From: Pedobacter sp. L105
GTDB lineage: Bacteria; Bacteroidota; Bacteroidia; Sphingobacteriales; Sphingobacteriaceae
Reading direction: 5' to 3'
Length of the DNA stretch: 64,000 bases
Assembly: GCF_009765875.1 (NCBI RefSeq)
Contig: NZ_LMUP01000016.1
Location: forward strand, 66,534-130,533
Shown here: piece after piece, positions 1 to 64,000 of the stretch
How positions within the stretch are numbered: position 1 is the first letter of the stretch
How the letters are laid out: each line of letters starts with the position of its first letter
Notes under the pieces: model-generated
Databases searched by the model: none
Told to the model about the DNA's origin: nothing
Seen by the model: the letters and a program-made list of their open reading frames with translations, nothing else
Position numbers and translations under genes: made by a program

Positions 1-874
1 CAGGAATTTCCGTTTTCAAGTTTAACCTTGCATTTTCAACACTAACGGCCGACAAGCCAATTTTAACCAGAAGCTGGTTCCCGGCACTGGTATCAAAGTT
101 AAGTGCGGCCTTCAGGTTTTTTCCATCTACCATATCGGCATTCTCATACTCACCTTGTTCAGTGGTCATTTTGGTCGATACAATAGCTTTTGAGAACTCG
201 GCAGTAAAATATATCTTTCTCATACTTGCCCATCCGGTGATGATACGGTATCCTTCAATCGTGTGATCGTTAACCATACGTATCTGCGCATCCAGTATCT
301 TACTCTTCCAGTAATTCGTTTTACTCATGGAGTGGTTCAGGTCAATAATTACATGACCTGGCGTATTGGCGGGATAAGTATACCGATGAAAACCTGCATG
401 TTCTGTAGCAGTCAATTCTACATTAGTATCATAATCCAGCAGTTTAACCTGGTAATAACCCGGTTTGGCAGATTCATGCTGATGATCATAACGGGAGCTG
501 TATCCGCTTCCCGGTTTTTTCACGTCTCCGGGAACAGTTTTGATGGTTCCTGTAGTAGGTATAAAAAGAATATCAAACAGATCAGAAATTCCAGTGCCAC
601 TTAAATGGGTATGGGTAAAACCTACGATGGTATGGTCATTGTAATTGTAACCTGAGGCCGGTGAATCGGGATCTACCTGGGTATCCGGGCTCACCTGTAC
701 CAGTCCGAATGGTGCTGTAGCACCGGGAAAATTACTGCCCGATAAACTGGATTGATTAATGGTTCCGGTTCCTATAAAAGGATTCACATAAGTGGTTAGG
801 GGTTTATCCTGTCCACAGGCCAGAAGGCCGGATAAAAATGCGGGTAAAAATAACAGGTGACTTTTTTTTAACAT
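1..874 (-). CDS. GH92 family alpha-mannosidase lipoprotein, N-terminal part (runs off left edge)
   Basis: Translating the minus strand from the ATG at 872-874 gives an open frame to the window edge (about 291 residues). It begins with a lipoprotein signal peptide with the lipobox Leu-Leu-Ala-Cys at Cys20, followed by TYVNPFIGTG and FPGATAPFGLVQVSPDTQ, the N-terminal hallmark of GH92 exo-alpha-mannosidases. These are calcium-dependent enzymes that trim mannose from N-glycans or mannans outside the inner membrane. The catalytic C-terminal domain lies outside the window. It follows the MG2/plug gene on the same strand after a 107-bp gap, so it may be the last gene of that operon or have its own promoter. 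The family call is firm; linkage specificity cannot be judged. Confidence 0.88.
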   Translation of the reverse strand, partial: MLKKSHLLFLPAFLSGLLACGQDKPLTTYVNPFIGTGTINQSSLSGSNFPGATAPFGLVQVSPDTQVDPDSPASGYNYNDHTIVGFTHTHLSGTGISDLFDILFIPTTGTIKTVPGDVKKPGSGYSSRYDHQHESAKPGYYQVKLLDYDTNVELTATEHAGFHRYTYPANTPGHVIIDLNHSMSKTNYWKSKILDAQIRMVNDHTIEGYRIITGWASMRKIYFTAEFSKAIVSTKMTTEQGEYENADMVDGKNLKAALNFDTSAGNQLLVKIGLSAVSVENARLNLKTEIP

Positions 875-981
875 GGTTGATCTGTAAAATAATTAAGCTT
901 GATAGATTACGACAGGCAAGATATATCTTCTTTTAAGATATTTTCAAGTTTGATAGTATTATGTTACAGCTAACCTTTGTT

Positions 982-3357
982 TTATCTCACTTCAAAAGTA
1001 AAATATTCGCTTCCTGCATCTCCATTTGCAGTAATTCCCTGTATTACGCCCACATATTTCCCTGCCCTGTCGGAAGTGTAAAATGAAACTGCATCCTCTG
1101 TGTTTATCTCAGGGCTCCAGTACAATAAATTTCTGAAGTCGGGTATACGACTTGCGGCTTGCGCTGCCGTATCGTATACAGGCGAATAAAATTCCCTGTT
1201 TAACTGTAGTCCTTCATAATCAAGCACAACCGCATGCGGGTCGAGTTCCACACCGCCCAAATCGCCTTTATAAGTCGTAAAACTAAACACCCCCTGTTCT
1301 GCAGACGGCCCATAATAGTATGAAAATGGCATCACTTCCAGCTTTTTAACTTTCAGCGGGTCAACAGTCATGACCTTATCCATGCTAAAAACAGGAATAC
1401 CGTCAAGCAAGACCAGCGGATCACCAAATAAAAACCCAACACCTGAAAGTACTTTGATATGAAATTTACCTTTCGTCTTTACAATATTATCTTCTTTAAC
1501 ATATTCACGCAAATCCTCTTCCATGGTTGTAAATCTTGTAAAATCGTCCAGCTTGTAAACGCTGGAAGGTTTACCATAAAAAGCAGTGCTGTCAACTACC
1601 TGGTCAGAAAACTTCCGTATGTGGTTACCTGAATAAATATTCATCACCTGCACGCCCAGGCTATGTTCCTGAATTGCGGTTAGCTGCCCCTGAGAAATAC
1701 TAAACTTAGGCAGTTCGGCAGAGGAATGCTGATCAGAAAATGGTGATAAAACCTCAATCCGATAGGTACTGTCAATCAATGAATTTGTCTGGACAATAAT
1801 TTCATTCGGCCCGTAAAAGTCTCTCGTATTGTATAACAAATTACCTGATGAATCACTTTTTGAAGTATATAACTGTACCCTTTTCCCCGGAACCCCCAAA
1901 TAGGTAAGTATATTTTTAGCCGGGAGGTTCGTCACTATATTAACTATTTTCGCCGTAATCAGATGCCCGGTATATTCAGGTAAATAGGTAAACGATACGG
2001 GCTTATTTGCCAGAATATTGGCCCAATTAAACCTTCTCCATCCCTGGGTAAGCATTAGATTATCCAGAGCTTCATTAACATCGGCACCTGAGTTTTTGAA
2101 ATAATATTCAGGAGATTCTACAATGCCTTTCAGTTCTGAGCTTAACCATAAATAATTGAATATATTCCCCGGATCTAAACTTTGCAGAGAGTCAACACGA
2201 TAAACCGCCATAGATAGTTCAGCATCAGCCGCCTTTCCTGCCAGATCTTTTGCCATCACCCTTACATTTACTTTCTTTCGCAGGTTATATTCCTGCTGAT
2301 CGGTATTGGCCGCAATCAGCAATTGCTGTACTGGTTTTTTAAAGTATAACCTTTCACAAACAGGCTGTTTTGCCTCATCAAAAACAGTAAATTGTGAAAT
2401 CCCTTCGCCAAGTGAATTTTTACTGATTGTAAAATGAGCCATTCCGTTCACCAGCGTCTCACTCCGGGCAGCCTTTATTGCCTGCCTGGTATGGGCAAAA
2501 AGGTAAACATTGCCCTCCTTATTACCTGCGCTGGTTACTGTTACGTTCAGCTGTCCGGATCCATTGTCTTCTAATTTCATGACATAACCCTGCTGGCTAA
2601 CTTCCGGTAAGTCCTGAATAATTTTAGTACTACCCATTCTGACAACAGCCTTATAAACAGTATTTGGAGCAGGGGTAAAAATAAAACTGCCCATTCCAAA
2701 CCTAAGAGCATTAAAACGTGCTACAGTATCATTTCGCTGATTAACAATGGCACCCGTTACCGCCACTCCGCTTCCGTTCTGCCCCGTAGCTTTAAAAGCT
2801 ACTTTACTGGTTATCCCATTAACTAAATTACCGCCTTCGGGAAAAAACTGGATATGAAAAGCAGCTGTACTTTCTTTAACCGGGGCATCCGGACTTTTTA
2901 ATGGATTGATCAGTGTAATCTTTTTTACAAAATAGGCATCAGGGCTAAAGTTTTTCATCCAGTTGGTATAAGCCCTGAACTGATAATTACCGTTTATAAC
3001 CGTAACAGGGATATACACAGACCCGCTGCCCATACCATTTTTGAGGCTCACCTTTGTTTGTATTACAGCATTTTGGTGCTCATCTAAAATATCGACATAC
3101 AATACTTTACTTAGGTTAAGCGGTTTATGATCATTTTCATCCACGGCGTAAGCTTTAAACCATAAAACTTCACCTGGCAGATATTTATCCTTATCCGTAT
3201 GAACAAATATTTTTTCCTCGATGGTACGATGGTTATAAGTACTAAAACCAGCCTGTACCTGTTGTATAACCTGGGCCTTTGCGCTTAATAAGAGCAATGA
3301 AAAAGCGAAAGTTAACAGTGTGAGCTTAATGTATGCCATTATTTTTCTCATGACCAA
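982..3357 (-). CDS. MG2-domain surface protein with TonB-plug-like C-terminal region
   Basis: A 791-residue secreted protein with an N-terminal signal peptide ending near AKAQ (residue 29). Residues about 45-150 (EKIFVHTDKDKYLPGEVLWF onward) match the macroglobulin-like MG2 domain. The C-terminal third contains LVLLDGIPVF and nearby text resembling the plug domain of TonB-dependent receptors, but there is no beta-barrel after it. Bacteroidetes often encode such proteins beside TonB receptors and DUF4249 lipoproteins, as here, where they are thought to act as surface-exposed accessory or scaffold proteins; that role is inferred. It lies 49 bp downstream of a DUF4249 gene on the same strand. 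Alternative starts at the third or seventh residue are possible. Confidence 0.75.
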   Translation of the reverse strand: MVMRKIMAYIKLTLLTFAFSLLLLSAKAQVIQQVQAGFSTYNHRTIEEKIFVHTDKDKYLPGEVLWFKAYAVDENDHKPLNLSKVLYVDILDEHQNAVIQTKVSLKNGMGSGSVYIPVTVINGNYQFRAYTNWMKNFSPDAYFVKKITLINPLKSPDAPVKESTAAFHIQFFPEGGNLVNGITSKVAFKATGQNGSGVAVTGAIVNQRNDTVARFNALRFGMGSFIFTPAPNTVYKAVVRMGSTKIIQDLPEVSQQGYVMKLEDNGSGQLNVTVTSAGNKEGNVYLFAHTRQAIKAARSETLVNGMAHFTISKNSLGEGISQFTVFDEAKQPVCERLYFKKPVQQLLIAANTDQQEYNLRKKVNVRVMAKDLAGKAADAELSMAVYRVDSLQSLDPGNIFNYLWLSSELKGIVESPEYYFKNSGADVNEALDNLMLTQGWRRFNWANILANKPVSFTYLPEYTGHLITAKIVNIVTNLPAKNILTYLGVPGKRVQLYTSKSDSSGNLLYNTRDFYGPNEIIVQTNSLIDSTYRIEVLSPFSDQHSSAELPKFSISQGQLTAIQEHSLGVQVMNIYSGNHIRKFSDQVVDSTAFYGKPSSVYKLDDFTRFTTMEEDLREYVKEDNIVKTKGKFHIKVLSGVGFLFGDPLVLLDGIPVFSMDKVMTVDPLKVKKLEVMPFSYYYGPSAEQGVFSFTTYKGDLGGVELDPHAVVLDYEGLQLNREFYSPVYDTAAQAASRIPDFRNLLYWSPEINTEDAVSFYTSDRAGKYVGVIQGITANGDAGSEYFTFEVR

Positions 3358-3406
3358 AAATCATTTAATTCAATTATAGTTTACTATTTATTCATTCAGC
3401 AGCCGG

Positions 3407-4588
3407 CTATTTCCAATAAGCAGGCTGAGTTTTAGTACCTCTGATGGTGCAATCCACACATTCATTACTTGAAGCAATAAATCCGCTTCCAGCACTTGGG
3501 CCCTTTTCCACAACAAATGGAACTATTGGTATATTTAAAGTTGGTAAAGGAATTAAATTATTTGCAACTGCCGGATAACCAGACCCAGGACTTGCATAAT
3601 AGGTTGTGTCCTGCTCACAATCATATGGATAAACTGTTTTCCAGTTAGAAGGCAGCTGACTGTTAGCAATAAAAACCCTTTTGGTTTGAACCTGAGAGGC
3701 ACTGATATATCCAATCACTATTTCTGATGCATTGGCCACATTATGTATATTCCCGTTGATATTAGAGGGTTGTGCATCAAATATACTCCCCAGCTGTTCG
3801 GTATTCTTTTTTAGGTTTACCCAGAAATTATAGGCATCGCTGCTTAATGCATATTGTCTTAGCATGATACTATATTTTGTTTCCAATTTTTCGGCCGTAG
3901 ACGGAATAAATATAATGGGTGCCTGATTGATCACATCCTGGGTTAATTTGGCTGATGACCCTAAAAGTATAGTACTTGAAGTATCAGTATTGAAGCAATC
4001 ATATACTTGTTTGTCTGCAGGACGCGGGATAATTTCTTTACCATCAGACATATATAAGGACAAGTATTTTGAATGGAACTGCCATGTTTCAGTATATTCC
4101 CAGCGGTAATAATGGGTATTGTTATTCGGGTCGTGTGTATTGGTATATAATTGCAGACCATTACCTGTGGCAATGGACCCAATACTATCAATTGGCGGGG
4201 TAATCTGTGCACTAACAAAATCTGAAATATACTCCTGATTGTCAGCCGTTTTAATTCTCAAATGATATTTTTTAGTTATATTGAGATTTAAACCCACTAC
4301 TGTATAATATCCCCTTCTGATCTCATTTAAAGTATAAATATCATTTTTATCGCTTTCCACAGTTATAGCAGCGCCGGCCAACGGATTTTTAGTGACCACA
4401 GCAGATACATTAACCGTACGGCTCAATTTAATGATCGTAGAATCCGCTCCGATATTAATTACCCCTTCTACCACCAAATAGCTGTTAGTTGAGGTAACCG
4501 CAGCAGGAGTATAAGGCTTTTTACAACTGAAAAAGCTGCCAAGTAAAAGACCAAAAACAATTATTTGCAAGTATTTCATTTTAAACAT
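3407..4588 (-). CDS. DUF4249 family lipoprotein (copy 1)
   Basis: A 393-residue lipoprotein with a short signal peptide and lipobox Phe-Phe-Ser-Cys at Cys22. TNSYLVVEGVINIGADST is the conserved DUF4249 opening, and the protein ends in an aromatic Trp-Lys after a Cys-x-x-Cys motif (ECVDC), as in the family. DUF4249 proteins are usually encoded directly after a TonB-dependent receptor and are presumed to be surface partners, but no biochemical role is known to me. It is closely similar throughout to the next gene upstream, so the pair arose by tandem duplication. The third or fourth codon (MKYL) is an equally plausible start. Confidence 0.85.
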   Translation of the reverse strand: MFKMKYLQIIVFGLLLGSFFSCKKPYTPAAVTSTNSYLVVEGVINIGADSTIIKLSRTVNVSAVVTKNPLAGAAITVESDKNDIYTLNEIRRGYYTVVGLNLNITKKYHLRIKTADNQEYISDFVSAQITPPIDSIGSIATGNGLQLYTNTHDPNNNTHYYRWEYTETWQFHSKYLSLYMSDGKEIIPRPADKQVYDCFNTDTSSTILLGSSAKLTQDVINQAPIIFIPSTAEKLETKYSIMLRQYALSSDAYNFWVNLKKNTEQLGSIFDAQPSNINGNIHNVANASEIVIGYISASQVQTKRVFIANSQLPSNWKTVYPYDCEQDTTYYASPGSGYPAVANNLIPLPTLNIPIVPFVVEKGPSAGSGFIASSNECVDCTIRGTKTQPAYWK

Positions 4589-4619
4589 TTCGCATCAGAT
4601 TTTATTTTCTTCAAATGGC

Positions 4620-5822
4620 TCATTTCCAAAAAGCAGGCTGAGGTTTAACACCTCTGGTTGTACAATCTGCACACTCTCTGCCTGAGGATAAATATCCTGT
4701 CCCTGCACTCTGTCCTGTTATGATTTTAAATGGATCTATTGGTATTTGCGTGCTGCCTAAAGGAATTAAAAAAGCTGCTACCTGATTAAACCCTGTTGGA
4801 TTGCTTTTACCTGCTGTACCCGGGGCTGTAAAATAAGTTGTATCTACCAGACAGTCATAGGGATAAACGGTTTTCCATGAAACTGGCAATTGACTATTGG
4901 AAATAAAGATCCTTTTAGTTTGAACCAGGCAAGCGCTGATATAACCAATTACTACTTCTGATGAATTGGATATATTACGTATGTTTCCATTAATATTTGA
5001 GGGCTGGGCATCAAATATACTACCCAACTGTTCTGTGTTTTTTTTCAGATTTACCCAGAAATTATAAGCATCACTGCTGAGCGCGTACTGCCGTAGCAGG
5101 ATACTATATTTGGTTTCAATTTTCTCAGCAGTTGAAGGAATAAATACAATTGGGGCCTGACTGATTACGTCCTGTGTCAGTTTAGCAGATGAACCCAAAA
5201 GTATCGTACTTGAGGTATCATTTGCAAAACATGAATACACAGATTGATCCGCAGACCTTGGTACAATCTCAGTTCCGTTAGTCACATAATTCGACATATA
5301 CTTTGCATGGAACTGCCAGGTCTCATTATATTCCCAGCGGTAGTAATGCGTATTGTTATTTGGGTCATGCGTATTGGTATACAATTGCAGGCCAGCACTT
5401 GTTGCAGTAGAACCAATACTATCAATTGGCGGGGTAACCTGTGCGCTTACAAAATCTGAAAGGTATTCCTGGTTATCAGCAGTTTTGATTCTCAAATGAT
5501 ACTTTTTAGCGGTATTGAGATTTAAGCCCACCACGCCATAATATCCCCTCCTGATCTCGTTTAAAGGGTAAATATCATTCTGGTCACTTTCTACAGTAAT
5601 TGCTGCTCCTGCCACCTGATTTTTAGTGACCACAGCAGAAATGTTAACGGTACGGCTCAGTTGAATTATCGTAGAATCTGCTCCAATATTAATTACCCCC
5701 TCTACTACCAGATAACTATTAGTTGAGGTAACAGCAGGAGGAGCATATGGCTTTTTACAGCTGAGTATACCAGCGGGCAAAAGACAAAAAGCAGCTATTT
5801 TTAAATATTTCATCATAAACAT
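4620..5822 (-). CDS. DUF4249 family lipoprotein (copy 2)
   Basis: A 400-residue paralogue of the neighbouring DUF4249 gene, with lipobox Ile-Leu-Ser-Cys at Cys22. Long stretches are nearly identical to copy 1, for example KYSI-LRQYALSSDAYNFWV, while the region around residues 190-210 and the loop before the C-terminus differ by substitutions and a few inserted residues. It sits between the TonB receptor and copy 1, with 31 bp to copy 1 and 131 bp to the receptor. That wider gap contains what looks like the decayed end of another copy. Divergence concentrated in loops suggests ligand or partner specialisation, which is inference. Confidence 0.85.
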   Translation of the reverse strand: MFMMKYLKIAAFCLLPAGILSCKKPYAPPAVTSTNSYLVVEGVINIGADSTIIQLSRTVNISAVVTKNQVAGAAITVESDQNDIYPLNEIRRGYYGVVGLNLNTAKKYHLRIKTADNQEYLSDFVSAQVTPPIDSIGSTATSAGLQLYTNTHDPNNNTHYYRWEYNETWQFHAKYMSNYVTNGTEIVPRSADQSVYSCFANDTSSTILLGSSAKLTQDVISQAPIVFIPSTAEKIETKYSILLRQYALSSDAYNFWVNLKKNTEQLGSIFDAQPSNINGNIRNISNSSEVVIGYISACLVQTKRIFISNSQLPVSWKTVYPYDCLVDTTYFTAPGTAGKSNPTGFNQVAAFLIPLGSTQIPIDPFKIITGQSAGTGYLSSGRECADCTTRGVKPQPAFWK

Positions 5823-5854
5823 TATCCTATAAACAATTCAATTTTCTGCCCATT

Positions 5855-5895
5855 CATTTCCAAACTTCCTGATGTGTCTGGTTCCTCTCAAGAAC
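5855..5895 (-). pseudogene. Possible decayed C-terminal remnant of a third DUF4249 copy
   Basis: On the minus strand the 131-bp gap between the TonB receptor and DUF4249 copy 2 reads, in one frame, FLRGTRHIRKFGN. This resembles the C-terminus of the intact copies (TIRGTKTQPAYWK). The DNA also keeps the shared TTTGGAAATG ending and a CTGA-GT-GT-CCTCT pattern (read on the plus strand) that lines up with the ends of both intact genes. An upstream in-frame TAG and a 1-2 base shift break the frame. The alignment was done by eye and is short, so this is tentative. Confidence 0.35.
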
Positions 5896-5953
5896 TATTT
5901 GCCAGGGTGACTGCCGCCGGCACATCCATATGACCACCCTGAAATGTTTCATG

Positions 5954-8728
5954 TTAAAACCTTATATTATAATTAATAAAAGGGATCGGATTTGCAAAAA
6001 CAGACAGCTTATACCCGCTGATCACACCGCTTTGTTCCGTAAAGAAGGTTGAATAAGCATTTTGACGACCTGTTAAATTATATACCCCTACATTCCATGT
6101 ATTATGAGTACGCTGGTGCACCCTATGGTTTCCTTCTATGTTCAAAGAAAAATCCGATCTGAAATAATCCGGAATCCTGTAAGCATTCCTGTCAGAATAT
6201 AACACCCGATCAGAACCACCATACTCATACTTGGCAATAGGCAATGTGATTGGCCTCCCGGTACTGTAAGTCATGTCTAACGATACACTGTAACGGTGTG
6301 TGAAACGATAATTACCGGTGAAATTAAAGATATTCGGCTTATCATAATTCGCCGCATAATAATTTCCTTTGTTGATCAGTTCCCCGGCATTGGGATCATC
6401 CTGTTTCAGGAAGGTACGGGAATAGGTATAACTTATAAATCCGTTTAGCTTACCAGTAGTTTTTTTTAGCAAAAATTCAGCCCCGTAAGCTTTTCCCTGT
6501 GTATTGATCACATCCTGTTCCACATGCTGATTTAACAATAGTACTGCCCCGCTTTTGTAATCCAGGTAATTTCTTAAACGTTTGTAATACACCTCAACAG
6601 ACATCTCTATCGTGTTGGATTTAGAATTGTTAAATATCCCGAGGGAAACCTGGTCGCCGTGTTCCGGCTTGATATTAGGGTCGCTTAATTTATATACATC
6701 AGTTGGAGATATGGAGGTAGAGTTGGTAAGCAGGTGAATAAATTGATGCAAAGTATTGTAACCTGCTTTCAGTGATAAATTATCATTTAGCATATAACGC
6801 GCGGACAACCTGAAATCAGGCGCCTGATAAGTATGAATGATCTTTCCGCTCTTGTAGGTTGTGCTGTCAAGCACAGTTGCAGGTCCCTTAGGAAGATTTG
6901 GCGCATAATTATCAATCGTTTGTGGCCCCAGGTAACTATAAATATTATATCTCACCCCTGCGCTAACAGAAAATTTATCCGTCACATCATATTTATCTCC
7001 TATATATACCGCGCTTTCCAGTGCTTTTTCAGTAGGCACTATCTGTTGTGCAACCAGTGAGGCTGTGCCGACAGGGTCAAAAGTACCAGGATCAATTTTA
7101 TACAGGATAGAGCTTACACCAAAGCTGATGGTGTGTTTTGGACTCAGTAAATAAGTGAAATCCGCCCTAAAGTTATTCTGAGCAATATGGTAACCCAAGT
7201 CGAACGCATTAACTGCATTGGCACTGCTCGAAATTGAGTATTGGTACCTGTCAATACCTGCACTGATCACACTATACAATTTGTCGTTGTAATTATGCTT
7301 CCATTTTAAAACCAGGTTTTTATTACTGTAAGCATAGGCCGTATCGCTGTTCAGTTTAAATTTATCGTTACTGAGGTATCCGGTTAGATAGAGGTTATTT
7401 TTATCGTCTATCTGATGACTGATACCCAGGTTAAAATCGTTAAAAGAGGCAGAACTATGTTTATAAGCTTCTGGCAATAAATGTAGCAGCCAATCGGAGT
7501 AAGAAGTACGTGCGCCAAAGATAAAGGACGTCTTATCACTCACAATAGGCCCTTCCAGATTTAACCTTCCGGTGAGTAAGCCTACCCCAATAGAACCGGT
7601 AAAATTCTTTTTATTACCCTCCCGGTTGGTGATTTCCAGAACCGACGATAAACGACCTCCGAATTTCTCCGGGATACTGCTTTTATATAACTGTATATCT
7701 TTTACCAGATCAGGATTAAAGGCGGCAAAAAAACCAAAAAAGTGAGCGGGGTTATATATGGTTGCACCATCGAGCAGGATCAGATTTTCATCGGCTGCCC
7801 CACCGCGTACATTAAAACCTGTTGTAGCTTCACCAACCGAAGTGACTCCTGGAAGTGTTAACACTGCTTTTAATACATCTGCTTCGCCAAAAACAGCAGG
7901 AATTTCTTTGATAGTTTTAATATCTAACTTTGTTGTACCCATTTGGGTACTTCTTACATTGGCGATTTTATCACCTGATATTTTAACTTCCTTTAAACTA
8001 TTGATCTGTTCCTGAACTTCAATATTCAATTTTCCATCTGTGTATAAATTGATCTGCCGCCTGGTATCGCGCATTCCCATGGCCCTGATATTTAAGATAT
8101 GTTTTCCGCGAGGCAATGTCATCGTAAAATAGCCAAACTGATCAGTCGACACGCCGGTTTTGGGCTCCCCAATAAAAATCCTGGAGCCCGCAACCCCTTC
8201 CCCAGATTTAATATCACGTATATAACCGCTCAAAATAGCATTACCACTCAATGGTTCATTTGTTTTTATACCTATCTGATAAACCTTATTTTCTGTAGTT
8301 GCATCCGGCATCTTTTTGTCCTTCTCTTCATTGTACTCGGCAATAACAACATTTGGCCTGTGTACCGGTATTTTTCCTGGTGTATTTGCTACCATGAAAC
8401 CAAGTGCCAGCTCCGTGACTACCGCTCTCCCCTTCGTTAGAAAAACCTGCCGGGAAGAAACAGAAAAATGAAAATCAGTATTTCTGAAAGCCTTCTCCAG
8501 AACGGTATCCAGCGGCTGATTGTTAACTTGCAGGGTGATTTTTAAACTATCAAACTGACTGGCATCATAATAAAAATGAAGATCGGTTTTTGACTCAATA
8601 TCACTCACAAACTGTGCAATAGTAGCTTGCTGAAAATTCCCACTGATTAATTTCGCATTGTTTTGCTGGGCAAAACCTACTTGCAAAATAAAAAGGAAGC
8701 AGAAACTTAATAAGTAGATTTTTATCAT
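5954..8728 (-). CDS. TonB-dependent receptor with STN and carboxypeptidase-like domains (FecA type)
   Basis: A 924-residue outer membrane receptor. In order it shows a signal peptide, an STN/secretin domain at about residues 30-100 (IAQFVSDIESKTDLHFYYDA), a carboxypeptidase regulatory-like beta-sandwich at about 165-245, a plug domain (GFNVRGGAADENLILLDGA), and a beta-barrel ending in an aromatic residue (NYNIRF). STN domains normally contact an anti-sigma factor in the periplasm, yet no sigma/anti-sigma pair is adjacent. It begins 2 bp after the preceding secreted-protein gene, so the two are co-transcribed, and the DUF4249 genes follow. The substrate is unknown; it could be a metal chelate or an oligomer. 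Confidence 0.9.
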   Translation of the reverse strand: MIKIYLLSFCFLFILQVGFAQQNNAKLISGNFQQATIAQFVSDIESKTDLHFYYDASQFDSLKITLQVNNQPLDTVLEKAFRNTDFHFSVSSRQVFLTKGRAVVTELALGFMVANTPGKIPVHRPNVVIAEYNEEKDKKMPDATTENKVYQIGIKTNEPLSGNAILSGYIRDIKSGEGVAGSRIFIGEPKTGVSTDQFGYFTMTLPRGKHILNIRAMGMRDTRRQINLYTDGKLNIEVQEQINSLKEVKISGDKIANVRSTQMGTTKLDIKTIKEIPAVFGEADVLKAVLTLPGVTSVGEATTGFNVRGGAADENLILLDGATIYNPAHFFGFFAAFNPDLVKDIQLYKSSIPEKFGGRLSSVLEITNREGNKKNFTGSIGVGLLTGRLNLEGPIVSDKTSFIFGARTSYSDWLLHLLPEAYKHSSASFNDFNLGISHQIDDKNNLYLTGYLSNDKFKLNSDTAYAYSNKNLVLKWKHNYNDKLYSVISAGIDRYQYSISSSANAVNAFDLGYHIAQNNFRADFTYLLSPKHTISFGVSSILYKIDPGTFDPVGTASLVAQQIVPTEKALESAVYIGDKYDVTDKFSVSAGVRYNIYSYLGPQTIDNYAPNLPKGPATVLDSTTYKSGKIIHTYQAPDFRLSARYMLNDNLSLKAGYNTLHQFIHLLTNSTSISPTDVYKLSDPNIKPEHGDQVSLGIFNNSKSNTIEMSVEVYYKRLRNYLDYKSGAVLLLNQHVEQDVINTQGKAYGAEFLLKKTTGKLNGFISYTYSRTFLKQDDPNAGELINKGNYYAANYDKPNIFNFTGNYRFTHRYSVSLDMTYSTGRPITLPIAKYEYGGSDRVLYSDRNAYRIPDYFRSDFSLNIEGNHRVHQRTHNTWNVGVYNLTGRQNAYSTFFTEQSGVISGYKLSVFANPIPFINYNIRF

Positions 8729-8730
8729 AT

Positions 8731-9474
8731 TTAGTTGGCTAAATGGTCATAGTAGGAAGAGATTTTAACAATGACATCTTCAGGATCTTTCCGAAATTTC
8801 AGTTTGTTAGTATTAACATAATGCTGAAGTTCTTGTCTCCTGTCTTTTAAAACATCCAGCAGATCTGATAAACTGCCAATGTTATAATAGACATTGTTCT
8901 TTTTAATATAAAAATCTTTTGAAGAAGTGAAATGCTGCTCAATGTCCTGGAAATACTCCTGAATCCCTTTTGACCGTTTAACCAAGGTTTCTATTTTACC
9001 TGAATAAACCTCATCGTAAAATCCTGATTTCATCCCTGCTTTATTATTCGTCAGGGTGTCAGACTGGATATTAATAAAGTGGTGGTTAAGGTAATCAAAG
9101 CTTTTTACCCTATCATTGATCAGTGAACACATCGTGTTTTGATCATATAAAAGGATAACCAGCTTATTGCCGTAAACATCATAGATCATCGGTATATCTG
9201 TGTATAATGTATGATCATAAACAACAGATCCTTTAGAAAAGGCATCGGTTTCCTGAAAATAAGCACTTCCCCTTGTTCCGGCATCATAAAAATCATAATG
9301 ACGGCCATTGTAAATAGGCAACTGGGCCCCCAGGGAAGCATTAAAAAACTTGATTACGCCATTTAAAGCAGTTTGATGTGCACTGCTATCCGAAGAGGTT
9401 TGAGAGAAAGATTTTTTACTGATAATAGTGAATAAAAAAAAGCATATCGCTGATATGAAAGCATATTTCCTCAT
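8731..9474 (-). CDS. Secreted protein of unknown function, first gene of the TonB receptor operon
   Basis: A 247-residue protein with an N-terminal hydrophobic signal sequence ending near SFSQ. I do not recognise a named domain. The mature part is rich in Tyr, Asp and Lys and contains repeated short beta-like stretches (YDVYGNKLVILLYDQ), and the last 70 residues look helical. It ends 2 bp before the TonB receptor start, which strongly suggests translational coupling and a shared function, for example a periplasmic or surface accessory of that receptor. A 9-bp inverted repeat lies about 50 bp upstream. Confidence 0.7.
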   Translation of the reverse strand: MRKYAFISAICFFLFTIISKKSFSQTSSDSSAHQTALNGVIKFFNASLGAQLPIYNGRHYDFYDAGTRGSAYFQETDAFSKGSVVYDHTLYTDIPMIYDVYGNKLVILLYDQNTMCSLINDRVKSFDYLNHHFINIQSDTLTNNKAGMKSGFYDEVYSGKIETLVKRSKGIQEYFQDIEQHFTSSKDFYIKKNNVYYNIGSLSDLLDVLKDRRQELQHYVNTNKLKFRKDPEDVIVKISSYYDHLAN

Positions 9475-9855
9475 AAATTCAGGTAAAAAATAGAGTAGGC
9501 GTTAACAATAGTTAAAAACAGATACTTTATTTACTGAATAAAGTAAATTATGTTTTACAGGTGAAACTTACCACTTTATTTCAATAAAAACTATATAATT
9601 CATCATTAAATAAGTTATAACTATTAAAATAACTTATTCTTTAACAATCCGTTAATCCACAATGAAACCTTTTGAAGTGAAATAGGATTCTCTGTTTTGC
9701 TATTCTGGCTACATTCACTCAAGGCACCTGTAGTTCCATGTTTAAAAAGATGACTTAAACCGGTCAAAGGTTCAATTGTAAATTTTGTGTTACCAGTTTT
9801 TTCAGAAACAACTATTCTGACCACGTTGCCAAAGGCAATCTTTAATTAAACAATT
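9475..9855. other. AT-rich intergenic stretch between divergent genes
   Basis: This 381-bp stretch holds the upstream regions of the secreted-protein gene (minus) and exbD (plus). Two things are visible: an inverted repeat at 9523-9545, and a 66-codon minus-strand frame at 9624-9824 starting with GTG (begins VRIVVSEKTGN). That frame has no recognisable homology and no clear initiation signal; it may be chance or the end of a lost gene. No consensus TAnnTTTG element was found here. Confidence 0.4.
9523..9545. repeat. 9-bp inverted repeat upstream of the secreted-protein gene
   Basis: TACTTTATT and AATAAAGTA are exact reverse complements separated by 5 bases. The repeat lies about 50 bp upstream of the start of the operon that includes the TonB receptor, where an operator would be expected. 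It could equally be a chance AT-rich palindrome. Confidence 0.4.
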
Positions 9856-10365
9856 ATGGCCGAGCTTAGCATTTCCCGAAACAAAAAAGAAACACCAAAA
9901 GTAGATTTAACCGCAATGGTAGATCTTGCATTTCTACTGATTACCTTCTTTATGTTAACCACGTCGTTAGCTAAACCTATTGCTATGAATATCGTTAAAC
10001 CAGAGGAGTCGGACGAGTTGCTCGATCTGGCGGCATGCAAAACCATGACCATCATATTGGGAAAACACGACAGGGTAGCCTGATATCTGGGTATTCCCCG
10101 AGAAAGCCAGCCTGTTATTGAAGATTATCGTCAAATAAGACAATCTATTTTAAGAAACAAATTACAGGTGAGTGCCGCAAATCACAATGATATTAAAAAA
10201 TCATTGAGCATCATTATCAAACCTACCTCAGGCGCATCTTACAAAAACTTTGTCGACATTATGGATGAACTGAATATCACCAAAATCATCACCGCCCCGG
10301 CTATTGATGACAGTCATATCACTGATATTGAAAAGACCTTCATGAAACAAAATCAAATTCTATAA
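9856..10365 (+). pseudogene. ExbD/TolR biopolymer transport protein, interrupted by one in-frame TGA
   Basis: The frame opens with MAELSISRNKKETPKVDLTA and VDLAFLLITFFML, the cytoplasmic tail and single membrane helix of ExbD, including the Asp of the proton path (TAMVDLAF). At 10081-10083 a TGA stop is followed in the same frame by YLGIPRESQPVIEDYRQIR and a normal ExbD periplasmic domain to 10365. ExbD homologues usually carry an aromatic Trp-Tyr at this point, so TGG to TGA is the simplest explanation. ExbD works with ExbB and TonB to energise outer membrane receptors. There is no exbB or tonB beside it, so this is a solitary copy that may be dispensable. A sequencing error is the main alternative. 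Confidence 0.85.
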
Positions 10366-11087
10366 TTAAGGATAAACCTTCACCACCGCTTTGCTGCTAA
10401 TATCCGAATGGTTGATTAGACAGTAAAGAATAAAATCCAAGATTATAATTCATTGCATAATTTAACTTGGTTTAGCAAAAACATACACCTGTAAAGTTAT
10501 TTGCCGGATTTACAAAATTGTCAGCTGAGCAGCTGACTGTAAAAAGAAATGGCATGAATTTTTTTTCACTTTGAGAACGTTTAAAATAGAACAAATATGG
10601 ATCTGACTAAATTATCTCTTTAAAATGATTTAGCAAAACAATATTAAATATTGGTAAATGATGTCTAAACAACGAAACTTTAATCAAAATTTAATGCTAA
10701 CTAAATTTTCATGGTTTCAAACCCAAACTTACCGTGTCATGACTAAAGCGAGGCAGGAAAACCTCGTTAAATAAGGCCAAAAACTACAATGAGAATATAA
10801 AAGATGCTCTTTCTCAACAAATTGGATCAAAAGTTTGTAAATATGATAAAATTGATCTTTCTTTAGAATAGCATCGCCTAAAACACATAATCACCGTAAC
10901 AATATCAATGCAGTTGACACACAAACAGGATGTTAATAAAAATGTTACCCAAACCATTATTTGTTTTACACACCTTTACACCATGCCTCTCATAATTGGG
11001 ATGAATTAAATAATGAACATATAAATTATCTCTTTAAAAATACACAGTAAAGATTTATTTATTAAAAATGCTAAATAGCGTATTTTA
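10366..11087. other. AT-rich intergenic region upstream of the efflux operon
   Basis: No coding frame of note was seen in these 722 bases on either strand. It contains an 18-bp palindrome at 10520-10537 and several short A/T-rich repeats. It must hold the promoter of the TolC-like gene, but no TAnnTTTG element stands out close to its start, and there is no adjacent regulator gene. It could include degraded sequence that I cannot identify. Confidence 0.4.
10520..10537. repeat. 18-bp palindrome GTCAGCTG-AG-CAGCTGAC
   Basis: Two perfect 8-bp arms are separated by 2 bases in otherwise AT-rich sequence, about 550 bp upstream of the efflux operon and 155 bp after exbD. The very short loop fits a protein-binding palindrome better than an RNA terminator, and no T-tract follows. 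Function unknown. Confidence 0.45.
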
Positions 11088-12542
11088 ATGGCGAACAACT
11101 TTTTTGAAGACGGTAAATCCCGTCTCTTTTTACTTACCGGAAGTTTGATTTTTTTATCTCTGATCTCACAGGCCCAAGTTAAAAAGACAGCTAATGTGAA
11201 CTCTCCGGTAACCGTTCCGGATACTTCCAAAAGTTTATTTATGTCTGTAAACCCACAAGACAGCAATAAACAATCTTTAACACTCAGACAATGTATAGAA
11301 TATGCACTGGTTCATCAGCCGGCGCTAAACAGATCGTTAGTAAATGAGAGTATTACCAGGGAAACAAATAAGGTAAACCTTGCGGCCTGGTTGCCACAGG
11401 TAAGTGCATCGGGCAACTTACTGCACTATATTCAATTACCTAGCAACAGCAGCACATTGAATACCGGATCAAATATTGGAGGAACAAGTACTGCTATATC
11501 CACAAAGGGACAAAGCATATCCAATACATTTATTCCAGGTGTAACCGCTTCACAGGCAATCTTCAGCCCGAATCTATTATTGGTAGCTAAAACTGCTCCG
11601 CTATATGTTACCCAGGCACAACAGGTCACAGACAGCACCAAAATATTCCTGGTAACAGCGGTAAGCAAATCATTTTATAATGTATTGCTTACCCTGGAGC
11701 AAATTAATGTTTTAAAGGAAGACACTACGCGTTTGGGTCAGAACCTTCGTGATACTTACCATCAGTATAAAGGTGGTATTGTTGATGAAACTGATTATGA
11801 AGAAGCAGATATAACTTTAAACAATTCAAAGGCACAACTTAGACAGGCTACGTTAAATGTTAGCCCTCAATATGCCGATTTAAAACAATTGATGGGTTAT
11901 TCGCCAGAAAAGGAATTTAACGTAAGTTTCGACACCTTAGAAATGGCAAGGAACATACACATCGATACACTTGAGCAACTGCAATATGAAAAACGTATTG
12001 AATTTAAACAGATCGCTACGAATAAACAGTTGCAAACACAGCTGATAAAGTATTACAAATATGCCTTTATGCCTACCCTATCGGCTTTTTATAATTATAA
12101 TCTGGCTTTTGAAAACAACAAGTTATCTGATATATTCAACAACTCTTATCCCAACTCTTTAGTCGGGCTGACATTCAGCATACCTATTTTTACAGGATTC
12201 GCCAGAACGCATAGTGTCAGGAAAGCAAAGCTGCAGGAGCAACTGCTCAACCTGGATGAAATAGACCTGAAATCGCAGATATTTAAGGAGTACACTACTT
12301 CATTGGCCAATTATAAAGGCAACTACTATAACCTGCAGTTATTGCAGAAAAATGTAAACACGGCAAAACGTGTATACTTTGTAGTCAACTTACAATACAA
12401 ACAGGGAATTGTACCCTATCTGAATGTAATTACTGCAGAATCAAATTTGATTTCATCAGAAATAAGCTATATAAACGCCCTTTTCCAGGTACTGTCTAAC
12501 AAAGTAGACCTGCAGAAAGCTATGGGAAATATCACCTATTAA
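11088..12542 (+). CDS. TolC-family outer membrane efflux channel
   Basis: A 484-residue protein with an N-terminal hydrophobic export signal (residues about 12-30) and two OEP repeats, each with long coiled-coil stretches: the LRQCIEYALVHQPALNRS opening and the matching half from about residue 295. SFYNVLLTLEQINVL and QYKQGIVPYLNVITAE are typical TolC/OprM signatures. It would form the trimeric duct of a tripartite pump. It is the first gene of the cluster, followed after 23 bp by the periplasmic adaptor. The ATG at 11088 comes after a very AT-rich leader; the unusually hydrophilic first 11 residues leave some doubt about the exact start. Confidence 0.9.
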   Translation: MANNFFEDGKSRLFLLTGSLIFLSLISQAQVKKTANVNSPVTVPDTSKSLFMSVNPQDSNKQSLTLRQCIEYALVHQPALNRSLVNESITRETNKVNLAAWLPQVSASGNLLHYIQLPSNSSTLNTGSNIGGTSTAISTKGQSISNTFIPGVTASQAIFSPNLLLVAKTAPLYVTQAQQVTDSTKIFLVTAVSKSFYNVLLTLEQINVLKEDTTRLGQNLRDTYHQYKGGIVDETDYEEADITLNNSKAQLRQATLNVSPQYADLKQLMGYSPEKEFNVSFDTLEMARNIHIDTLEQLQYEKRIEFKQIATNKQLQTQLIKYYKYAFMPTLSAFYNYNLAFENNKLSDIFNNSYPNSLVGLTFSIPIFTGFARTHSVRKAKLQEQLLNLDEIDLKSQIFKEYTTSLANYKGNYYNLQLLQKNVNTAKRVYFVVNLQYKQGIVPYLNVITAESNLISSEISYINALFQVLSNKVDLQKAMGNITY

Positions 12543-12565
12543 TAATATTAAAACAAACCCCCTCG

Positions 12566-13756
12566 ATGAATAGAGTATCATTAAATATCATCTTTTTAAG
12601 TTGTCTTATGCTCGGCGCCTGCAAGAAAAAGATGCCGCCTGAAAGTCCGGAAGTCCCTGTAAATTTAATGCAGGTAAACGAACAAAGTGTTTTATATTAT
12701 GACAAGTATCCGTCAACAACCCAGGCCTTAAGCCAGGTAGTCCTTTTACCACAGGTACAGGGTGCCATTACAGGGATATTCTTTACAGAGGGAAGTCATG
12801 TAACTAAAGGACAAAAGTTATATGAAATAGACACACGTATATACAAAGCTAATTATGATGCGGCAATAGCCAACCTGAGAGTTGCTCAGGGTACTTTGAC
12901 GCAATCGCAGCAAGATGCCGACAGATATGAATATCTGAATAAATATAATGCAGTAGCCAAACAATCTTATGACCATGCGGTAATTACCCTGCAAAATTCA
13001 AAGAACCTGGTAAGATCTGCTGAAGAAGCTGTTAAAAGTGCCAAAACTAATTTAAACTATGCCGTAGTAACCGCACCATTTAGCGGTCAGATAGGCTTTA
13101 GTGATGTGAAATTGGGAAATGTAGTTTCCGTGGGTACTACTCAACTCAATACCATTTCTACAGATGGCCCTATGGCAGTAGATTTTGTGGTTAACGAAAA
13201 ACAACTGCCCCATTTTGAAGAACTGCAGCGCACTTCAAAAAGCGCACCTGATTCATTGTTCACGATTTTGCTGGCAGATAACTCCCTGTACCCTTACACA
13301 GGAAAGATCAGCATTATTGACAGGGCGGTAGATTCTCAAACAGGATCTATCCGTGTCAGACTGGTATTCCCTAACCCTAAAAATATGCTGAAAGTAGGAA
13401 TGAGCTGTGTGGTAAGGGTGCATAACCAGGATACCAAACCTCAGATCATATTGCCGGGCAGAGCAGTTACAGAGCAAATGGGAGAATATTTTGTGTTTGT
13501 AGCTAAAGACAGTGTAATTAAAGATACTTCCGCTAAAAGCGATAAAGCAAAGTCAGACCCGAAAGCAAACCAGCCTAAACTGGTAGCCGTTCAGAAAAAG
13601 GTAATGACAGGACAGACCATCGGACCAAATGTAGTAATCAAAGGCGGCATCAAAACCGGTGATAAAATAGTGGTTGACGGCGTACAGGCTTTACATGACG
13701 GCTCACTCATCACCACAGAAAACAAGGTAGCACCTACAGTGGGCAAAGGACATTAA
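12566..13756 (+). CDS. RND efflux periplasmic adaptor (membrane fusion protein, AcrA-like)
   Basis: A 396-residue lipoprotein, lipobox Leu-Gly-Ala-Cys at Cys19. VVLLPQVQGAITGIFFTEGS is the first half of the lipoyl domain, a coiled-coil hairpin covers about residues 95-165, and NYAVVTAPFSGQIG is the second lipoyl half, followed by the beta-barrel and membrane-proximal domains. It bridges the inner membrane pump and the TolC channel. An acid/Lys/Ser-rich insertion near residues 316-335 (DTSAKSDKAKSDPKANQP) is unusual and probably a flexible loop. It lies 9 bp before the first pump gene. Confidence 0.92.
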   Translation: MNRVSLNIIFLSCLMLGACKKKMPPESPEVPVNLMQVNEQSVLYYDKYPSTTQALSQVVLLPQVQGAITGIFFTEGSHVTKGQKLYEIDTRIYKANYDAAIANLRVAQGTLTQSQQDADRYEYLNKYNAVAKQSYDHAVITLQNSKNLVRSAEEAVKSAKTNLNYAVVTAPFSGQIGFSDVKLGNVVSVGTTQLNTISTDGPMAVDFVVNEKQLPHFEELQRTSKSAPDSLFTILLADNSLYPYTGKISIIDRAVDSQTGSIRVRLVFPNPKNMLKVGMSCVVRVHNQDTKPQIILPGRAVTEQMGEYFVFVAKDSVIKDTSAKSDKAKSDPKANQPKLVAVQKKVMTGQTIGPNVVIKGGIKTGDKIVVDGVQALHDGSLITTENKVAPTVGKGH

Positions 13757-13765
13757 GAATAAGAT

Positions 13766-16700
13766 ATGATTGCTAATACCTTTATTAAACGACCTGTAAC
13801 CGCAATAGTAATATCTATTGTACTGGTGATTACCGGTACCGTAAGTATTTTGCTGTTGCCAATAGATCAATACCCGGATATCACACCACCTATTGTACAG
13901 GTTAATGGTCAGTTTACCGGTGCCGATGCGCAGACTGTTGAACAGACAGTTGCCATTCCTATTGAAGAACAGGTAAACGGAACTCCAGGCATGGAATATA
14001 TGCAGAGTAACAGTACCAATAACGGCCTGATGTCAATGAACGTAACGTTCAAAATCGGAACCGATATTGATGTTGCTGCGTTAGATGTACAAAACAGGGT
14101 AAGTATCGCCACCCCTTTATTGCCTGCTGTAGTAAGCAAGCTGGGCCTCACCGTGCGTGCGGTAAATCCAAGTATGCTGATGATGGTGGCCCTTTACGCC
14201 CCAAAAGGGACGCATAACATTACCTTTTTAGATAACTACACTAACATATTTATACAGGATGCATTACTTCGCGTACCAGGAGTAGGCAGTATTAACCGCT
14301 TTACTGATGACTTCAGTATGCGGGTATGGATGAACCCCGAAAAGATGGCTGCTTACAGCTTAACCCCTTCGGACGTCATCGCTGCGCTAAATGCCCAGAA
14401 CGTGCAGGTAGCTGCAGGAACGGCTGGTGTACCTCCTCAGTCGTCCAGTCAGACTTATGAATTGGGTATCCTGGTAAACGGACGTTTAAGTAAGGTCTCT
14501 GAATTTGAAAATATCATTGTAAAAACTGTTCCTTCAACAGGCGCATTGATTTACATGAAAGATATTGCAAGGGTAGAACTTGGAAAGTTCACTTTCTCCA
14601 GTAACTCTTTTGTAGATGGAAAGCGTGCATCTTACCTGCAGATTTACCAGGCTCCGGGTAGTAATGCACTCGAGACTGCTAAAGGTGTATATGATCAGCT
14701 GGCCAAGTTAAAGCAAAGTTTTCCCGCAGACGTAGAGTATAGTGTTCCCTTTGAGTCGGTAACAGTAGTAAAGGTATCCATGCAGGATGTATTGGTTACT
14801 TTACTCGAAACACTGGCCCTGGTAGCCGTGGTAGTATACCTCTTCCTCCAGAATGTACGCTCTACCCTGATTCCTGTACTGGCTATCCCAGTATCTATTT
14901 TTGGTACGTTTTGCTTATTTATCCCCTTAGGTTTTACCATCAATACCCTAACCATGTTTGGTTTTGTACTGGCAATTGGTATTGTGGTGGATGATGCGAT
15001 TATCGTGGTAGAAGCTGTACAACATTATATCGACCATGATCATATGTCGCCCAAGGAGGCAACATACAAGGCCATGAAAGATATCTCTGCACCAGTAATT
15101 GCAATTGCATTGATTCTGGCGGCAGTGTTTGTGCCGGTAGGTTTTATACCGGGTATAGTAGGCCGCTTGTATCAGCAGTTTGCTATCACCATTGCGATAT
15201 CGGTAATGATTTCTGCTTTCATCGCCTTGTCACTGACACCTGCATTGTGTACGTTAATGCTAAAACCAACAGATCCTGAAAAAACAAACTCAGGTATCAA
15301 TAAGTATTTTACCAAGTTTAACAATTGGTTTCAGCGTGTTACAGACAAGTATACTAACGGTGTAAACAATAGTATTAAAGGAGCAAGATATATTATTATT
15401 TTACTCGTTTGTATTTGTGCCGGTACTTATTTCCTATTCTTAAAAAAACCAACCGGATTTATCCCTTCTGAGGATGACGGAAACTTATACGTTACTTTCC
15501 AGTTGCCGGCAGGTTCTTCTACTGTTGCCTCTGTTGACGTGATGAAGAGACTGATGAAGGTGATCGGCTCTACTCCTGGTGTTGGCCATTATGCGGCCCT
15601 ATCCGGATTAAACGTAGTTACCAATGCAAGTAATTCCAATAACGGTACCATCTATTGCCAGCTGAAACCATGGGATGAACGTAGCAAATCCAGTGAACAG
15701 GTACCAGAACTGGTAGGTGTATTAAAAAAACGAATTGAGGACGCCGGCATTAAAGATGCAAATGTAGAAGTTATACAGCCTTCGCCTTTACCGGGTGTAG
15801 GATCTACTGTAGGTTTCAGCATGCAGATAGAACAACGCAATACGACCGACAATCTACAGGATTTTGAAAAAGTAGTTAACAAGTTTATAGCCGAAGCCAA
15901 TAAAAATCCGGCTATCACTAAAGCCTATAGTTTCTATTCTGCCCATACCCCTACTTATAATTTAAAGGTAGACCGCGAGAAGTGCGAAAAATTAGGTATC
16001 AATATCGCGGATGTGTTTACTACGATCCAGGCTTATATGGGTAGTTTGTATATCAATGACTTCACCACTTATAACCGTACCTTCCACGTAGTAGTACAGG
16101 CCGATACCGCATTCCGTACTAAAATACAGGATATGAACAAGTATTATGTACGTAATTCGGCACTGCAAATGGTTCCGCTGGGTACACTGATCAGTTATGA
16201 GCCTACCCAGGCATCACCGCTGATCTCCCACTTTAACATTTTCAGAACTGCCGAAATTGATGGTTCTTCTTCAGAAGGATATAGCAGCAGCCAGTCGCTG
16301 GCAGCTTTACAGGAAATCGCCAAGAAAACGTTACCTGAAGGTTATGCATATGAGTTCTCCGGATTAAGTTATGAAGAGCAGAAAGCAGGTTCTACGACCA
16401 TCTATATTTTCATGTTCTCCATTACTTTCGTTTTCCTTTTCCTTGCTGCCTTATACGAAAGCTGGTCGGTACCTTTCTCCGTACTGCTTGCGGTTCCGGT
16501 AGGTGCATTTGGAGCGATAGTTGCCCTGATGCTGGTGCCAGACCTGACAGATAACGTTTATGCACAAATAGGACTGATCACTTTAATCGGACTTGCGGCA
16601 AAGAATGCGATCCTTATTGTTGAGTTTGCCAAGGTGAGGGTAGATATGGGTGAAGAACTGATCAAGTCGACCTTAGAAGCAGTTAGCCTGCGTTTACGAC

Positions 16701-17026
16701 CAATTATCATGACTTCCATGGCATTTATCCTGGGAGTATTGCCGTTAGTGTTTGCTACCGGAGCAGGTGCAGTATCCAGAAGAACAATTGGTTTAACCGT
16801 ATTGGGCGGGATGCTTGCCGCCTCTACCATCGCCATATTTATTGTGCCGGTACTATACGTGCTGATCACCCGTTTTTCATATGGTGCAGAAAGATTGCAA
16901 TGGTTGCAGGATCACCGCGATGAGCTGAAAGAAAAAGCCGAAAAAGTTGAGGCTCAGAGTATGGATGCTGAATTAGAGTACGAGATTGAAAAATCACGTG
17001 ACCTGAATAAAACTGATAAAGCATGA
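13766..17026 (+). CDS. RND multidrug efflux permease (AcrB-like), copy 1
   Basis: A 1086-residue HAE1-type RND transporter with 12 membrane helices in two repeats and large periplasmic loops. The proton-relay residues are visible: the Asp409-Asp410 pair in helix 4 (AIGIVVDDAIIVVEA) and the helix-10 Lys in GLAAKNAILIVEF. It exports hydrophobic compounds or antibiotics from periplasm or inner membrane using proton influx. Its stop codon overlaps the start of the second permease in ATGA, so translation is coupled. Copies 1 and 2 align without gaps for at least the first 410 residues. Confidence 0.95.
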   Translation: MIANTFIKRPVTAIVISIVLVITGTVSILLLPIDQYPDITPPIVQVNGQFTGADAQTVEQTVAIPIEEQVNGTPGMEYMQSNSTNNGLMSMNVTFKIGTDIDVAALDVQNRVSIATPLLPAVVSKLGLTVRAVNPSMLMMVALYAPKGTHNITFLDNYTNIFIQDALLRVPGVGSINRFTDDFSMRVWMNPEKMAAYSLTPSDVIAALNAQNVQVAAGTAGVPPQSSSQTYELGILVNGRLSKVSEFENIIVKTVPSTGALIYMKDIARVELGKFTFSSNSFVDGKRASYLQIYQAPGSNALETAKGVYDQLAKLKQSFPADVEYSVPFESVTVVKVSMQDVLVTLLETLALVAVVVYLFLQNVRSTLIPVLAIPVSIFGTFCLFIPLGFTINTLTMFGFVLAIGIVVDDAIIVVEAVQHYIDHDHMSPKEATYKAMKDISAPVIAIALILAAVFVPVGFIPGIVGRLYQQFAITIAISVMISAFIALSLTPALCTLMLKPTDPEKTNSGINKYFTKFNNWFQRVTDKYTNGVNNSIKGARYIIILLVCICAGTYFLFLKKPTGFIPSEDDGNLYVTFQLPAGSSTVASVDVMKRLMKVIGSTPGVGHYAALSGLNVVTNASNSNNGTIYCQLKPWDERSKSSEQVPELVGVLKKRIEDAGIKDANVEVIQPSPLPGVGSTVGFSMQIEQRNTTDNLQDFEKVVNKFIAEANKNPAITKAYSFYSAHTPTYNLKVDREKCEKLGINIADVFTTIQAYMGSLYINDFTTYNRTFHVVVQADTAFRTKIQDMNKYYVRNSALQMVPLGTLISYEPTQASPLISHFNIFRTAEIDGSSSEGYSSSQSLAALQEIAKKTLPEGYAYEFSGLSYEEQKAGSTTIYIFMFSITFVFLFLAALYESWSVPFSVLLAVPVGAFGAIVALMLVPDLTDNVYAQIGLITLIGLAAKNAILIVEFAKVRVDMGEELIKSTLEAVSLRLRPIIMTSMAFILGVLPLVFATGAGAVSRRTIGLTVLGGMLAASTIAIFIVPVLYVLITRFSYGAERLQWLQDHRDELKEKAEKVEAQSMDAELEYEIEKSRDLNKTDKA

Positions 17027-20000
17027 TCGCAAATACATTTATTAAAAGACCGGTAACAGCGATCGTTATATCGTTGGTATTGATGATCACAGGATTAATC
17101 TGTTTGAATAATCTTGCTGTTGATCAGTATCCGGACATTACACCACCCACAGTATCTGTTAGCGGTTCTTATACAGGTGCAGATGCGGAAACCGTGGAGC
17201 AAACAGTTGTTACCCCTATTGAAGAACAGGTAAACGGTACGCCTGGTATGGAATACATGCAAAGTACCAGTACCAATAGTGGTGGTATGAACGTAAAGGT
17301 GACTTTCAATATTGGCACCAATGTTCATATTTCTGCCCTGAATGTTCAAAACAGGGTAGGTATTGCTTCTCCGCTCCTGCCTGCGGTAGTGAGTAAACTG
17401 GGGCTAACCGTGCGTGCACGTAACCCTGATATGTTGCTGATGATAGCGATCTATGCACCAAAAGGCTCGCATAATATTACCTTCCTGGATAATTACACCA
17501 ACGTTTTTATTGAAGATGCGCTGTTGCGTGTTCCCGGCGTTGGTGATGTGAATACGCGTACAGATAATTTCAGTATGCGCGTATGGATGAACCCGGATAA
17601 GATGGCCTCTTATGGCTTAACGCCGGCCGATATCAGCGCCGCCTTAAACGCGCAAAATGTTTATGTTGCAGCAGGTGCTTCCGGTGCACCGCCACAACAG
17701 AACTCACAAAGTTTTGAAACTGGCATCCTGGTTAACGGCATGCTGAGCAAGGTACCGGAATACGAGAAAATTATTGTTAAAACCATCCCTTCCACAGGAC
17801 AGCTGGTTTACCTGAAGGATGTAGCCAGGATTGAACTGGGCAAGTTTACATTTTCAAGTAACAGTTTTGTAGACGGACACAGGGCTTCTATTCTTCAGAT
17901 CTATCAGACACCCGGCAGTAATGCGCTGGAAACAGCAGATAATGTGTATGCCGAACTGGCAAGGCTTAAGAAGGCCTTTCCGGCCGACGTAGATTATAAA
18001 GTACCTTTTGAATCGGTAACGATTATTAAAACATCTATAGATGAAGTGGTTGGTACTTTGGTAAAAGCACTGGCACTGGTAGCTATAGTGGTATTTTTGT
18101 TCCTTCAAAACTGGCGCTCTACCCTGATCCCTATTCTGGCGATACCAGTATCCATTTTATCTACTTTCTGCTTTTTTATCCCACTGGGCTTTACCATCAA
18201 TACACTAACAATGTTTGGTTTTGTACTGGCGATAGGAATCGTGGTGGATGATGCTATTATCGTCGTCGAGGCCGTACAGCATTATATCGATGAACAGCAC
18301 ATGACCCCTAAGGAGGCCACTTACCACGCTATGAAAGAGATTTCCGGGCCGGTAATAGCGATTGCCCTCATCCTGGCTTCTGTATTCGTTCCTGTAGGTT
18401 TTGTCCCAGGTATTGTAGGCAGGTTATATCAGCAATTCGCGATTACCATTGCTATATCGGTGATTATCTCCTCTTTCATTGCCCTGTCTTTGACCCCGGC
18501 ATTGTGTACGCTGCTGCTCAAACCAACTGATCACGACAAAAAGCAAAATTTACTGGACAAGTTCTTTACCTGGTTTAATAACTGGTTTGAGCGGATAACC
18601 TATAAATATTCAAACGGTGTAAAAAGCAGTATCAAACATGCGAGGTATATCGTTATCCTGCTGATTTGTATTTGTGCCGGCACCATCATGCTGTTTAAGA
18701 AAAAGCCATCAGGATTTGTGCCTTCTGAAGATGACGGGCGTTTATATGTTACCTATCAAATGCCTGAAGCCTCGTCAACTTCCCAGTCGGTTGAGTTAAT
18801 GACTAAGTTAATGAAAATCGTGGGAGAAACGCCTGGTGTAAACCATTATACGGCACTATCCGGCTTTAACATCCTTAATGGTGGGGCAAATTCCAATAAC
18901 GGAAGTATATTTGTCATGCTTAAACCCTGGGATGTACGTACCACAAGGGAAACGCGTGTTCCCGGTATCATGAAAGTCCTTAAGGAAAAAATTGCGAAAG
19001 CAGGACTGAAAAATGCAAGTATCGTAGTGATCCCCCCTCCTCCCATTCGTGGTATAGGGCAGGCTGCTGGCTTTAGTATGCAGATAGAACAGGGAAATGC
19101 AACAGATGATATACACACTTTTGAAAAAGTAGTTAACAAGTTTGTTGCGGATGCCCATAAAATTCCGGCAACTGCTGGTGCCTTTAGTTATTTCTCTGCA
19201 CATACACCAAGTTACGACCTGACGGTTGACCGTGAAAAATGCGAGAAGATGGGCGTGAGTATATCGGATGTATTCAGTACAATGCAGGCCTATATGGGTA
19301 GTATTTTTGTGAACAACTTCACGTTATATAACCGTACTTACCATGTGGTGATCCAGGCAGATACTGCCTACCGTGCACTGATTAACAATATGGATAAATA
19401 TTATGTCCGTAATCAGGCAGGCACGATGCTTCCGCTGAGTTCATTGATCACCTATAAACCAACTGTAGCAGCACCCTTAATCACGCACTTTAACATTTTC
19501 CGCTCTGCGGAAGTAGACGGTGCTATTCCTGAGGGATACAGTTCAGGACAGTCTATAGATGCACTTAAACAATTAGCACTTACTTCCTTACCGAGGGGTT
19601 ATACGATTGAGTTTTCAGGACTGAGTTATGAAGAGCTCAAGGCGGGCTCCACGACGGTCTATATTTTTATTTTCTCCATCACCTTTGTGTTCCTGTTCCT
19701 GGCGGCGCTATATGAAAGCTGGTCGGTACCATTTTCGGTGATGCTAGCCGTTCCAATCAGTGCTTTTGGCGCTATCCTGGCCCTAACCTGTATTCCACTG
19801 CTGACCAATAATGTGTATGCACAAATAGGACTGATCACGTTAATCGGGCTGTCTGCAAAAAATGCAATCCTGATTGTAGAATTTGCCAAGCTAAGGGTAG
19901 ACCGCGGAGAAGAGCTGGTAGCATCTACCATTGACGCTGTACGTTTACGTTTAAGGCCTATTATCATGACTTCCCTGGCCTTTATATTGGGTGTACTACC

Positions 20001-20346
20001 TTTGGTAGTTGCTACAGGGGCAGGTGCAGTATCACGTAACACCATTGGTATTACGGTAATGGGCGGGATGATTGCTTCATCCACTATTTCCATCTTTATT
20101 GTTCCTGTTCTCTTTGTCTTATTTACCCGCTTGTCTTATGGTAAAAAAGAATTACAATGGCTGCAGGACCACCACGAAGAACTGGTAGAAAAAGCCAGAA
20201 AAGTAGAAGAGCAACTCATCGATCCGGAACTGGAGTATGATATCGCGCAGGCTAAGGCCGAACACGATGTGACTAAGGCAAAACGTGAAGAAGACAAAGA
20301 CATCAAAAAAGAAGAAAATCAGGGAGATCAACCAGAGCAGCCTTAA
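17023..20346 (+). CDS. RND multidrug efflux permease (AcrB-like), copy 2
   Basis: A 1107-residue paralogue of the preceding gene with the same first 17 residues and the same length of periplasmic loops. It too keeps Asp409-Asp410 and the helix-10 Lys (GLSAKNAILIVEF), so both copies should be transport-competent. Its C-terminal cytoplasmic tail is longer and highly charged (Glu/Lys/Asp-rich, the last 45 residues or so). Two permeases with one adaptor and one channel recall MdtBC, where the two pumps form mixed trimers; that is an inference from gene order. A strong hairpin terminator follows. Confidence 0.95.
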   Translation: MIANTFIKRPVTAIVISLVLMITGLICLNNLAVDQYPDITPPTVSVSGSYTGADAETVEQTVVTPIEEQVNGTPGMEYMQSTSTNSGGMNVKVTFNIGTNVHISALNVQNRVGIASPLLPAVVSKLGLTVRARNPDMLLMIAIYAPKGSHNITFLDNYTNVFIEDALLRVPGVGDVNTRTDNFSMRVWMNPDKMASYGLTPADISAALNAQNVYVAAGASGAPPQQNSQSFETGILVNGMLSKVPEYEKIIVKTIPSTGQLVYLKDVARIELGKFTFSSNSFVDGHRASILQIYQTPGSNALETADNVYAELARLKKAFPADVDYKVPFESVTIIKTSIDEVVGTLVKALALVAIVVFLFLQNWRSTLIPILAIPVSILSTFCFFIPLGFTINTLTMFGFVLAIGIVVDDAIIVVEAVQHYIDEQHMTPKEATYHAMKEISGPVIAIALILASVFVPVGFVPGIVGRLYQQFAITIAISVIISSFIALSLTPALCTLLLKPTDHDKKQNLLDKFFTWFNNWFERITYKYSNGVKSSIKHARYIVILLICICAGTIMLFKKKPSGFVPSEDDGRLYVTYQMPEASSTSQSVELMTKLMKIVGETPGVNHYTALSGFNILNGGANSNNGSIFVMLKPWDVRTTRETRVPGIMKVLKEKIAKAGLKNASIVVIPPPPIRGIGQAAGFSMQIEQGNATDDIHTFEKVVNKFVADAHKIPATAGAFSYFSAHTPSYDLTVDREKCEKMGVSISDVFSTMQAYMGSIFVNNFTLYNRTYHVVIQADTAYRALINNMDKYYVRNQAGTMLPLSSLITYKPTVAAPLITHFNIFRSAEVDGAIPEGYSSGQSIDALKQLALTSLPRGYTIEFSGLSYEELKAGSTTVYIFIFSITFVFLFLAALYESWSVPFSVMLAVPISAFGAILALTCIPLLTNNVYAQIGLITLIGLSAKNAILIVEFAKLRVDRGEELVASTIDAVRLRLRPIIMTSLAFILGVLPLVVATGAGAVSRNTIGITVMGGMIASSTISIFIVPVLFVLFTRLSYGKKELQWLQDHHEELVEKARKVEEQLIDPELEYDIAQAKAEHDVTKAKREEDKDIKKEENQGDQPEQP

Positions 20347-20396
20347 CATCATACTGCTCCGCTAACTTCAATAAAATGCAACTCAAATTGTTGCTT

Positions 20397-20465
20397 AAAA
20401 AGAGGATTTCTATACGCTGCCCAAAAAAATAATAATTCGGGGTTGCGTATGGAGATCCTCTTTTT
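20397..20465 (+). terminator. Terminator of the RND efflux operon
   Basis: AAAAAGAGGATTTCTATACG at 20397-20416 pairs with CGTATGGAGATCCTCTTTTT at 20446-20465 (18 of 20 positions), and the 3' arm ends in a run of five T. It begins 50 bp after the last permease stop. Confidence 0.75.
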
Positions 20466-20571
20466 GCTTTTTGCTAGCGGCTAAGAAATCTTTTTTGAAG
20501 TTCCTAAATGGATGCTAAAAGACTACGTTTTATGATCAAGCCGGTAACGATTTGACATATCAAAAAGATTA

Positions 20572-20744
20572 ACCTGAGTATAGCCTGAGTTTAGCCCGAC
20601 TCTGTAGCGCTTTCTCTACGGCATTGTAACGGGTTTCCAACGGGTAAAAGTCGTTTCAAACCCGTCCCGAAGTCGTCGGAGACCCGTTCCAAACCCGTTC
20701 CAAACCCGTTCCAAACCCGTTCCAAACTCAGGCTAAACTTAGGT
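20572..20744. repeat. Large imperfect palindrome with inner 11-bp tandem repeats
   Basis: The outer arms at 20572-20592 and 20724-20744 are reverse complements at 19 of 21 positions. Inside, ACGGGTTTCCAACGGGT (about 20629-20645) can pair with the direct repeats on the other side. Those are four exact copies of the 11-mer ACCCGTTCCAA at 20682-20725. The element is GC-richer than its surroundings and lies between two convergent transcription units, the usual place for palindromic repeat elements. It is non-coding on both strands. Its function is unknown; candidates are a bidirectional terminator, a REP-like repeated element, or a remnant of a small mobile element. Confidence 0.7.
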
Positions 20745-20861
20745 GAAACCTTGGCTAAACTTTTTCAAAAGTAAGATCGTACATCCCTCACTCTCGGCAT
20801 GTTCTATACTGATATTTATCAAATAAGTTGTCAAATACGATGGTATTCAATTCTTATATGA

Positions 20862-22478
20862 CTAATTCATTTTAATACCAACGCTAGAACCAGGATTGAT
20901 GAGGTTAAAATCTAGAACCACATTATTTCTCTGTACCCAGTTCAGGTATTCCAAAGAAAGCTTTTTAACGATCTCCGGATTTTCCGCAGCGATGTTATTG
21001 GTTTCCCCCCTGTCTTTTTCCAGATCATACAATTCCCACTGGTTTTTTGGGAAAGCAGAAACCAGTTTCCATTTGCCTTCATGGATGGCCCTGTTACCCC
21101 ATAACTCCCAGAATAACGGCTCGCCCCTGTTAATGGCTTCGCCATTAAAAAATAATCCTGTTAAACTTTTGCCCGGTAAAGGATTAATTTTTTTACCGTT
21201 AAAGGTAGCTGGATACTTTGCTCCCGCCAGTTCATAAAAAGTTGGCGCAAGATCAATTAAGTGGGTACTGCCATTGGCAATGGTATTTGCTTTGATTTTA
21301 CTTGGATACCAGGCAATCAGCGGCGCACTCATACCTCCTTCATAAAGTCCTCCTTTGAAAGACCGGAATGGTGAGTTGGAAACAAACGACCAGTTTTTCC
21401 CTTGTGATTCAAAAGAACCAGAAGTACCTACCGGCCCCAGGTTACGGGCAGCATGTTCTTTACCGTGTGCTACATCTTCAGCAGGGGCTCCATTGTCAGA
21501 AATGAAAACAATCATCGTGTTATCATCTTTATGCAGTTCCTTCAACTCCTGAATTAGTTTCCCTACATTCTGGTCCATACGGTCTACCATGGCCGCATAT
21601 ACTTCCATTTTAGCTTTCCACAACTGTTGTTCATCATAGGTTAGGTTATCCCAGTTTGGTACATCCGGATCGCGTTTAGCGATTGTTTGTCCGGGTTCTC
21701 TGATTCCCAATTTCAGCTGTTTTTCCAGACGCTCCTTACGTAAAGAATCCCACCCGATATCATAACGCCCTTTATATTTTGCAATGTCTTCAGGCAAAGC
21801 CTGTAAAGGCCAGTGTGGTGCATTAAAGGCCAGGTAAAGGAAAAATGGCTTTTTAGTTTTATTCTGTTCTTTCAGGTATTCGATGGCATGGTTTCCGATT
21901 TCGTCAGTCATATAATAACTGTCGTCTTTCGGGTGCCAGCGTTTGTTGTTTTCTTCAATGATCACCGGATACTTACGTCCGCCCAGGGGCATATAATTGG
22001 CATTGAAATAATTCGCTGCACCACCGATGATCCCAAAGAATTTATCAAAACCACGCTGATTAGGCCAGCCAATACTATCATTTCCCACATGCCATTTACC
22101 AGACATCAGCGTGCTGTAGCCATCCTGTTTTAATACTTCTGCAAGGGTTACGGATTCTCTATTCAAGTACCCCTGATAAGCAGGCAAACCTAAATTAACA
22201 TCAAAATATCCGATACCTGCTTTATGCTGATCCTGTCCTGTCAGGATAGAAGCACGCGTGGGTGCGCAGATCGCATTGTTGTAAAACTCTTTTAACCGTA
22301 AGCCCTGCGAAGCCAGCAAGTCAAGATTGGGTGTATGGATTTCAGAACCATAAGATCCAAGGTCAGAGTAACCCATATCATCCACCACAATCAGAATGAT
22401 GTTAGGCTTTTTCTGTTGCGCCCTGGTATTCAGCATAAAAAAGCTGATTAGCAAAAGGGAAAGAATTGTTTTTTTCAT
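20862..22478 (-). CDS. Type I sulfatase (arylsulfatase family)
   Basis: Starting from the ATG at 22478, preferred over a codon 21 bp upstream because it opens the signal peptide MKKTILSLLL, the protein has 538 residues. KPNIILIVVDDMGYSDLG supplies the metal-binding Asp pair. CAPTR at residues 71-75 is the Cys-type sulfatase signature, whose Cys is converted to formylglycine, and SGKWHVG is the second conserved block. It is exported and would remove sulfate esters from glycans. The required maturase, an FGE-like protein, is encoded at the other end of the same gene set, with SusC/SusD between. The true substrate (sulfated polysaccharide or aryl ester) cannot be told. Confidence 0.93.
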   Translation of the reverse strand: MKKTILSLLLISFFMLNTRAQQKKPNIILIVVDDMGYSDLGSYGSEIHTPNLDLLASQGLRLKEFYNNAICAPTRASILTGQDQHKAGIGYFDVNLGLPAYQGYLNRESVTLAEVLKQDGYSTLMSGKWHVGNDSIGWPNQRGFDKFFGIIGGAANYFNANYMPLGGRKYPVIIEENNKRWHPKDDSYYMTDEIGNHAIEYLKEQNKTKKPFFLYLAFNAPHWPLQALPEDIAKYKGRYDIGWDSLRKERLEKQLKLGIREPGQTIAKRDPDVPNWDNLTYDEQQLWKAKMEVYAAMVDRMDQNVGKLIQELKELHKDDNTMIVFISDNGAPAEDVAHGKEHAARNLGPVGTSGSFESQGKNWSFVSNSPFRSFKGGLYEGGMSAPLIAWYPSKIKANTIANGSTHLIDLAPTFYELAGAKYPATFNGKKINPLPGKSLTGLFFNGEAINRGEPLFWELWGNRAIHEGKWKLVSAFPKNQWELYDLEKDRGETNNIAAENPEIVKKLSLEYLNWVQRNNVVLDFNLINPGSSVGIKMN

Positions 22479-22517
22479 CGTTTTATGTTTAAAGATCAAT
22501 TGAAGGCTGAATTAGTT

Positions 22518-23975
22518 TTAAGGGGTTATCTTTTTTACAGGTGGGCTAAGCCAGGTATTTTTATCTTTCAGATAAGTTTCTTCAGGTACGTATATTCTAA
22601 GAATAACATTAAAGTTATCTGCTGGTGCAGGCAACCAGTTATTTTCTTTTTCTGCTCCCGGATTTTCATGCTGCAGGTAAATATCCAGCGATCCATCTGT
22701 ATTAAAAATCAGGGGATTTCTATCGCCAATGGCATAACGCTTAATAGGGTTATCAACCAGGTAGCGGTCGCTATCATACATCGTTAAAGACCAGAAGGCC
22801 TTTGCCGGCGGTAATTTTCCTTTATCAAAATGAATCACATAAGCATTTTTACCATCAAGCAGGTTTTTGTCTGCATCTTTAACATAACCTACATAAGTTG
22901 CCTCTTCTGGTGTCAGTGCCCCCAGCCCTTTATAAGCTACCAAAGCACGCAAAAGATAATCGGTTTTATAATCTCCAATTTTGGCCCCTGCTACAGGTTT
23001 TGAACTCTCTGAAGGATGCCCTGTATCAAATTGCCCGAATATACTTTTAGGCAGGTTATTCAATGCTTCTTTTGTCTCCTGATCAAATGCGTCGATATCA
23101 AATTTTCCGCCAGCCTGGATCCCTAATTTGGCAAATTGAGCCAAAACAGGAGCATCTGCTACCAGGGGAGGGTTTTTGACCATCAGCTCATTCAGGTAAT
23201 TAAAGTAGTCTGCCAGTGGTAATGTCTGTATGGCTTTTACAACTGTTAATTGATGATCCTGAATTGCTTTAACAGGTAATGGCGTATGGTAAACGACAGG
23301 ATCAGTCCCTCCTGCTACATTGTTTTTAGCCCAACTGCTCAAAGTAGCTAAGGTAAACTGATCCTGAATTTTGCTGACAAATTTCACCTGATCTTCGGGA
23401 CTGTTTACCTGTATACGGCCAATTACCCAAACCATATCTGTAGGAGATTTTACCTGTTTTAATCCAGAAGGAACAATTCCCTTCCATTTAGGCCCGGTGA
23501 TTAAATATTTCTGCGCCCCGGTTCCCGTATTACGTTTACCAAAAGAGGCAAAAACATTAGTCCATGCATCCATCAGGGGCACCACAAAATAGCGGTCTTT
23601 GGTATCAGGAATAGTTAGTACTACGGCATCCTGCTCTAAATCTAAAAAAGCAGTAGAGTAGTTAGTATCGTTATTAGGCGCAACTACCCAATGGTTTTTA
23701 TCATCAAAAAATTTATGCGCATGTGTAAACACATTGCTTTTCGTTCCGCTAACCTGCCGGGTAAGATCTGTAAATACCAAAGGCAAACCATATATATAAG
23801 CCTCCTGAGCAATTTTAACAACTTCTTCTTTGGAAAGATGAACTTTACTGCTGTCTGTAAGCACGCTTTGCACCGGTAGTATCCATTGTTTTTTAACAGA
23901 GACTGTTGCATTTACAGCTAAGGCAGCAAGTAAATGAATTGATAACACTATGTTTCTTTTAGGATTTATGTTCAT
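22518..23975 (-). CDS. DUF1254/DUF1214 domain protein, exported
   Basis: A 485-residue protein with a probable signal sequence (residues 9-25). HLSKEEVVKIAQEAYIYGLP and APNNDTNYSTAFLDLE are the DUF1254 hallmarks, and KAFWSLTMYDSDRYLVDNP with a C-terminal block is DUF1214. These two-domain proteins are widespread in bacteria, but I know of no firm biochemical role. Here it sits between SusD and the sulfatase on the same strand (39-bp gap to the sulfatase), so it is probably expressed with the glycan locus. It might bind or process a released product, which is inference. Confidence 0.85.
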   Translation of the reverse strand: MNINPKRNIVLSIHLLAALAVNATVSVKKQWILPVQSVLTDSSKVHLSKEEVVKIAQEAYIYGLPLVFTDLTRQVSGTKSNVFTHAHKFFDDKNHWVVAPNNDTNYSTAFLDLEQDAVVLTIPDTKDRYFVVPLMDAWTNVFASFGKRNTGTGAQKYLITGPKWKGIVPSGLKQVKSPTDMVWVIGRIQVNSPEDQVKFVSKIQDQFTLATLSSWAKNNVAGGTDPVVYHTPLPVKAIQDHQLTVVKAIQTLPLADYFNYLNELMVKNPPLVADAPVLAQFAKLGIQAGGKFDIDAFDQETKEALNNLPKSIFGQFDTGHPSESSKPVAGAKIGDYKTDYLLRALVAYKGLGALTPEEATYVGYVKDADKNLLDGKNAYVIHFDKGKLPPAKAFWSLTMYDSDRYLVDNPIKRYAIGDRNPLIFNTDGSLDIYLQHENPGAEKENNWLPAPADNFNVILRIYVPEETYLKDKNTWLSPPVKKITP

Positions 23976-24114
23976 ATGATTTAGTTTTCATTTGAAAATA
24001 TTTTTTAAGGTTGTGAAGTTATCTTAAGCTTGTTTTTCACTAATTTTTTATTGATTTCATTTGTGTTCAAGAGCTCTGTTCATTACAGTTTTTAAGCTTA
24101 TGATAGTTTCACCA

Positions 24115-25551
24115 TTAATAACCTGTGTTTTGTATTAAACCAGAATTGACACTGATTTCACTTTGAGGGATTGGAAACAGGTAATTTTTTGTACTCACTC
24201 CTGTTTTTGCGGCTACTTTACTTACTGCCTCCACCAAACGTCCTGTTCTTACCAGGTCAAACCAGCGCTGCGCTTCCTGAACAAACTCTTTTCTTCTTTC
24301 CAGGTAAAGTGCATCGCGGAAAGCCGACTGGGTAAGTCCCGCTGTGAGGTCGCCGATATTTGCGCGGTTGCGCACCAAATTGATGGCATTATAAGCATCG
24401 GCAGTTGGTCCCGATGTTTCATTGACCGCCTCTGCATACATCAGCAGTACATCTGCATAACGTAAGATCGGAAAGTTAATTCCACTCTGTGCCGGTGTAC
24501 TCAGCTCCGTAGAATCTACATATTTCCTAAAATAATTGGAGGCAAAAGTATACTTTGTACCTGTTGCAGGATTAGTGAAAGTTTTATAGAAAGTTACGGC
24601 CTTACGTGTATCGCCGGCGGTGAATATATTATACACCCCTGTATCTGCAGGAAGATCGGCAGGAACTTTACCTGCAAATCCTGTAAAGGATGCACCCATC
24701 AAAGTGCTGGTGTTACCCGTGCCGCTATTGGCTTCAAACTGTGCAGAGAATATATGTTCTTTGCCATTTTTTGCAGATTTGTTAAATACATCTGCGTAGT
24801 TGGCAAACAAAGCATATCCATAACCGCCATTCATTACTTCTTTGGCTTTTAAAATTGTGTTTGCCCAATCTTTTTGCGTGAGGTAAACTTTTACCAATAG
24901 TGATTTTGCCGCGCCTGCTGTAGCACGGCCGATATCGGCACCGGTGTAAGTGGCGGGAAGGTTTTCTGCTTCAGTGAGGTCGGCAATGATTTGCTGGTAT
25001 ACCTGGGTAACCGTAGACTGGTTGGTTTTAAGCGAAGTAATATCTACCGAAGTTGCATCATGTAATACAAGTGGCACTGCTCCAAAAAAACGCACCAGGT
25101 TAAAATAATACAATGCACGCAGGAATTTTGCCTCCCGTACTAAACGCAAACGGGTAGTCTGATCAAAGGTCATTGCCGAAATTTTGTCGACCGCAACATT
25201 TGCCCGGTTAATGCCTACATAGGTCTGACGCCAGATAGCCAGTACCCTGTCATTCGAAGCATCATAAGTATCAGCACTTAGTGCACGTACATATGGATTG
25301 ATAGCAGAAGGACCAGCGGCGAGATCGTCTGTAGTCATATCCGTCAGGAAGTTAATGTTCCTCCCGTACATCGGCTGTTCGCCGGCATCATAGATCAGTT
25401 CACTATAAACCGCAGTAACCCCGGCCACTGCATCTGCCTGTGTTTGAAAGGACTGTGCTGCAGTGATTACTGATACGGGATTTTCATTCAATTTATTGCA
25501 GGAAGTAAAAGCTATCGCGATCAGGATTCCTAAAAATATATTCTTTATCAT
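24115..25551 (-). CDS. SusD/RagB family nutrient-binding lipoprotein
   Basis: A 478-residue lipoprotein with lipobox Phe-Thr-Ser-Cys at Cys18. It shows the TPR-like helical SusD core (RLVREAKFLRALYYFNLVRF) and the conserved C-terminal block YLERRKEFVQEAQRWFDLVR followed by KNYLFPIPQSEI. SusD proteins sit on the cell surface as a lid on the SusC barrel and capture oligosaccharides. It follows SusC by 87 bp. The ligand is probably a sulfated glycan, given the sulfatase downstream. Confidence 0.95.
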   Translation of the reverse strand: MIKNIFLGILIAIAFTSCNKLNENPVSVITAAQSFQTQADAVAGVTAVYSELIYDAGEQPMYGRNINFLTDMTTDDLAAGPSAINPYVRALSADTYDASNDRVLAIWRQTYVGINRANVAVDKISAMTFDQTTRLRLVREAKFLRALYYFNLVRFFGAVPLVLHDATSVDITSLKTNQSTVTQVYQQIIADLTEAENLPATYTGADIGRATAGAAKSLLVKVYLTQKDWANTILKAKEVMNGGYGYALFANYADVFNKSAKNGKEHIFSAQFEANSGTGNTSTLMGASFTGFAGKVPADLPADTGVYNIFTAGDTRKAVTFYKTFTNPATGTKYTFASNYFRKYVDSTELSTPAQSGINFPILRYADVLLMYAEAVNETSGPTADAYNAINLVRNRANIGDLTAGLTQSAFRDALYLERRKEFVQEAQRWFDLVRTGRLVEAVSKVAAKTGVSTKNYLFPIPQSEISVNSGLIQNTGY

Positions 25552-25638
25552 CTTATTAGTAAATATTTTTTTATCGGTGATGAAGCTTGCGTAGAATTTG
25601 TCAGCTGTAATCTTATGCAGGCTTTTTTGTCTGGATAG

Positions 25639-28600
25639 TTAAAAAGTAAGGCTTAAACCAGCTAAAAAGGTCTTGTAATTTGGATAGGCACCATAGTCAA
25701 TTCCCTGTAAAACGTTACTTTGCTCAAAGCTGCTTACTTCAGGATCATAACCTGTGTATTTAGTCCAGGTGAATAAGTTTTGTGCTGCGATATAAACGCG
25801 TAATTGTTTAGCATGTATTTTGGAAATGCTGCTCTGGTTAAAGGTATAACCTAATGTGAGGCTCTTTAAACGCAGGTAAGATCCATTTTCGATATAACGG
25901 CTGGACATTTGTGCCACAGGTGAACTGCTTGCCCTTGGCGTTACATTACTGGGATTAGACGCAGAATAACTATCCAGCACAGCAGTAGTAGAATTTTGTG
26001 AAAGGTTAGTGATATCCAATTGCTGTTTTAAAGCATTATAGATTTTGCCTCCATAACTTCCCTGTAAGAACACAACCAGATCGAAGTTATTGTAGCCAAA
26101 AGTATTGGTAAAACTGCCAGTAAATTTAGGCTGCGCCGTACCCAGGCTTACTTTATCTTTAGAATTGATCACCCCATCACCGTTGGTATCCACATAACGC
26201 TGATCTCCAACTTTGGTATTTGCTTTTGAATCCAGCGTAGCTGAACTGGCAATTTCTGCCGCTGTTTGGAAAATGCCATCGGTTTTATAACCCCAGAAAG
26301 TGCCTAAAGGTTGTCCTACCACAACATTAACCGGCTGCAGCACACTTAGCGTACCGTTACTAACTGTTGGGAAATAAGAACTTAGAGAACCCAGACTTAA
26401 CACTTTGTTCCTGTTTAAGGAATAGACCAGGGAAGATTTCCAGGTAAATTTAGAACCTTTGATGTTATCTGTGGTGATGCCCAGTTCCAGTCCTTTATTA
26501 GATAAACTACCTATATTTTGAAGGGAAGTAGCAAATCCTGTAGACAACGGAATTGGAACGGACAATAACAGATTATTGGTTTTTTTATAATAAGCATCAA
26601 AAGACAGATTGATCCGGTTATCCAGTAAACCTAAATCTAAACCAGAATCATATTGGTCGGTCTTTTCCCATTTTAAAGCTTCATTTGCCAAACGTGTAGC
26701 AGCAAAACCAGTAACTAAAGTCCCATTAAAATCATAAGTAAACGGACTTAAGGTAGAGAGCGACTGATATTGACCAATCTCCTGGTTCCCGGTAATACCC
26801 GCGCTTAACCTTAATTTAAGATTGCTGATCGCTTTTACATCCTTTAGAAAATCTTCCTGTCCTGCATTCCAGGAGAAACCTGTAGAAGGAAAATATCCCC
26901 ATTTGTTACCTGAACCAAATCTTGAAGAACCATCGGCACGGGCAGAAACGGTCACATTGTATTTATGTTCATAAGAATAGTTGATCCTGGCCAGGTAAGA
27001 ATTTAAAGCCCAGGTGTAGGCGTCTGATGTAGGAGTAATAGTCTGAGAACCACTTTGTAAACTGTTATATGAAGTCAGATCGGTGACAAAATTTTTAGAG
27101 CCTGAGGTAGCTGATTCTTCTTTGGAGAACTGGGTGCTGTAACCTACCAGCACATTAAAAAAGTGCTTATCGTTAAATGACTTGTCGTAGGTAATCGTGT
27201 TTTCATTTAACCAGGTGTTTACGGTTTTATTTCCCACTGCTGCATAACCTAAACTGGTATATCCATTGGCACTATTAGAAGGTGCGTAATAGTTCTGCTT
27301 GGTATTTAACAGATCTGCACCAAAACTTACTTTTGCGGTCAGTCCTGGTATAATTTTATATTCTCCATAAAAATTTCCCAGTGTCCTGGTGATCAGGGTC
27401 TGGTTTTTTACAATTTCCAGATCCTGTATCGGGTTGGAAACTGTAGTAGAATATGGATTGATTGTGTTATAACTTCCATCGGCATTCCTTAAAGCAATAA
27501 CCGGTGCTGTGCTGATGATATTGGTAATTACATTGGGGCTTGTTAATGTATTTCCACCGGTATTGCTGGCTGCACTCAATGAGGTTGAATAACTGCTGCT
27601 TAGGTTTACCCCTACTTTAAATTTCTCAGATACATCATGATCATAGTTGAAGCGCGTGGAATATCTTTTATAATTGGTATTCAATAGGATCCCATCCTGG
27701 TCAAAGTAATTACCGGAAATGGCATATCTTGATTTATCATCGCCACCGGAAATAGAAAGTTCATGGTTTTGAACAGGTGCGGTGCGGAAAGCGGCCGCCT
27801 GCCAGTCGGTACCAGCGCCAAATGCAGCGATTTGTGCAGCCGTATACGAAGGGGCAACTCCGCTAGCTACCTGGATATCATCATGCAATTGCGCCCATTG
27901 GCTGCCGTTTAGTAAGTCAAGTTCTTTGGTGATTTTCTGAAGCCCGTAATAAGCAGAATAGGTTACATTGTTCGTTCCCCGTTTTCCTTTTTTAGTGGTA
28001 ACGATCACTACACCATTTGCACCACGGGAGCCATAGATTGCCGTAGCGGAAGCATCCTTTAAGATTTCTATTGATTCAATATCTGAAGGGTTAATACTGG
28101 ACAATGCATTTACACTTGCCCCGGAACCCACACCTGTAGTGGTAGAGGCATTGTCGTTATAAACAGGAAATCCATCAATTACATATAACGGCTCATTACC
28201 ACCAGTGATGGAGTTTCCACCGCGTATACGGATGCTGGCCGAAGCACCAGGGCTGCCGGAACTTTGCGTTACCTGTACCCCCGGAGCTGATCCGCGCAGC
28301 AGGTTATCTACCGATGAAGTAGCCTGATTTAGATTTTCTTTTGGAACAGAAGACAGGGAACCTGTTACATCGCTTTTACGCTGTGTACCGTAACCTACAA
28401 CTACCACATCGTTCAGCTGACTTACATTTTCTTCCAGACGGATGATCAGTGCACCTCCTGTGGCAATTAATTCCTGTGTTTTATAAGTAACAGACCTGAT
28501 GATCAATGTATAAGGGAACTTTTGACCAGTTACGAAACTGAACCGGCCATCTGAATTGGTGGCTACTTCATGTGTTGTGCCTTTAATAGTGATGTTGGCA

Positions 28601-28764
28601 CCAATGATAGGCTCCTGAGTTTTTGCATCCAGCACCTGACCATTTAGTGTGGAGTTGATTAAGGGTTTGGTTTGAACCTGTGCAGAAGTGTTAAAAGAAA
28701 GTAATAGTGTAACAATAGGCACGAACCATACGTAAAACCGTTTGGTCTTGTAAATTTTTTGCAT
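25639..28764 (-). CDS. SusC/RagA family TonB-linked outer membrane transporter
   Basis: A 1041-residue TonB-dependent transporter. After the signal peptide comes a carboxypeptidase-like domain (about 35-110, LDAKTQEPIIGANITIKG), then the plug with VVVGYGTQRKSDVTGSLS and EPLYVIDGFPV, then the barrel. It has no STN domain, so it is unlikely to signal through an anti-sigma factor. It imports glycan fragments captured by the SusD next door. The 139-bp gap to the FGE gene holds a small hairpin (9-bp arms at 28839-28847 and 28853-28861) that may trim or attenuate the transcript. Confidence 0.95.
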   Translation of the reverse strand: MQKIYKTKRFYVWFVPIVTLLLSFNTSAQVQTKPLINSTLNGQVLDAKTQEPIIGANITIKGTTHEVATNSDGRFSFVTGQKFPYTLIIRSVTYKTQELIATGGALIIRLEENVSQLNDVVVVGYGTQRKSDVTGSLSSVPKENLNQATSSVDNLLRGSAPGVQVTQSSGSPGASASIRIRGGNSITGGNEPLYVIDGFPVYNDNASTTTGVGSGASVNALSSINPSDIESIEILKDASATAIYGSRGANGVVIVTTKKGKRGTNNVTYSAYYGLQKITKELDLLNGSQWAQLHDDIQVASGVAPSYTAAQIAAFGAGTDWQAAAFRTAPVQNHELSISGGDDKSRYAISGNYFDQDGILLNTNYKRYSTRFNYDHDVSEKFKVGVNLSSSYSTSLSAASNTGGNTLTSPNVITNIISTAPVIALRNADGSYNTINPYSTTVSNPIQDLEIVKNQTLITRTLGNFYGEYKIIPGLTAKVSFGADLLNTKQNYYAPSNSANGYTSLGYAAVGNKTVNTWLNENTITYDKSFNDKHFFNVLVGYSTQFSKEESATSGSKNFVTDLTSYNSLQSGSQTITPTSDAYTWALNSYLARINYSYEHKYNVTVSARADGSSRFGSGNKWGYFPSTGFSWNAGQEDFLKDVKAISNLKLRLSAGITGNQEIGQYQSLSTLSPFTYDFNGTLVTGFAATRLANEALKWEKTDQYDSGLDLGLLDNRINLSFDAYYKKTNNLLLSVPIPLSTGFATSLQNIGSLSNKGLELGITTDNIKGSKFTWKSSLVYSLNRNKVLSLGSLSSYFPTVSNGTLSVLQPVNVVVGQPLGTFWGYKTDGIFQTAAEIASSATLDSKANTKVGDQRYVDTNGDGVINSKDKVSLGTAQPKFTGSFTNTFGYNNFDLVVFLQGSYGGKIYNALKQQLDITNLSQNSTTAVLDSYSASNPSNVTPRASSSPVAQMSSRYIENGSYLRLKSLTLGYTFNQSSISKIHAKQLRVYIAAQNLFTWTKYTGYDPEVSSFEQSNVLQGIDYGAYPNYKTFLAGLSLTF

Positions 28765-28903
28765 ACTTTTATAAATGTTTAATTATCAATTGAAACAGGT
28801 ACAACGCCAATTGAACGCCTGTTTCTTGTTTTGAACTGAGGGAATAGTTTATCTATTCCCTTATTTTATTTTTGTTAGCCTGATAAATCTGTTTCCTCCC
28901 GCT

Positions 28904-30037
28904 TTAGTTTTTATTTTCTACACACCTGAAACCCAGGTGTTCCATTCCACTGTCTTCTGTGGTTTTCATTCGTCGTGCCACACGGTATCCGGAGCAATAA
29001 CTGTCATTACATAAAAATGAACCGCCCCGTACTACACGCTTGGAGGCATATGGTTCATCAGGATCATTTGACTTGGCCGGGCCCTGCGGATTGACTACAC
29101 CTTCGGGTTTAGTTATCTGACCATAGTAGCCCTGATCATAATAATCAGCACACCACTCCCAAACATTACCCGCCATATCATATAACTGATATCCGTTTGG
29201 TGCAAATGATTTTGCAGGTGAGGTATAATAGAATTTATCTGTTAATGTATTTTTATAAGGAAAACTTCCCTGCCAGGTATTGGCCTTTGGTGTGCCTTCA
29301 TCTACAGGTTCGTTTCCCCATGGGTAGATTTTATTTTGTAAACCACCGCGTGCAGCATATTCCCATTCGGCTTCTGTTGGCAGACGTTTGCCGGCCCATT
29401 TGGAATAAGCAATGGCATCATCATAAGAAACCTGAACCACAGGATAATTGTCTTTCCCTTCGATATTACTTTTTGGGCCCTGCGGATGTTTCCAATCGGC
29501 TTTTTCTACCCATGTCCACCACTGACTGTAATCATTTAAAGGAACAGCTTCTTTAGAGGGTTTAAATACCAGTGAGGCTGCTACTAATAATGAATCATCT
29601 GGTTTTGGGGTACCTGGAGGAACTTGTTTTTTAAGGTCTTCCCAGTTGGGTTTTCTTTCAGCAGTAGTTATATAACCCGTAGCCTGCACAAATTTTGCAA
29701 ACTGGGCATTGGTCACTTCCGTCTGGTCGATCCAGTAGCCATCAACAGTAACTTTATGTTTTGGATATTCATCGGGCGCTGCCTGCTGGTTATCGCCTCC
29801 CATCATAAAGCTCCCTCCTTCTATCCAAACCATATTCTGATGATCATGATGATCGGCGGTTTTGTTGATTGCTATTGTTTTTGCAGGTTTAAAGCGGGAT
29901 GGAATGTTGGATTCACAGCATATAGGTGTCTTTGCCGCAAAAACAGGTTTTTCTTCCTGGGCATTTGCCAGAGATGGAAGAAAAAAGGTGATGCTAAGTA
30001 AACCAGCTAAAGCTGTATATGTGTCTATTTTTTTCAT
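28904..30037 (-). CDS. Formylglycine-generating enzyme family protein (sulfatase maturase)
   Basis: A 377-residue protein with a signal peptide (ALAGLLSITFFLPSLANAQ), so it acts outside the cytoplasm. MVWIEGGSFMMGG begins the FGE-sulfatase fold. The C-terminal RGGSFLCNDSYCSGYR carries both active cysteines, Cys343 and Cys348, with the same five-residue spacing as Cys336/Cys341 in human SUMF1. Many bacterial relatives lack this pair, so real maturase activity is likely. It would oxidise the CAPTR cysteine of the sulfatase encoded downstream. A CCES motif near residue 39 adds two further cysteines of unknown role. Confidence 0.9.
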   Translation of the reverse strand: MKKIDTYTALAGLLSITFFLPSLANAQEEKPVFAAKTPICCESNIPSRFKPAKTIAINKTADHHDHQNMVWIEGGSFMMGGDNQQAAPDEYPKHKVTVDGYWIDQTEVTNAQFAKFVQATGYITTAERKPNWEDLKKQVPPGTPKPDDSLLVAASLVFKPSKEAVPLNDYSQWWTWVEKADWKHPQGPKSNIEGKDNYPVVQVSYDDAIAYSKWAGKRLPTEAEWEYAARGGLQNKIYPWGNEPVDEGTPKANTWQGSFPYKNTLTDKFYYTSPAKSFAPNGYQLYDMAGNVWEWCADYYDQGYYGQITKPEGVVNPQGPAKSNDPDEPYASKRVVRGGSFLCNDSYCSGYRVARRMKTTEDSGMEHLGFRCVENKN

Positions 30038-30089
30038 TGCTGAAATTCGAATGAACTAACTATAAGTATGGGGGAAAATAAATTGTAAA

Positions 30090-30194
30090 TCAGATCTGTT
30101 GGCCATTAGCTGGCATCATAGTACACAGGCAACAGCTTACTTTTAAACTATCCAGTAAAAATGTAAATTTTTCTGCTGTTATGCCTTGTGCCAT
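30090..30194 (-). CDS. Candidate 34-residue Cys-rich leader ORF ahead of the FGE/SusCD/sulfatase operon
   Basis: Read from the ATG at 30192-30194, the minus strand gives MAQGITAEKFTFLLDS, then LKVSCCLCTMMPANGQQI and TGA. It begins about 45 bp downstream of a consensus TATATTTG -7 element and ends 52 bp before the FGE start, so it would be the first thing translated on the operon mRNA. Three Cys codons (about 30123-30134) fall in four consecutive positions. There is no signal peptide or known domain. The position and Cys cluster fit a leader peptide, or a tiny metal- or thiol-binding protein. No obvious attenuator stem was found after it. I do not recognise the family. Confidence 0.5.
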   Translation of the reverse strand: MAQGITAEKFTFLLDSLKVSCCLCTMMPANGQQI

Positions 30195-30240
30195 AGGTTA
30201 TAAATTGATTTGCTTTGTATTTTATTTGCTACTTATGATG

Positions 30241-30248
30241 CAAATATA
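30241..30248 (-). promoter_or_regulatory. Predicted -7 promoter element (TATATTTG) of the FGE/SusCD operon
   Basis: On the minus strand TATATTTG fits the Bacteroidetes -7 consensus TAnnTTTG exactly and lies just upstream of the Cys-rich ORF. A short palindrome CTAGATCACTAG sits about 20-30 bp further upstream. A clear -33 TTTG is not evident. Confidence 0.55.
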
Positions 30249-30474
30249 GCCGTATAAACCATAATTCCTAGTGATCTAGTAGATTTTAACATTTGTCTTA
30301 ACATATCCGTTAATTTGATAAAAATGGAAATGTAGAGCAGAGTTAACAAAAAGCAGATCAAATCTTTACTTTACCGTATAATAACTAACAGAATCTGAAT
30401 TTTCGATTACTCAAGGTGAATTACATGTACTATCTGGAATATCTGTTTTTTTCTGACCGGTAAGAAAAAAGCTT
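30249..30474. other. Non-coding region between the operon promoter and the sigma-gene terminator
   Basis: No frame of interest was seen on either strand. The sequence is AT-rich and probably contains operator sites for the sulfatase operon, since no other promoter region is available to it. Between the terminator and the sigma gene stop, about 30517-30642, there is likewise nothing that I can name. Confidence 0.4.
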
Positions 30475-30516
30475 AAAAAACAGTTAGGGGATGCCGCATC
30501 CACGCACATCCCCTAA
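30475..30516 (-). terminator. Terminator of the ECF sigma factor gene
   Basis: On the minus strand the arms TTAGGGGATG and CATCCCCTAA (30507-30516 and 30484-30493) pair perfectly and are followed by CTG and six T. It lies about 125 bp after the sigma stop and separates the sigma transcript from the sulfatase operon. Confidence 0.75.
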
Positions 30517-30642
30517 TCTTATTAACTATTATTTACCTAAACTTGCCTGATCAGCGAGCGCTGACGGCAAAATCTTAATTCAATTTATTATACTGCTATA
30601 ACGCTACTTTTTTCATTTTACTCTGCTCTGTTTCAAAAAAAA

Positions 30643-31272
30643 TTAAATTATTTTTTCCAGTAACATCCGGATGCTTTCATGAAAAGCAGGCATGACTAAA
30701 ACACAAGCTAACTCAATTCGCTTAAGGAGCTGATTTCGAATAGCTTTATTAGCTTTGACGATGTGATCGCTAATGGTAGAAGCAGAAACGCCAAGCAGTT
30801 TCCCTACCTCTACATAGGATTTACCATCCTGTTTACAGAGCAAAAATATTTTTTTTCTCTGCGGAGGTAATTGCTCTATGGCTAGCTGCAATTGTCTTTC
30901 CTCCTCTTCAGCTCCGCTGCTTTCCAGTGACTGATCATCTGATGCAGAAAACGCCTGTCGCAAATTTTCCATCACCTGCCTTTCCCGTTTAACCTGCCGA
31001 TAAAAATCCATGGCTTTATTCCTTGCCATTACCTGTAGAAAAGCACGAAAAGATTGCTGGGGCTTGAGTTCTGTTTTCTTCTCCCATATTTTAAGAAATA
31101 CATCCTGAAGAATTTCTTTAGCCAGGTCTTCATCCCTGGTCAGTTTTCGCAAACTGCTGTAAGCTGCTTCACGATGAAGCTTATACAATTGTTCAAAGGC
31201 CCCCGGGTGACCCTTTCTGACATGAATCATCAATTCTGTTTCAGTACTATTTTTTTCTACATTTTTCTCCAT
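30643..31272 (-). CDS. ECF-type RNA polymerase sigma factor
   Basis: A 209-residue sigma-70 family protein. Region 2 covers about residues 20-85 (GAFEQLYKLHREAAYSSLRK, then DLAKEILQDVFLKIWEKK), and region 4 covers about 128-180 (QLPPQRKKIFLLCKQDGKSY and a helix-turn-helix GVSASTISDHI). It has an extra C-terminal hydrophobic tail of about 25 residues (ACVLVMPAFHESIRMLLE) compared with typical FecI-like factors. No FecR-type anti-sigma gene is next to it, so its control is unclear. It is upstream of and co-directional with the sulfatase operon, but separated by a terminator. Confidence 0.92.
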   Translation of the reverse strand: MEKNVEKNSTETELMIHVRKGHPGAFEQLYKLHREAAYSSLRKLTRDEDLAKEILQDVFLKIWEKKTELKPQQSFRAFLQVMARNKAMDFYRQVKRERQVMENLRQAFSASDDQSLESSGAEEEERQLQLAIEQLPPQRKKIFLLCKQDGKSYVEVGKLLGVSASTISDHIVKANKAIRNQLLKRIELACVLVMPAFHESIRMLLEKII

Positions 31273-31530
31273 TCTATTCGTACAGTCTATAGGAATAGTA
31301 TATTTAACTAACTAGAATTCAATGATAAAAAGTTTTTTAGAAATCGACAATAGTGTAGAATCTGATGATTTTAACTTTCCGGTTGAAAAAACGTTTTTGT
31401 AGTTTAAAATCGAATTATTTTTTTTTCAAATAAATTTTCAAAATTGAGCCGGGCTTCTTATCAGACGGTAAGACTTGCAGCGGAACGGCCGGAATAAATA
31501 AAATACGGGCAGGAGCAAATTAAAAATTAT

Positions 31531-31538
31531 TAGCTTTG
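31531..31538 (+). promoter_or_regulatory. Predicted -7 promoter element (TAGCTTTG) of the thiolase gene
   Basis: An exact match to TAnnTTTG, ending 26 bp before the thiolase ATG, leaving room for a short leader. No convincing TTTG at -33. Confidence 0.5.
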
Positions 31539-31564
31539 CCCCTAACCAAATTTAATAGAGACAA

Positions 31565-32743
31565 ATGAGAGACGTAGTTATTGTATCAGCATTGAGAACG
31601 CCCATTGGAAGCTTTGGAGGCTCCCTGTCGGGATTCTCTGCTACCCAGCTGGGCGGTTTTGCCATTAAGGCTGCTGTGGCACAATCAGGTATAAAACCTG
31701 AAGATGTACAGGAAGTATATATGGGGAATGTTTTATCGGCCAATTTAGGTCAGGCGCCTGCTACCCAGGCAGCAAAATTTGCAGGTTTACCCGATGTTCC
31801 TTCTACTACCATTAATAAAGTATGCGCTTCAGGTACAAAAGCAATCATGCTGGCTGCCCAGAGTATTGCCCTGGGAGAGAACGATATTGTTGTTGCCGGA
31901 GGAATGGAAAGTATGAGTAATGTGCCTTATTACCTGGATAAAGCCAGAACAGGCTACAGACTTGGCCATGGTCAAATGACAGATGGTTTACTGAAAGATG
32001 GCCTTTGGGATGTTTATAATGACTATCATATGGGTTCTGCTGCAGAATTATGTGCATCAACCTGTAATATCAGTCGCGAAGAACAAGACAGATATGCGAT
32101 CAGTTCCTACAAAAGGGCGCAATCTGCCCATCAGGAAGGAAAGTTTACAAACGAAATCATACCCGTAGAAGTAAAAGACCGCAAAGGTAACGTTACTGTA
32201 ATTACGCAGGATGATGAACCTTTTGCCGTTCATTTCGATAAGATACCGGGATTAAAACCCGTATTTAAAAAAGAGGGCAGTGTAACTGCAGCCAACGCAT
32301 CGGCTTTAAACGATGGGGCTGCCGCACTGGTATTAATGAGTGCAGAGAAAGCTGCTGAGATGGGAATTAAACCTCTTGCGCGTATCATAGGTTATGCTGA
32401 TGCACAACTGGCCCCGGAATGGTTTACCACTGCTCCTTCCAAAGCTATTCCTTTAGCATTAAAACGGGCAGGTAAAGATATAAGTGACGTAGATTTTTTC
32501 GAGATTAATGAGGCTTTTTCTGTAGTTTCACTGGCTAATAACCAGGAACTGGGACTTAGTGAAGATCAGGTAAATGTAAATGGCGGTGCAGTAGCTATGG
32601 GCCACCCTCTTGGTGCTTCAGGAGCCCGCATCGTAGTGACACTGCTTTCCGTACTGCAACAGCGCAATGGAAAAATAGGTGTTGCCGGTATTTGTAATGG
32701 CGGTGGCGGTGCCAGCGCACTGGTTATCGAAACAATAAATTAA
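31565..32743 (+). CDS. Acetyl-CoA C-acetyltransferase (thiolase)
   Basis: A 392-residue thiolase of normal length. The acyl-accepting Cys87 is in NKVCASGTKA, His347 is in GHPLGASGAR, and the second active Cys377 is in GICNGGGGASA. It condenses two acetyl-CoA to acetoacetyl-CoA or cleaves it. The CoA-transferase subunits that would link acetoacetate to this step are encoded at 48585-49961, not in the same operon. Its stop overlaps the start of the next gene in TAATG, so the two are coupled. A role in longer-chain beta-oxidation cannot be excluded. Confidence 0.93.
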   Translation: MRDVVIVSALRTPIGSFGGSLSGFSATQLGGFAIKAAVAQSGIKPEDVQEVYMGNVLSANLGQAPATQAAKFAGLPDVPSTTINKVCASGTKAIMLAAQSIALGENDIVVAGGMESMSNVPYYLDKARTGYRLGHGQMTDGLLKDGLWDVYNDYHMGSAAELCASTCNISREEQDRYAISSYKRAQSAHQEGKFTNEIIPVEVKDRKGNVTVITQDDEPFAVHFDKIPGLKPVFKKEGSVTAANASALNDGAAALVLMSAEKAAEMGIKPLARIIGYADAQLAPEWFTTAPSKAIPLALKRAGKDISDVDFFEINEAFSVVSLANNQELGLSEDQVNVNGGAVAMGHPLGASGARIVVTLLSVLQQRNGKIGVAGICNGGGGASALVIETIN

Positions 32744-33660
32744 TGAAGAAAAGGTTTATCTCATTTTTGATCATTTTTATCTGCTGTTACACAACAGCGC
32801 CTGTTTTCGCACAGCTTAGCTCTGCGGGAATTACGGTGCTGACAAAAGATCAGGATTCGCTGATAAATGCTGCCGGCACCCTGTTTGCGGCCAGTGGAAA
32901 CATCAGGCGATTTGAGCAGAATGCAAAATTTATCAAAATGCTGGTGAATGCACTGAAAACACCTTCATCTTTTGATTTTGGCTTCGATTCACTGAAAACT
33001 ATTTCTGTAGTAAAATCTCCGGACAATACTTTCAGGATCTTTTCCTGGTATGTACCTACAGAAGAAGGTACATACCGCTTTTTTGGAGCCATACAATTGG
33101 CAACAAAAGATGGAAAGTTAAAACTGTACCCACTGATTGATGATACGGAGCATATCAAAGACGACAACATTGTTACATCCAATAAACTATGGTACGGAGC
33201 ACGCTATTATGAAATTGTTCCGCTGGTTATGAGCGGCCAAAAAACATGTTATGCATTGCTTGGCTGGAAAGGAAATAACAGTAAAACATCGAAAAAAGTG
33301 ATCGATATCCTTTCATTTAACCAGGATGAAGTACAATTTGGTAAGCCTGTTTTTGAAGGAGCGAAAAATACCCCTGTAAAAAACAGGATTGTTTTCGAGT
33401 ACAATAAGCTGAATTCGATGACTTTAAGGTTGGATAAAAAAGAACAGATGATTGTATTCGATCATTTAGCTCCCTTTGACCCAAATATGGTCGGCAATTT
33501 TCAGTATTATGCTTCAGATTCGAGTTTTGATGGATATCACCTCGTGGGCGACAAGCTAAAACTGGCAGAAAACATCGAATTGAGAAATGACCCGAATGCT
33601 TTGGATGAACAATATGTGGATCCAACGCGTAAAGATATACCTGTGACTAAAAAATTCTAA
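32743..33660 (+). CDS. Exported protein of unknown function, coupled to thiolase
   Basis: A 305-residue protein with a signal peptide (SFLIIFICCYTTAPVFAQ). I do not recognise a named domain, but the mature part is rich in beta-type stretches (TFRIFSWYVPTEEGTYRFFG, and a WYGARYYEIVPL block), and it looks like a soluble periplasmic or surface protein conserved in Bacteroidetes. It overlaps the thiolase stop by one base. The metabolic link is unclear and the overlap may reflect only shared transcription. Confidence 0.75.
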   Translation: MKKRFISFLIIFICCYTTAPVFAQLSSAGITVLTKDQDSLINAAGTLFAASGNIRRFEQNAKFIKMLVNALKTPSSFDFGFDSLKTISVVKSPDNTFRIFSWYVPTEEGTYRFFGAIQLATKDGKLKLYPLIDDTEHIKDDNIVTSNKLWYGARYYEIVPLVMSGQKTCYALLGWKGNNSKTSKKVIDILSFNQDEVQFGKPVFEGAKNTPVKNRIVFEYNKLNSMTLRLDKKEQMIVFDHLAPFDPNMVGNFQYYASDSSFDGYHLVGDKLKLAENIELRNDPNALDEQYVDPTRKDIPVTKKF

Positions 33661-33712
33661 GAATTAGTCTTATTTTGCGAACTTTTAATTAAAACAACAT
33701 AACACAACATTT

Positions 33713-35251
33713 ATGGATCAATCTGAAATCCTTAAGCCTGAGTTGATACATGACTCTCCGAAAGGCCATCCAAAAGGATTATATGTACTGTTCGCTACCG
33801 AAATGTGGGAACGTTTCAATTACTACGGTATGCGTGCAATCCTGGTGCTTTTTATGACCAAGGCTTTATTATTTGATAAAGCTTTTGCTTCAAACCTGTA
33901 TGGAAGTTATACCGGTCTGGTTTATCTTACCCCCCTTATCGGTGGCTTTGTTGCCGATAGATATTGGGGAAACCGGCGGTCTATCATCACGGGAGGTATC
34001 CTGATGTCATTAGGTGAACTTTTAATGTTTGCCTGTGCTTCCCTGTATCACACCAATGCGGACCTTTCTTCTCTCCTTTTCTTTTCAGGATTGGGAGTAA
34101 TGATTTCTGGTAACGGATTTTTCAAACCAAATATTTCATCTATGGTAGGACAATTATATCCTCCTGCTGATAAAAGACTGGATGCAGCTTATACCATATT
34201 TTATATGGGTATCAATGTAGGTGGCGCTTTAGGGCCTTTCATCTGCGGATACGTTGGTGATACTGGCAATCCGGCCGACTTTAAATGGGCCTTCCTCGCT
34301 GCAGCCATTGCCATGGCACTGGGCGTGATTGTTTTTGTGAACCTGAAAGACAAATATGTAAGAGGTCCTGAAGGCATTCCATTAGGGATGAAACCCGCAC
34401 ATCAGACAGGCAAAGAGGCTTCTCCTGTTATCGTATATATTTCCCTCCTGGCGTTCTCCGCTATCTGTGTTGCTTTATTGTATATCGATGCCAAAGTATA
34501 CAGTTATCTGAGTTACTTAATGCTATTTGCTGTCTTAGGGATTGCCTTTATGATCTTCAGTGATAAAAAACTGACTAAAGTAGAAAAAAAGAAAGTTTTA
34601 GTGATCTTCATTGTTTCCTTCTTCGTGGTATTTTTCTGGAGCGCCTTTGAACAGGCTGGTGCCTCTTTAACTTTCTTCGCTGAAGAATCTACCAAACGTA
34701 ACCTGGGTTTCTTCACTGTTCCTGCCAGTTGGTTCTCTTCTTTAAATTCTCTTTTTGTGGTTTTATTTGCGCCTGTATTTGCCTGGATATGGATAAAATT
34801 AGGCAGAAAAGAACCCTCAGCACCTACAAAAATGGCCATGGGCTTAATGCTGCTGGCCATTGGTTATTATGTGATTGCAGTTGGGGTCAACGATGTAGGA
34901 ACCGGTGTAAAAGTAAGTATGATGTGGTTAATAGGCATGTATGCTTTCCACACCTGGGGTGAATTATGTTTGTCACCTATAGGATTATCATTGGTAAATA
35001 AACTTGCACCTTTAAAGTTTGCTTCGCTGCTGATGGCTGTATGGTTCCTGGCTAATGCAGGTGCCAATGTATTGAGCGGAAAACTAAGTGCATTATATCC
35101 TGACGGCACAAAAACAACAGTTTTTATGGGCTATCAAATGCATAATCTTCATGAATTTTTTATGTTGTTTGTATTTATGGCCGGTATCGCTTCCATTATT
35201 CTTTTTGCGTTAACCAAATGGTTACAGAAAACGATGAACGCAACAACATAA
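33713..35251 (+). CDS. POT family proton-coupled peptide transporter (peptide MFS)
   Basis: A 512-residue integral membrane protein with about 12-14 helices. TEMWERFNYYGMRAIL contains the ExxERFxYY motif that couples protons to di/tripeptide uptake, and GGFVADRYWGNRRSI is the MFS loop 2-3 motif. FYMGINVGGALGPFICG is the second PTR2 signature. It imports small peptides from the periplasm. It appears monocistronic, with its own downstream terminator. Confidence 0.95.
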   Translation: MDQSEILKPELIHDSPKGHPKGLYVLFATEMWERFNYYGMRAILVLFMTKALLFDKAFASNLYGSYTGLVYLTPLIGGFVADRYWGNRRSIITGGILMSLGELLMFACASLYHTNADLSSLLFFSGLGVMISGNGFFKPNISSMVGQLYPPADKRLDAAYTIFYMGINVGGALGPFICGYVGDTGNPADFKWAFLAAAIAMALGVIVFVNLKDKYVRGPEGIPLGMKPAHQTGKEASPVIVYISLLAFSAICVALLYIDAKVYSYLSYLMLFAVLGIAFMIFSDKKLTKVEKKKVLVIFIVSFFVVFFWSAFEQAGASLTFFAEESTKRNLGFFTVPASWFSSLNSLFVVLFAPVFAWIWIKLGRKEPSAPTKMAMGLMLLAIGYYVIAVGVNDVGTGVKVSMMWLIGMYAFHTWGELCLSPIGLSLVNKLAPLKFASLLMAVWFLANAGANVLSGKLSALYPDGTKTTVFMGYQMHNLHEFFMLFVFMAGIASIILFALTKWLQKTMNATT

Positions 35252-35272
35252 TCTATTGGATATCATAAGATG

Positions 35273-35305
35273 GAAAGGCCGCAATATTGTGGCCTTTCAT
35301 TTTGT
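35273..35305 (+). terminator. Terminator of the peptide transporter gene
   Basis: GAAAGGCC at 35273-35280 pairs with GGCCTTTC at 35291-35298, with further pairing of CAAT/ATTG inside and ATTTTG after the stem. It is 21 bp past the stop codon. Confidence 0.7.
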
Positions 35306-35445
35306 AAAATACTGTGAAATATCCGATATTTTTTGAAAGCCTTTAGCTCATGGCAGTTATTTTTATGATATTAAATTTAGTTAATTCAGTTAGTTTTCAG
35401 TTTTAATCAATAATTTCGCCAAAGTTTCACTTTATTATTGCCCGC

Positions 35446-36174
35446 GTGTCAGACAGCATAGTTATCATTCCCACCTATAATGAGAAGGAAAATATCGAAA
35501 AGATCATCAGAAAGGTGTTCAATTTGAATTTTACTTTTGAAATTTTAATCATTGATGACGGATCACCTGATGGAACTGCTGATATCGTAAAAAAACTACA
35601 GCTGGAATTTTCAGGTTTGCACCTGGAACAACGGACAGGCAAAATGGGATTGGGAACAGCCTACATCCATGGGTTTAAATGGGCATTGAAAAATTCCTAT
35701 CAGTATATCTTTGAAATGGATGCGGATTTCTCTCATAATCCTGAGGATCTTTACAAGCTTTATATGGCTTGCTCCAATGGAGCTGATGTAGCTATTGGCT
35801 CACGTTATGTTACCGGTGTTAATGTAGTGAACTGGCCAATGAGCAGGGTTCTAATGTCATATTTTGCATCGATGTACGTCCGTTTCATTACCCGCATTGA
35901 TATTCGTGATGCCACTGCAGGTTTTAAATGTTACAGGAGGATAGTGCTGGAAACTATCCCAATGGATAAAATAAAATTTGTAGGTTATGCCTTCCAGATC
36001 GAGATGAAGTTCACTGCTATAAAGTATGGGTTCAAAGTGGTTGAAGTACCGATCATTTTCACTGACCGTACAGAAGGTGTTTCAAAGATGAGCACTAAAA
36101 TTTTCAGGGAAGCTTTTTTAGGAGTAATCCAGATGAAAATCACCAGCTGGTTTAGAAATTACGACAGGAATTAA
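35446..36174 (+). CDS. Polyprenol monophosphomannose synthase (GT2, dolichol-phosphate-mannose-synthase-like)
   Basis: A 242-residue GT2 glycosyltransferase beginning SDSIVIIPTYNEKENIEKI. IIDDGSPDGTADI and EMDADFSHNPEDL are the nucleotide-sugar and metal-binding motifs, and GFKCYRRIVLETIP is typical of DPM1-type enzymes. There is no C-terminal membrane domain, so it is a short, DPM1-like form. It moves a sugar, probably mannose from GDP-mannose, onto a polyprenyl phosphate at the inner membrane. Initiation is from GTG, with no in-frame ATG nearby. Its stop directly abuts the stop of the convergent next gene. Confidence 0.9.
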   Translation: MSDSIVIIPTYNEKENIEKIIRKVFNLNFTFEILIIDDGSPDGTADIVKKLQLEFSGLHLEQRTGKMGLGTAYIHGFKWALKNSYQYIFEMDADFSHNPEDLYKLYMACSNGADVAIGSRYVTGVNVVNWPMSRVLMSYFASMYVRFITRIDIRDATAGFKCYRRIVLETIPMDKIKFVGYAFQIEMKFTAIKYGFKVVEVPIIFTDRTEGVSKMSTKIFREAFLGVIQMKITSWFRNYDRN

Positions 36175-36675
36175 TTAAGAATTGCTTTTGAGCATTTCTG
36201 CGAAATCCATTTGCTGATCCATTGCCATGATGATTTTCACAATACGTTTTACTCTGGTAGGTTCCGTTTTGGCAGTATTAAGCCAGTTGATATAATAATG
36301 CTGATGCGATAGGGGCATTTTCAAAAAGTTCTGCAGACAGTGTTTTTCTTCCATCAGGCATAATTCCAGGTCGGCAGGCATTGCTATTTTAAAGTCTTTA
36401 TCTTCTTCCAGTTCCAAACGTAATTTATCACCTTTTTTTTTCCCAAGCTGTTTGCGTAAGCTGCCTTTCAATGCAATGATAAAGTTGCCCTCTCCCATCG
36501 GCGTTAATGCCAACCCCGCTATTTCTACAGCATCCATCTTTCCCCGTATCCGGTAACTTTTTTTTGTAGCTGGTTTAATCTGATCGGCAATAGCCGCAGG
36601 GACAAAGACAAAAGTCCAACCTGTTTTTTCACCCATTCTCTCAAAGCGCTCTATTTCAGATTCAAACACTATCAT
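36175..36675 (-). CDS. YdeI/OmdA family protein with DUF1905 domain
   Basis: A 166-residue cytoplasmic protein. Residues 1-90 form the small beta-barrel DUF1905 (WTFVFVPAAIADQIKP, and SLRKQLGKKKGDKLRLELEE). The C-terminal helical part (LPLSHQHYYINWLNTAKT-like, residues about 115-160) is the OmdA/YdeI region named for bacteriocin-protection proteins. The function in Bacteroidetes is unproven. It is convergent with the GT2 gene with no spacer. Confidence 0.85.
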   Translation of the reverse strand: MIVFESEIERFERMGEKTGWTFVFVPAAIADQIKPATKKSYRIRGKMDAVEIAGLALTPMGEGNFIIALKGSLRKQLGKKKGDKLRLELEEDKDFKIAMPADLELCLMEEKHCLQNFLKMPLSHQHYYINWLNTAKTEPTRVKRIVKIIMAMDQQMDFAEMLKSNS

Positions 36676-36979
36676 AGAGACTAAGTTAAGAAAGAATTTT
36701 CAATTGGAACGTGCATAAGATTACATCTTACAAAAAGTAATGAACCGAATTTAAGAACTCTTGAACACAAAAAGAACAATAAAAACAGGTAAAAAATAAT
36801 CTTGTGCAGGCTTCATAACCACTTAAACCGCCGCGGGCAGCCTGAAGGCATTTAAAAGCAATAAACACTAAGATAAAACAAATATATTCTAATGAAAAAT
36901 CAAGAGTTCAAGATCTTTTAAATTAAAATATTTTCTATTTTATTACCAACCGTAACATGATTCGTATTAAGTTAGCGAT
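36676..36979. other. Intergenic region between divergent YdeI-like and Rpn-like genes
   Basis: A 304-bp AT-rich stretch with no frame, tRNA or strong hairpin that I can support. It should hold both divergent promoters; no exact TAnnTTTG was noted. Confidence 0.4.
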
Positions 36980-38041
36980 ATGAGAAGAAATCACGACAAC
37001 CTATGGAAAGGGCTGCTGGAAAAACTCTTTGTAGATTTCCTGCTTTTTCTGAATCCTGAAGCTGGTTCCACGTTGGATCTGGATAGAGGAATTGAGTTTC
37101 TAGATAAAGAACTGGAACAAACCTTCCATCCTTCAGCTAAAGGCCGCGGACTTAAAATAGTTGATAAACTGGCCAGGGTATTTACCTGTGAAGGCAAAGA
37201 AGAATGGGTGCTCGTCCATATTGAAGTGCAGGGGAAATATAGTAATGATTTTGGAAAGAGGATGTTCCAGTATTATTACCGGCTGTTTGATAAGTATGAT
37301 CGGCCTATTACCGCCTATGCCATTTTTATAGAATCAAATTTGAAAGAGCGACCAGGATTTTTTGAAAGAGGTTTTATGGGAACAAAACTCAATTACCAGT
37401 TTAATACTTTTAAAATTGCCAGTCAAAATGACGATTTTTTGCTAGGGAGTGACAATCCCTTTGCCCTGGCGGTACTAATCGCTAAATCAACGCTTCTGGT
37501 TACCCATATAAAAGATAAAGAGCAAAGGGATAAACGCCTCCTTGATTATAAAAATAAACTAGCCAGAGAATTAGTCCGTAGAAAAATACCAAAATTGAAG
37601 ATACAGGCATTAATAAATTTCTTAAGATTTTATGTTGTTTTTGAAAATGAAGAATTAAATACTAAATTTGACCAGGAAGTAAATTCATTAATAAACAAGA
37701 ACAATAAAGACATGGGATTATTTGAAGATCAGATCTTAGAAATAAGAAAAGAAAGAGCAATAGCACTGATGAAACAACGGGCAAGAATAGCTGGAAGAGA
37801 AGAAGGCAAAATGGAAGGTAGAGCTGAAGGCATAGCCGAAGGTAAAGCCGAAGGTAAAGCCGAGGGTAAAGCGGAAGGCATAGCTAGAGGTTTAGTTGAA
37901 GGCAAGGCTGCAGCAAAAAAAATTGAAGTACTAAAGCTGATTGAAAAACATGGCTTTTCTAATCAGGAGGCTGCAGATTTTGCGGATGTAACAGTAGCCT
38001 ACGTGAAAAAACTCAGGAATTCCCTGAAATCAGTTCAGTAA
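36980..38041 (+). CDS. Rpn/YhgA-like PD-(D/E)XK nuclease with repeat-rich C-terminal tail
   Basis: A 353-residue protein. The N-terminal half carries a PD-(D/E)XK nuclease pattern, with Asp62 in VDKLARV and Glu82/Gln84 in LVHIEVQGKYS, followed by FQYYYRLFDKYDRPI, as in the Rpn family of recombination-promoting nucleases. Residues about 270-313 are a run of four-residue units Ala-Glu-Gly-Lys/Ile encoded by 12-bp repeats. The last 40 residues resemble a helix-turn-helix (SNQEAADFADVTVAYVKKL). Such proteins can be transposase-related and are often spread by transfer. It is alone, and convergent with TIGR02757 after 13 bp. Confidence 0.8.
   Translation: MRRNHDNLWKGLLEKLFVDFLLFLNPEAGSTLDLDRGIEFLDKELEQTFHPSAKGRGLKIVDKLARVFTCEGKEEWVLVHIEVQGKYSNDFGKRMFQYYYRLFDKYDRPITAYAIFIESNLKERPGFFERGFMGTKLNYQFNTFKIASQNDDFLLGSDNPFALAVLIAKSTLLVTHIKDKEQRDKRLLDYKNKLARELVRRKIPKLKIQALINFLRFYVVFENEELNTKFDQEVNSLINKNNKDMGLFEDQILEIRKERAIALMKQRARIAGREEGKMEGRAEGIAEGKAEGKAEGKAEGIARGLVEGKAAAKKIEVLKLIEKHGFSNQEAADFADVTVAYVKKLRNSLKSVQ
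37823..37882 (+). repeat. 12-bp tandem repeat inside the Rpn-like gene
   Basis: Five adjoining 12-mers: gctgaaggcata, gccgaaggtaaa twice, gccgagggtaaa and gcggaaggcata. Because the unit is a multiple of three, slippage would lengthen or shorten the Ala-Glu-Gly-Lys tail without shifting the frame. Confidence 0.85.
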
Positions 38042-38054
38042 GCTAGCGTAGAAA

Positions 38055-38834
38055 TTAAAATTTTTCTTCCACACCAAGACCGAACAGAGCGAAATCATAT
38101 TTTACAGGGTCCTGCGGATCAAATTTCCGCAGCTCCTCAGTCAGTTCAACGGCTGTTCTCCAATCGGCTTGTTTACGGGTGATGAGGTTAAGCCTTCGCG
38201 CAACACGGTCTACATGAACATCGCAGGGGCAAATCAGATCGGATGGATGAATGGTATTCCATACGCCAAAGTCTACCCCCATTTTATCTTTCCTTACCAT
38301 CCAGCGTAAGAACATATTCAACCTTTTACAAGTCGATTTCTGTAACGGTGAAGAGATATGTTTAATTGTTCTTCTCGGAGAATCCGGAAGACTGAAGAAA
38401 TAAGTCCTGAAATGATTTAAGGCATGCTCTGCTGTGAAGCTGTCGAGCTGACCAAAGTTGTCTGGAAGAAAGGCTGTTTCCAAACTATCTGACATGCCAT
38501 AATGAAATTTAAAAAAAGAAACAAAATACAGGAGGTCCGTATCATTGAATGTCCTGTGCTTAAAGTTCAGTAAACGTTTCAGATCCTCATCGCTGTGTTG
38601 CAGCATAAAATTATAGGGATCATTATCCATTCGCTGGAAGAGTTCCGTACACTTATTGATAATCGTTTTCCTTTGGCCCCAAGCCAAAATTGCCGCAAAA
38701 AATGCGGCAATTTCGATATCCTGTTTTTTAGAAAACCGGTGGGGAATACAAATCGGATCATTGGTAATAAAGCCGGGCTGATTATACTGCTCAACTTTAA
38801 AATCCAGAAAGTCTTTTAATTCTAAAAATTCCAA
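38055..38834 (-). CDS. TIGR02757/DUF2400 family protein
   Basis: A 259-residue protein typical of Bacteroidetes TIGR02757. Landmarks are HRFSKKQDIEIAAFFAAILA, AWGQRKTII, and the C-terminal CPCDVHVDRVARRLNLI with KYDFALFGLGVEE. The last part resembles a helix-hairpin-helix DNA-binding glycosylase C-terminus, so a nucleic-acid role is often guessed, but I know of no experiment that establishes it. It is 5 bp after the trans-sulfuration gene on the same strand, so the two probably share an mRNA. Confidence 0.88.
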   Translation of the reverse strand: MEFLELKDFLDFKVEQYNQPGFITNDPICIPHRFSKKQDIEIAAFFAAILAWGQRKTIINKCTELFQRMDNDPYNFMLQHSDEDLKRLLNFKHRTFNDTDLLYFVSFFKFHYGMSDSLETAFLPDNFGQLDSFTAEHALNHFRTYFFSLPDSPRRTIKHISSPLQKSTCKRLNMFLRWMVRKDKMGVDFGVWNTIHPSDLICPCDVHVDRVARRLNLITRKQADWRTAVELTEELRKFDPQDPVKYDFALFGLGVEEKF

Positions 38835-38839
38835 TTTGT

Positions 38840-39979
38840 CTATTTAAGTGCTTGTTTTAAATCGGCTAAAAGATCATCAATATCCTCTACCCCAACGCTC
38901 AGGCGTAAAAGATTATCTGTAACACCAACCTTCTCACGTTCTTCTTTAGGGATAGAACCGTGTGTCATTGTAGTAGGATGATTGATCAGTGATTCTACAC
39001 CACCAAGCGACTCAGCCAGGGTAAATACTTTAAAAGAAGAAGCAACCCTGAAAGTTTCTGCCAGATCGGCTCCTTTTAAAGTAATAGACACCATACCACC
39101 GAAACCACGCATTTGCTTTTTAGCGATTTCATGGTTAGGATGATCTTCAAAACCAGGCCAGTAGATTTTATCAATCTTTGGATGGGTTTTGAGATAACGC
39201 GCTACTTTCTCCCCATTTTCACAGTGTGCTTTCATACGAAGGTGTAAGGTCTTGATCCCTCTTAATACCAGAAATGCGTCCTGCGGACCAGGAGTTGCAC
39301 CACAGGCATTATAGATAAACCAAAGATCTTTATACAATTGATCGTCGTTCATCAACAAGGCACCCATTACTACGTCAGAGTGACCGCCTATATATTTGGT
39401 CACGGAATGCATCACAATATCTGCTCCCAGATCAATCGGATTTTGCAGATATGGAGAAGCAAAAGTATTATCTACGGTTAAGATCAGTCCTTTTTCTTTA
39501 GAAATCTTTGCTATACCTTCAATATCCACAATTTGCATCGTAGGATTGGTAGGTGTTTCAATCCAGATCAGCTTCGTTTTATCGTTGATATAGGGCAATA
39601 TATTTTCTGGTTTTGACAGATCCAGAAAATGGAATTTAATACCATATTTAGCGTAAACTTTGGTAAAGATACGATAAGACCCACCATAAAGGTCATTACC
39701 AGTGATCACCTCATCGCCAGGCTGTAATAAACGCATTACAGTATCAGTAGCACCCATTCCTGAAGAAAAGGCAAGACCGTATTTAGCATTTTCCAATGCC
39801 GCAAGACAACTTTCCAGCGCCTTACGGGTAGGATTTGTTCCCCTGGAATATTCAAATCCCTGATTTTCACCAGGTGATTTTTGCCAGTAGGTTGAAGTCT
39901 GGTAGATCGGGGTCATTACTGCTCCTGTAGAAGGATCAGGTTCCTGACCTGCATGTATAGCTTTAGTTGCAAATTTCAT
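38840..39979 (-). CDS. Cystathionine gamma-synthase/lyase-type PLP enzyme
   Basis: A 379-residue Cys/Met-metabolism PLP enzyme. YSRGTNPTRKALE and SVTKYIGGHSDVVMG (PLP-binding Lys195) are family hallmarks, and it has the SLGGVESLINHP block. It performs trans-sulfuration between cysteine and homocysteine. Synthase and lyase cannot be separated by eye. It is the third gene of a likely proS, trans-sulfuration, TIGR02757 run; the gap to proS is 35 bp. No SAM riboswitch was found, as there is no room for one. Confidence 0.92.
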   Translation of the reverse strand: MKFATKAIHAGQEPDPSTGAVMTPIYQTSTYWQKSPGENQGFEYSRGTNPTRKALESCLAALENAKYGLAFSSGMGATDTVMRLLQPGDEVITGNDLYGGSYRIFTKVYAKYGIKFHFLDLSKPENILPYINDKTKLIWIETPTNPTMQIVDIEGIAKISKEKGLILTVDNTFASPYLQNPIDLGADIVMHSVTKYIGGHSDVVMGALLMNDDQLYKDLWFIYNACGATPGPQDAFLVLRGIKTLHLRMKAHCENGEKVARYLKTHPKIDKIYWPGFEDHPNHEIAKKQMRGFGGMVSITLKGADLAETFRVASSFKVFTLAESLGGVESLINHPTTMTHGSIPKEEREKVGVTDNLLRLSVGVEDIDDLLADLKQALK

Positions 39980-40014
39980 GTCGCTCTTTTTAAAATTAGT
40001 AATAGCCTTAAGCT

Positions 40015-41487
40015 TTAATAAGCACGGGCAAATAAAACACGCTGAATAGATGGTTTACCCGAATAGATACAAACACCATCTTCCAGTGGATTATCTAACG
40101 GAATACATCTGATTGTAGCCTTTGTTTCCTCTTTTATTTTTAATTCAGTTTCCGAAGTGCCATCCCAGTGTGCAGATATAAAACCTCCTTTACCATCCAG
40201 CAATTCTTTAAATTCATCATATGAATTTGCCTTGGTGATATGTTCAGTTCTGAAATCAGCAGCCTTTTTATAAATATTTTCCTGGATATCGCTCAACAAT
40301 TGTGCAATATACATATCCAGACCATCCTGTGAAACGGTACTTTTCTCTTTAGTATCTCTTCTTGCCAATTCGACAGTCCCGTTTTCCATATCTCTGCCAC
40401 CGATAGCCAGACGAATCGGCACACCTTTCAATTCATATTCTGCGAATTTGAATCCCGGGCGCTGCGAATCCCTGCTGTCATATTTAACAGAGATACCCTG
40501 TTTTTTCAATTTCGGCATTAATTCATTAACAAAAGAAGATATTTTATTCAGGTCTTCATCATTCCTGTATATCGGAACAATAACTACCTGAATCGGTGCC
40601 AGGTTAGGCGGCAATACCAATCCCTGATCATCACTATGTGCCATAATTAACGCACCGATCATCCGTGTAGAAACCCCCCATGAACTTGCCCACACATGTT
40701 CAATCTTTCCTTCTTTGTTGGTAAATTTCACGTCGAATGCCTTTGCAAAATTCTGTCCCAGAAAATGTGAAGTACCTGCCTGTAAGGCTTTTCCATCCTG
40801 CATTAATGCTTCAATACAATAAGTATCCAACGCACCTGCAAAACGCTCATTTGGCGTTTTTTTTCCTTTAACTACAGGCAGTGCCATCCAGTTTTCAGCA
40901 AAATCTGCATATACATCCAACATTCTTTCTGTTTCTTCAATTGCTTCCTGCGAAGTAGCATGTGCGGTGTGGCCTTCCTGCCAAAGGAACTCAGAGGTTC
41001 TTAGAAACAAGCGCGTGCGCATTTCCCATCTTACCACATTAGCCCATTGATTAATCAGCAGGGGAAGGTCACGGTATGACTCTACCCATCCTCTGAAAGT
41101 ATTCCATATAATAGTTTCTGAAGTTGGTCTTACGATCAATTCTTCTTCTAGTTTGGCATCCGGATCGACAATAATATTTCCTTCACCGTCATTTTTTAGA
41201 CGATAATGTGTCACAACTGCACACTCTGTGGCGAATCCCTCAACATGCGCCGCTTCCTTAGAAAAAAATGACTTAGGGATGAGTAATGGAAAATATGCAT
41301 TACTGTGTCCTGTATCTTTAAATTTCTGGTCTAAAACGGCCTGCATTTTTTCCCAAATGGAATAGCCATAGGGCTTTATCACCATACATCCTTTTACAGC
41401 TGAATGCTCCGCCAGGTCGGCTTTTATAACAATATCGTTATACCACTGGGAATAATCCTCGTTCTTACTTGTAATACCTTTGCTCAT
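40015..41487 (-). CDS. proS: Prolyl-tRNA synthetase, archaeal/eukaryotic type
   Basis: A 490-residue class II synthetase of the short ProS type without the bacterial editing insertion. Motif 2 is visible in [20 protein letters not shown] and motif 3 in the [20 protein letters not shown] neighbourhood, and the C-terminal extension ends in the conserved aromatic (LFARAY). It charges tRNA-Pro in the cytoplasm. This type is usual in Bacteroidetes. A minus-strand TAAATTTG element lies 47 bp upstream. Confidence 0.96.
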
Positions 41488-41534
41488 AACTGTTTGGAAT
41501 GCTTTTTGTGTTAAATAACTTGCATGATAGGTTG

Positions 41535-41542
41535 CAAATTTA
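41535..41542 (-). promoter_or_regulatory. Predicted -7 promoter element (TAAATTTG) of proS
   Basis: On the minus strand an exact TAnnTTTG lies 47 bp upstream of the proS ATG, in the divergent gap to the Gly/Tyr-rich lipoprotein gene. Confidence 0.5.
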
Positions 41543-41595
41543 TAAATTTATGCCTACGAAAAAAATTGTTAACACACACAAATAACTCACATATT

Positions 41596-42432
41596 ATGAA
41601 ACCTAACCATTTACTATACAGTATGCTGGTCATTTCGGCCATTGCCGTCTCTTCCTGCGCTGTTCCACAGATGGCCCAGCAAACGCACAATGACGACGAC
41701 GTTTATGGTACAAAAGCACAGGCAGTAGAGTATACTGCCCCCCCAATGCAATCTTCACAATCAGTTAATGATGGCAATTATAGCGATCAGGATCAACAGG
41801 GAGATGACTACTATGGCAGCAGCGATGAATATGCTGACATGAGTTATGCTTCCAGGATTAACAGATTTTATTATGGCAGTCCTTATTTAGATTATTATGA
41901 TCCCTTCTTTTATGGAGGTTACGGTGGCTATGGCGGATACGGTGGTTATGGATTAGGTTTAGGCTTTGGATATGCAGGTGGCTGGGGCGGTTACGGCGGT
42001 TTTGGTTTAGGCTGGGGCGGATATGGAGGTTTTGGTTATGGTGGGTTTTATGACCCGTTCTACAATCCATTCTATCCATTCGGATTTGGTTACGGCTATT
42101 ATGGCGGACTTTGGGGTGGCGGATTTTATGGCGGAGGTTACTATGGTGGTGGCTTTGGCGGACGCTACGCAAATTACCGTCCAAGAGGATATTACAACGG
42201 AAATGGAGCGGTAGGCAGAAGATCTAACGGTCTGGGTGTTGCAAGAGGCAGAGGTAACTATGGCAACAGCAGATATGGTAATGGCAGACAGGGTTATTCT
42301 CCTGACAGAAGTAATACTTCAAGATCTTCTTATGCTCCACAACAAAGCAGTGGATTTGGCGGCGGCGGTGGCGGCGGCAGATCATTCGGCGGAGGCGGTG
42401 GTGGTGGCGGCCGCGGAGGAAGAGGTAACTAA
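41596..42432 (+). CDS. Gly/Tyr-rich low-complexity lipoprotein
   Basis: Starting from the ATG at 41596, which opens a lipoprotein signal (MKPNHLLYSM, lipobox Val-Ser-Ser-Cys at Cys21), the protein has 278 residues. After an acidic Ser/Gln/Asp spacer comes a Gly-Tyr-Gly-Gly-Tyr run with many Phe and Trp (about 100-195), an Arg/Asn/Tyr segment, and a poly-Gly tail ending GGGRGGRGN. It may be an adhesive or matrix-like surface protein, or a flexible envelope linker; neither is shown. The upstream codon at 41524 is less likely because it would put 24 polar residues before the signal. Confidence 0.8.
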   Translation: MKPNHLLYSMLVISAIAVSSCAVPQMAQQTHNDDDVYGTKAQAVEYTAPPMQSSQSVNDGNYSDQDQQGDDYYGSSDEYADMSYASRINRFYYGSPYLDYYDPFFYGGYGGYGGYGGYGLGLGFGYAGGWGGYGGFGLGWGGYGGFGYGGFYDPFYNPFYPFGFGYGYYGGLWGGGFYGGGYYGGGFGGRYANYRPRGYYNGNGAVGRRSNGLGVARGRGNYGNSRYGNGRQGYSPDRSNTSRSSYAPQQSSGFGGGGGGGRSFGGGGGGGGRGGRGN

Positions 42433-42530
42433 ATAAAATCTAAAAATTAAATGAAATCATCATAAGCATTCATCTTGTATACGAGATTGATATGCTTATG
42501 ATAGCTTAACCGCTAAATCAATAAATATTA

Positions 42531-44078
42531 ATGAAAAAAATTATACAACTTTTAGTAGTAGCTATAGTAGGTACTACCGGTAATATATATGCCCAAAGCG
42601 GCATCTATGCAGGAGACGCTTTAAGATTTTCAAGAACTGACTACGGAAGTTCTTCACGTTTTAAGGGTCTTGGAAACGCACAGATCAGTCTTGGTGGTGA
42701 TATCAGTTCCATCAGCGGTAACCCTGCAGGTTTGGGTATGTTTACCCGTTCAGAATTTAGCGTTACTCCTGAATTAGACAATACAAAAGCAAATTCAAAT
42801 TATTTAGGTCAGAATACAAAATCTACCAAAACTCAGTTTAACTTAAATAATGCTGCTGCTGTTTGGTATAATCCTGTGATCAAACCAAGGGGTTCAGATT
42901 TAAATAAAGGTCTGTTAAGTGTAGTATATGGAATTGGGTATAATAGAACTAACGACTTCAGTTCAAGTTATAACTACTCAGGTAATAATCCAAAAAGCTC
43001 AATTGCAGATGCTTTTGCTGAACAAGCTAACGGAACTACACCTGGTAACCTTAGTGGCATAGCCGGTCAGGCTTACGACAGCTTTTTAATTGATAAACAA
43101 TTAGGAACTACCAATCAATACTATCCTGCAACAAGCTTGAATAATACACAGACTCAAAGAGAAGTTAGACAGGGATCTACTTCTGAGCTTGACTTTTCTG
43201 CTGGTATGAACATTTCCAACAAATTATACCTGGGAGCAAGTATTGGATTTGTAGATGTACGTTATGAAAGTAATAAACAATATACTGAATCAGGCACGAT
43301 CATTTCTAATCCTTCCAATGCTGCATCAACTGACAACTCAGATCATGCTAATCCTTATGTGGGAAGCAATTACAATCTGAATTACAGCAGTTACCAGAAT
43401 ACTACAGGTTCTGGTATCAACGCACGTTTAGGTATTATCTACAAACCTACCAGCATATTAAGAGTTGGTGCAACTTTCCAGGCTCCAACATGGATGCATA
43501 TGGAAGAAGATTATTCTGAAATCTTAAATTCTAATATTACCGGTACTTCAGCAAATCCTGCTGGAACTACCAGTAATAACGACTTCCTTAATTCTAGTTT
43601 CAATTACAATGTGCGCACACCTTATAAAGGATCATTGGGTGCCAGTGTAATCTTAGGCAAAAATGCTTTGATCTCAGCTGACGTTGACTACGTTAACTAT
43701 GCTAGTACAAGACTTTCTGAAAGTGATGGTTATGGTGATTTAATTGATGAAAACAATGCTTATATCAAACAAAACTATACCCATGCTTTTAACTACAGGG
43801 TTGGTGGTGAATACAGGATTCAAAGTTTTAGCATCAGAGCTGGTTACGGTGTAAATGGCAGCCCTTACAAAGGTGATGACAACAATACTTTCGATGTTAA
43901 ATATTATTCTGCAGGTTTAGGTTACAGAATTGGTATGTATTACATGGATATAGCTTATCAGCGTACTACTACTCATAATACTTTTAGTCCTTATGAACTG
44001 AATGATTTTTCTGAGCCGATAGCAACTACTAAACTGGATAAAAACAATATGTTCTTAACAGTTGGTGTAAGGTTCTAG
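42531..44078 (+). CDS. Outer membrane beta-barrel protein (FadL/OmpP1-like)
   Basis: A 515-residue exported protein (signal cleaved near NIYAQ). GDALRFSRTDYGSSSRFKGL and QISLGGDISSISGNPAGLG are the N-terminal hatch of the FadL-type transporter family, with AWYNP-like text nearby, and the rest alternates short beta strands with Asn/Ser/Thr/Tyr-rich turns, ending in the barrel-type VGVRF. Members move hydrophobic compounds across the outer membrane, although many Bacteroidetes relatives are uncharacterised. A perfect stem follows the stop. Confidence 0.85.
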   Translation: MKKIIQLLVVAIVGTTGNIYAQSGIYAGDALRFSRTDYGSSSRFKGLGNAQISLGGDISSISGNPAGLGMFTRSEFSVTPELDNTKANSNYLGQNTKSTKTQFNLNNAAAVWYNPVIKPRGSDLNKGLLSVVYGIGYNRTNDFSSSYNYSGNNPKSSIADAFAEQANGTTPGNLSGIAGQAYDSFLIDKQLGTTNQYYPATSLNNTQTQREVRQGSTSELDFSAGMNISNKLYLGASIGFVDVRYESNKQYTESGTIISNPSNAASTDNSDHANPYVGSNYNLNYSSYQNTTGSGINARLGIIYKPTSILRVGATFQAPTWMHMEEDYSEILNSNITGTSANPAGTTSNNDFLNSSFNYNVRTPYKGSLGASVILGKNALISADVDYVNYASTRLSESDGYGDLIDENNAYIKQNYTHAFNYRVGGEYRIQSFSIRAGYGVNGSPYKGDDNNTFDVKYYSAGLGYRIGMYYMDIAYQRTTTHNTFSPYELNDFSEPIATTKLDKNNMFLTVGVRF

Positions 44079-44082
44079 TCTT

Positions 44083-44148
44083 AATATTACCTCTAAAAAA
44101 AATGCCCTTGTTGAATCCAGCAAGGGCATTTTTTTTAGAGGTAATATT
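44083..44148. terminator. Bidirectional terminator with 28-bp perfect arms
   Basis: Bases 44083-44110 and 44121-44148 are exact reverse complements with a 10-base loop. The core TGCCCTTG/CAAGGGCA is flanked by A8 and T8, giving T-tracts in both directions. It starts 4 bp after the FadL-like stop, and its far end reaches the last base of the UbiD-family stop codon, so it serves both convergent genes. Confidence 0.92.
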
Positions 44149-45956
44149 TAAATTTCAAATCTGCCAATCCTGATTTCTACTTCAGGATCTTTGATCAGCT
44201 CAGGCGCATGATGCGGCTTCTTTCTTGCATCGATGATCAAAGGCCCGGTGCAACCCCAGTGTTTATTAACCGTAAACTCCCCTATCCCATGAATATCATT
44301 TGCAGGGTTACTCCTGGTAAAAGTCACCCACACAAAATTATTGATGTTATCAGCAGTAAATGCAGCATCATCACAAAGCACAATCAGGGCAATACCTTCC
44401 AGATTCATGGCTTTCAGGTGCACATTTAGCTGAACAACCAATGCCGCTGTATCTTCTGCATGGATATACGCAGAAGTGGTAATGGCTAGTACGCCCGGCA
44501 TAACCAGATGATAATCCCTCCATCCTTCCGGAAGATTAAAATTGGTGGGCAACAAAGTCGATAATAGTCTTTTTTCTTCTCCGGCAGCGGCCAGTACTAC
44601 TTTAGATCCGCTATTTAACCCTTCGCCACTATAATCCAGTGTGTCAATAGTAGTTTGTGTATAAAAGTGCAGGTCCCGCTTAAAATCTATACGGGAAAAT
44701 ATATGATGCAAAAAAACTTCTATATCATGCGTATTCAGCTGCTCATTATCTTCGCGGGCAGCAATAAAAACATATTTTGCCAGACTTAGCTGGTTTTTAC
44801 CTAAGATATGGTTTGCAATTGTCAGGATTTCCTGAGGTCTGCGTTCTTTTAAAAACGGCGTATACCGCTCACTGCCTATAGCAAATAATAAAGGGTGCAC
44901 ACCCGCAGCATCTACGGCATTTACTTCTTTCAGTCCGTGAATCTCCTGTGGTAATGCCGAACCAGCGATTTCATGGATCAGAGCCCCAAAACTGGTATCC
45001 TCTTGTGGAGGCCTGCCTACAACGGTAAATGACCATATCGCATCATTCCTGTGGTATACATTGTGTACCTTCAATAAGGGAAAAGGATGGGTTAAACTAT
45101 AATAGCCTAGATGATCTCCAAAAGGACCTTCAGGTTTGTTTTCCCCCGGTTCAACTGTTCCAGTGATCACGAAATCAGCATCTGCTGAAATACAGAAGCC
45201 TTCATCATCATAGAAATAACGAAAACGCCGGTTGCCGAGCGCACCTGCAAAGGTCATTTCAGAGAGTCCCTCAGGCAATGGCATTACTGCTGCCAAAGGG
45301 TGTGAAGGCGGTCCGCCTACAAAGATACTTACCTTTAAGGGTAAGCCTTTAGCATTTGCTTTAGACTGATGTACGCCTATCCCACGGTGAATCTGGTAAT
45401 GAAGACCAATCTCCTGATCTTTGACATAGTCGTTTCCAGCGAGCTGAATCCGGTACATCCCCAGATTGGCATTCATTACCCCTGGCTTATCCACATCTTC
45501 AGTATACACCTGTGGCATAGTAACAAAAGGCCCTCCGTCCATTGGCCAGTTTACAATTTGCGGAAGCTGACTAATCGTAGTTTTTTTAAATGCCGATTTG
45601 AACAGACGCTGCTGAAGCGGCAATGCAGAGAAAGCAATTAAACCTGCACCGGCAAATTTGAGCGGATTCTTTAATGCTTTCATGGGATCTGAACGCAGCT
45701 CTACCAGCTGTGCCACCGTTGGTAAGCTATCCCGAAACATGAACTTAGACCGCTCCAGCGTACCAAAAAGATTAGATACTGCAGGAAAAGGGCTCCCTTT
45801 AACCTTCTCAAAAAAAATAGCCGGGCCATTTTGTTCAAAAACCTTCAGGTGAATAGCAGCCATTTCCAGGTAAGGATCTACCTCTTCCTTAATTCGTAAT
45901 AAATGCCCATGTTTTTCTAAATCAGCCACACACTCGGCTAAGCTTTTGTATCCCAT
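44148..45956 (-). CDS. UbiD family decarboxylase
   Basis: A 602-residue enzyme of the prenylated-FMN-dependent UbiD family. NLGMYRIQLAGNDYVKDQEI and HYQIHRGIGVHQ form the cofactor site, GPFGDHLGYYS is the conserved metal-binding block, and IHEIAGSALPQEIHG and VNKHWGC follow as in family members. It decarboxylates an aromatic or unsaturated acid, possibly in menaquinone biosynthesis; the substrate is not clear from sequence. No ubiX-like partner is in the window. Length is in the upper part of the family range. Confidence 0.9.
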   Translation of the reverse strand: MGYKSLAECVADLEKHGHLLRIKEEVDPYLEMAAIHLKVFEQNGPAIFFEKVKGSPFPAVSNLFGTLERSKFMFRDSLPTVAQLVELRSDPMKALKNPLKFAGAGLIAFSALPLQQRLFKSAFKKTTISQLPQIVNWPMDGGPFVTMPQVYTEDVDKPGVMNANLGMYRIQLAGNDYVKDQEIGLHYQIHRGIGVHQSKANAKGLPLKVSIFVGGPPSHPLAAVMPLPEGLSEMTFAGALGNRRFRYFYDDEGFCISADADFVITGTVEPGENKPEGPFGDHLGYYSLTHPFPLLKVHNVYHRNDAIWSFTVVGRPPQEDTSFGALIHEIAGSALPQEIHGLKEVNAVDAAGVHPLLFAIGSERYTPFLKERRPQEILTIANHILGKNQLSLAKYVFIAAREDNEQLNTHDIEVFLHHIFSRIDFKRDLHFYTQTTIDTLDYSGEGLNSGSKVVLAAAGEEKRLLSTLLPTNFNLPEGWRDYHLVMPGVLAITTSAYIHAEDTAALVVQLNVHLKAMNLEGIALIVLCDDAAFTADNINNFVWVTFTRSNPANDIHGIGEFTVNKHWGCTGPLIIDARKKPHHAPELIKDPEVEIRIGRFEI

Positions 45957-46006
45957 CGGGTCTAAAGGTATGAAGTATTATTGTTTGTCTAATCCTCTTA
46001 AAACAG

Positions 46007-46031
46007 AAAAACCATGCTTTTGCATGGTTTC
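46007..46031 (-). terminator. Terminator of dps
   Basis: AAACCATGC (46009-46017) pairs with GCATGGTTT (46022-46030); on the minus strand the stem is followed by TTCTGTTTT. It lies about 21 bp after the Dps stop. Confidence 0.65.
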
Positions 46032-46051
46032 CTTAAATCTTTAAAAATGGA

Positions 46052-46531
46052 TTACTTTTTCCCGGCGAATGAACGCAGCATCCAGGTATTTTTCTCTTTA
46101 AACTGCATGAAACGGTTTACCATATCATTGGTCCCATCATCACCAGCGGCGGCAGAAGCTTCCAGTAATTCGCGTTCAAGCTGTATTAAATGTGCCATAT
46201 CTTCCAGTAACGCATCCACCATTGCAAGGTCCTGCAAACCTATTGTATTAATTTCCTTGATACCTGATTCGCTGATGTAATCAGAGAAACGACTATGAGG
46301 TGGTTTTCCCAGGGTTAAAACACGCTCGGCAATTTCATCAATTGTCAACTGGGCATTCGTGTACAATTCTTCAAATTTAACATGTAAGGTAAAAAAATTC
46401 TGCCCTTTAATATTCCAATGGCAACCTCTTAATTTTTGATAGTGAATATGATAATTAGCCAGGTAATCGTTGAGCAGATCTACAACTGGTTTTACTTCAG
46501 TTTCATTTAAACTGATTTCTTTTGCGTCCAT
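46052..46531 (-). CDS. dps: Dps family ferritin-like DNA-binding protein
   Basis: From the ATG at 46531 the protein has 159 residues. The ferroxidase ligands appear at His38 (LRGCHWN), His50, Asp65 and Glu69 (TIDEIAERVL), the same spacing as His31/His43/Asp58/Glu62 in Listeria Dps. It forms a dodecamer that stores iron and detoxifies peroxide, and may protect DNA. A start at 46597 would add 22 hydrophobic residues not seen in the family and is rejected. A 12-bp palindrome TATATTAATATA sits 13-24 bp upstream of the ATG, a possible operator. Confidence 0.93.
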   Translation of the reverse strand: MDAKEISLNETEVKPVVDLLNDYLANYHIHYQKLRGCHWNIKGQNFFTLHVKFEELYTNAQLTIDEIAERVLTLGKPPHSRFSDYISESGIKEINTIGLQDLAMVDALLEDMAHLIQLERELLEASAAAGDDGTNDMVNRFMQFKEKNTWMLRSFAGKK

Positions 46532-46691
46532 AATTCTTATTCTTATATTAATATACTCGATTAACAAAGATGCCTGACAAATGGTTTTTGAAAACACACA
46601 ATACGGCTATCGAATTACCGTTTACTATTGTTAAACCGGCTCTTATATATTATTCGTATAATTGCCTAATCAAACATACATAAGCACATTA

Positions 46692-47930
46692 ATGCAAAGA
46701 TATTATATACTGGTATCATTCGCTGTATTACTGAATCTTTCGGCTGCTAAAGCTGATCATTTAAGAGATTCTGTAGGCGTTGAAAACCTGAACGGAAAAA
46801 AACTGATTATCCATAAAATCGTAGCTAAAGACACCTATTACTCCATTGGGAGAAAATATAATGTAAGTCCGAAAATTATCATGGCCTATAATGACAGTAA
46901 ATTCCTGTCCTTAGATGTGCTGATAAAAGTACCTACAGAACGTCCTTTTTCAGGTGAAGCTACGCCGCCCTATACAAAACCTTCAGAAATGAAAAAATCT
47001 GCTGAAGCAGTAAAAAAACCTTCAGAAGATTCAAGACCAGCAACAACAACAGTTGGTTCTTCAGCTGCAGCTACCCAGGGAGATCCCGAGCTGATTGATC
47101 ATGCCATTCAGAAAAAAGAAAACCTGAACATGCTGGCAGAGAAATATGGTACTACAGTGAATGAGCTGAAACGCATCAATAATTTAAAAAGCATTAATCT
47201 GAGGATAGGACAAATTATAAAGATCCCTGTTAAAGCTGGCGGTGCATTGGATCAAACAACAGCAGACACAGCAACTCCCGCAACTCCGGTGAATCAACTC
47301 AAACCAGCAGCAGGTTACAAAGGATCTGCAGCAGGCAATCAACCCGCAGCTGACCCTGTTCAGGAAACACCATCAAGAGATCAGCTGGTAGTACATACCG
47401 TTGCCGGTAATGAAACCATGTATTCTATCGCCAGCAAATACAATCTTACACTGGATCAGCTAAAAGCAAAAAATAATCTAAGCAGTAATTCCCTTTACGT
47501 GGGCCAGAAATTACTGATCAGCGGACAATATCCTGCTAAGCCTGCACAAGCGGCAATAAATGATAGCGCTAGTGATAGCGAAACAGACAGCTCGGCAGTT
47601 AAAAACCCATCTCTTAAATTAGCACCAAGCCGGTATGGCTTAAGTCAGATGGATGAAAAAGGTATGGCCGTTGTAATTGCAGATCCAGACCTCGACTCCT
47701 CAAAAATGCTGGTTCTTCACCGCACGGCTCCTATAGGCACCATCATAAAAATCAGTAATCCCATGAGCAACAGATCAACCTATGCAAAGGTTGTTGGTAA
47801 ATTTACAGAGAATGAATCCACAAAAGATGTTATAATTGTAATGACAAAAGCTGTCGGTGATGCCTTAGGCTCACTAGATAAAAGGTTTTTGTGCAATTTA
47901 ACCTACAGTGGACAAACTAATGAGCAATAA
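46692..47930 (+). CDS. LysM-repeat protein with C-terminal RlpA-like/double-psi barrel domain
   Basis: From ATG 46692 (preferred over a TTG 30 bp upstream, because it opens the signal peptide MQRYYILVSFAVLLNLSAA) the protein has 412 residues. Three LysM domains are visible: LIIHKIVAKDTYYSIGRKY, IQKKENLNMLAEKYGTTVNE, and VVHTVAGNETMYSIASKY, each about 45 residues, joined by Pro/Ala/Thr-rich linkers. The last 100 residues (VLHRTAPIGTIIKISNPMSN) resemble an RlpA-like double-psi barrel. It would bind peptidoglycan in the periplasm. It overlaps the uridine kinase start by 11 bp. Confidence 0.88.
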   Translation: MQRYYILVSFAVLLNLSAAKADHLRDSVGVENLNGKKLIIHKIVAKDTYYSIGRKYNVSPKIIMAYNDSKFLSLDVLIKVPTERPFSGEATPPYTKPSEMKKSAEAVKKPSEDSRPATTTVGSSAAATQGDPELIDHAIQKKENLNMLAEKYGTTVNELKRINNLKSINLRIGQIIKIPVKAGGALDQTTADTATPATPVNQLKPAAGYKGSAAGNQPAADPVQETPSRDQLVVHTVAGNETMYSIASKYNLTLDQLKAKNNLSSNSLYVGQKLLISGQYPAKPAQAAINDSASDSETDSSAVKNPSLKLAPSRYGLSQMDEKGMAVVIADPDLDSSKMLVLHRTAPIGTIIKISNPMSNRSTYAKVVGKFTENESTKDVIIVMTKAVGDALGSLDKRFLCNLTYSGQTNEQ

Positions 47931-48558
47931 AAAGCCTTATATCATAGGTGTAGCAGGAGGAAGTGGTTCGGGGAAAACGTTTTTTTTAAAATGTTTTCTA
48001 CATCATTTCAGTGCAGAAGAAGTCTGTTTAATTTCCCAGGATGATTATTACCGTGCGAAGGAATTACAGAAAATAGATGAAAACGGCTGGATCAATTTTG
48101 ATGTTCCTGAAGGAATTGATGATAGCAAACTGCTGAACGATTTAAAACTTCTTATCTCCGGAGGAACAATTGAGAAAAAGGAATATACCTTTAATATAAA
48201 TGAGGAACACGCCCGGTTACTGAACATTACAAGTGCCCCAATCATTATTGTTGAAGGTTTATTTGTATTTCATTATCCTGAGATAGCTAAATTGTTTGAT
48301 TTAAAGATTTTCATGGATGCGGATGAAGAAATTACGCTTAACCGCCGCATTTCACGTGATGAAATAGAACGCGGGTATACCCGTGATATGGTCATGTACC
48401 AGTGGGTTAATCATGTGATGCCAGCTTACAAACAATATCTGCTGCCCTATAAGGACACCTGTCAGAAGGTCATCATGAACAATAAACATGTAGCTGATGA
48501 CATTATTGATATTTCTAAAGAGATATCCGACGAATTAAAAGAAACCATATTGATCTAA
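47920..48558 (+). CDS. udk: Uridine kinase
   Basis: From ATG 47920 it has 212 residues, with the P-loop GGSGSGKT at residues 13-20, the ISQDDYYRAK nucleoside motif, and DEEITLNRRISRD of the uridine kinase family. It makes UMP/CMP from uridine/cytidine. A GTG 12 bp upstream is a weaker start. It overlaps the LysM gene by 11 bp, and its last codons are part of the terminator stem. Confidence 0.93.
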   Translation: MSNKKPYIIGVAGGSGSGKTFFLKCFLHHFSAEEVCLISQDDYYRAKELQKIDENGWINFDVPEGIDDSKLLNDLKLLISGGTIEKKEYTFNINEEHARLLNITSAPIIIVEGLFVFHYPEIAKLFDLKIFMDADEEITLNRRISRDEIERGYTRDMVMYQWVNHVMPAYKQYLLPYKDTCQKVIMNNKHVADDIIDISKEISDELKETILI

Positions 48559-48580
48559 CAGATGAATATGGTTTCTTTAT
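48541..48580 (+). terminator. Terminator overlapping the 3' end of udk
   Basis: GAAACCATATT (48541-48551) pairs with AATATGGTTTC (48565-48575), followed by TTTAT. The left arm is inside the last codons of udk, so translation and termination share the same bases. Confidence 0.65.
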
Positions 48581-48584
48581 ATCA

Positions 48585-49244
48585 CTAGTTTAAATCCATT
48601 TCTTTTACCTCAGCTTCTGCAAATAACTTACCTGCGGTAGATTGTTTAATAAAATCTACGCTCACTCCGGGAGCCCTTTCAATTAACCTGAAGCCTCCTT
48701 CGGGTAAAATATCCAGTACAGCTAATTCTGTAACCACCTTCCGGATACAGTTTACACCCGTAAGCGGTAAAGTACATTTTGGCAGCAGCTTACTCTCTCC
48801 GGCTTTATTGATATGCTGCATCGCTACAATAATATTTTTAGCAGATGCCACGAGATCCATTGCCCCGCCCATACCTTTAACCATTTTTCCGGGAATTTTC
48901 CAATTGGCAATATCACCATTTTCAGAAACTTCCATCGCTCCCAATATCGTCAGGTCTATTTTCTGACTTCTGATCATCCCGAAACTCATTGCCGAATCAA
49001 AAATTGAAGACCCAGGCAGTGTAGTAATAGTTTGTTTACCTGCATTGATCATATCAGGATCTTCTTCTCCTTCAAAAGGAAAAGGCCCCATGCCCAGCAA
49101 TCCGTTTTCCGACTGCAATACCACATTGATCCCTTTGGGAATATAATTAGCTACCAGCGTAGGAATACCAATCCCTAAATTGACATAATAACCGTCTTTC
49201 AATTCTTTAGCGATACGTTTCGCTATTCCATCTTTATCTAACAT
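48585..49244 (-). CDS. scoB: CoA-transferase subunit B (succinyl-CoA:3-ketoacid type)
   Basis: A 219-residue beta subunit. The catalytic Glu46 is in the family motif SENGLLGMGP. DLVASAKNIIVAMQH and RKVVTELAVLDI are typical of the 3-oxoacid CoA-transferase B family. With subunit A upstream (15-bp gap) it transfers CoA between succinyl-CoA and acetoacetate. The symbol reflects the usual ScoA/ScoB naming; acetate or butyrate type transferases of the same fold are possible. Confidence 0.9.
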   Translation of the reverse strand: MLDKDGIAKRIAKELKDGYYVNLGIGIPTLVANYIPKGINVVLQSENGLLGMGPFPFEGEEDPDMINAGKQTITTLPGSSIFDSAMSFGMIRSQKIDLTILGAMEVSENGDIANWKIPGKMVKGMGGAMDLVASAKNIIVAMQHINKAGESKLLPKCTLPLTGVNCIRKVVTELAVLDILPEGGFRLIERAPGVSVDFIKQSTAGKLFAEAEVKEMDLN

Positions 49245-49259
49245 ATAATTTCTGATTGG

Positions 49260-49961
49260 TTAGCTGCGTGGTCTGACGGTACGCTGCTCTATTCTTTTTT
49301 CATAAGCTGAACCCTGGAAGATACGGTGTACATAAACTCCAGGCGTGTGGATATGGTCGGGATCAAGTTCTCCCGGCTCTACCAGCTCTTCAACTTCGGC
49401 AATAGTGATTTTTCCGGCCATAGCCATTACAGGATTAAAATTACGGCTGGTAGAACGGAAAATAAGATTACCGGCGGTATCCCCTTTCCATGCTTTTACC
49501 AATGCAAAATCTGCCTCAAAAGCATATTCCATTAAGTAATCCTTACCATTAAAATTTCTGATTTCTTTACCTTCCGCTACTTCTGTACCTACACCAGCAG
49601 GTGTAAAGATTGCCGGCATTCCGTAGCCTGCTGCCATACAGCGGGTAGCCAGAGTTCCCTGCGGAATTAACTCTACTTCAAGTTCACCGCTAAGCAGCTG
49701 TCGTTCAAATTCTGCATTTTCACCTACATAAGAGGATATCATTTTTTTCACCTGCCGGGTTTTAAGCAGGAGGCCAATCCCAAAATTATCAACACCGGCA
49801 TTGTTAGAGATACAGGTTAATTCTTTTACCCCTTTCTTTACCAAAGCAGCAATGCAGTTTTCTGGGATTCCACACAGACCAAAACCACCAAGCATGATAG
49901 TTTTGCCATCTGTAATATCGCGAATGGCTTCTTCGGCACCGGATACTTTTTTATTGATCAT
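49260..49961 (-). CDS. scoA: CoA-transferase subunit A (succinyl-CoA:3-ketoacid type)
   Basis: A 233-residue alpha subunit. [18 protein letters not shown] is the glycine-rich CoA-binding motif, followed by [15 protein letters not shown] and [15 protein letters not shown]. It pairs with subunit B directly downstream. With the thiolase at 31565 it would allow use of acetoacetate or 3-hydroxybutyrate-derived units. Confidence 0.92.
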
Positions 49962-50037
49962 ATATTTGGTTTGGCGGCTAAATTATAGATAATAATAAAG
50001 CCGACCAAATATTGAAAGGTTTTAGGCGATTTTGACC

Positions 50038-50075
50038 TTAAGATCGTTTTCCCCAATAGGAAGAAACGATCTTAA
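50038..50075 (-). terminator. Hairpin after mutS2
   Basis: TTAAGATCGTTT (50038-50049) pairs perfectly with AAACGATCTTAA (50064-50075). It lies 2 bp after the mutS2 stop, but the expected T-tract on the minus strand is weak. Confidence 0.6.
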
Positions 50076-50077
50076 AA

Positions 50078-52450
50078 TTAATTGAAATAAACATAAGTAA
50101 TACCATCCCCGCCCCTGTCAGCATGTTCATCTTCCACACGGTTCACCTGGCTGTATTTCTTCAGGTATTCCCTGATTAGCTTTCGAAGGATACCATCACC
50201 TTTTCCATGAATCAATTTGATGAAAGGAAAACCCAGCATGATAGATTTGTCCATATACTTTTCTACTTCCTGTATAGCATTCTCACCGCGCATACCACGC
50301 AGGTCCAGCTCTGCTGTAAAACTTCCTATTGCCTCAGATATCCGTCCTGAAAAAGAATTACTCTGAACTACCTTTTTAGCCTGCTTATTGCTGATCTTTT
50401 GCACACGCTCTTTCTTTACTACAGACCGGAGATCACCAAGTGCAAGAACTAAATTGCCCCTGTTAATTTCCAACACCTGTCCCATTGTTTCGGTATTGAT
50501 CAGCTGCACCCAGTCGCCCACCTCTATAGGTGTACCCACAGGAACAGGCTTTTCAGGTTTCTTCTCTTCCTTAACCTGATGCTGAACCAGTTCCTTTTGC
50601 AGGTTCTGCCTCAACTCTTTAGTAGCCACTTTATCTGCCTGGTTCTCTTTGATACCTGCTATGGTATTTTCAACCAGTTTATTCGCATTTTTAATGATCG
50701 CCTGTGCTTCTAATTTTGCTTCTTTGATCAGCGTCTTCCTGTTCTCATCCAGGAACAATTGCAGCTTCTCATTTTCAGCCACCAGGTTCTTTACTTTATT
50801 CTGCTGATTAGCCAGATGAACCTTCGTATCATAGATCTGCTTTTTCTCCCTTTCCAGGTCAACCAGTAAACTGTCTATCCGGTTTTGATTTGTACCGGTC
50901 TTTTCCCTTGCCAGGATCAGCACTTCCTTTTGCAAACCTATATTCTGGGCAATTTCAAAAGCATAGGAACTACCGGGTTTACCCATCTCCAGTACATAGA
51001 GCGGCTTCATTTGATCATTATCAAATAACATAGAAGCATTTTCCAGTCCCGGGGTATTACCAGCAAATAATTTCAGATTGGAATAATGCGTGGTGATTAC
51101 TCCCCTAACCTTTCTGTTGTTCAATACTTCCAGTACAGCTTCTGCCATAGGCCCGCCAAACTGAGGATCTGTACCTGTACCAAACTCATCTATCATCACC
51201 AATGATTTTGGCGTGGCATGTGCAACGAAATAGCGCATTTTAGTTAAGTGGGCACTGTAAGTACTTAAATCACTTTCAATACTCTGGTCATCACCAATAT
51301 CCGCAAAGATATTATCAAATATTCCCACTTCACTGGATTCATGAACAGGGATCAGTAAACCGGATTGTAACATGAGTTGCAATAAACCTACCGTTTTCAT
51401 ACAAACCGATTTACCGCCCGCATTAGGTCCTGAAACCAATACGATCCTTAAATTCTCATTCATGTGGATGTTCAGCGGAACTACTGTTTTTTTATCTTCT
51501 TTAAAAGATAAATACAATAACGGATGCCTGGCATTGATTAGCTTAATACGCGGTTCTGCAACCAGCACAGGCATATCTGCCTCTACTTCAATGGCAAAGA
51601 GCGCCTTGGCCCGTACAAAATCGAGTTTCGTCAGGAAACCATGGTAAGAAAGTAATAATGGATTATATGGTCTTAAATCATCTGTTAATGCAATTAAGAT
51701 CCTGACAATCTCACGTCTTTTATCAAACTCAAGGTCCCTTATTTTATTATTTAATGTAAAAACCTCTTCCGGCTCCATATAAACCGTCTGCCCGCTCGCA
51801 GATTCATCATGAATAAAACCTTTAAGCTTTCTCTTATGATCTGCCAGAATGGGAATACACATTCTTCCATCGCGTATGGTCAAACTGCCGTCTGCAACCC
51901 AGTTACTGGCAACAGCTTGCCTGTAAATACCATCCATACGCTTTCGCACTTCCTGTTCTCCTTTAGAGATATCGCCAATAATATCCTGCAGTTTAGCAGA
52001 AGCATTGGGCTTAATTTTTCCTTTAGGATCTAAAACAGTCTCAATTTTTTTAAGAATATTCTTTTCTACGGGGATATGCTCAAATAAAGCTTCCAGGTTA
52101 GGATAAACATCTTTCCTTTCTTCAAAAAAACGAAGCACCGAAAATACAGTCTGCAAAGACAGATAGATCTGAAACAGCTCGTCTTCCATAAGGTAGCTGC
52201 CTTCCACCCTGATCTTATCTGCCAGTGTTTTAATATCAAAAAAAGTACTGATCTGTAAGGGTTCCTGATTTTCCAGGATATTTTTAAATTCTTTAGTTTG
52301 TCTTAAAAACTTATTGATCTGATCGAACTTATTCATCACCTGCATTTTGCCTACCATATATTGGCCCATAGGGCTAAGGCAATGCTTATGAATGAGTTGC
52401 TTGACTTCATTGAAGCCAAGTCTTTCCAAACAATTATCGGGATATATCAT
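50078..52450 (-). CDS. mutS2: MutS2 family protein with C-terminal Smr domain
   Basis: A 790-residue protein of normal MutS2 length. Walker A is GPNAGGKS at residues 341-348, Walker B/DE is LVMIDEFGTGTDP, and there is a long coiled coil at about 515-610. The C-terminal Smr domain (AELDLRGMRGENAIQEVEKY, with LIHGKGDGILR) provides the nuclease. It lacks the MutS mismatch-recognition domain, so it limits recombination or resolves collided ribosomes rather than repairing mismatches. It follows a DUF4296 gene on the same strand by 6 bp. Confidence 0.95.
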   Translation of the reverse strand: MIYPDNCLERLGFNEVKQLIHKHCLSPMGQYMVGKMQVMNKFDQINKFLRQTKEFKNILENQEPLQISTFFDIKTLADKIRVEGSYLMEDELFQIYLSLQTVFSVLRFFEERKDVYPNLEALFEHIPVEKNILKKIETVLDPKGKIKPNASAKLQDIIGDISKGEQEVRKRMDGIYRQAVASNWVADGSLTIRDGRMCIPILADHKRKLKGFIHDESASGQTVYMEPEEVFTLNNKIRDLEFDKRREIVRILIALTDDLRPYNPLLLSYHGFLTKLDFVRAKALFAIEVEADMPVLVAEPRIKLINARHPLLYLSFKEDKKTVVPLNIHMNENLRIVLVSGPNAGGKSVCMKTVGLLQLMLQSGLLIPVHESSEVGIFDNIFADIGDDQSIESDLSTYSAHLTKMRYFVAHATPKSLVMIDEFGTGTDPQFGGPMAEAVLEVLNNRKVRGVITTHYSNLKLFAGNTPGLENASMLFDNDQMKPLYVLEMGKPGSSYAFEIAQNIGLQKEVLILAREKTGTNQNRIDSLLVDLEREKKQIYDTKVHLANQQNKVKNLVAENEKLQLFLDENRKTLIKEAKLEAQAIIKNANKLVENTIAGIKENQADKVATKELRQNLQKELVQHQVKEEKKPEKPVPVGTPIEVGDWVQLINTETMGQVLEINRGNLVLALGDLRSVVKKERVQKISNKQAKKVVQSNSFSGRISEAIGSFTAELDLRGMRGENAIQEVEKYMDKSIMLGFPFIKLIHGKGDGILRKLIREYLKKYSQVNRVEDEHADRGGDGITYVYFN

Positions 52451-52456
52451 GTTAAT

Positions 52457-53050
52457 TTAATTTTTCAGGGCTCCCTGTCCGGGGGCACCTTTGGGCATTT
52501 GCCTCTTAGACATTGCTTTGTCTAAAGTAGGATCTGGCGCATTATCTTTCTTCACCTTGTTAACAGGATTAAGAGAAGCTGCAACCTTTGCTATACTATC
52601 TTTTTTTAATTTTTGAACAGCTTCAGCTTTAGCTGCTGCCATTTTTGGATTTGCTTTTTCTATACTATCTCTTTTTTTCTTTTGAAGAGCCTCAGCTTTA
52701 AGCATAATTTTCCGTTGAATTTTATCAACGCTGTCTTTAGATTTTTTTAAGCTTGTGGTTACCCTGTCATAGATATTACTCAATACATCAGGATGGTCAT
52801 AATAATAATTCATGCTCCTGGTAAAAATAGCCGAGTCTATGGAAAACTTCCTGTACACCCCCTTATAAAAAGCTGCACTAACTTTCTTTGCCGAATCCTG
52901 CTTGGGTATGGATGCAATATAACCATCCACAACATGGATATCATATAAGATTACGCCCATTCTGCTTGGATGAATGATGTTCTCAGGAATTTTAGGCTTA
53001 CATCCTCCAATTACAATAAACAGCAGGCCTACCCAACAAAATCTTCTCAT
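52457..53050 (-). CDS. DUF4296 family lipoprotein
   Basis: From the ATG at 53050 the protein has 197 residues with lipobox Ile-Gly-Gly-Cys at Cys17. HPSRMGVILYDIHVVDGYIA and SMNYYYDHPDVLSNIYDRV form the DUF4296 domain; the C-terminal third is a Lys/Ala-rich coiled coil. DUF4296 lipoproteins are Bacteroidetes-specific with unknown function. A start ten codons earlier would put polar residues before the signal and is less likely. Confidence 0.85.
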   Translation of the reverse strand: MRRFCWVGLLFIVIGGCKPKIPENIIHPSRMGVILYDIHVVDGYIASIPKQDSAKKVSAAFYKGVYRKFSIDSAIFTRSMNYYYDHPDVLSNIYDRVTTSLKKSKDSVDKIQRKIMLKAEALQKKKRDSIEKANPKMAAAKAEAVQKLKKDSIAKVAASLNPVNKVKKDNAPDPTLDKAMSKRQMPKGAPGQGALKN

Positions 53051-53120
53051 TGTATCTAAAACATTATTTTTTCTTAGCAAATTGGTCTAAGGTTGTTAAT
53101 TTTACCAAAAATACTGATAA

Positions 53121-53807
53121 ATGAGCATAGCAGACAACTTATTAAAATATAAAAAGGAATTAGAAGGCGAAAATGTTGAATTGATTGCTGTATCAAAATT
53201 CAATACAACCGAGGCCATTTTAGAAGCATACGAGGCGGGACAGCGGATTTTTGGAGAGAACATTGTTCAGGAACTGGTAGAAAAACAGGAAGTGCTGCCT
53301 AAAGATATTGAATGGCATCTGATTGGACATTTACAAACTAATAAAGTTAAATATATTGCCCCATTTATCACGCTGATACAATCAGTTGACAGTATCAAAT
53401 TATTACAGGAGATCAACAAACAGGCCCTGAAAAACAAAAGGGTGATCGATTGCCTGCTGCAGATCTATATCGCCGATGAAGAAACCAAATTTGGTTTGGA
53501 TCATGCAGAGGCGATTGAACTGCTCAGGTCTGAAGAATACCTTGCCCTAAAAAATATTCGCATTGTAGGCCTAATGGGCATAGCAAGTAATAACGCAGAA
53601 GAAAAACAGACGAAAGATGAATTCCAGGAACTAAAAGTTTTGTTTGATGGTATCAAACTGAGCTTTTTCAGGAAAGAAGATTCTTTTAAAGAATTATCTA
53701 TGGGCATGTCTGGTGACTATAAACTAGCCATTGAAGAAGGCTCTACCATGGTTAGAATAGGCAGCAGTATTTTTGGTGCAAGAAAGATTAAACATTTTAA
53801 AGCATAA
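53121..53807 (+). CDS. YggS/PROSC family PLP-binding protein
   Basis: A 228-residue single-domain alanine-racemase-fold protein. The PLP Lys26 is in LIAVSKFNTTEAI, and RIFGENIVQELVEKQ plus WHLIGHLQTNKVKYI are conserved family blocks. The C-terminus has LSMGMSGDYKLAIEEGST. These proteins keep free PLP in balance. It overlaps the GNAT gene start by one base and is the first gene of a four-gene chain. Confidence 0.93.
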   Translation: MSIADNLLKYKKELEGENVELIAVSKFNTTEAILEAYEAGQRIFGENIVQELVEKQEVLPKDIEWHLIGHLQTNKVKYIAPFITLIQSVDSIKLLQEINKQALKNKRVIDCLLQIYIADEETKFGLDHAEAIELLRSEEYLALKNIRIVGLMGIASNNAEEKQTKDEFQELKVLFDGIKLSFFRKEDSFKELSMGMSGDYKLAIEEGSTMVRIGSSIFGARKIKHFKA

Positions 53808-54268
53808 TGAGCACTCACCTTAGATTTGCCGTAAAAGAAGACTGCCCCCGTTTACTGGAACTAATCAATGAACTGGCAGTATATGAAAAAATGCCCGATG
53901 AAGTAACCGTTACTTTAGCAGAATTTTCTGATGCCGGCTTTGGAGAAAATCCGGTATGGAAATCATTTGTAGCAGAAGATCAGAGCGGAATTTTAGGTTT
54001 CGCCCTATATTACACACGTTATTCTACCTGGAAGGGATGCCGTTTATACCTCGAAGACTTCATCGTTACTGAAGAATCCAGAGGAAAAGGGATAGGAAAA
54101 CTGCTTTTTGAAAGGGTAATGCAGGAAGCCAAAGACAAGGGTTATAACGGAATGAACTGGCAGGTGCTCGACTGGAATGAGCCCGCTATCAACTTCTACA
54201 ATAAATATAAAGCACAAATTGAATCAGGCTGGTTAAATGCCTCCTTTAGTAAAGAACAACTAACTTAA
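53807..54268 (+). CDS. GNAT family N-acetyltransferase
   Basis: A 153-residue GNAT enzyme. The acetyl-CoA binding motif is in VTEESRGKGIGKLLFERV, followed by WQVLDWNEPAINFY. It resembles diamine acetyltransferase-type members. Its substrate cannot be read. It overlaps yggS by one base and ends just before the aspartate kinase ATG. Confidence 0.9.
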   Translation: MSTHLRFAVKEDCPRLLELINELAVYEKMPDEVTVTLAEFSDAGFGENPVWKSFVAEDQSGILGFALYYTRYSTWKGCRLYLEDFIVTEESRGKGIGKLLFERVMQEAKDKGYNGMNWQVLDWNEPAINFYNKYKAQIESGWLNASFSKEQLT

Positions 54269-54269
54269 C

Positions 54270-55553
54270 ATGTCGACTCCTATAGAAGTATTCAAATTTG
54301 GCGGCGCATCTGTAATGAACGCCGAGGCCGTAAGAAATATGGCCGGTATTATAAAAAACTCTAAAGACAACCTCCTGGTCGTGGTATCGGCTATGGGAAA
54401 GATCACCAACAAACTGGAAGAACTTACCCATGCGTATATACTGGGAGAGGAAAATACAACCGAACTGCTGGATCAAATTAAAGCCTATCACTTTCAAATC
54501 CTGAATGATCTTTTTAATGATCCGAATCATCCTGTATTTAATCATATAGCCAATTCTTTTGTAGAAATTGAATGGTTGCTGGAAGAAGAAGCGAGTGATG
54601 CCCCCGATTATATTTATGATCAGATCGTTTCTATTGGTGAAATGCTTTCTACTCAAATTGTAGCCGCTTACCTGAATGAAAATGGAGTAGCTGTAACCTG
54701 GGCAGATGCAAGGAATTTTATTAAAACGGATAACACCTACCGTGAAGGAAAAGTTGACTGGGATAAAACCAATATAGAAATACAGAAACACCTGGTACCC
54801 CTGTTACAAAAGGGTATTGTCATTACGCAAGGATTTATAGGCGGTACAAGTGAAAACTTCACTACTACCCTTGGCAGAGAGGGATCAGATTATTCTGCCG
54901 CGATTTTCAGCGCCTGCCTGGATGCCAGCGCCCTAACCATATGGAAAGATGTACCCGGAGTGCTAAATGCCGATCCTAAATGGTTCGACCAGACAGAACT
55001 GATCCCACAGCTTTCTTATCACGATGCCGTTGAACTGACCTATTATGGAGCTACAGTCATCCATCCAAAAACGATAAAACCCCTTGAAAACAAAAAAATA
55101 CCTTTATTGGTAAAGTCATTTATCCATCCTGAACGGGAAGGAACACTGATCAACGGGGAGAACTGCCCTCTGCCTGTTCCGTCTTTCATCTTTAAAGTAA
55201 ACCAGGTATTGATCTCTATCTCTTCAAGGGATTTCTCATTTATCATTGAAGAGAACCTCAGTCATATTTTTAGCCTCTTCCATCTGCACAAAGTAAAAGT
55301 GAACATGATGCAGAACTCCGCGATCAGCTTTTCCGTGATTGTAGATCACGACAGAGAACAGGTAAATAACCTCATAGCCGACTTAAAGGCTTTATATACT
55401 GTAAAATACAATGCACATCTGGAACTGGTTACCATCCGTTATTATAACGATGATACAATCAGCAGGGTTACGCAGAACAAAGAAATCCTGCTGCAGGTAA
55501 AAAGTCGTTATACCTGCCAGATGGTAATGAAAGACAAATCAGCTATTGAATAA
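54270..55553 (+). CDS. Aspartate kinase
   Basis: A 427-residue monofunctional aspartokinase. The opening IEVFKFGGASVMNAEAV has the conserved Lys9; TTLGREGSDYSAAIFSACL and YYGATVIHPKTIKPL are the other kinase signatures. The C-terminal 120 residues carry regulatory ACT-type repeats. It begins the Asp-derived amino acid pathway (Lys, Thr, Met). It overlaps the next gene by 8 bp. Confidence 0.93.
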   Translation: MSTPIEVFKFGGASVMNAEAVRNMAGIIKNSKDNLLVVVSAMGKITNKLEELTHAYILGEENTTELLDQIKAYHFQILNDLFNDPNHPVFNHIANSFVEIEWLLEEEASDAPDYIYDQIVSIGEMLSTQIVAAYLNENGVAVTWADARNFIKTDNTYREGKVDWDKTNIEIQKHLVPLLQKGIVITQGFIGGTSENFTTTLGREGSDYSAAIFSACLDASALTIWKDVPGVLNADPKWFDQTELIPQLSYHDAVELTYYGATVIHPKTIKPLENKKIPLLVKSFIHPEREGTLINGENCPLPVPSFIFKVNQVLISISSRDFSFIIEENLSHIFSLFHLHKVKVNMMQNSAISFSVIVDHDREQVNNLIADLKALYTVKYNAHLELVTIRYYNDDTISRVTQNKEILLQVKSRYTCQMVMKDKSAIE

Positions 55554-56727
55554 GCACCTTACAGATATAGCCGTACAGACTTATATCCATGACAATTTAA
55601 ATGCAGATACGCATAAAATTGCCATGGCTAAAAGTCCTTTTCCTGAGGTCAGTGGAAAAGAACTGGCCAATCAAATTGCTGCACGAAAGAAAGCTTCAAA
55701 AAAGCTTCCCCATTGGTTTCATACCGACCTAATTTATTATCCTTCACTTTTATCTATAGAACAATGTTCATCAGAAATTACAGCCGCTTATAAAGCCTCG
55801 CTGGTTAATGGTGAAAACTTAATCGATCTTACAGGAGGTTTTGGGGTAGACAGCTATTACTTTTCAAAGCGTTTATCTGCTGTTACACACTGTGAAATCA
55901 GCCAGGAACTAGCTGAAATAGCCAGCTATAATTCAATCCCACTCAAACAAAACCATACCACTTTTATTTGCGGCGACGGAATTGAACTGCTTAAAGAAGA
56001 TGATCAGCATTATGATAATATTTATATAGACCCGGCCAGGAGAAGCAGCGCAGGTAAAGTATTTATGTTGAAGGACTGCACGCCCAATGTAGTGGAACAC
56101 CTGGATGTTTTATTAGCAAAAGCCCACCGTATATTAATTAAAACAGCTCCTTTGCTTGATATCAGTGCAGGATTAAAGGAATTGAAGCAAGTGGCAGCCA
56201 TTCATATTGTAAGTGTAAAAAACGAATGCAAAGAGCTGATATGGATTGTAGAACGAGACTTCAAAGGTAGCACAGCAATCGTATGCACCACATTAAACAA
56301 AACACAAAAACAATTCAGCTTTTTAATTGGGGAGGAAACTTCTGCTGTAATTGAAGCTCAGGTTAGTGAAGGACTTTTTTTGTATGAGCCAGATGTAGCC
56401 TTGTTAAAAAGCGGGGCCTTTAACCTGATTGGTGATAGATACGGACTAAAAAAATTACACCAGCAAACCCAGCTCTATCTTTCGGATCAATTGAATGATA
56501 CTTTTCCGGGCAGGATATTTAAAATTGACCAGGTATTATCTGCCGGGGAGATCAAAAAAGAGAAAAACCTGACAGGGAGTGTAATCGTAAGAAACTATCC
56601 GGACAAAGCAGCGGCATTGGTGGAAAAATATCATGTCAAACCAGATGATACGCAATTTATTATTTTCACGCAAAGCGCAACAGAAGGAAAATTGATTATC
56701 AAAGGAACTATCATCCAGCACTATTAA
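55546..56727 (+). CDS. SAM-dependent methyltransferase with THUMP-like domain
   Basis: A 393-residue protein. LVNGENLIDLTGGFGVDSYY is the SAM-binding motif, and NIYIDPARRSSAGKVFMLKD gives a catalytic DPAR block, as in RNA/DNA methyltransferases. N-terminal and C-terminal parts resemble the THUMP-like family. The TTG start overlaps aspartate kinase by 8 bp; it is preferred over a later ATG because the first 26 residues (KHLTDIAVQTYIHDNLNAD) look like the conserved family N-terminus. The target (rRNA or tRNA) is unknown. Confidence 0.82.
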   Translation: MNKHLTDIAVQTYIHDNLNADTHKIAMAKSPFPEVSGKELANQIAARKKASKKLPHWFHTDLIYYPSLLSIEQCSSEITAAYKASLVNGENLIDLTGGFGVDSYYFSKRLSAVTHCEISQELAEIASYNSIPLKQNHTTFICGDGIELLKEDDQHYDNIYIDPARRSSAGKVFMLKDCTPNVVEHLDVLLAKAHRILIKTAPLLDISAGLKELKQVAAIHIVSVKNECKELIWIVERDFKGSTAIVCTTLNKTQKQFSFLIGEETSAVIEAQVSEGLFLYEPDVALLKSGAFNLIGDRYGLKKLHQQTQLYLSDQLNDTFPGRIFKIDQVLSAGEIKKEKNLTGSVIVRNYPDKAAALVEKYHVKPDDTQFIIFTQSATEGKLIIKGTIIQHY

Positions 56728-56730
56728 AAT

Positions 56731-56759
56731 ATAAAGCCTCCCTTTAAAGGAGGCTTTAT
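56731..56759. terminator. Hairpin between convergent methyltransferase and cold shock genes
   Basis: ATAAAGCCTCC (56731-56741) pairs with GGAGGCTTTAT (56749-56759), 7-base loop. It lies 4 bp after the methyltransferase stop and 25 bp from the end of the cold shock gene, so it may serve both. Confidence 0.7.
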
Positions 56760-56784
56760 GTGATGAAGCAGTTCATGACAAGCT

Positions 56785-56982
56785 TTACGCTTTTTTTACT
56801 TTTACCGCCTGCAAACCTTTTTTGCCTTCAGCTATTTCAAACTCTACAGCATCATTCTCCTGTAGACTATCAATGCCTCCAATAACGTCCTTAAAGTGAA
56901 CAAAGATATCTTTGCCGCCTTCATAGACAATAAACCCATAACCCTTCTGCGTATTAAACCACTTTACTTTTCCGGTATTCAT
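56785..56982 (-). CDS. Cold shock domain protein
   Basis: A 65-residue single cold shock domain. RNP1 reads KGYGFI at residues 13-18 and RNP2 is DIFVHF at 25-30; the aromatic Tyr in RNP1 replaces the usual Phe. It binds single-stranded RNA/DNA as an RNA chaperone. An 80-bp gap separates it from the peroxiredoxin gene upstream, and it probably has its own promoter there. Confidence 0.93.
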   Translation of the reverse strand: MNTGKVKWFNTQKGYGFIVYEGGKDIFVHFKDVIGGIDSLQENDAVEFEIAEGKKGLQAVKVKKA

Positions 56983-57062
56983 AATATTCCAATGTATAAA
57001 TTAATATTTCTTCAAAGTTCTCAGTTATATCAAACTTAAAGAAAATCAATTAGTTTTTAAAA

Positions 57063-57698
57063 TTATTTGTTCGGTTGTGGCGTGGTTCTTAGGTAAGGTT
57101 TGATAACTTTATGTCCTTTAGGGAATTTAGCATCAATATCTTCGGTTTTAATGCTGTTCATAACAATTACATCCTCACCGTCTTTCCAATCCGCCGGGGT
57201 TGCAACGCTATATTTAGCGGTCAACTGAAGTGAATCAATCACCCTTAACACTTCTGTAAAGTTCCTGCCTGTTGAAGCCGGATAAACAATCATTAATTTA
57301 ACTTTTTTGTCCGGCGAAATCACAAATAACGATCTTACAGTCATTGTTTCAGAAGCATTTGGATGGATCATATCATACAGATCAGCTACTTTTTTATCCT
57401 CATCAGCAATGATTGGAAATTCTACTGAAGTATCCTGCGTTTCATTGATATCATTTATCCATGATTTATGCGATTCAACGGAATCAACACTTAAGGCAAT
57501 TACTTTTACATTCCTTTTCTCAAACTCTCCCTTAAGCGACGCCGTACGTCCAAGTTCTGTTGTACAAACAGGTGTATAATCTGCCGGATGTGAAAAAATC
57601 ACTCCCCAGCTGTCACCAAGGAATTCGTAAAAATCAATTTCTCCTATTGAAGTTTTAGCTTTAAAATTTGGAGCTACGTCCCCTATTCTGATACTCAT
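57063..57698 (-). CDS. 1-Cys peroxiredoxin (Prx6 subfamily)
   Basis: A 211-residue peroxiredoxin. The peroxidatic Cys45 is in HPADYTPVCTTELG, and the long C-terminal dimerisation arm (residues about 165-211) with PADWKDGEDVIV marks the Prx6 type. There is no resolving Cys. It reduces peroxides in the cytoplasm. Confidence 0.95.
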   Translation of the reverse strand: MSIRIGDVAPNFKAKTSIGEIDFYEFLGDSWGVIFSHPADYTPVCTTELGRTASLKGEFEKRNVKVIALSVDSVESHKSWINDINETQDTSVEFPIIADEDKKVADLYDMIHPNASETMTVRSLFVISPDKKVKLMIVYPASTGRNFTEVLRVIDSLQLTAKYSVATPADWKDGEDVIVMNSIKTEDIDAKFPKGHKVIKPYLRTTPQPNK

Positions 57699-57794
57699 AT
57701 TAATATGTATTAGTTTTTAAATTAATGCTAATGAAAAGTTGAATACAATCCTCTCATTAAAATCACTACTAATATAATAGATATTTCATTCTTC

Positions 57795-58715
57795 TCAAAT
57801 AAACAATGAAGGTTGCAGTCTGATTTCAGGAATTTGACTTCCCAATGTCTTGTTAAAGCTTTCCACGGCATGTATGGCCAGCCTGACAGACTCTCTTTCA
57901 TCAGTCTGATGTACAAAAAAGTAAATCTTTTTTAGTCCCCTCTCCTGCCATGAAAAGAGCCGATCTGCCCATTCATCAATCCTGGCAAAATCACTTTCCC
58001 TGTGTGCGGCACCGTTACCAATAAACCTGATAAACACTTCATCAATTGTCACTTCCATATGAAGGACATCCCTTCTACCGCTTACGTCTGTAATCACAGC
58101 TCCTTTATTCAGCTGCGAAAACAGTTGAAATACTCCCTTTCGGATCGCAGGATCTGAAAACCATTCTTCATTGCGAAGTTCAACAAAAACGTTAAGGTCT
58201 TGAGGAAGGGATTTCAGAAAGGCTCTTAGCTCAGGTAAATTGTTCGGCCCGAAGCTATCGCTCATTTGCAAAAAACAGGGCCCCAGGTTACCTTCAAATT
58301 CAATTACAGATGTCAAAAAATCATCCGTAGCCCTTTCCGCTCCTTTCAGCCGTTTATAGTGACTAACCGATTCCGGGAATTTGGGACAAAATAGAAAACC
58401 ATTTTTAGCAGAAGCTGTAACCTGTTTCTTCCACTTGCGCGCAGTTTCAACCGTCGGGATTTTATAATAGGCAGCATTCAGTTCGATAGAATTAAAATGC
58501 TTGGCATATTCTTCCAGAAAATCTGCAGGTTTGGTTTTTGGAGGGTAAAGAAAACCTACCCATTCCGGCAGTCCCCATTTAGCACAGCCAACGGAAATAG
58601 CTGCTTTAGCGCCAGATTCTTTGCCATTTAACACTTTTACTGTCTGCAGCCCGTCTTTGGGTAGGATAAAATTTACAGACTGAACTTCTTCCGAAGGTAT
58701 TTTTCCAAATTCCAT
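57795..58715 (-). CDS. DUF72 (YecE-like) family protein
   Basis: A 306-residue TIM-barrel-type protein. ISVGCAKWGLPEWVGFLYP is the DUF72 opening, followed by HFNSIELNAAYYKIPT and VFVELRNEEWFS. Its biochemical role is not established. It stands alone on the minus strand, 96 bp before the peroxiredoxin gene. Confidence 0.9.
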   Translation of the reverse strand: MEFGKIPSEEVQSVNFILPKDGLQTVKVLNGKESGAKAAISVGCAKWGLPEWVGFLYPPKTKPADFLEEYAKHFNSIELNAAYYKIPTVETARKWKKQVTASAKNGFLFCPKFPESVSHYKRLKGAERATDDFLTSVIEFEGNLGPCFLQMSDSFGPNNLPELRAFLKSLPQDLNVFVELRNEEWFSDPAIRKGVFQLFSQLNKGAVITDVSGRRDVLHMEVTIDEVFIRFIGNGAAHRESDFARIDEWADRLFSWQERGLKKIYFFVHQTDERESVRLAIHAVESFNKTLGSQIPEIRLQPSLFI

Positions 58716-58754
58716 AATTAAATATGATTAATAAATCTGCATCGGCTTATAAAA

Positions 58755-58940
58755 TTATGATTCAGCTGATGCGAGCCTTATCATCGTTAAAACAATATAT
58801 AGTGATGAAACCGTGATCAGTATATCGCTTAAAAGCTTTAATGAACTGAGCTTTGCGAGCTCTTGAATGCAAATAAAAGCAATAAGAGCTAATGAAAAAT
58901 ATGCTAATGACAGTTTCATAAGCTTTAAAAGCAAATACAT
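58755..58940 (-). CDS. Small membrane protein, hypothetical (61 residues)
   Basis: The frame predicts two hydrophobic helices (SLAYFSLALIAFICIQ, and LSDILITVSSLYIVLTMI) separated by a short charged loop. No family was recognised. The start may be the methionine at residue 8 (MKLSLAYF). An 11-bp inverted repeat lies about 95 bp upstream. Being short and with no coupled neighbours, it could be spurious. Confidence 0.35.
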   Translation of the reverse strand: MYLLLKLMKLSLAYFSLALIAFICIQELAKLSSLKLLSDILITVSSLYIVLTMIRLASAES

Positions 58941-59033
58941 TCTAATGAAAACCTCAAATAAATGTTTTTGTTTCCTCCATAAAAAAAGCTGAAACTAAAT
59001 AAATCCGTCAGTTCCACTTTATTTTACGAGACA

Positions 59034-59058
59034 ATATTACTAATAAAATTAGTAATAT
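59034..59058. repeat. 11-bp inverted repeat with 3-base loop
   Basis: ATATTACTAAT (59034-59044) and ATTAGTAATAT (59048-59058) are exact reverse complements. It lies between the protease operon terminator and the small membrane ORF, in non-coding AT-rich DNA, and could be an operator. Confidence 0.45.
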
Positions 59059-59090
59059 AAAATTATTATCTATTCCTCCCGGCTCTAAAA

Positions 59091-59122
59091 CAAAAAACCC
59101 CGGAACATTATATTCCGGGGTT
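59091..59122 (-). terminator. Terminator of the sigma/protease operon
   Basis: AACCCCGGAA (59096-59105) pairs with TTCCGGGGTT (59113-59122) and, on the minus strand, the stem is followed by a T-run and GTTTT. It begins 20 bp after the protease stop. Confidence 0.85.
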
Positions 59123-59141
59123 CTAAAAAAATAAAGAGAAC

Positions 59142-60236
59142 TTAATTATACACTTTGATCATGTAGACATAATTTTCAATCTTATCTATTTGTTTGGTTC
59201 TGTTTAAACCCTGCAAGGGATTCTTTTTAGCGAACACCACTTTCTTACCCAATGAATCCTGAGGAATCGCATTTAAGGCGTCCATGATATATCTTGATTT
59301 AATCGCAAAGGTAGCACCATCAACCTGATTCTCTTTAGCAGTGATCACCCCAATGATATTACCATAATTATCCAGCAATGGTCCTCCGCTATTTCCCGGA
59401 TTAATTGGAATGGATACCTGATATTGGGTAGTATCTCCGGCGTGTCCTGTTTTTGAACTGATATAACCTTCACCTAAAACAGCATCATCTTTTGGATAAC
59501 CCAGGGTGTAAACATTTTCTCCCATTCCAAGATTATTATCTTTCAGTTTGTAAGGAAGGTTAGCAAGTGGGGTAAAAGCCTCATCTGTAATTTTCAAAAT
59601 GGCGATATCATACTGCTGATCGCGGTAAACTACCTTAGCCTGGAATGATTCACCTTTATTATTTTGTACATATACAGAATCTGCATCCCTAATCACGTGA
59701 AAATTTGTACACAGGTACCCATTTGCCGTCAGTGCGAACCCTGTACCGCCGAATTTGGCATTTTTAATCGGCCCCAGCTCTTCTTTAGAGTTGGAATTAA
59801 TTGTCCTGACCAATTTATTCTGGTTATTCTTAATGTTGGTGATCTCCCGGCGCATTACTTCATAAGTACCATTCTGAAAAGTACTATGCTGTATAGAATA
59901 GATAGAAGATAGCGTAAGTAAAAGGAAGGCAGCTGCAACAGCAAAGGCCGACTTATTTTTACGCCAAAGCTTAACCACATATGACGTGCGGGGTTTCAGT
60001 TGCTCACTTAAAGATGCTACATCCAATTGCAGATGTGCCCTTTCCATTTGTTGCTGCAGAGAAAGTCTGTCACCATACTGCTTTAAAGAATCCAGAAAAG
60101 CTTTTTGGGTAACTACTTTATGATCAATTAAAGGATCATTGATACGTAATTGCTCTAAGGCTTCTGCTTCAGCAGCAGACAGCCTGCCCTGCAGGTAATC
60201 ATCAATAATAACATCCAATTCAATATCGTTCTTCAT
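59142..60236 (-). CDS. Trypsin-like serine protease with anti-sigma-like N-terminus and one membrane helix
   Basis: From the ATG at 60236 (364 residues). An earlier start at 60281 would overlap the sigma gene by 40 bp. Residues 1-80 are a cytoplasmic part with DDYLQGRLSAAEAEALEQLR, like the N-terminus of Bacteroidetes anti-sigma factors. One helix spans about 97-115 (SAFAVAAAFLLLTLSSIY). The periplasmic part is a trypsin-like (DegP/S1C-type) protease with His180 (NFHVIRDAD), Asp210 (YDIAILKI) and Ser283 (PGNSGGPLL). No PDZ domain is visible. It follows the sigma gene by 5 bp, so it is probably the anti-sigma partner with a built-in protease. Confidence 0.85.
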   Translation of the reverse strand: MKNDIELDVIIDDYLQGRLSAAEAEALEQLRINDPLIDHKVVTQKAFLDSLKQYGDRLSLQQQMERAHLQLDVASLSEQLKPRTSYVVKLWRKNKSAFAVAAAFLLLTLSSIYSIQHSTFQNGTYEVMRREITNIKNNQNKLVRTINSNSKEELGPIKNAKFGGTGFALTANGYLCTNFHVIRDADSVYVQNNKGESFQAKVVYRDQQYDIAILKITDEAFTPLANLPYKLKDNNLGMGENVYTLGYPKDDAVLGEGYISSKTGHAGDTTQYQVSIPINPGNSGGPLLDNYGNIIGVITAKENQVDGATFAIKSRYIMDALNAIPQDSLGKKVVFAKKNPLQGLNRTKQIDKIENYVYMIKVYN

Positions 60237-60241
60237 TTTAT

Positions 60242-60808
60242 CTAAGATTGAAAAAATAACTTTTTTAATCTCTGCAGACATTTATATTTCTGGGTTTTGG
60301 CGTTGTCTGTATTGGTATAGCCAAACTTCTCACAAATATCCTGCATGGAGAGATTATTTATATAAAAATCCTGAATAATAGTCTTGCAGGGTTCTCCAAG
60401 ATTCAGCAATGCCGAACCCATTTTTTCAAACTGGAGATCTTTCTCTTCGTGTTGTTCTATATCTACATCTACAGCAACCACATCTTCAAAATCGGCCAGG
60501 TTACTGGTTTTTTTGCTTTGTTGCGAAAGCCTCTTCAACCAAATACGCCGGCAAACTGAGTAGATGAATGTTTTTAATTTACTGCTTAACTCGAAATTTC
60601 CACTCTTAATTTTGTTATATAAAATAATAATTGACTCCTGATATACATCTTTTGCATCATCCTCATCACCGTTATTATTTAATATAAACTGCAATATCAT
60701 CGGGAAATACCCAATGTATAGCCTGTTTAGAGCATCTTCCGAGTTATTTAGTATTCCTAAAACAACCTCTCTATCTGTTGGAACTGAATCGCTTAACTTA
60801 TTACTCAC
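60242..60808 (-). CDS. ECF-type RNA polymerase sigma factor
   Basis: About 188 residues from a GTG start at 60808 (TTG at 60811 is also possible; an ATG further up is followed at once by a stop). Region 2 reads ALNRLYIGYFPMILQFILN and DDAKDVYQESIIILYNKI; region 4 reads FYINNLSMQDICEKFGYTN, a helix-turn-helix. Its direct partner gene is the membrane-anchored protease downstream. The promoter region carries repeats of GGGTTAC, which may be its own recognition sites. Confidence 0.9.
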   Translation of the reverse strand: MSNKLSDSVPTDREVVLGILNNSEDALNRLYIGYFPMILQFILNNNGDEDDAKDVYQESIIILYNKIKSGNFELSSKLKTFIYSVCRRIWLKRLSQQSKKTSNLADFEDVVAVDVDIEQHEEKDLQFEKMGSALLNLGEPCKTIIQDFYINNLSMQDICEKFGYTNTDNAKTQKYKCLQRLKKLFFQS

Positions 60809-60832
60809 CAATTAATACATTTATACGTGAAT

Positions 60833-60905
60833 GGTAACCCAATATTAGACAAAAAAATATTCTTTATGTTTTTTTTAAATTGTTGGGTTACCTTTTATGG
60901 GTTAC
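60833..60905. promoter_or_regulatory. Repeated GGGTTACC motifs in the divergent sigma/lipoprotein gap
   Basis: GGTAACCCAA (60833-60842) and TTGGGTTACC (60883-60892) form a perfect 10-bp inverted repeat, and GGGTTAC recurs at 60899-60905. They lie between the ECF sigma gene and a small lipoprotein gene transcribed the other way. GTAACC resembles the AAC-containing -35 element of ECF promoters, so self-recognition or an operator are candidate roles. No matching -10 was assigned. Confidence 0.5.
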
Positions 60906-60950
60906 GGTATTAATCATTAAAATTAATTAATTATTTTAAATAGTATTCAA

Positions 60951-61175
60951 ATGAAAAACTTATTCAAATTCGGCTTTTTAGCTTTAGCAATCTCTTTATC
61001 AGTAGCAGCTTGTAACTCTGAGAAAAAAGCTTCAACTACAGATACTACTGTAACTGATTCTTCTACTGTTGTTACTGATGTTGATACTGCAGTTAAAGAT
61101 TCTACAGTAAAAGATACAGCTGTTAAAACTACAACTACTGAAGTTAAAAAAGATACAGTAGCTAAAAAGAAATAA
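60951..61175 (+). CDS. Small Thr/Val/Lys-rich lipoprotein
   Basis: 74 residues with a lipoprotein signal (FLALAISLSVAACN, Cys21) and then a low-complexity stretch of Thr, Asp, Val and Lys (DTAVKDSTVKDTAV). No known domain. It is divergent from the ECF sigma operon and separated by the repeated GGGTTAC sites, so it may be a target of that sigma factor. A strong terminator follows. Confidence 0.75.
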   Translation: MKNLFKFGFLALAISLSVAACNSEKKASTTDTTVTDSSTVVTDVDTAVKDSTVKDTAVKTTTTEVKKDTVAKKK

Positions 61176-61192
61176 TCTAATAAACTCTTATA

Positions 61193-61226
61193 AAAGGCTT
61201 TGGATCATTCCAAAGCCTTTTTTTTG
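61193..61226 (+). terminator. Terminator of the small lipoprotein gene
   Basis: AAAGGCTTTGGA (61193-61204) pairs with TCCAAAGCCTTT (61209-61220), tetraloop TCAT, followed by a T-run. Confidence 0.9.
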
Positions 61227-61240
61227 TGCCTGTATTTTGA

Positions 61241-61248
61241 TACATTTG
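61241..61248 (+). promoter_or_regulatory. Predicted -7 promoter element (TACATTTG) of purB
   Basis: An exact TAnnTTTG ends 21 bp before the purB ATG, giving a short leader. Confidence 0.55.
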
Positions 61249-61269
61249 CCGTTTGCTAAATACTGACAC

Positions 61270-62616
61270 ATGAACTTATCTCCTCTACAGGCTATATCAC
61301 CAGTCGACGGCCGTTATAGAAACACCACACAAAATCTTTCAAAGTACTTTTCTGAATTTGCACTGATCAAATACAGGGTGTACGTTGAAATTGAATATTT
61401 CATCGCTTTATGTGAAACCGGGCTGGCAGGACTGGCTCAATTTGATAAAACTAACTATACACATCTTCGTGCAATATTTGAAGGTTTCAGTGAGGAAGAT
61501 GCCCAGGAAATTAAAGACACTGAGAAAGTAACCAATCACGATGTAAAAGCGGTTGAATACTTTATCAAAAAAAGATTCGACAATTTAGGTTTGCAGGATT
61601 TCAAAGAGTTTATCCACTTCGGACTGACTTCTCAGGATATTAACAACACAGCCATTCCTTATACATTTAAACTAGCTTTAAATGAAACATATTACCCCGG
61701 GATCAGTGAGCTGATCACCAAATTACAGGAACTCGCTGCTGAATGGAAAGATATTCCTCTTCTGGCGCATACGCATGGCCAGCCGGCCTCTCCCACTAAA
61801 TTAGGCAAGGAATTTCTGGTATTTGCTGAAAGACTGGAAATACAGCTGAATAACCTGGTCAGTATTCCTAACAGTGCTAAATTTGGCGGAGCGACAGGGA
61901 ATTTTAATGCCCATCATATTGCTTATCCGGGTATAAACTGGGTAGATTTCTCTAATAATTTCGTTAACAACACTTTAGGATTAAGCCGCGCGCAGCATAC
62001 CACACAAATTGAACATTACGATCAGTTTGCAGCGCAATGCGATGCTTTGAAAAGGATCAATACCATCATCATTGATCTGGACAGGGACATCTGGGCTTAT
62101 ATCTCCAAAAACTACTTTAAACAAAAAATTAAAGAAGGAGAAGTTGGATCTTCTGCAATGCCACACAAAGTAAATCCTATCGATTTTGAAAATGCTGAAG
62201 GCAATGCTGGCATAGCTAATGCTTTATTTGAATTTTTTGCAGCAAAACTACCTATATCACGTTTGCAGAGAGACTTAACAGATTCTACGGTATTAAGAAA
62301 CGTGGGTGTACCTATGGCTCATACGATTATCTCTATCTCGTCTACTTTAAAAGGTCTTAACAAGCTGTTGTTAAACAATGAAGTGATCCAGGCCGACCTG
62401 GAAAATAATTGGGCAGTAGTTGCTGAAGCGATACAAACCGTATTGAGAAGAGAAGCTTATCCTAACCCTTATGAGGCACTAAAAGATCTTACCCGTACCA
62501 ATGCCAAGATTACTGCACACACTATGGCAGCATTTATTGATGGTTTACAGATTGACGAAGATTTAAAGCTTGAATTGAAACAAATCACCCCTTTTAACTA
62601 CACAGGTGTGTTTTAA
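61270..62616 (+). CDS. purB: Adenylosuccinate lyase
   Basis: A 448-residue fumarase/aspartase-superfamily enzyme. The signature GSSAMPHKVNPIDFEN and the TSQDINNTA and HTHGQPASPTKLGKE blocks are diagnostic of PurB. It acts twice in purine synthesis, releasing fumarate from SAICAR and from adenylosuccinate. It appears to be a single-gene unit with its own promoter. Confidence 0.97.
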   Translation: MNLSPLQAISPVDGRYRNTTQNLSKYFSEFALIKYRVYVEIEYFIALCETGLAGLAQFDKTNYTHLRAIFEGFSEEDAQEIKDTEKVTNHDVKAVEYFIKKRFDNLGLQDFKEFIHFGLTSQDINNTAIPYTFKLALNETYYPGISELITKLQELAAEWKDIPLLAHTHGQPASPTKLGKEFLVFAERLEIQLNNLVSIPNSAKFGGATGNFNAHHIAYPGINWVDFSNNFVNNTLGLSRAQHTTQIEHYDQFAAQCDALKRINTIIIDLDRDIWAYISKNYFKQKIKEGEVGSSAMPHKVNPIDFENAEGNAGIANALFEFFAAKLPISRLQRDLTDSTVLRNVGVPMAHTIISISSTLKGLNKLLLNNEVIQADLENNWAVVAEAIQTVLRREAYPNPYEALKDLTRTNAKITAHTMAAFIDGLQIDEDLKLELKQITPFNYTGVF

Positions 62617-62669
62617 TATATAATGACCTAAAACAGACACCGATATCTGGATTTGAATTACGAATTATT

Positions 62670-62677
62670 TATTTTTG
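62670..62677 (+). promoter_or_regulatory. Predicted -7 promoter element (TATTTTTG) of the NifU-like gene
   Basis: An exact TAnnTTTG ends 16 bp before the ATG; a TTTG lies 14 bp upstream, closer than the usual -33 spacing. Confidence 0.5.
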
Positions 62678-62693
62678 TAAGAAAAAAGAGACC

Positions 62694-63245
62694 ATGACTA
62701 TTAACGTATATACAGAAGAAACCCCGAATCCTGCCACTATGAAGTTTATGGTTAATAAGCTTCTGATCAATGGCAGTGAAGATTTCGCCACAAAAGAAAG
62801 TGCTGAGCACTCTCCTTTTGCCAAAGAATTATTCAAGTTTAATTTTGTTAGCGGAGTCTTCTTTGCAAGTAACTTTGTGACTGTCACTAAGACTGAAGAT
62901 GCGGAATGGGCAGATATCAAACCTATTTTAAAAGAATTTGTAAAAGGTGCTGTAGAATCAGAATATAAAATTAAAGAAGCTGTTGCTGAAGATGCACCGG
63001 ATTTTGAAGGGTCTGAACTGGAAATCAAGATTCAGCAAATCCTGCATGACTACGTTCGTCCGGCTGTAGAACAGGATGGTGGTGCTATCAGTTATAAATC
63101 TTTTGATGAAGGCGTGGTTACCGTTGAACTTCGCGGTTCATGCAGCGGATGCCCTTCTTCTACCATCACTTTAAAATCTGGTATCCAGAATTTATTACAG
63201 CGTATGGTTCCGGAAGTAAAAGAAGTAGTTTCTAACGCTTTATAA
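62694..63245 (+). CDS. NifU-family iron-sulfur scaffold (Nfu type)
   Basis: 183 residues: an Nfu N-terminal domain (YTEETPNPATMKFMVNKLL) and a C-terminal NifU domain with Cys150 and Cys153 in CSGCPSS. It carries and delivers Fe-S clusters to apo-proteins. No other Fe-S assembly genes are adjacent. Confidence 0.95.
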   Translation: MTINVYTEETPNPATMKFMVNKLLINGSEDFATKESAEHSPFAKELFKFNFVSGVFFASNFVTVTKTEDAEWADIKPILKEFVKGAVESEYKIKEAVAEDAPDFEGSELEIKIQQILHDYVRPAVEQDGGAISYKSFDEGVVTVELRGSCSGCPSSTITLKSGIQNLLQRMVPEVKEVVSNAL

Positions 63246-63260
63246 AAACAGAATAACACA

Positions 63261-63298
63261 AAAAAAACGCTTCGTGATCAGTCACGAAGCGTTTTTTT
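63261..63298. terminator. Bidirectional terminator between the NifU-like gene and lgt
   Basis: A perfect 17-bp stem (63261-63277 with 63282-63298), tetraloop TCAG, with A7 and T7 at the ends, between convergent genes. Confidence 0.93.
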
Positions 63299-63311
63299 TA
63301 TATCCATATTT

Positions 63312-64000
63312 TTAGTAGCTGGCCAATTTCTCTTTATTCCTGATGGAATAAGAGATCAGGAGCATTCCACCGATAAACAATAAAAAGGAGATCAGTTCTG
63401 CCTGGGTAAAAGAGATCCCGGCTACATGATACTTTGAATTTACACGGATCAGCTCTATACAGAAGCGCTCAACGCCATTCATCATCAGGTAAACACCAAA
63501 CATCATTCCCGGAATTTTAATGCGGTCACGGATCTTCCAGAGGATAAGGAAAAGAATAAAGCAAATAATGACCTCATAGATTGGTGTAGGATATACCCGC
63601 AAAGGCAAGACGTTACAAAAACGGCCTCCGCATCCCGGAATGGGTACGCCTTCCATAGCTACATTATTGGGATAAGTATAAGCCCATAACCAGTCGGGCA
63701 GCCAGCTGAAAGGTTTAGGATGAAGGTTTACAATCCCCCAGTCGCCATCACCTGATAAGTGACAGCCAATCCGGCCTACACTATAAGCCAGCATCATACC
63801 CGGACCACCTACATCCAGCATATGCAAAGGTTTAATTCCATTTTTTTTAGCGATGTACAATACCGCTGCACCGCCACAAATCAATCCTCCGTAAAAAGTG
63901 AGGCCGCTAAAAGAAAGCAGGCCACCGATTGGGTCTTTGATAAAACTATCCCAATGTTCCAGGTTATCAAATATTTTTGCCCCCAGAAATCCCCAAACCG
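63312..64000 (-). CDS. lgt: Prolipoprotein diacylglyceryl transferase, C-terminal part (runs off right edge)
   Basis: About 229 residues of Lgt are present. The frame stays open from the edge, reading GFLGAKIFDNLEHW and SGLTFYGGLICGG before the first possible start codon inside it. GRIGCHLSGDGDWG is the Lgt signature Gly-Arg-x-Gly, followed by the conserved YPTPIYEVI. Several membrane helices follow. It transfers diacylglycerol to the lipobox Cys of pre-lipoproteins, many of which are encoded in this window. The N-terminus is outside. Confidence 0.93.
   Translation of the reverse strand, partial: VWGFLGAKIFDNLEHWDSFIKDPIGGLLSFSGLTFYGGLICGGAAVLYIAKKNGIKPLHMLDVGGPGMMLAYSVGRIGCHLSGDGDWGIVNLHPKPFSWLPDWLWAYTYPNNVAMEGVPIPGCGGRFCNVLPLRVYPTPIYEVIICFILFLILWKIRDRIKIPGMMFGVYLMMNGVERFCIELIRVNSKYHVAGISFTQAELISFLLFIGGMLLISYSIRNKEKLASY

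Follow-up and report, generated by a model that had tools for sequence, protein, structure and literature searches.

In the classic trp, his and leu attenuators, the operon is headed by a short ORF in which codons for the amino acid under regulation follow one another. According to the summaries given in PMC9094748 and PMC13236596, mycobacterial polycysteine leaderless short ORFs are reported to be cysteine-responsive attenuators of operons (Canestrari et al., 2020). In Flavobacterium psychrophilum, strong clues are reported that operons for amino-acid biosynthesis are attenuated by leader peptides (PMC9723704). Among the literature matches listed, most subscription papers being outside their scope, there is no published cysteine leader at a SusCD/sulfatase operon.

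Here, a short ORF with clustered Cys codons is analysed, which heads a set of sulfatase, FGE and SusCD genes in a 64-kb stretch of DNA (the window). We hypothesise that it belongs, as an atypical case, to a set of leader peptides on Bacteroidota SusCD/sulfatase operons, and that this set is probably cysteine-responsive. On this reading, to which we give a probability of roughly 0.7, the ORF encodes a leader peptide with a regulatory function, which gauges how much charged Cys-tRNA is available and thereby controls the genes FGE-SusC-SusD-DUF1254-sulfatase.

The features of the window are collected in Table 1. The first-pass annotation had proposed the ORF without giving its strand; it exists, on the minus strand, and is the first open frame after the promoter, there being no earlier ATG downstream of TATATTTG. 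The Cys-Cys-Leu-Cys cluster that had been placed near the C-terminal end is present, at codons 21, 22 and 24 of 34, with ten residues following it. The ORF also has the claimed position between a consensus promoter element and the maturase gene, here the gene with the FGE-sulfatase domain, from which its stop codon is separated by 52 nt. The promoter match is the sole TAnnTTTG on the minus strand between 30320 and 30038, and is taken here, from the consensus, to be a Bacteroidota -7 element. A short ORF between the promoter and the first gene is a feature of attenuators that the window has, at the level of sequence. The expected gene set was confirmed downstream, and its five genes would form one operon, with transcription starting at the predicted promoter. 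The best named relatives of the window FGE are from Arcticibacter, Mucilaginibacter and Pedobacter, on which ground the genome is assigned to the Bacteroidota.

Table 1. Coordinates of the leader, the putative control elements and the downstream genes within the window.
Feature	Position	Strand	Remarks
Candidate operator CTACTAGATCACTAG (CTA-N9-TAG)	30268..30282	-	88 nt upstream of leader ATG
TATATTTG, putative Bacteroidota-type -7 promoter element	30241..30248	-	54 nt upstream of leader ATG
Leader ORF MAQGITAEKFTFLLDSLKVSCCLCTMMPANGQQI	30090..30194	-	34 codons + TGA; ATG at 30194, TGA at 30092-30090
Cys-Cys-Leu-Cys codons TGT TGC CTG TGT	30123..30134	-	Cys codons TGT 30134-30132, TGC 30131-30129, TGT 30125-30123
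FGE-sulfatase domain (PF03781) gene	28904..30037	-	first structural gene; 377 aa
Hairpin GGGAATAGATAAACTATTCCC	28840..28860	-	upstream of SusC; hairpin at similar place in several relatives
Second hairpin GAAACAGG...CAATTGGCGTTG...CCTGTTTC	28792..28825	-	just upstream of SusC
SusC-type TonB-dependent receptor	25639..28764	-	1041 aa
SusD-family lipoprotein	24115..25551	-	478 aa
DUF1254/DUF1214 protein	22518..23975	-	485 aa
Sulfatase (PF00884)	20862..22499	-	545 aa

The pattern of the candidate operator, CTA-N9-TAG, has nine matches in the 64-kb window, and its occurrence beside the promoter is therefore unlikely to be due to chance. A set of 45 related leaders was compared with 280 other upstream ORFs, the latter all from the window's own genome. 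Each peptide was counted once in the set of 45, whose members all have CC among the last seven residues and at least 120 nt of upstream sequence. CTA-N9-TAG is found no more than 120 nt upstream in 32 of the 45 leaders, as against 10 of the 280 controls. TAnnTTTG is also found upstream of 32/45 leaders, as against 18/280, and in 27 of these 32 it lies 10-59 nt before the ATG. Across the own genome the combined operator and promoter pattern is not enriched (18 matches, versus 41 for the reversed control), so that its weight rests on position. Repeated CTATA..TATAG-like inverted repeats resembling CTA-N9-TAG are seen in the own genome at L176:15430-15670, upstream of sulfite reductase/sulfate-assimilation genes; no poly-Cys ORF was found before these genes in that region. 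A gene for an ECF-type sigma factor (Sigma70_r2/r4) lies at window positions 30643-31272, on the operon strand and upstream of the operon.

Conservation was analysed at related SusC genes, using 30 loci from a search with the window SusC in 301 genomes of the family, 65 of which matched at the cut-off. Under a strict rule (at most 900 nt upstream, an ORF that starts with ATG, is 8-70 codons long and has a stretch of eight residues holding three Cys, two of them adjacent), leader ORFs are found upstream of 25 of the 30 genes. The five misses include the window SusC, whose ORF precedes FGE instead. Applied to 54 SusC genes elsewhere in the own genome, the same rule finds three ORFs (L215, L222 and L239, the first and last of which look like true leaders); it finds them at 2/30 loci on the reverse strand, and at a mean of 1.2/30 in resampled sequence. 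Most of the related ORFs end in CCC or CCCC, as in the peptides MKAFLHSGSTFYAITGVSSLQLNCCMCCC and MKTFLHPHSGTKYHMQPREMRMCCTCCCC. CCC lies within the last six residues at 24/30 related loci and at 1/54 control genes, while triple runs of any non-Cys residue occur there in at most one of the 30 loci and at most two of the 54 controls. This C-terminal run is thus cysteine-specific.

The first-pass annotation had made conservation of the frame and of its Cys codons in related genomes decisive, and had suggested a search for short SCCLC-like ORFs upstream of FGE and sulfatase operons. The Cys codon cluster is kept across the relatives as a kind, but not as a sequence, the window variant being CCLC. 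The exact frame is not kept in the 144 other genomes of the genus, among which the window peptide has no convincing match: at E values up to 1, matches come from 35/145 genus genomes (own included), and the best non-self match (E 0.036) is taken as chance. The search found Cys-tailed ORFs at related SusC operons but none common at FGE alone. An ORF common to FGE homologues alone was sought under a loose rule (2 Cys, 500 nt) in 80 loci, and rejected as a candidate since there was none. The rest of the peptide is variable: the N-terminal parts differ widely between groups, and some relatives are as short as ten residues. At most two residues follow the cluster in 44 of the 50 leaders compared, versus ten in the window.

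A wider set of 47 SusC loci was assembled by searching 395 genomes of the phylum and by adding further places from the 301-genome family search, every row being kept in the counts. The strict rule finds a leader in 19/47 (L288 has Cys at the start of the ORF), and a relaxed rule in 25/47, versus 1/47 on the reverse strand; the control genes gave 6/54 and 3/54. In the FGE loci set, 5/19 have a Cys-cluster leader. In L275 and some others, there is an extra gene between the leader and SusC. Four homologues (L132, L134, L136, L138) have no strict poly-Cys leader, L136 having a GCMC variant; CTA-N9-TAG is retained in L132, L136 and L138. Leader fractions such as these overstate the number of independent events, because the leaders of related genomes are not independent. 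SusC- and SusD-like genes are present in all of 18 related SusC-SusD loci (L177-L194), 15 of which have a sulfatase-like gene. FA_hydroxylase-like genes also recur in the related loci, and of five proteins of that size that were scanned, 5/5 match PF04116.

A search of the genome for CCC followed by a stop codon gave 94 matches, versus 11 for the reversed control. It was rejected as the sole detector of leaders: 26 of the 30 matches examined have no in-frame ATG, and none of the 30 has an ATG ORF of up to 70 codons with TAnnTTTG within 150 nt. The true leader at C16:57277 belongs to the other 64.

Both strands of 80 FGE loci, from records that are mostly Mucilaginibacter, were scanned for intergenic Cys-cluster ORFs. 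Besides that of the window, there are 25 on the forward strand and 10 on the reverse. TAnnTTTG and CTA-N9-TAG both lie no more than 140 nt upstream in 16/25 forward and 0/10 reverse ORFs. Ten of these loci (L038, L043, L045, L046, L047, L051, L055, L061, L065 and L077) form a group whose peptides begin with MQP; nine of them end in CCCC and one in YCCC, and FGE, SusC and SusD follow in this order in all ten loci. The promoter is 55-59 nt and the operator 89-99 nt upstream of the ATG in this group, compared with 54 and 88 nt in the window. The interval between leader and FGE is occupied by two small ORFs, which look like membrane proteins, and by a gene of about 320 aa, found in the same place in 8/10; its start, as read in L038 and L043, resembles the FA_hydroxylase of the own genome. 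The window order is the MQP order without these middle genes. The ratio pN/pS is 1.10 in the MQP group, and 0.60, 0.31 and 0.49 in three other leader groups. With one group over 1 and three under it, the values would agree with mainly the Cys codons mattering, though they fall short of proof.

Two small ORFs that resemble membrane proteins (MTLNDVSLLGKK-like and MKLEEAKKTR-like) together with a FA_hydroxylase-like gene recur in L043:4568-4937 and in an operon of the own genome on C16 (L175). Similar short ORFs, MKSVILIRLNCCPD and MMTILFYEMNCCLN, are found about 105 nt before the FGE gene in two Pedobacter loci, L044 and L056.

The own genome has further leaders. Upstream of the SusC gene C16:52408-55401 there is MYTEFNVSSSFVSRRFSADFIPAIHCCCCC, followed by two small ORFs and a FA_hydroxylase-like gene, with a PF03601 protein after SusD. 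The ORF upstream of C16:98547-101522 ends in ...GCASCCCCCQ. The ORF upstream of C16:59014-62118 ends in ...SAMSCWCCK and lies behind a SAM riboswitch (RF00162, 80.4 bits), and this leader (L239:600-705, L279:7568-7673) perhaps holds two sulfur amino-acid sensors. Another SAM riboswitch is present in L296, on the strand opposite to SusC.

In a second family (f4), twelve loci of one genus (g29; L255-L266) have two successive Cys-bearing ORFs before SusC. At its C-terminus the first carries CYMCFCC or a variant in 11 loci and CCCC in one. Its end is 127-145 nt downstream of the start of CTA-N9-TAG, and its start codon in several loci looks to be GTG or TTG. The second has the form MK....CCC(K/R) in 7/12, and a two-Cys variant in the other five. 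Directly after it, an identical hairpin of 26 nt, GCCATTTCTGCGGCAACAGAAATGGC, is present in 12/12, the loop of which could pair with the Cys codons. Four more loci of this genus are weaker: L276-L278 have variants of the first leader, and L274 has none.

The coupling of such a leader to the genes below it was sought in the RNA. The earlier observation that no attenuator stem is present holds: no intrinsic-terminator-like site was found at 29500-31500, and the window leader shows no excess of folding over shuffles (z 0.01). The computed accessibility of the FGE start does not change clearly on stalling, being 0.52 in the free RNA, 0.52 when a ribosome occupies Cys21, 0.44 when it occupies Cys24 and 0.51 when it occupies the stop codon. 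The consensus fold of the ten-member MQP group is weak (5 pairs). Alternative structures with a terminator or a start-masking stem were not found in the window, nor was a convincing consensus switch found in the relatives. When the sequence downstream is shuffled for comparison, pairing between it and the Cys codons has a p value of at most 0.05 in 13/50 leaders (0.08 in the window), but five of the 13 represent one hairpin shared within one genus, and the result is a hint only. Given that neither an intrinsic terminator nor a switch fold was found, Rho-dependent termination or translational coupling would be our guess.

Hairpins before SusC are also seen in relatives. A set of related loop motifs, which includes that of the second window hairpin, has a member in the last 220 nt before SusC in 23/30 related genes, as against 2/54 others. 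The loop of the second window hairpin is CAATTGGCGTTG, and another lineage carries about its reverse complement, AACGCCAATCAC, in the loop. Two hairpins before SusC are conserved in six leaders (L113, L114, L115, L117, L119 and L124), in whose consensus fold 2/32 predicted pairs are changed on both sides.

The regulatory role originally suggested for the ORF is supported by the occurrence of Cys-tailed ORFs far above controls, with promoter and operator in the same position, although the window copy is atypical. From these sequences we infer translation of the ORF, cysteine sensing, a response to cysteine and a coupling step, which may work as follows. Transcription of the operon would begin at the TATATTTG promoter, and would probably be governed by a regulator bound at the candidate CTA-N9-TAG operator. 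When cysteine is ample, ribosomes would pass the Cys codons, complete the leader and be released, after which the downstream mRNA would be prematurely ended or poorly translated. When cysteine is scarce, a ribosome would stall at Cys21, Cys22 or Cys24 and the operon would be expressed, allowing organic sulfate to be scavenged under cysteine shortage.

The atypical form of the window copy could also mean that the poly-Cys leader family is real, and that this member is worn or retuned and blind to cysteine, the operon being run by the CTA-N9-TAG regulator alone. The CCLC variant with its ten-residue tail would agree with this, as would the homologues L132, L134, L136 and L138, which have no strict poly-Cys leader and of which all except L134 keep CTA-N9-TAG. 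However, the window ORF still has the first ATG after the promoter and still has three Cys in four codons. In addition, when the 209-nt leader was resampled with a first-order Markov model, an ORF satisfying the strict rule in start codon, length and cysteines turned up in 38 of 5000 sequences (about 0.8 percent). A worn copy is therefore considered unlikely. The same resampling figure bears on the suggestion that the ORF is a chance open frame in which the Cys cluster is coincidental. A short ORF is cheap in a leader of 209 nt, and the peptide is not conserved as a sequence, but Cys-cluster ORFs recur at homologous operons, and coincidence is highly improbable.

Recurrence of Cys clusters near the C-terminus would also be expected if the ORF encoded a functional Cys-rich small protein, for example a metal- or persulfide-binding peptide. 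Against this stand the wide N-terminal differences between groups and the leaders of just ten residues. Moreover, four leader peptides have no NCBIfam match, and the only PHROGs match of the window peptide has an E value of 0.12. A functional small protein is hardly credible on these grounds, and the preferred reading remains that of a leader peptide that senses cysteine.

Taken more broadly, we lean towards a two-layer sulfur-scavenging regulon in Bacteroidota, in which a CTA-N9-TAG regulator and cysteine-codon leaders, at times as a pair or together with a SAM riboswitch, would control operons for TonB-dependent SusCD uptake and sulfatases. SusCD-sulfatase loci are usually read as glycan-induced sugar-utilisation loci. 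If the proposal is true, cysteine starvation, and not sugar, is the signal for part of the annotated polysaccharide-utilisation loci. A cysteine leader would then mark some SusCD-sulfatase loci as sulfur-acquisition systems, and would provide a signature in the sequence for separating sulfur loci from carbon loci across the Bacteroidota. Control by leader peptides would also reach beyond biosynthesis to uptake at the outer membrane.

The locus resembles the classic trp, his and leu attenuators in that a short ORF with a codon run heads the operon, and differs from them in that the window has no terminator-like site or excess fold. With the SAM riboswitch (RF00162), it shares leader control related to sulfur. 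The window leader has no Rfam match up to E 1, RF00162 included, whereas at the paralogous SusC leader of the own genome it stands beside a Cys-rich ORF. The likeness to the mycobacterial polycysteine sORFs, as these are portrayed in the summaries cited above, is that of a short ORF with a cysteine run, seen here as three Cys in four codons in the window and as CCC in 24/30 related loci. The mycobacterial sORFs are described there as leaderless, while the putative -7 element upstream of the window ATG would argue against a leaderless start. Compared with the systems in those summaries, the genes here belong to SusCD/sulfatase loci in Bacteroidota, and are accompanied by a recurring CTA-N9-TAG.
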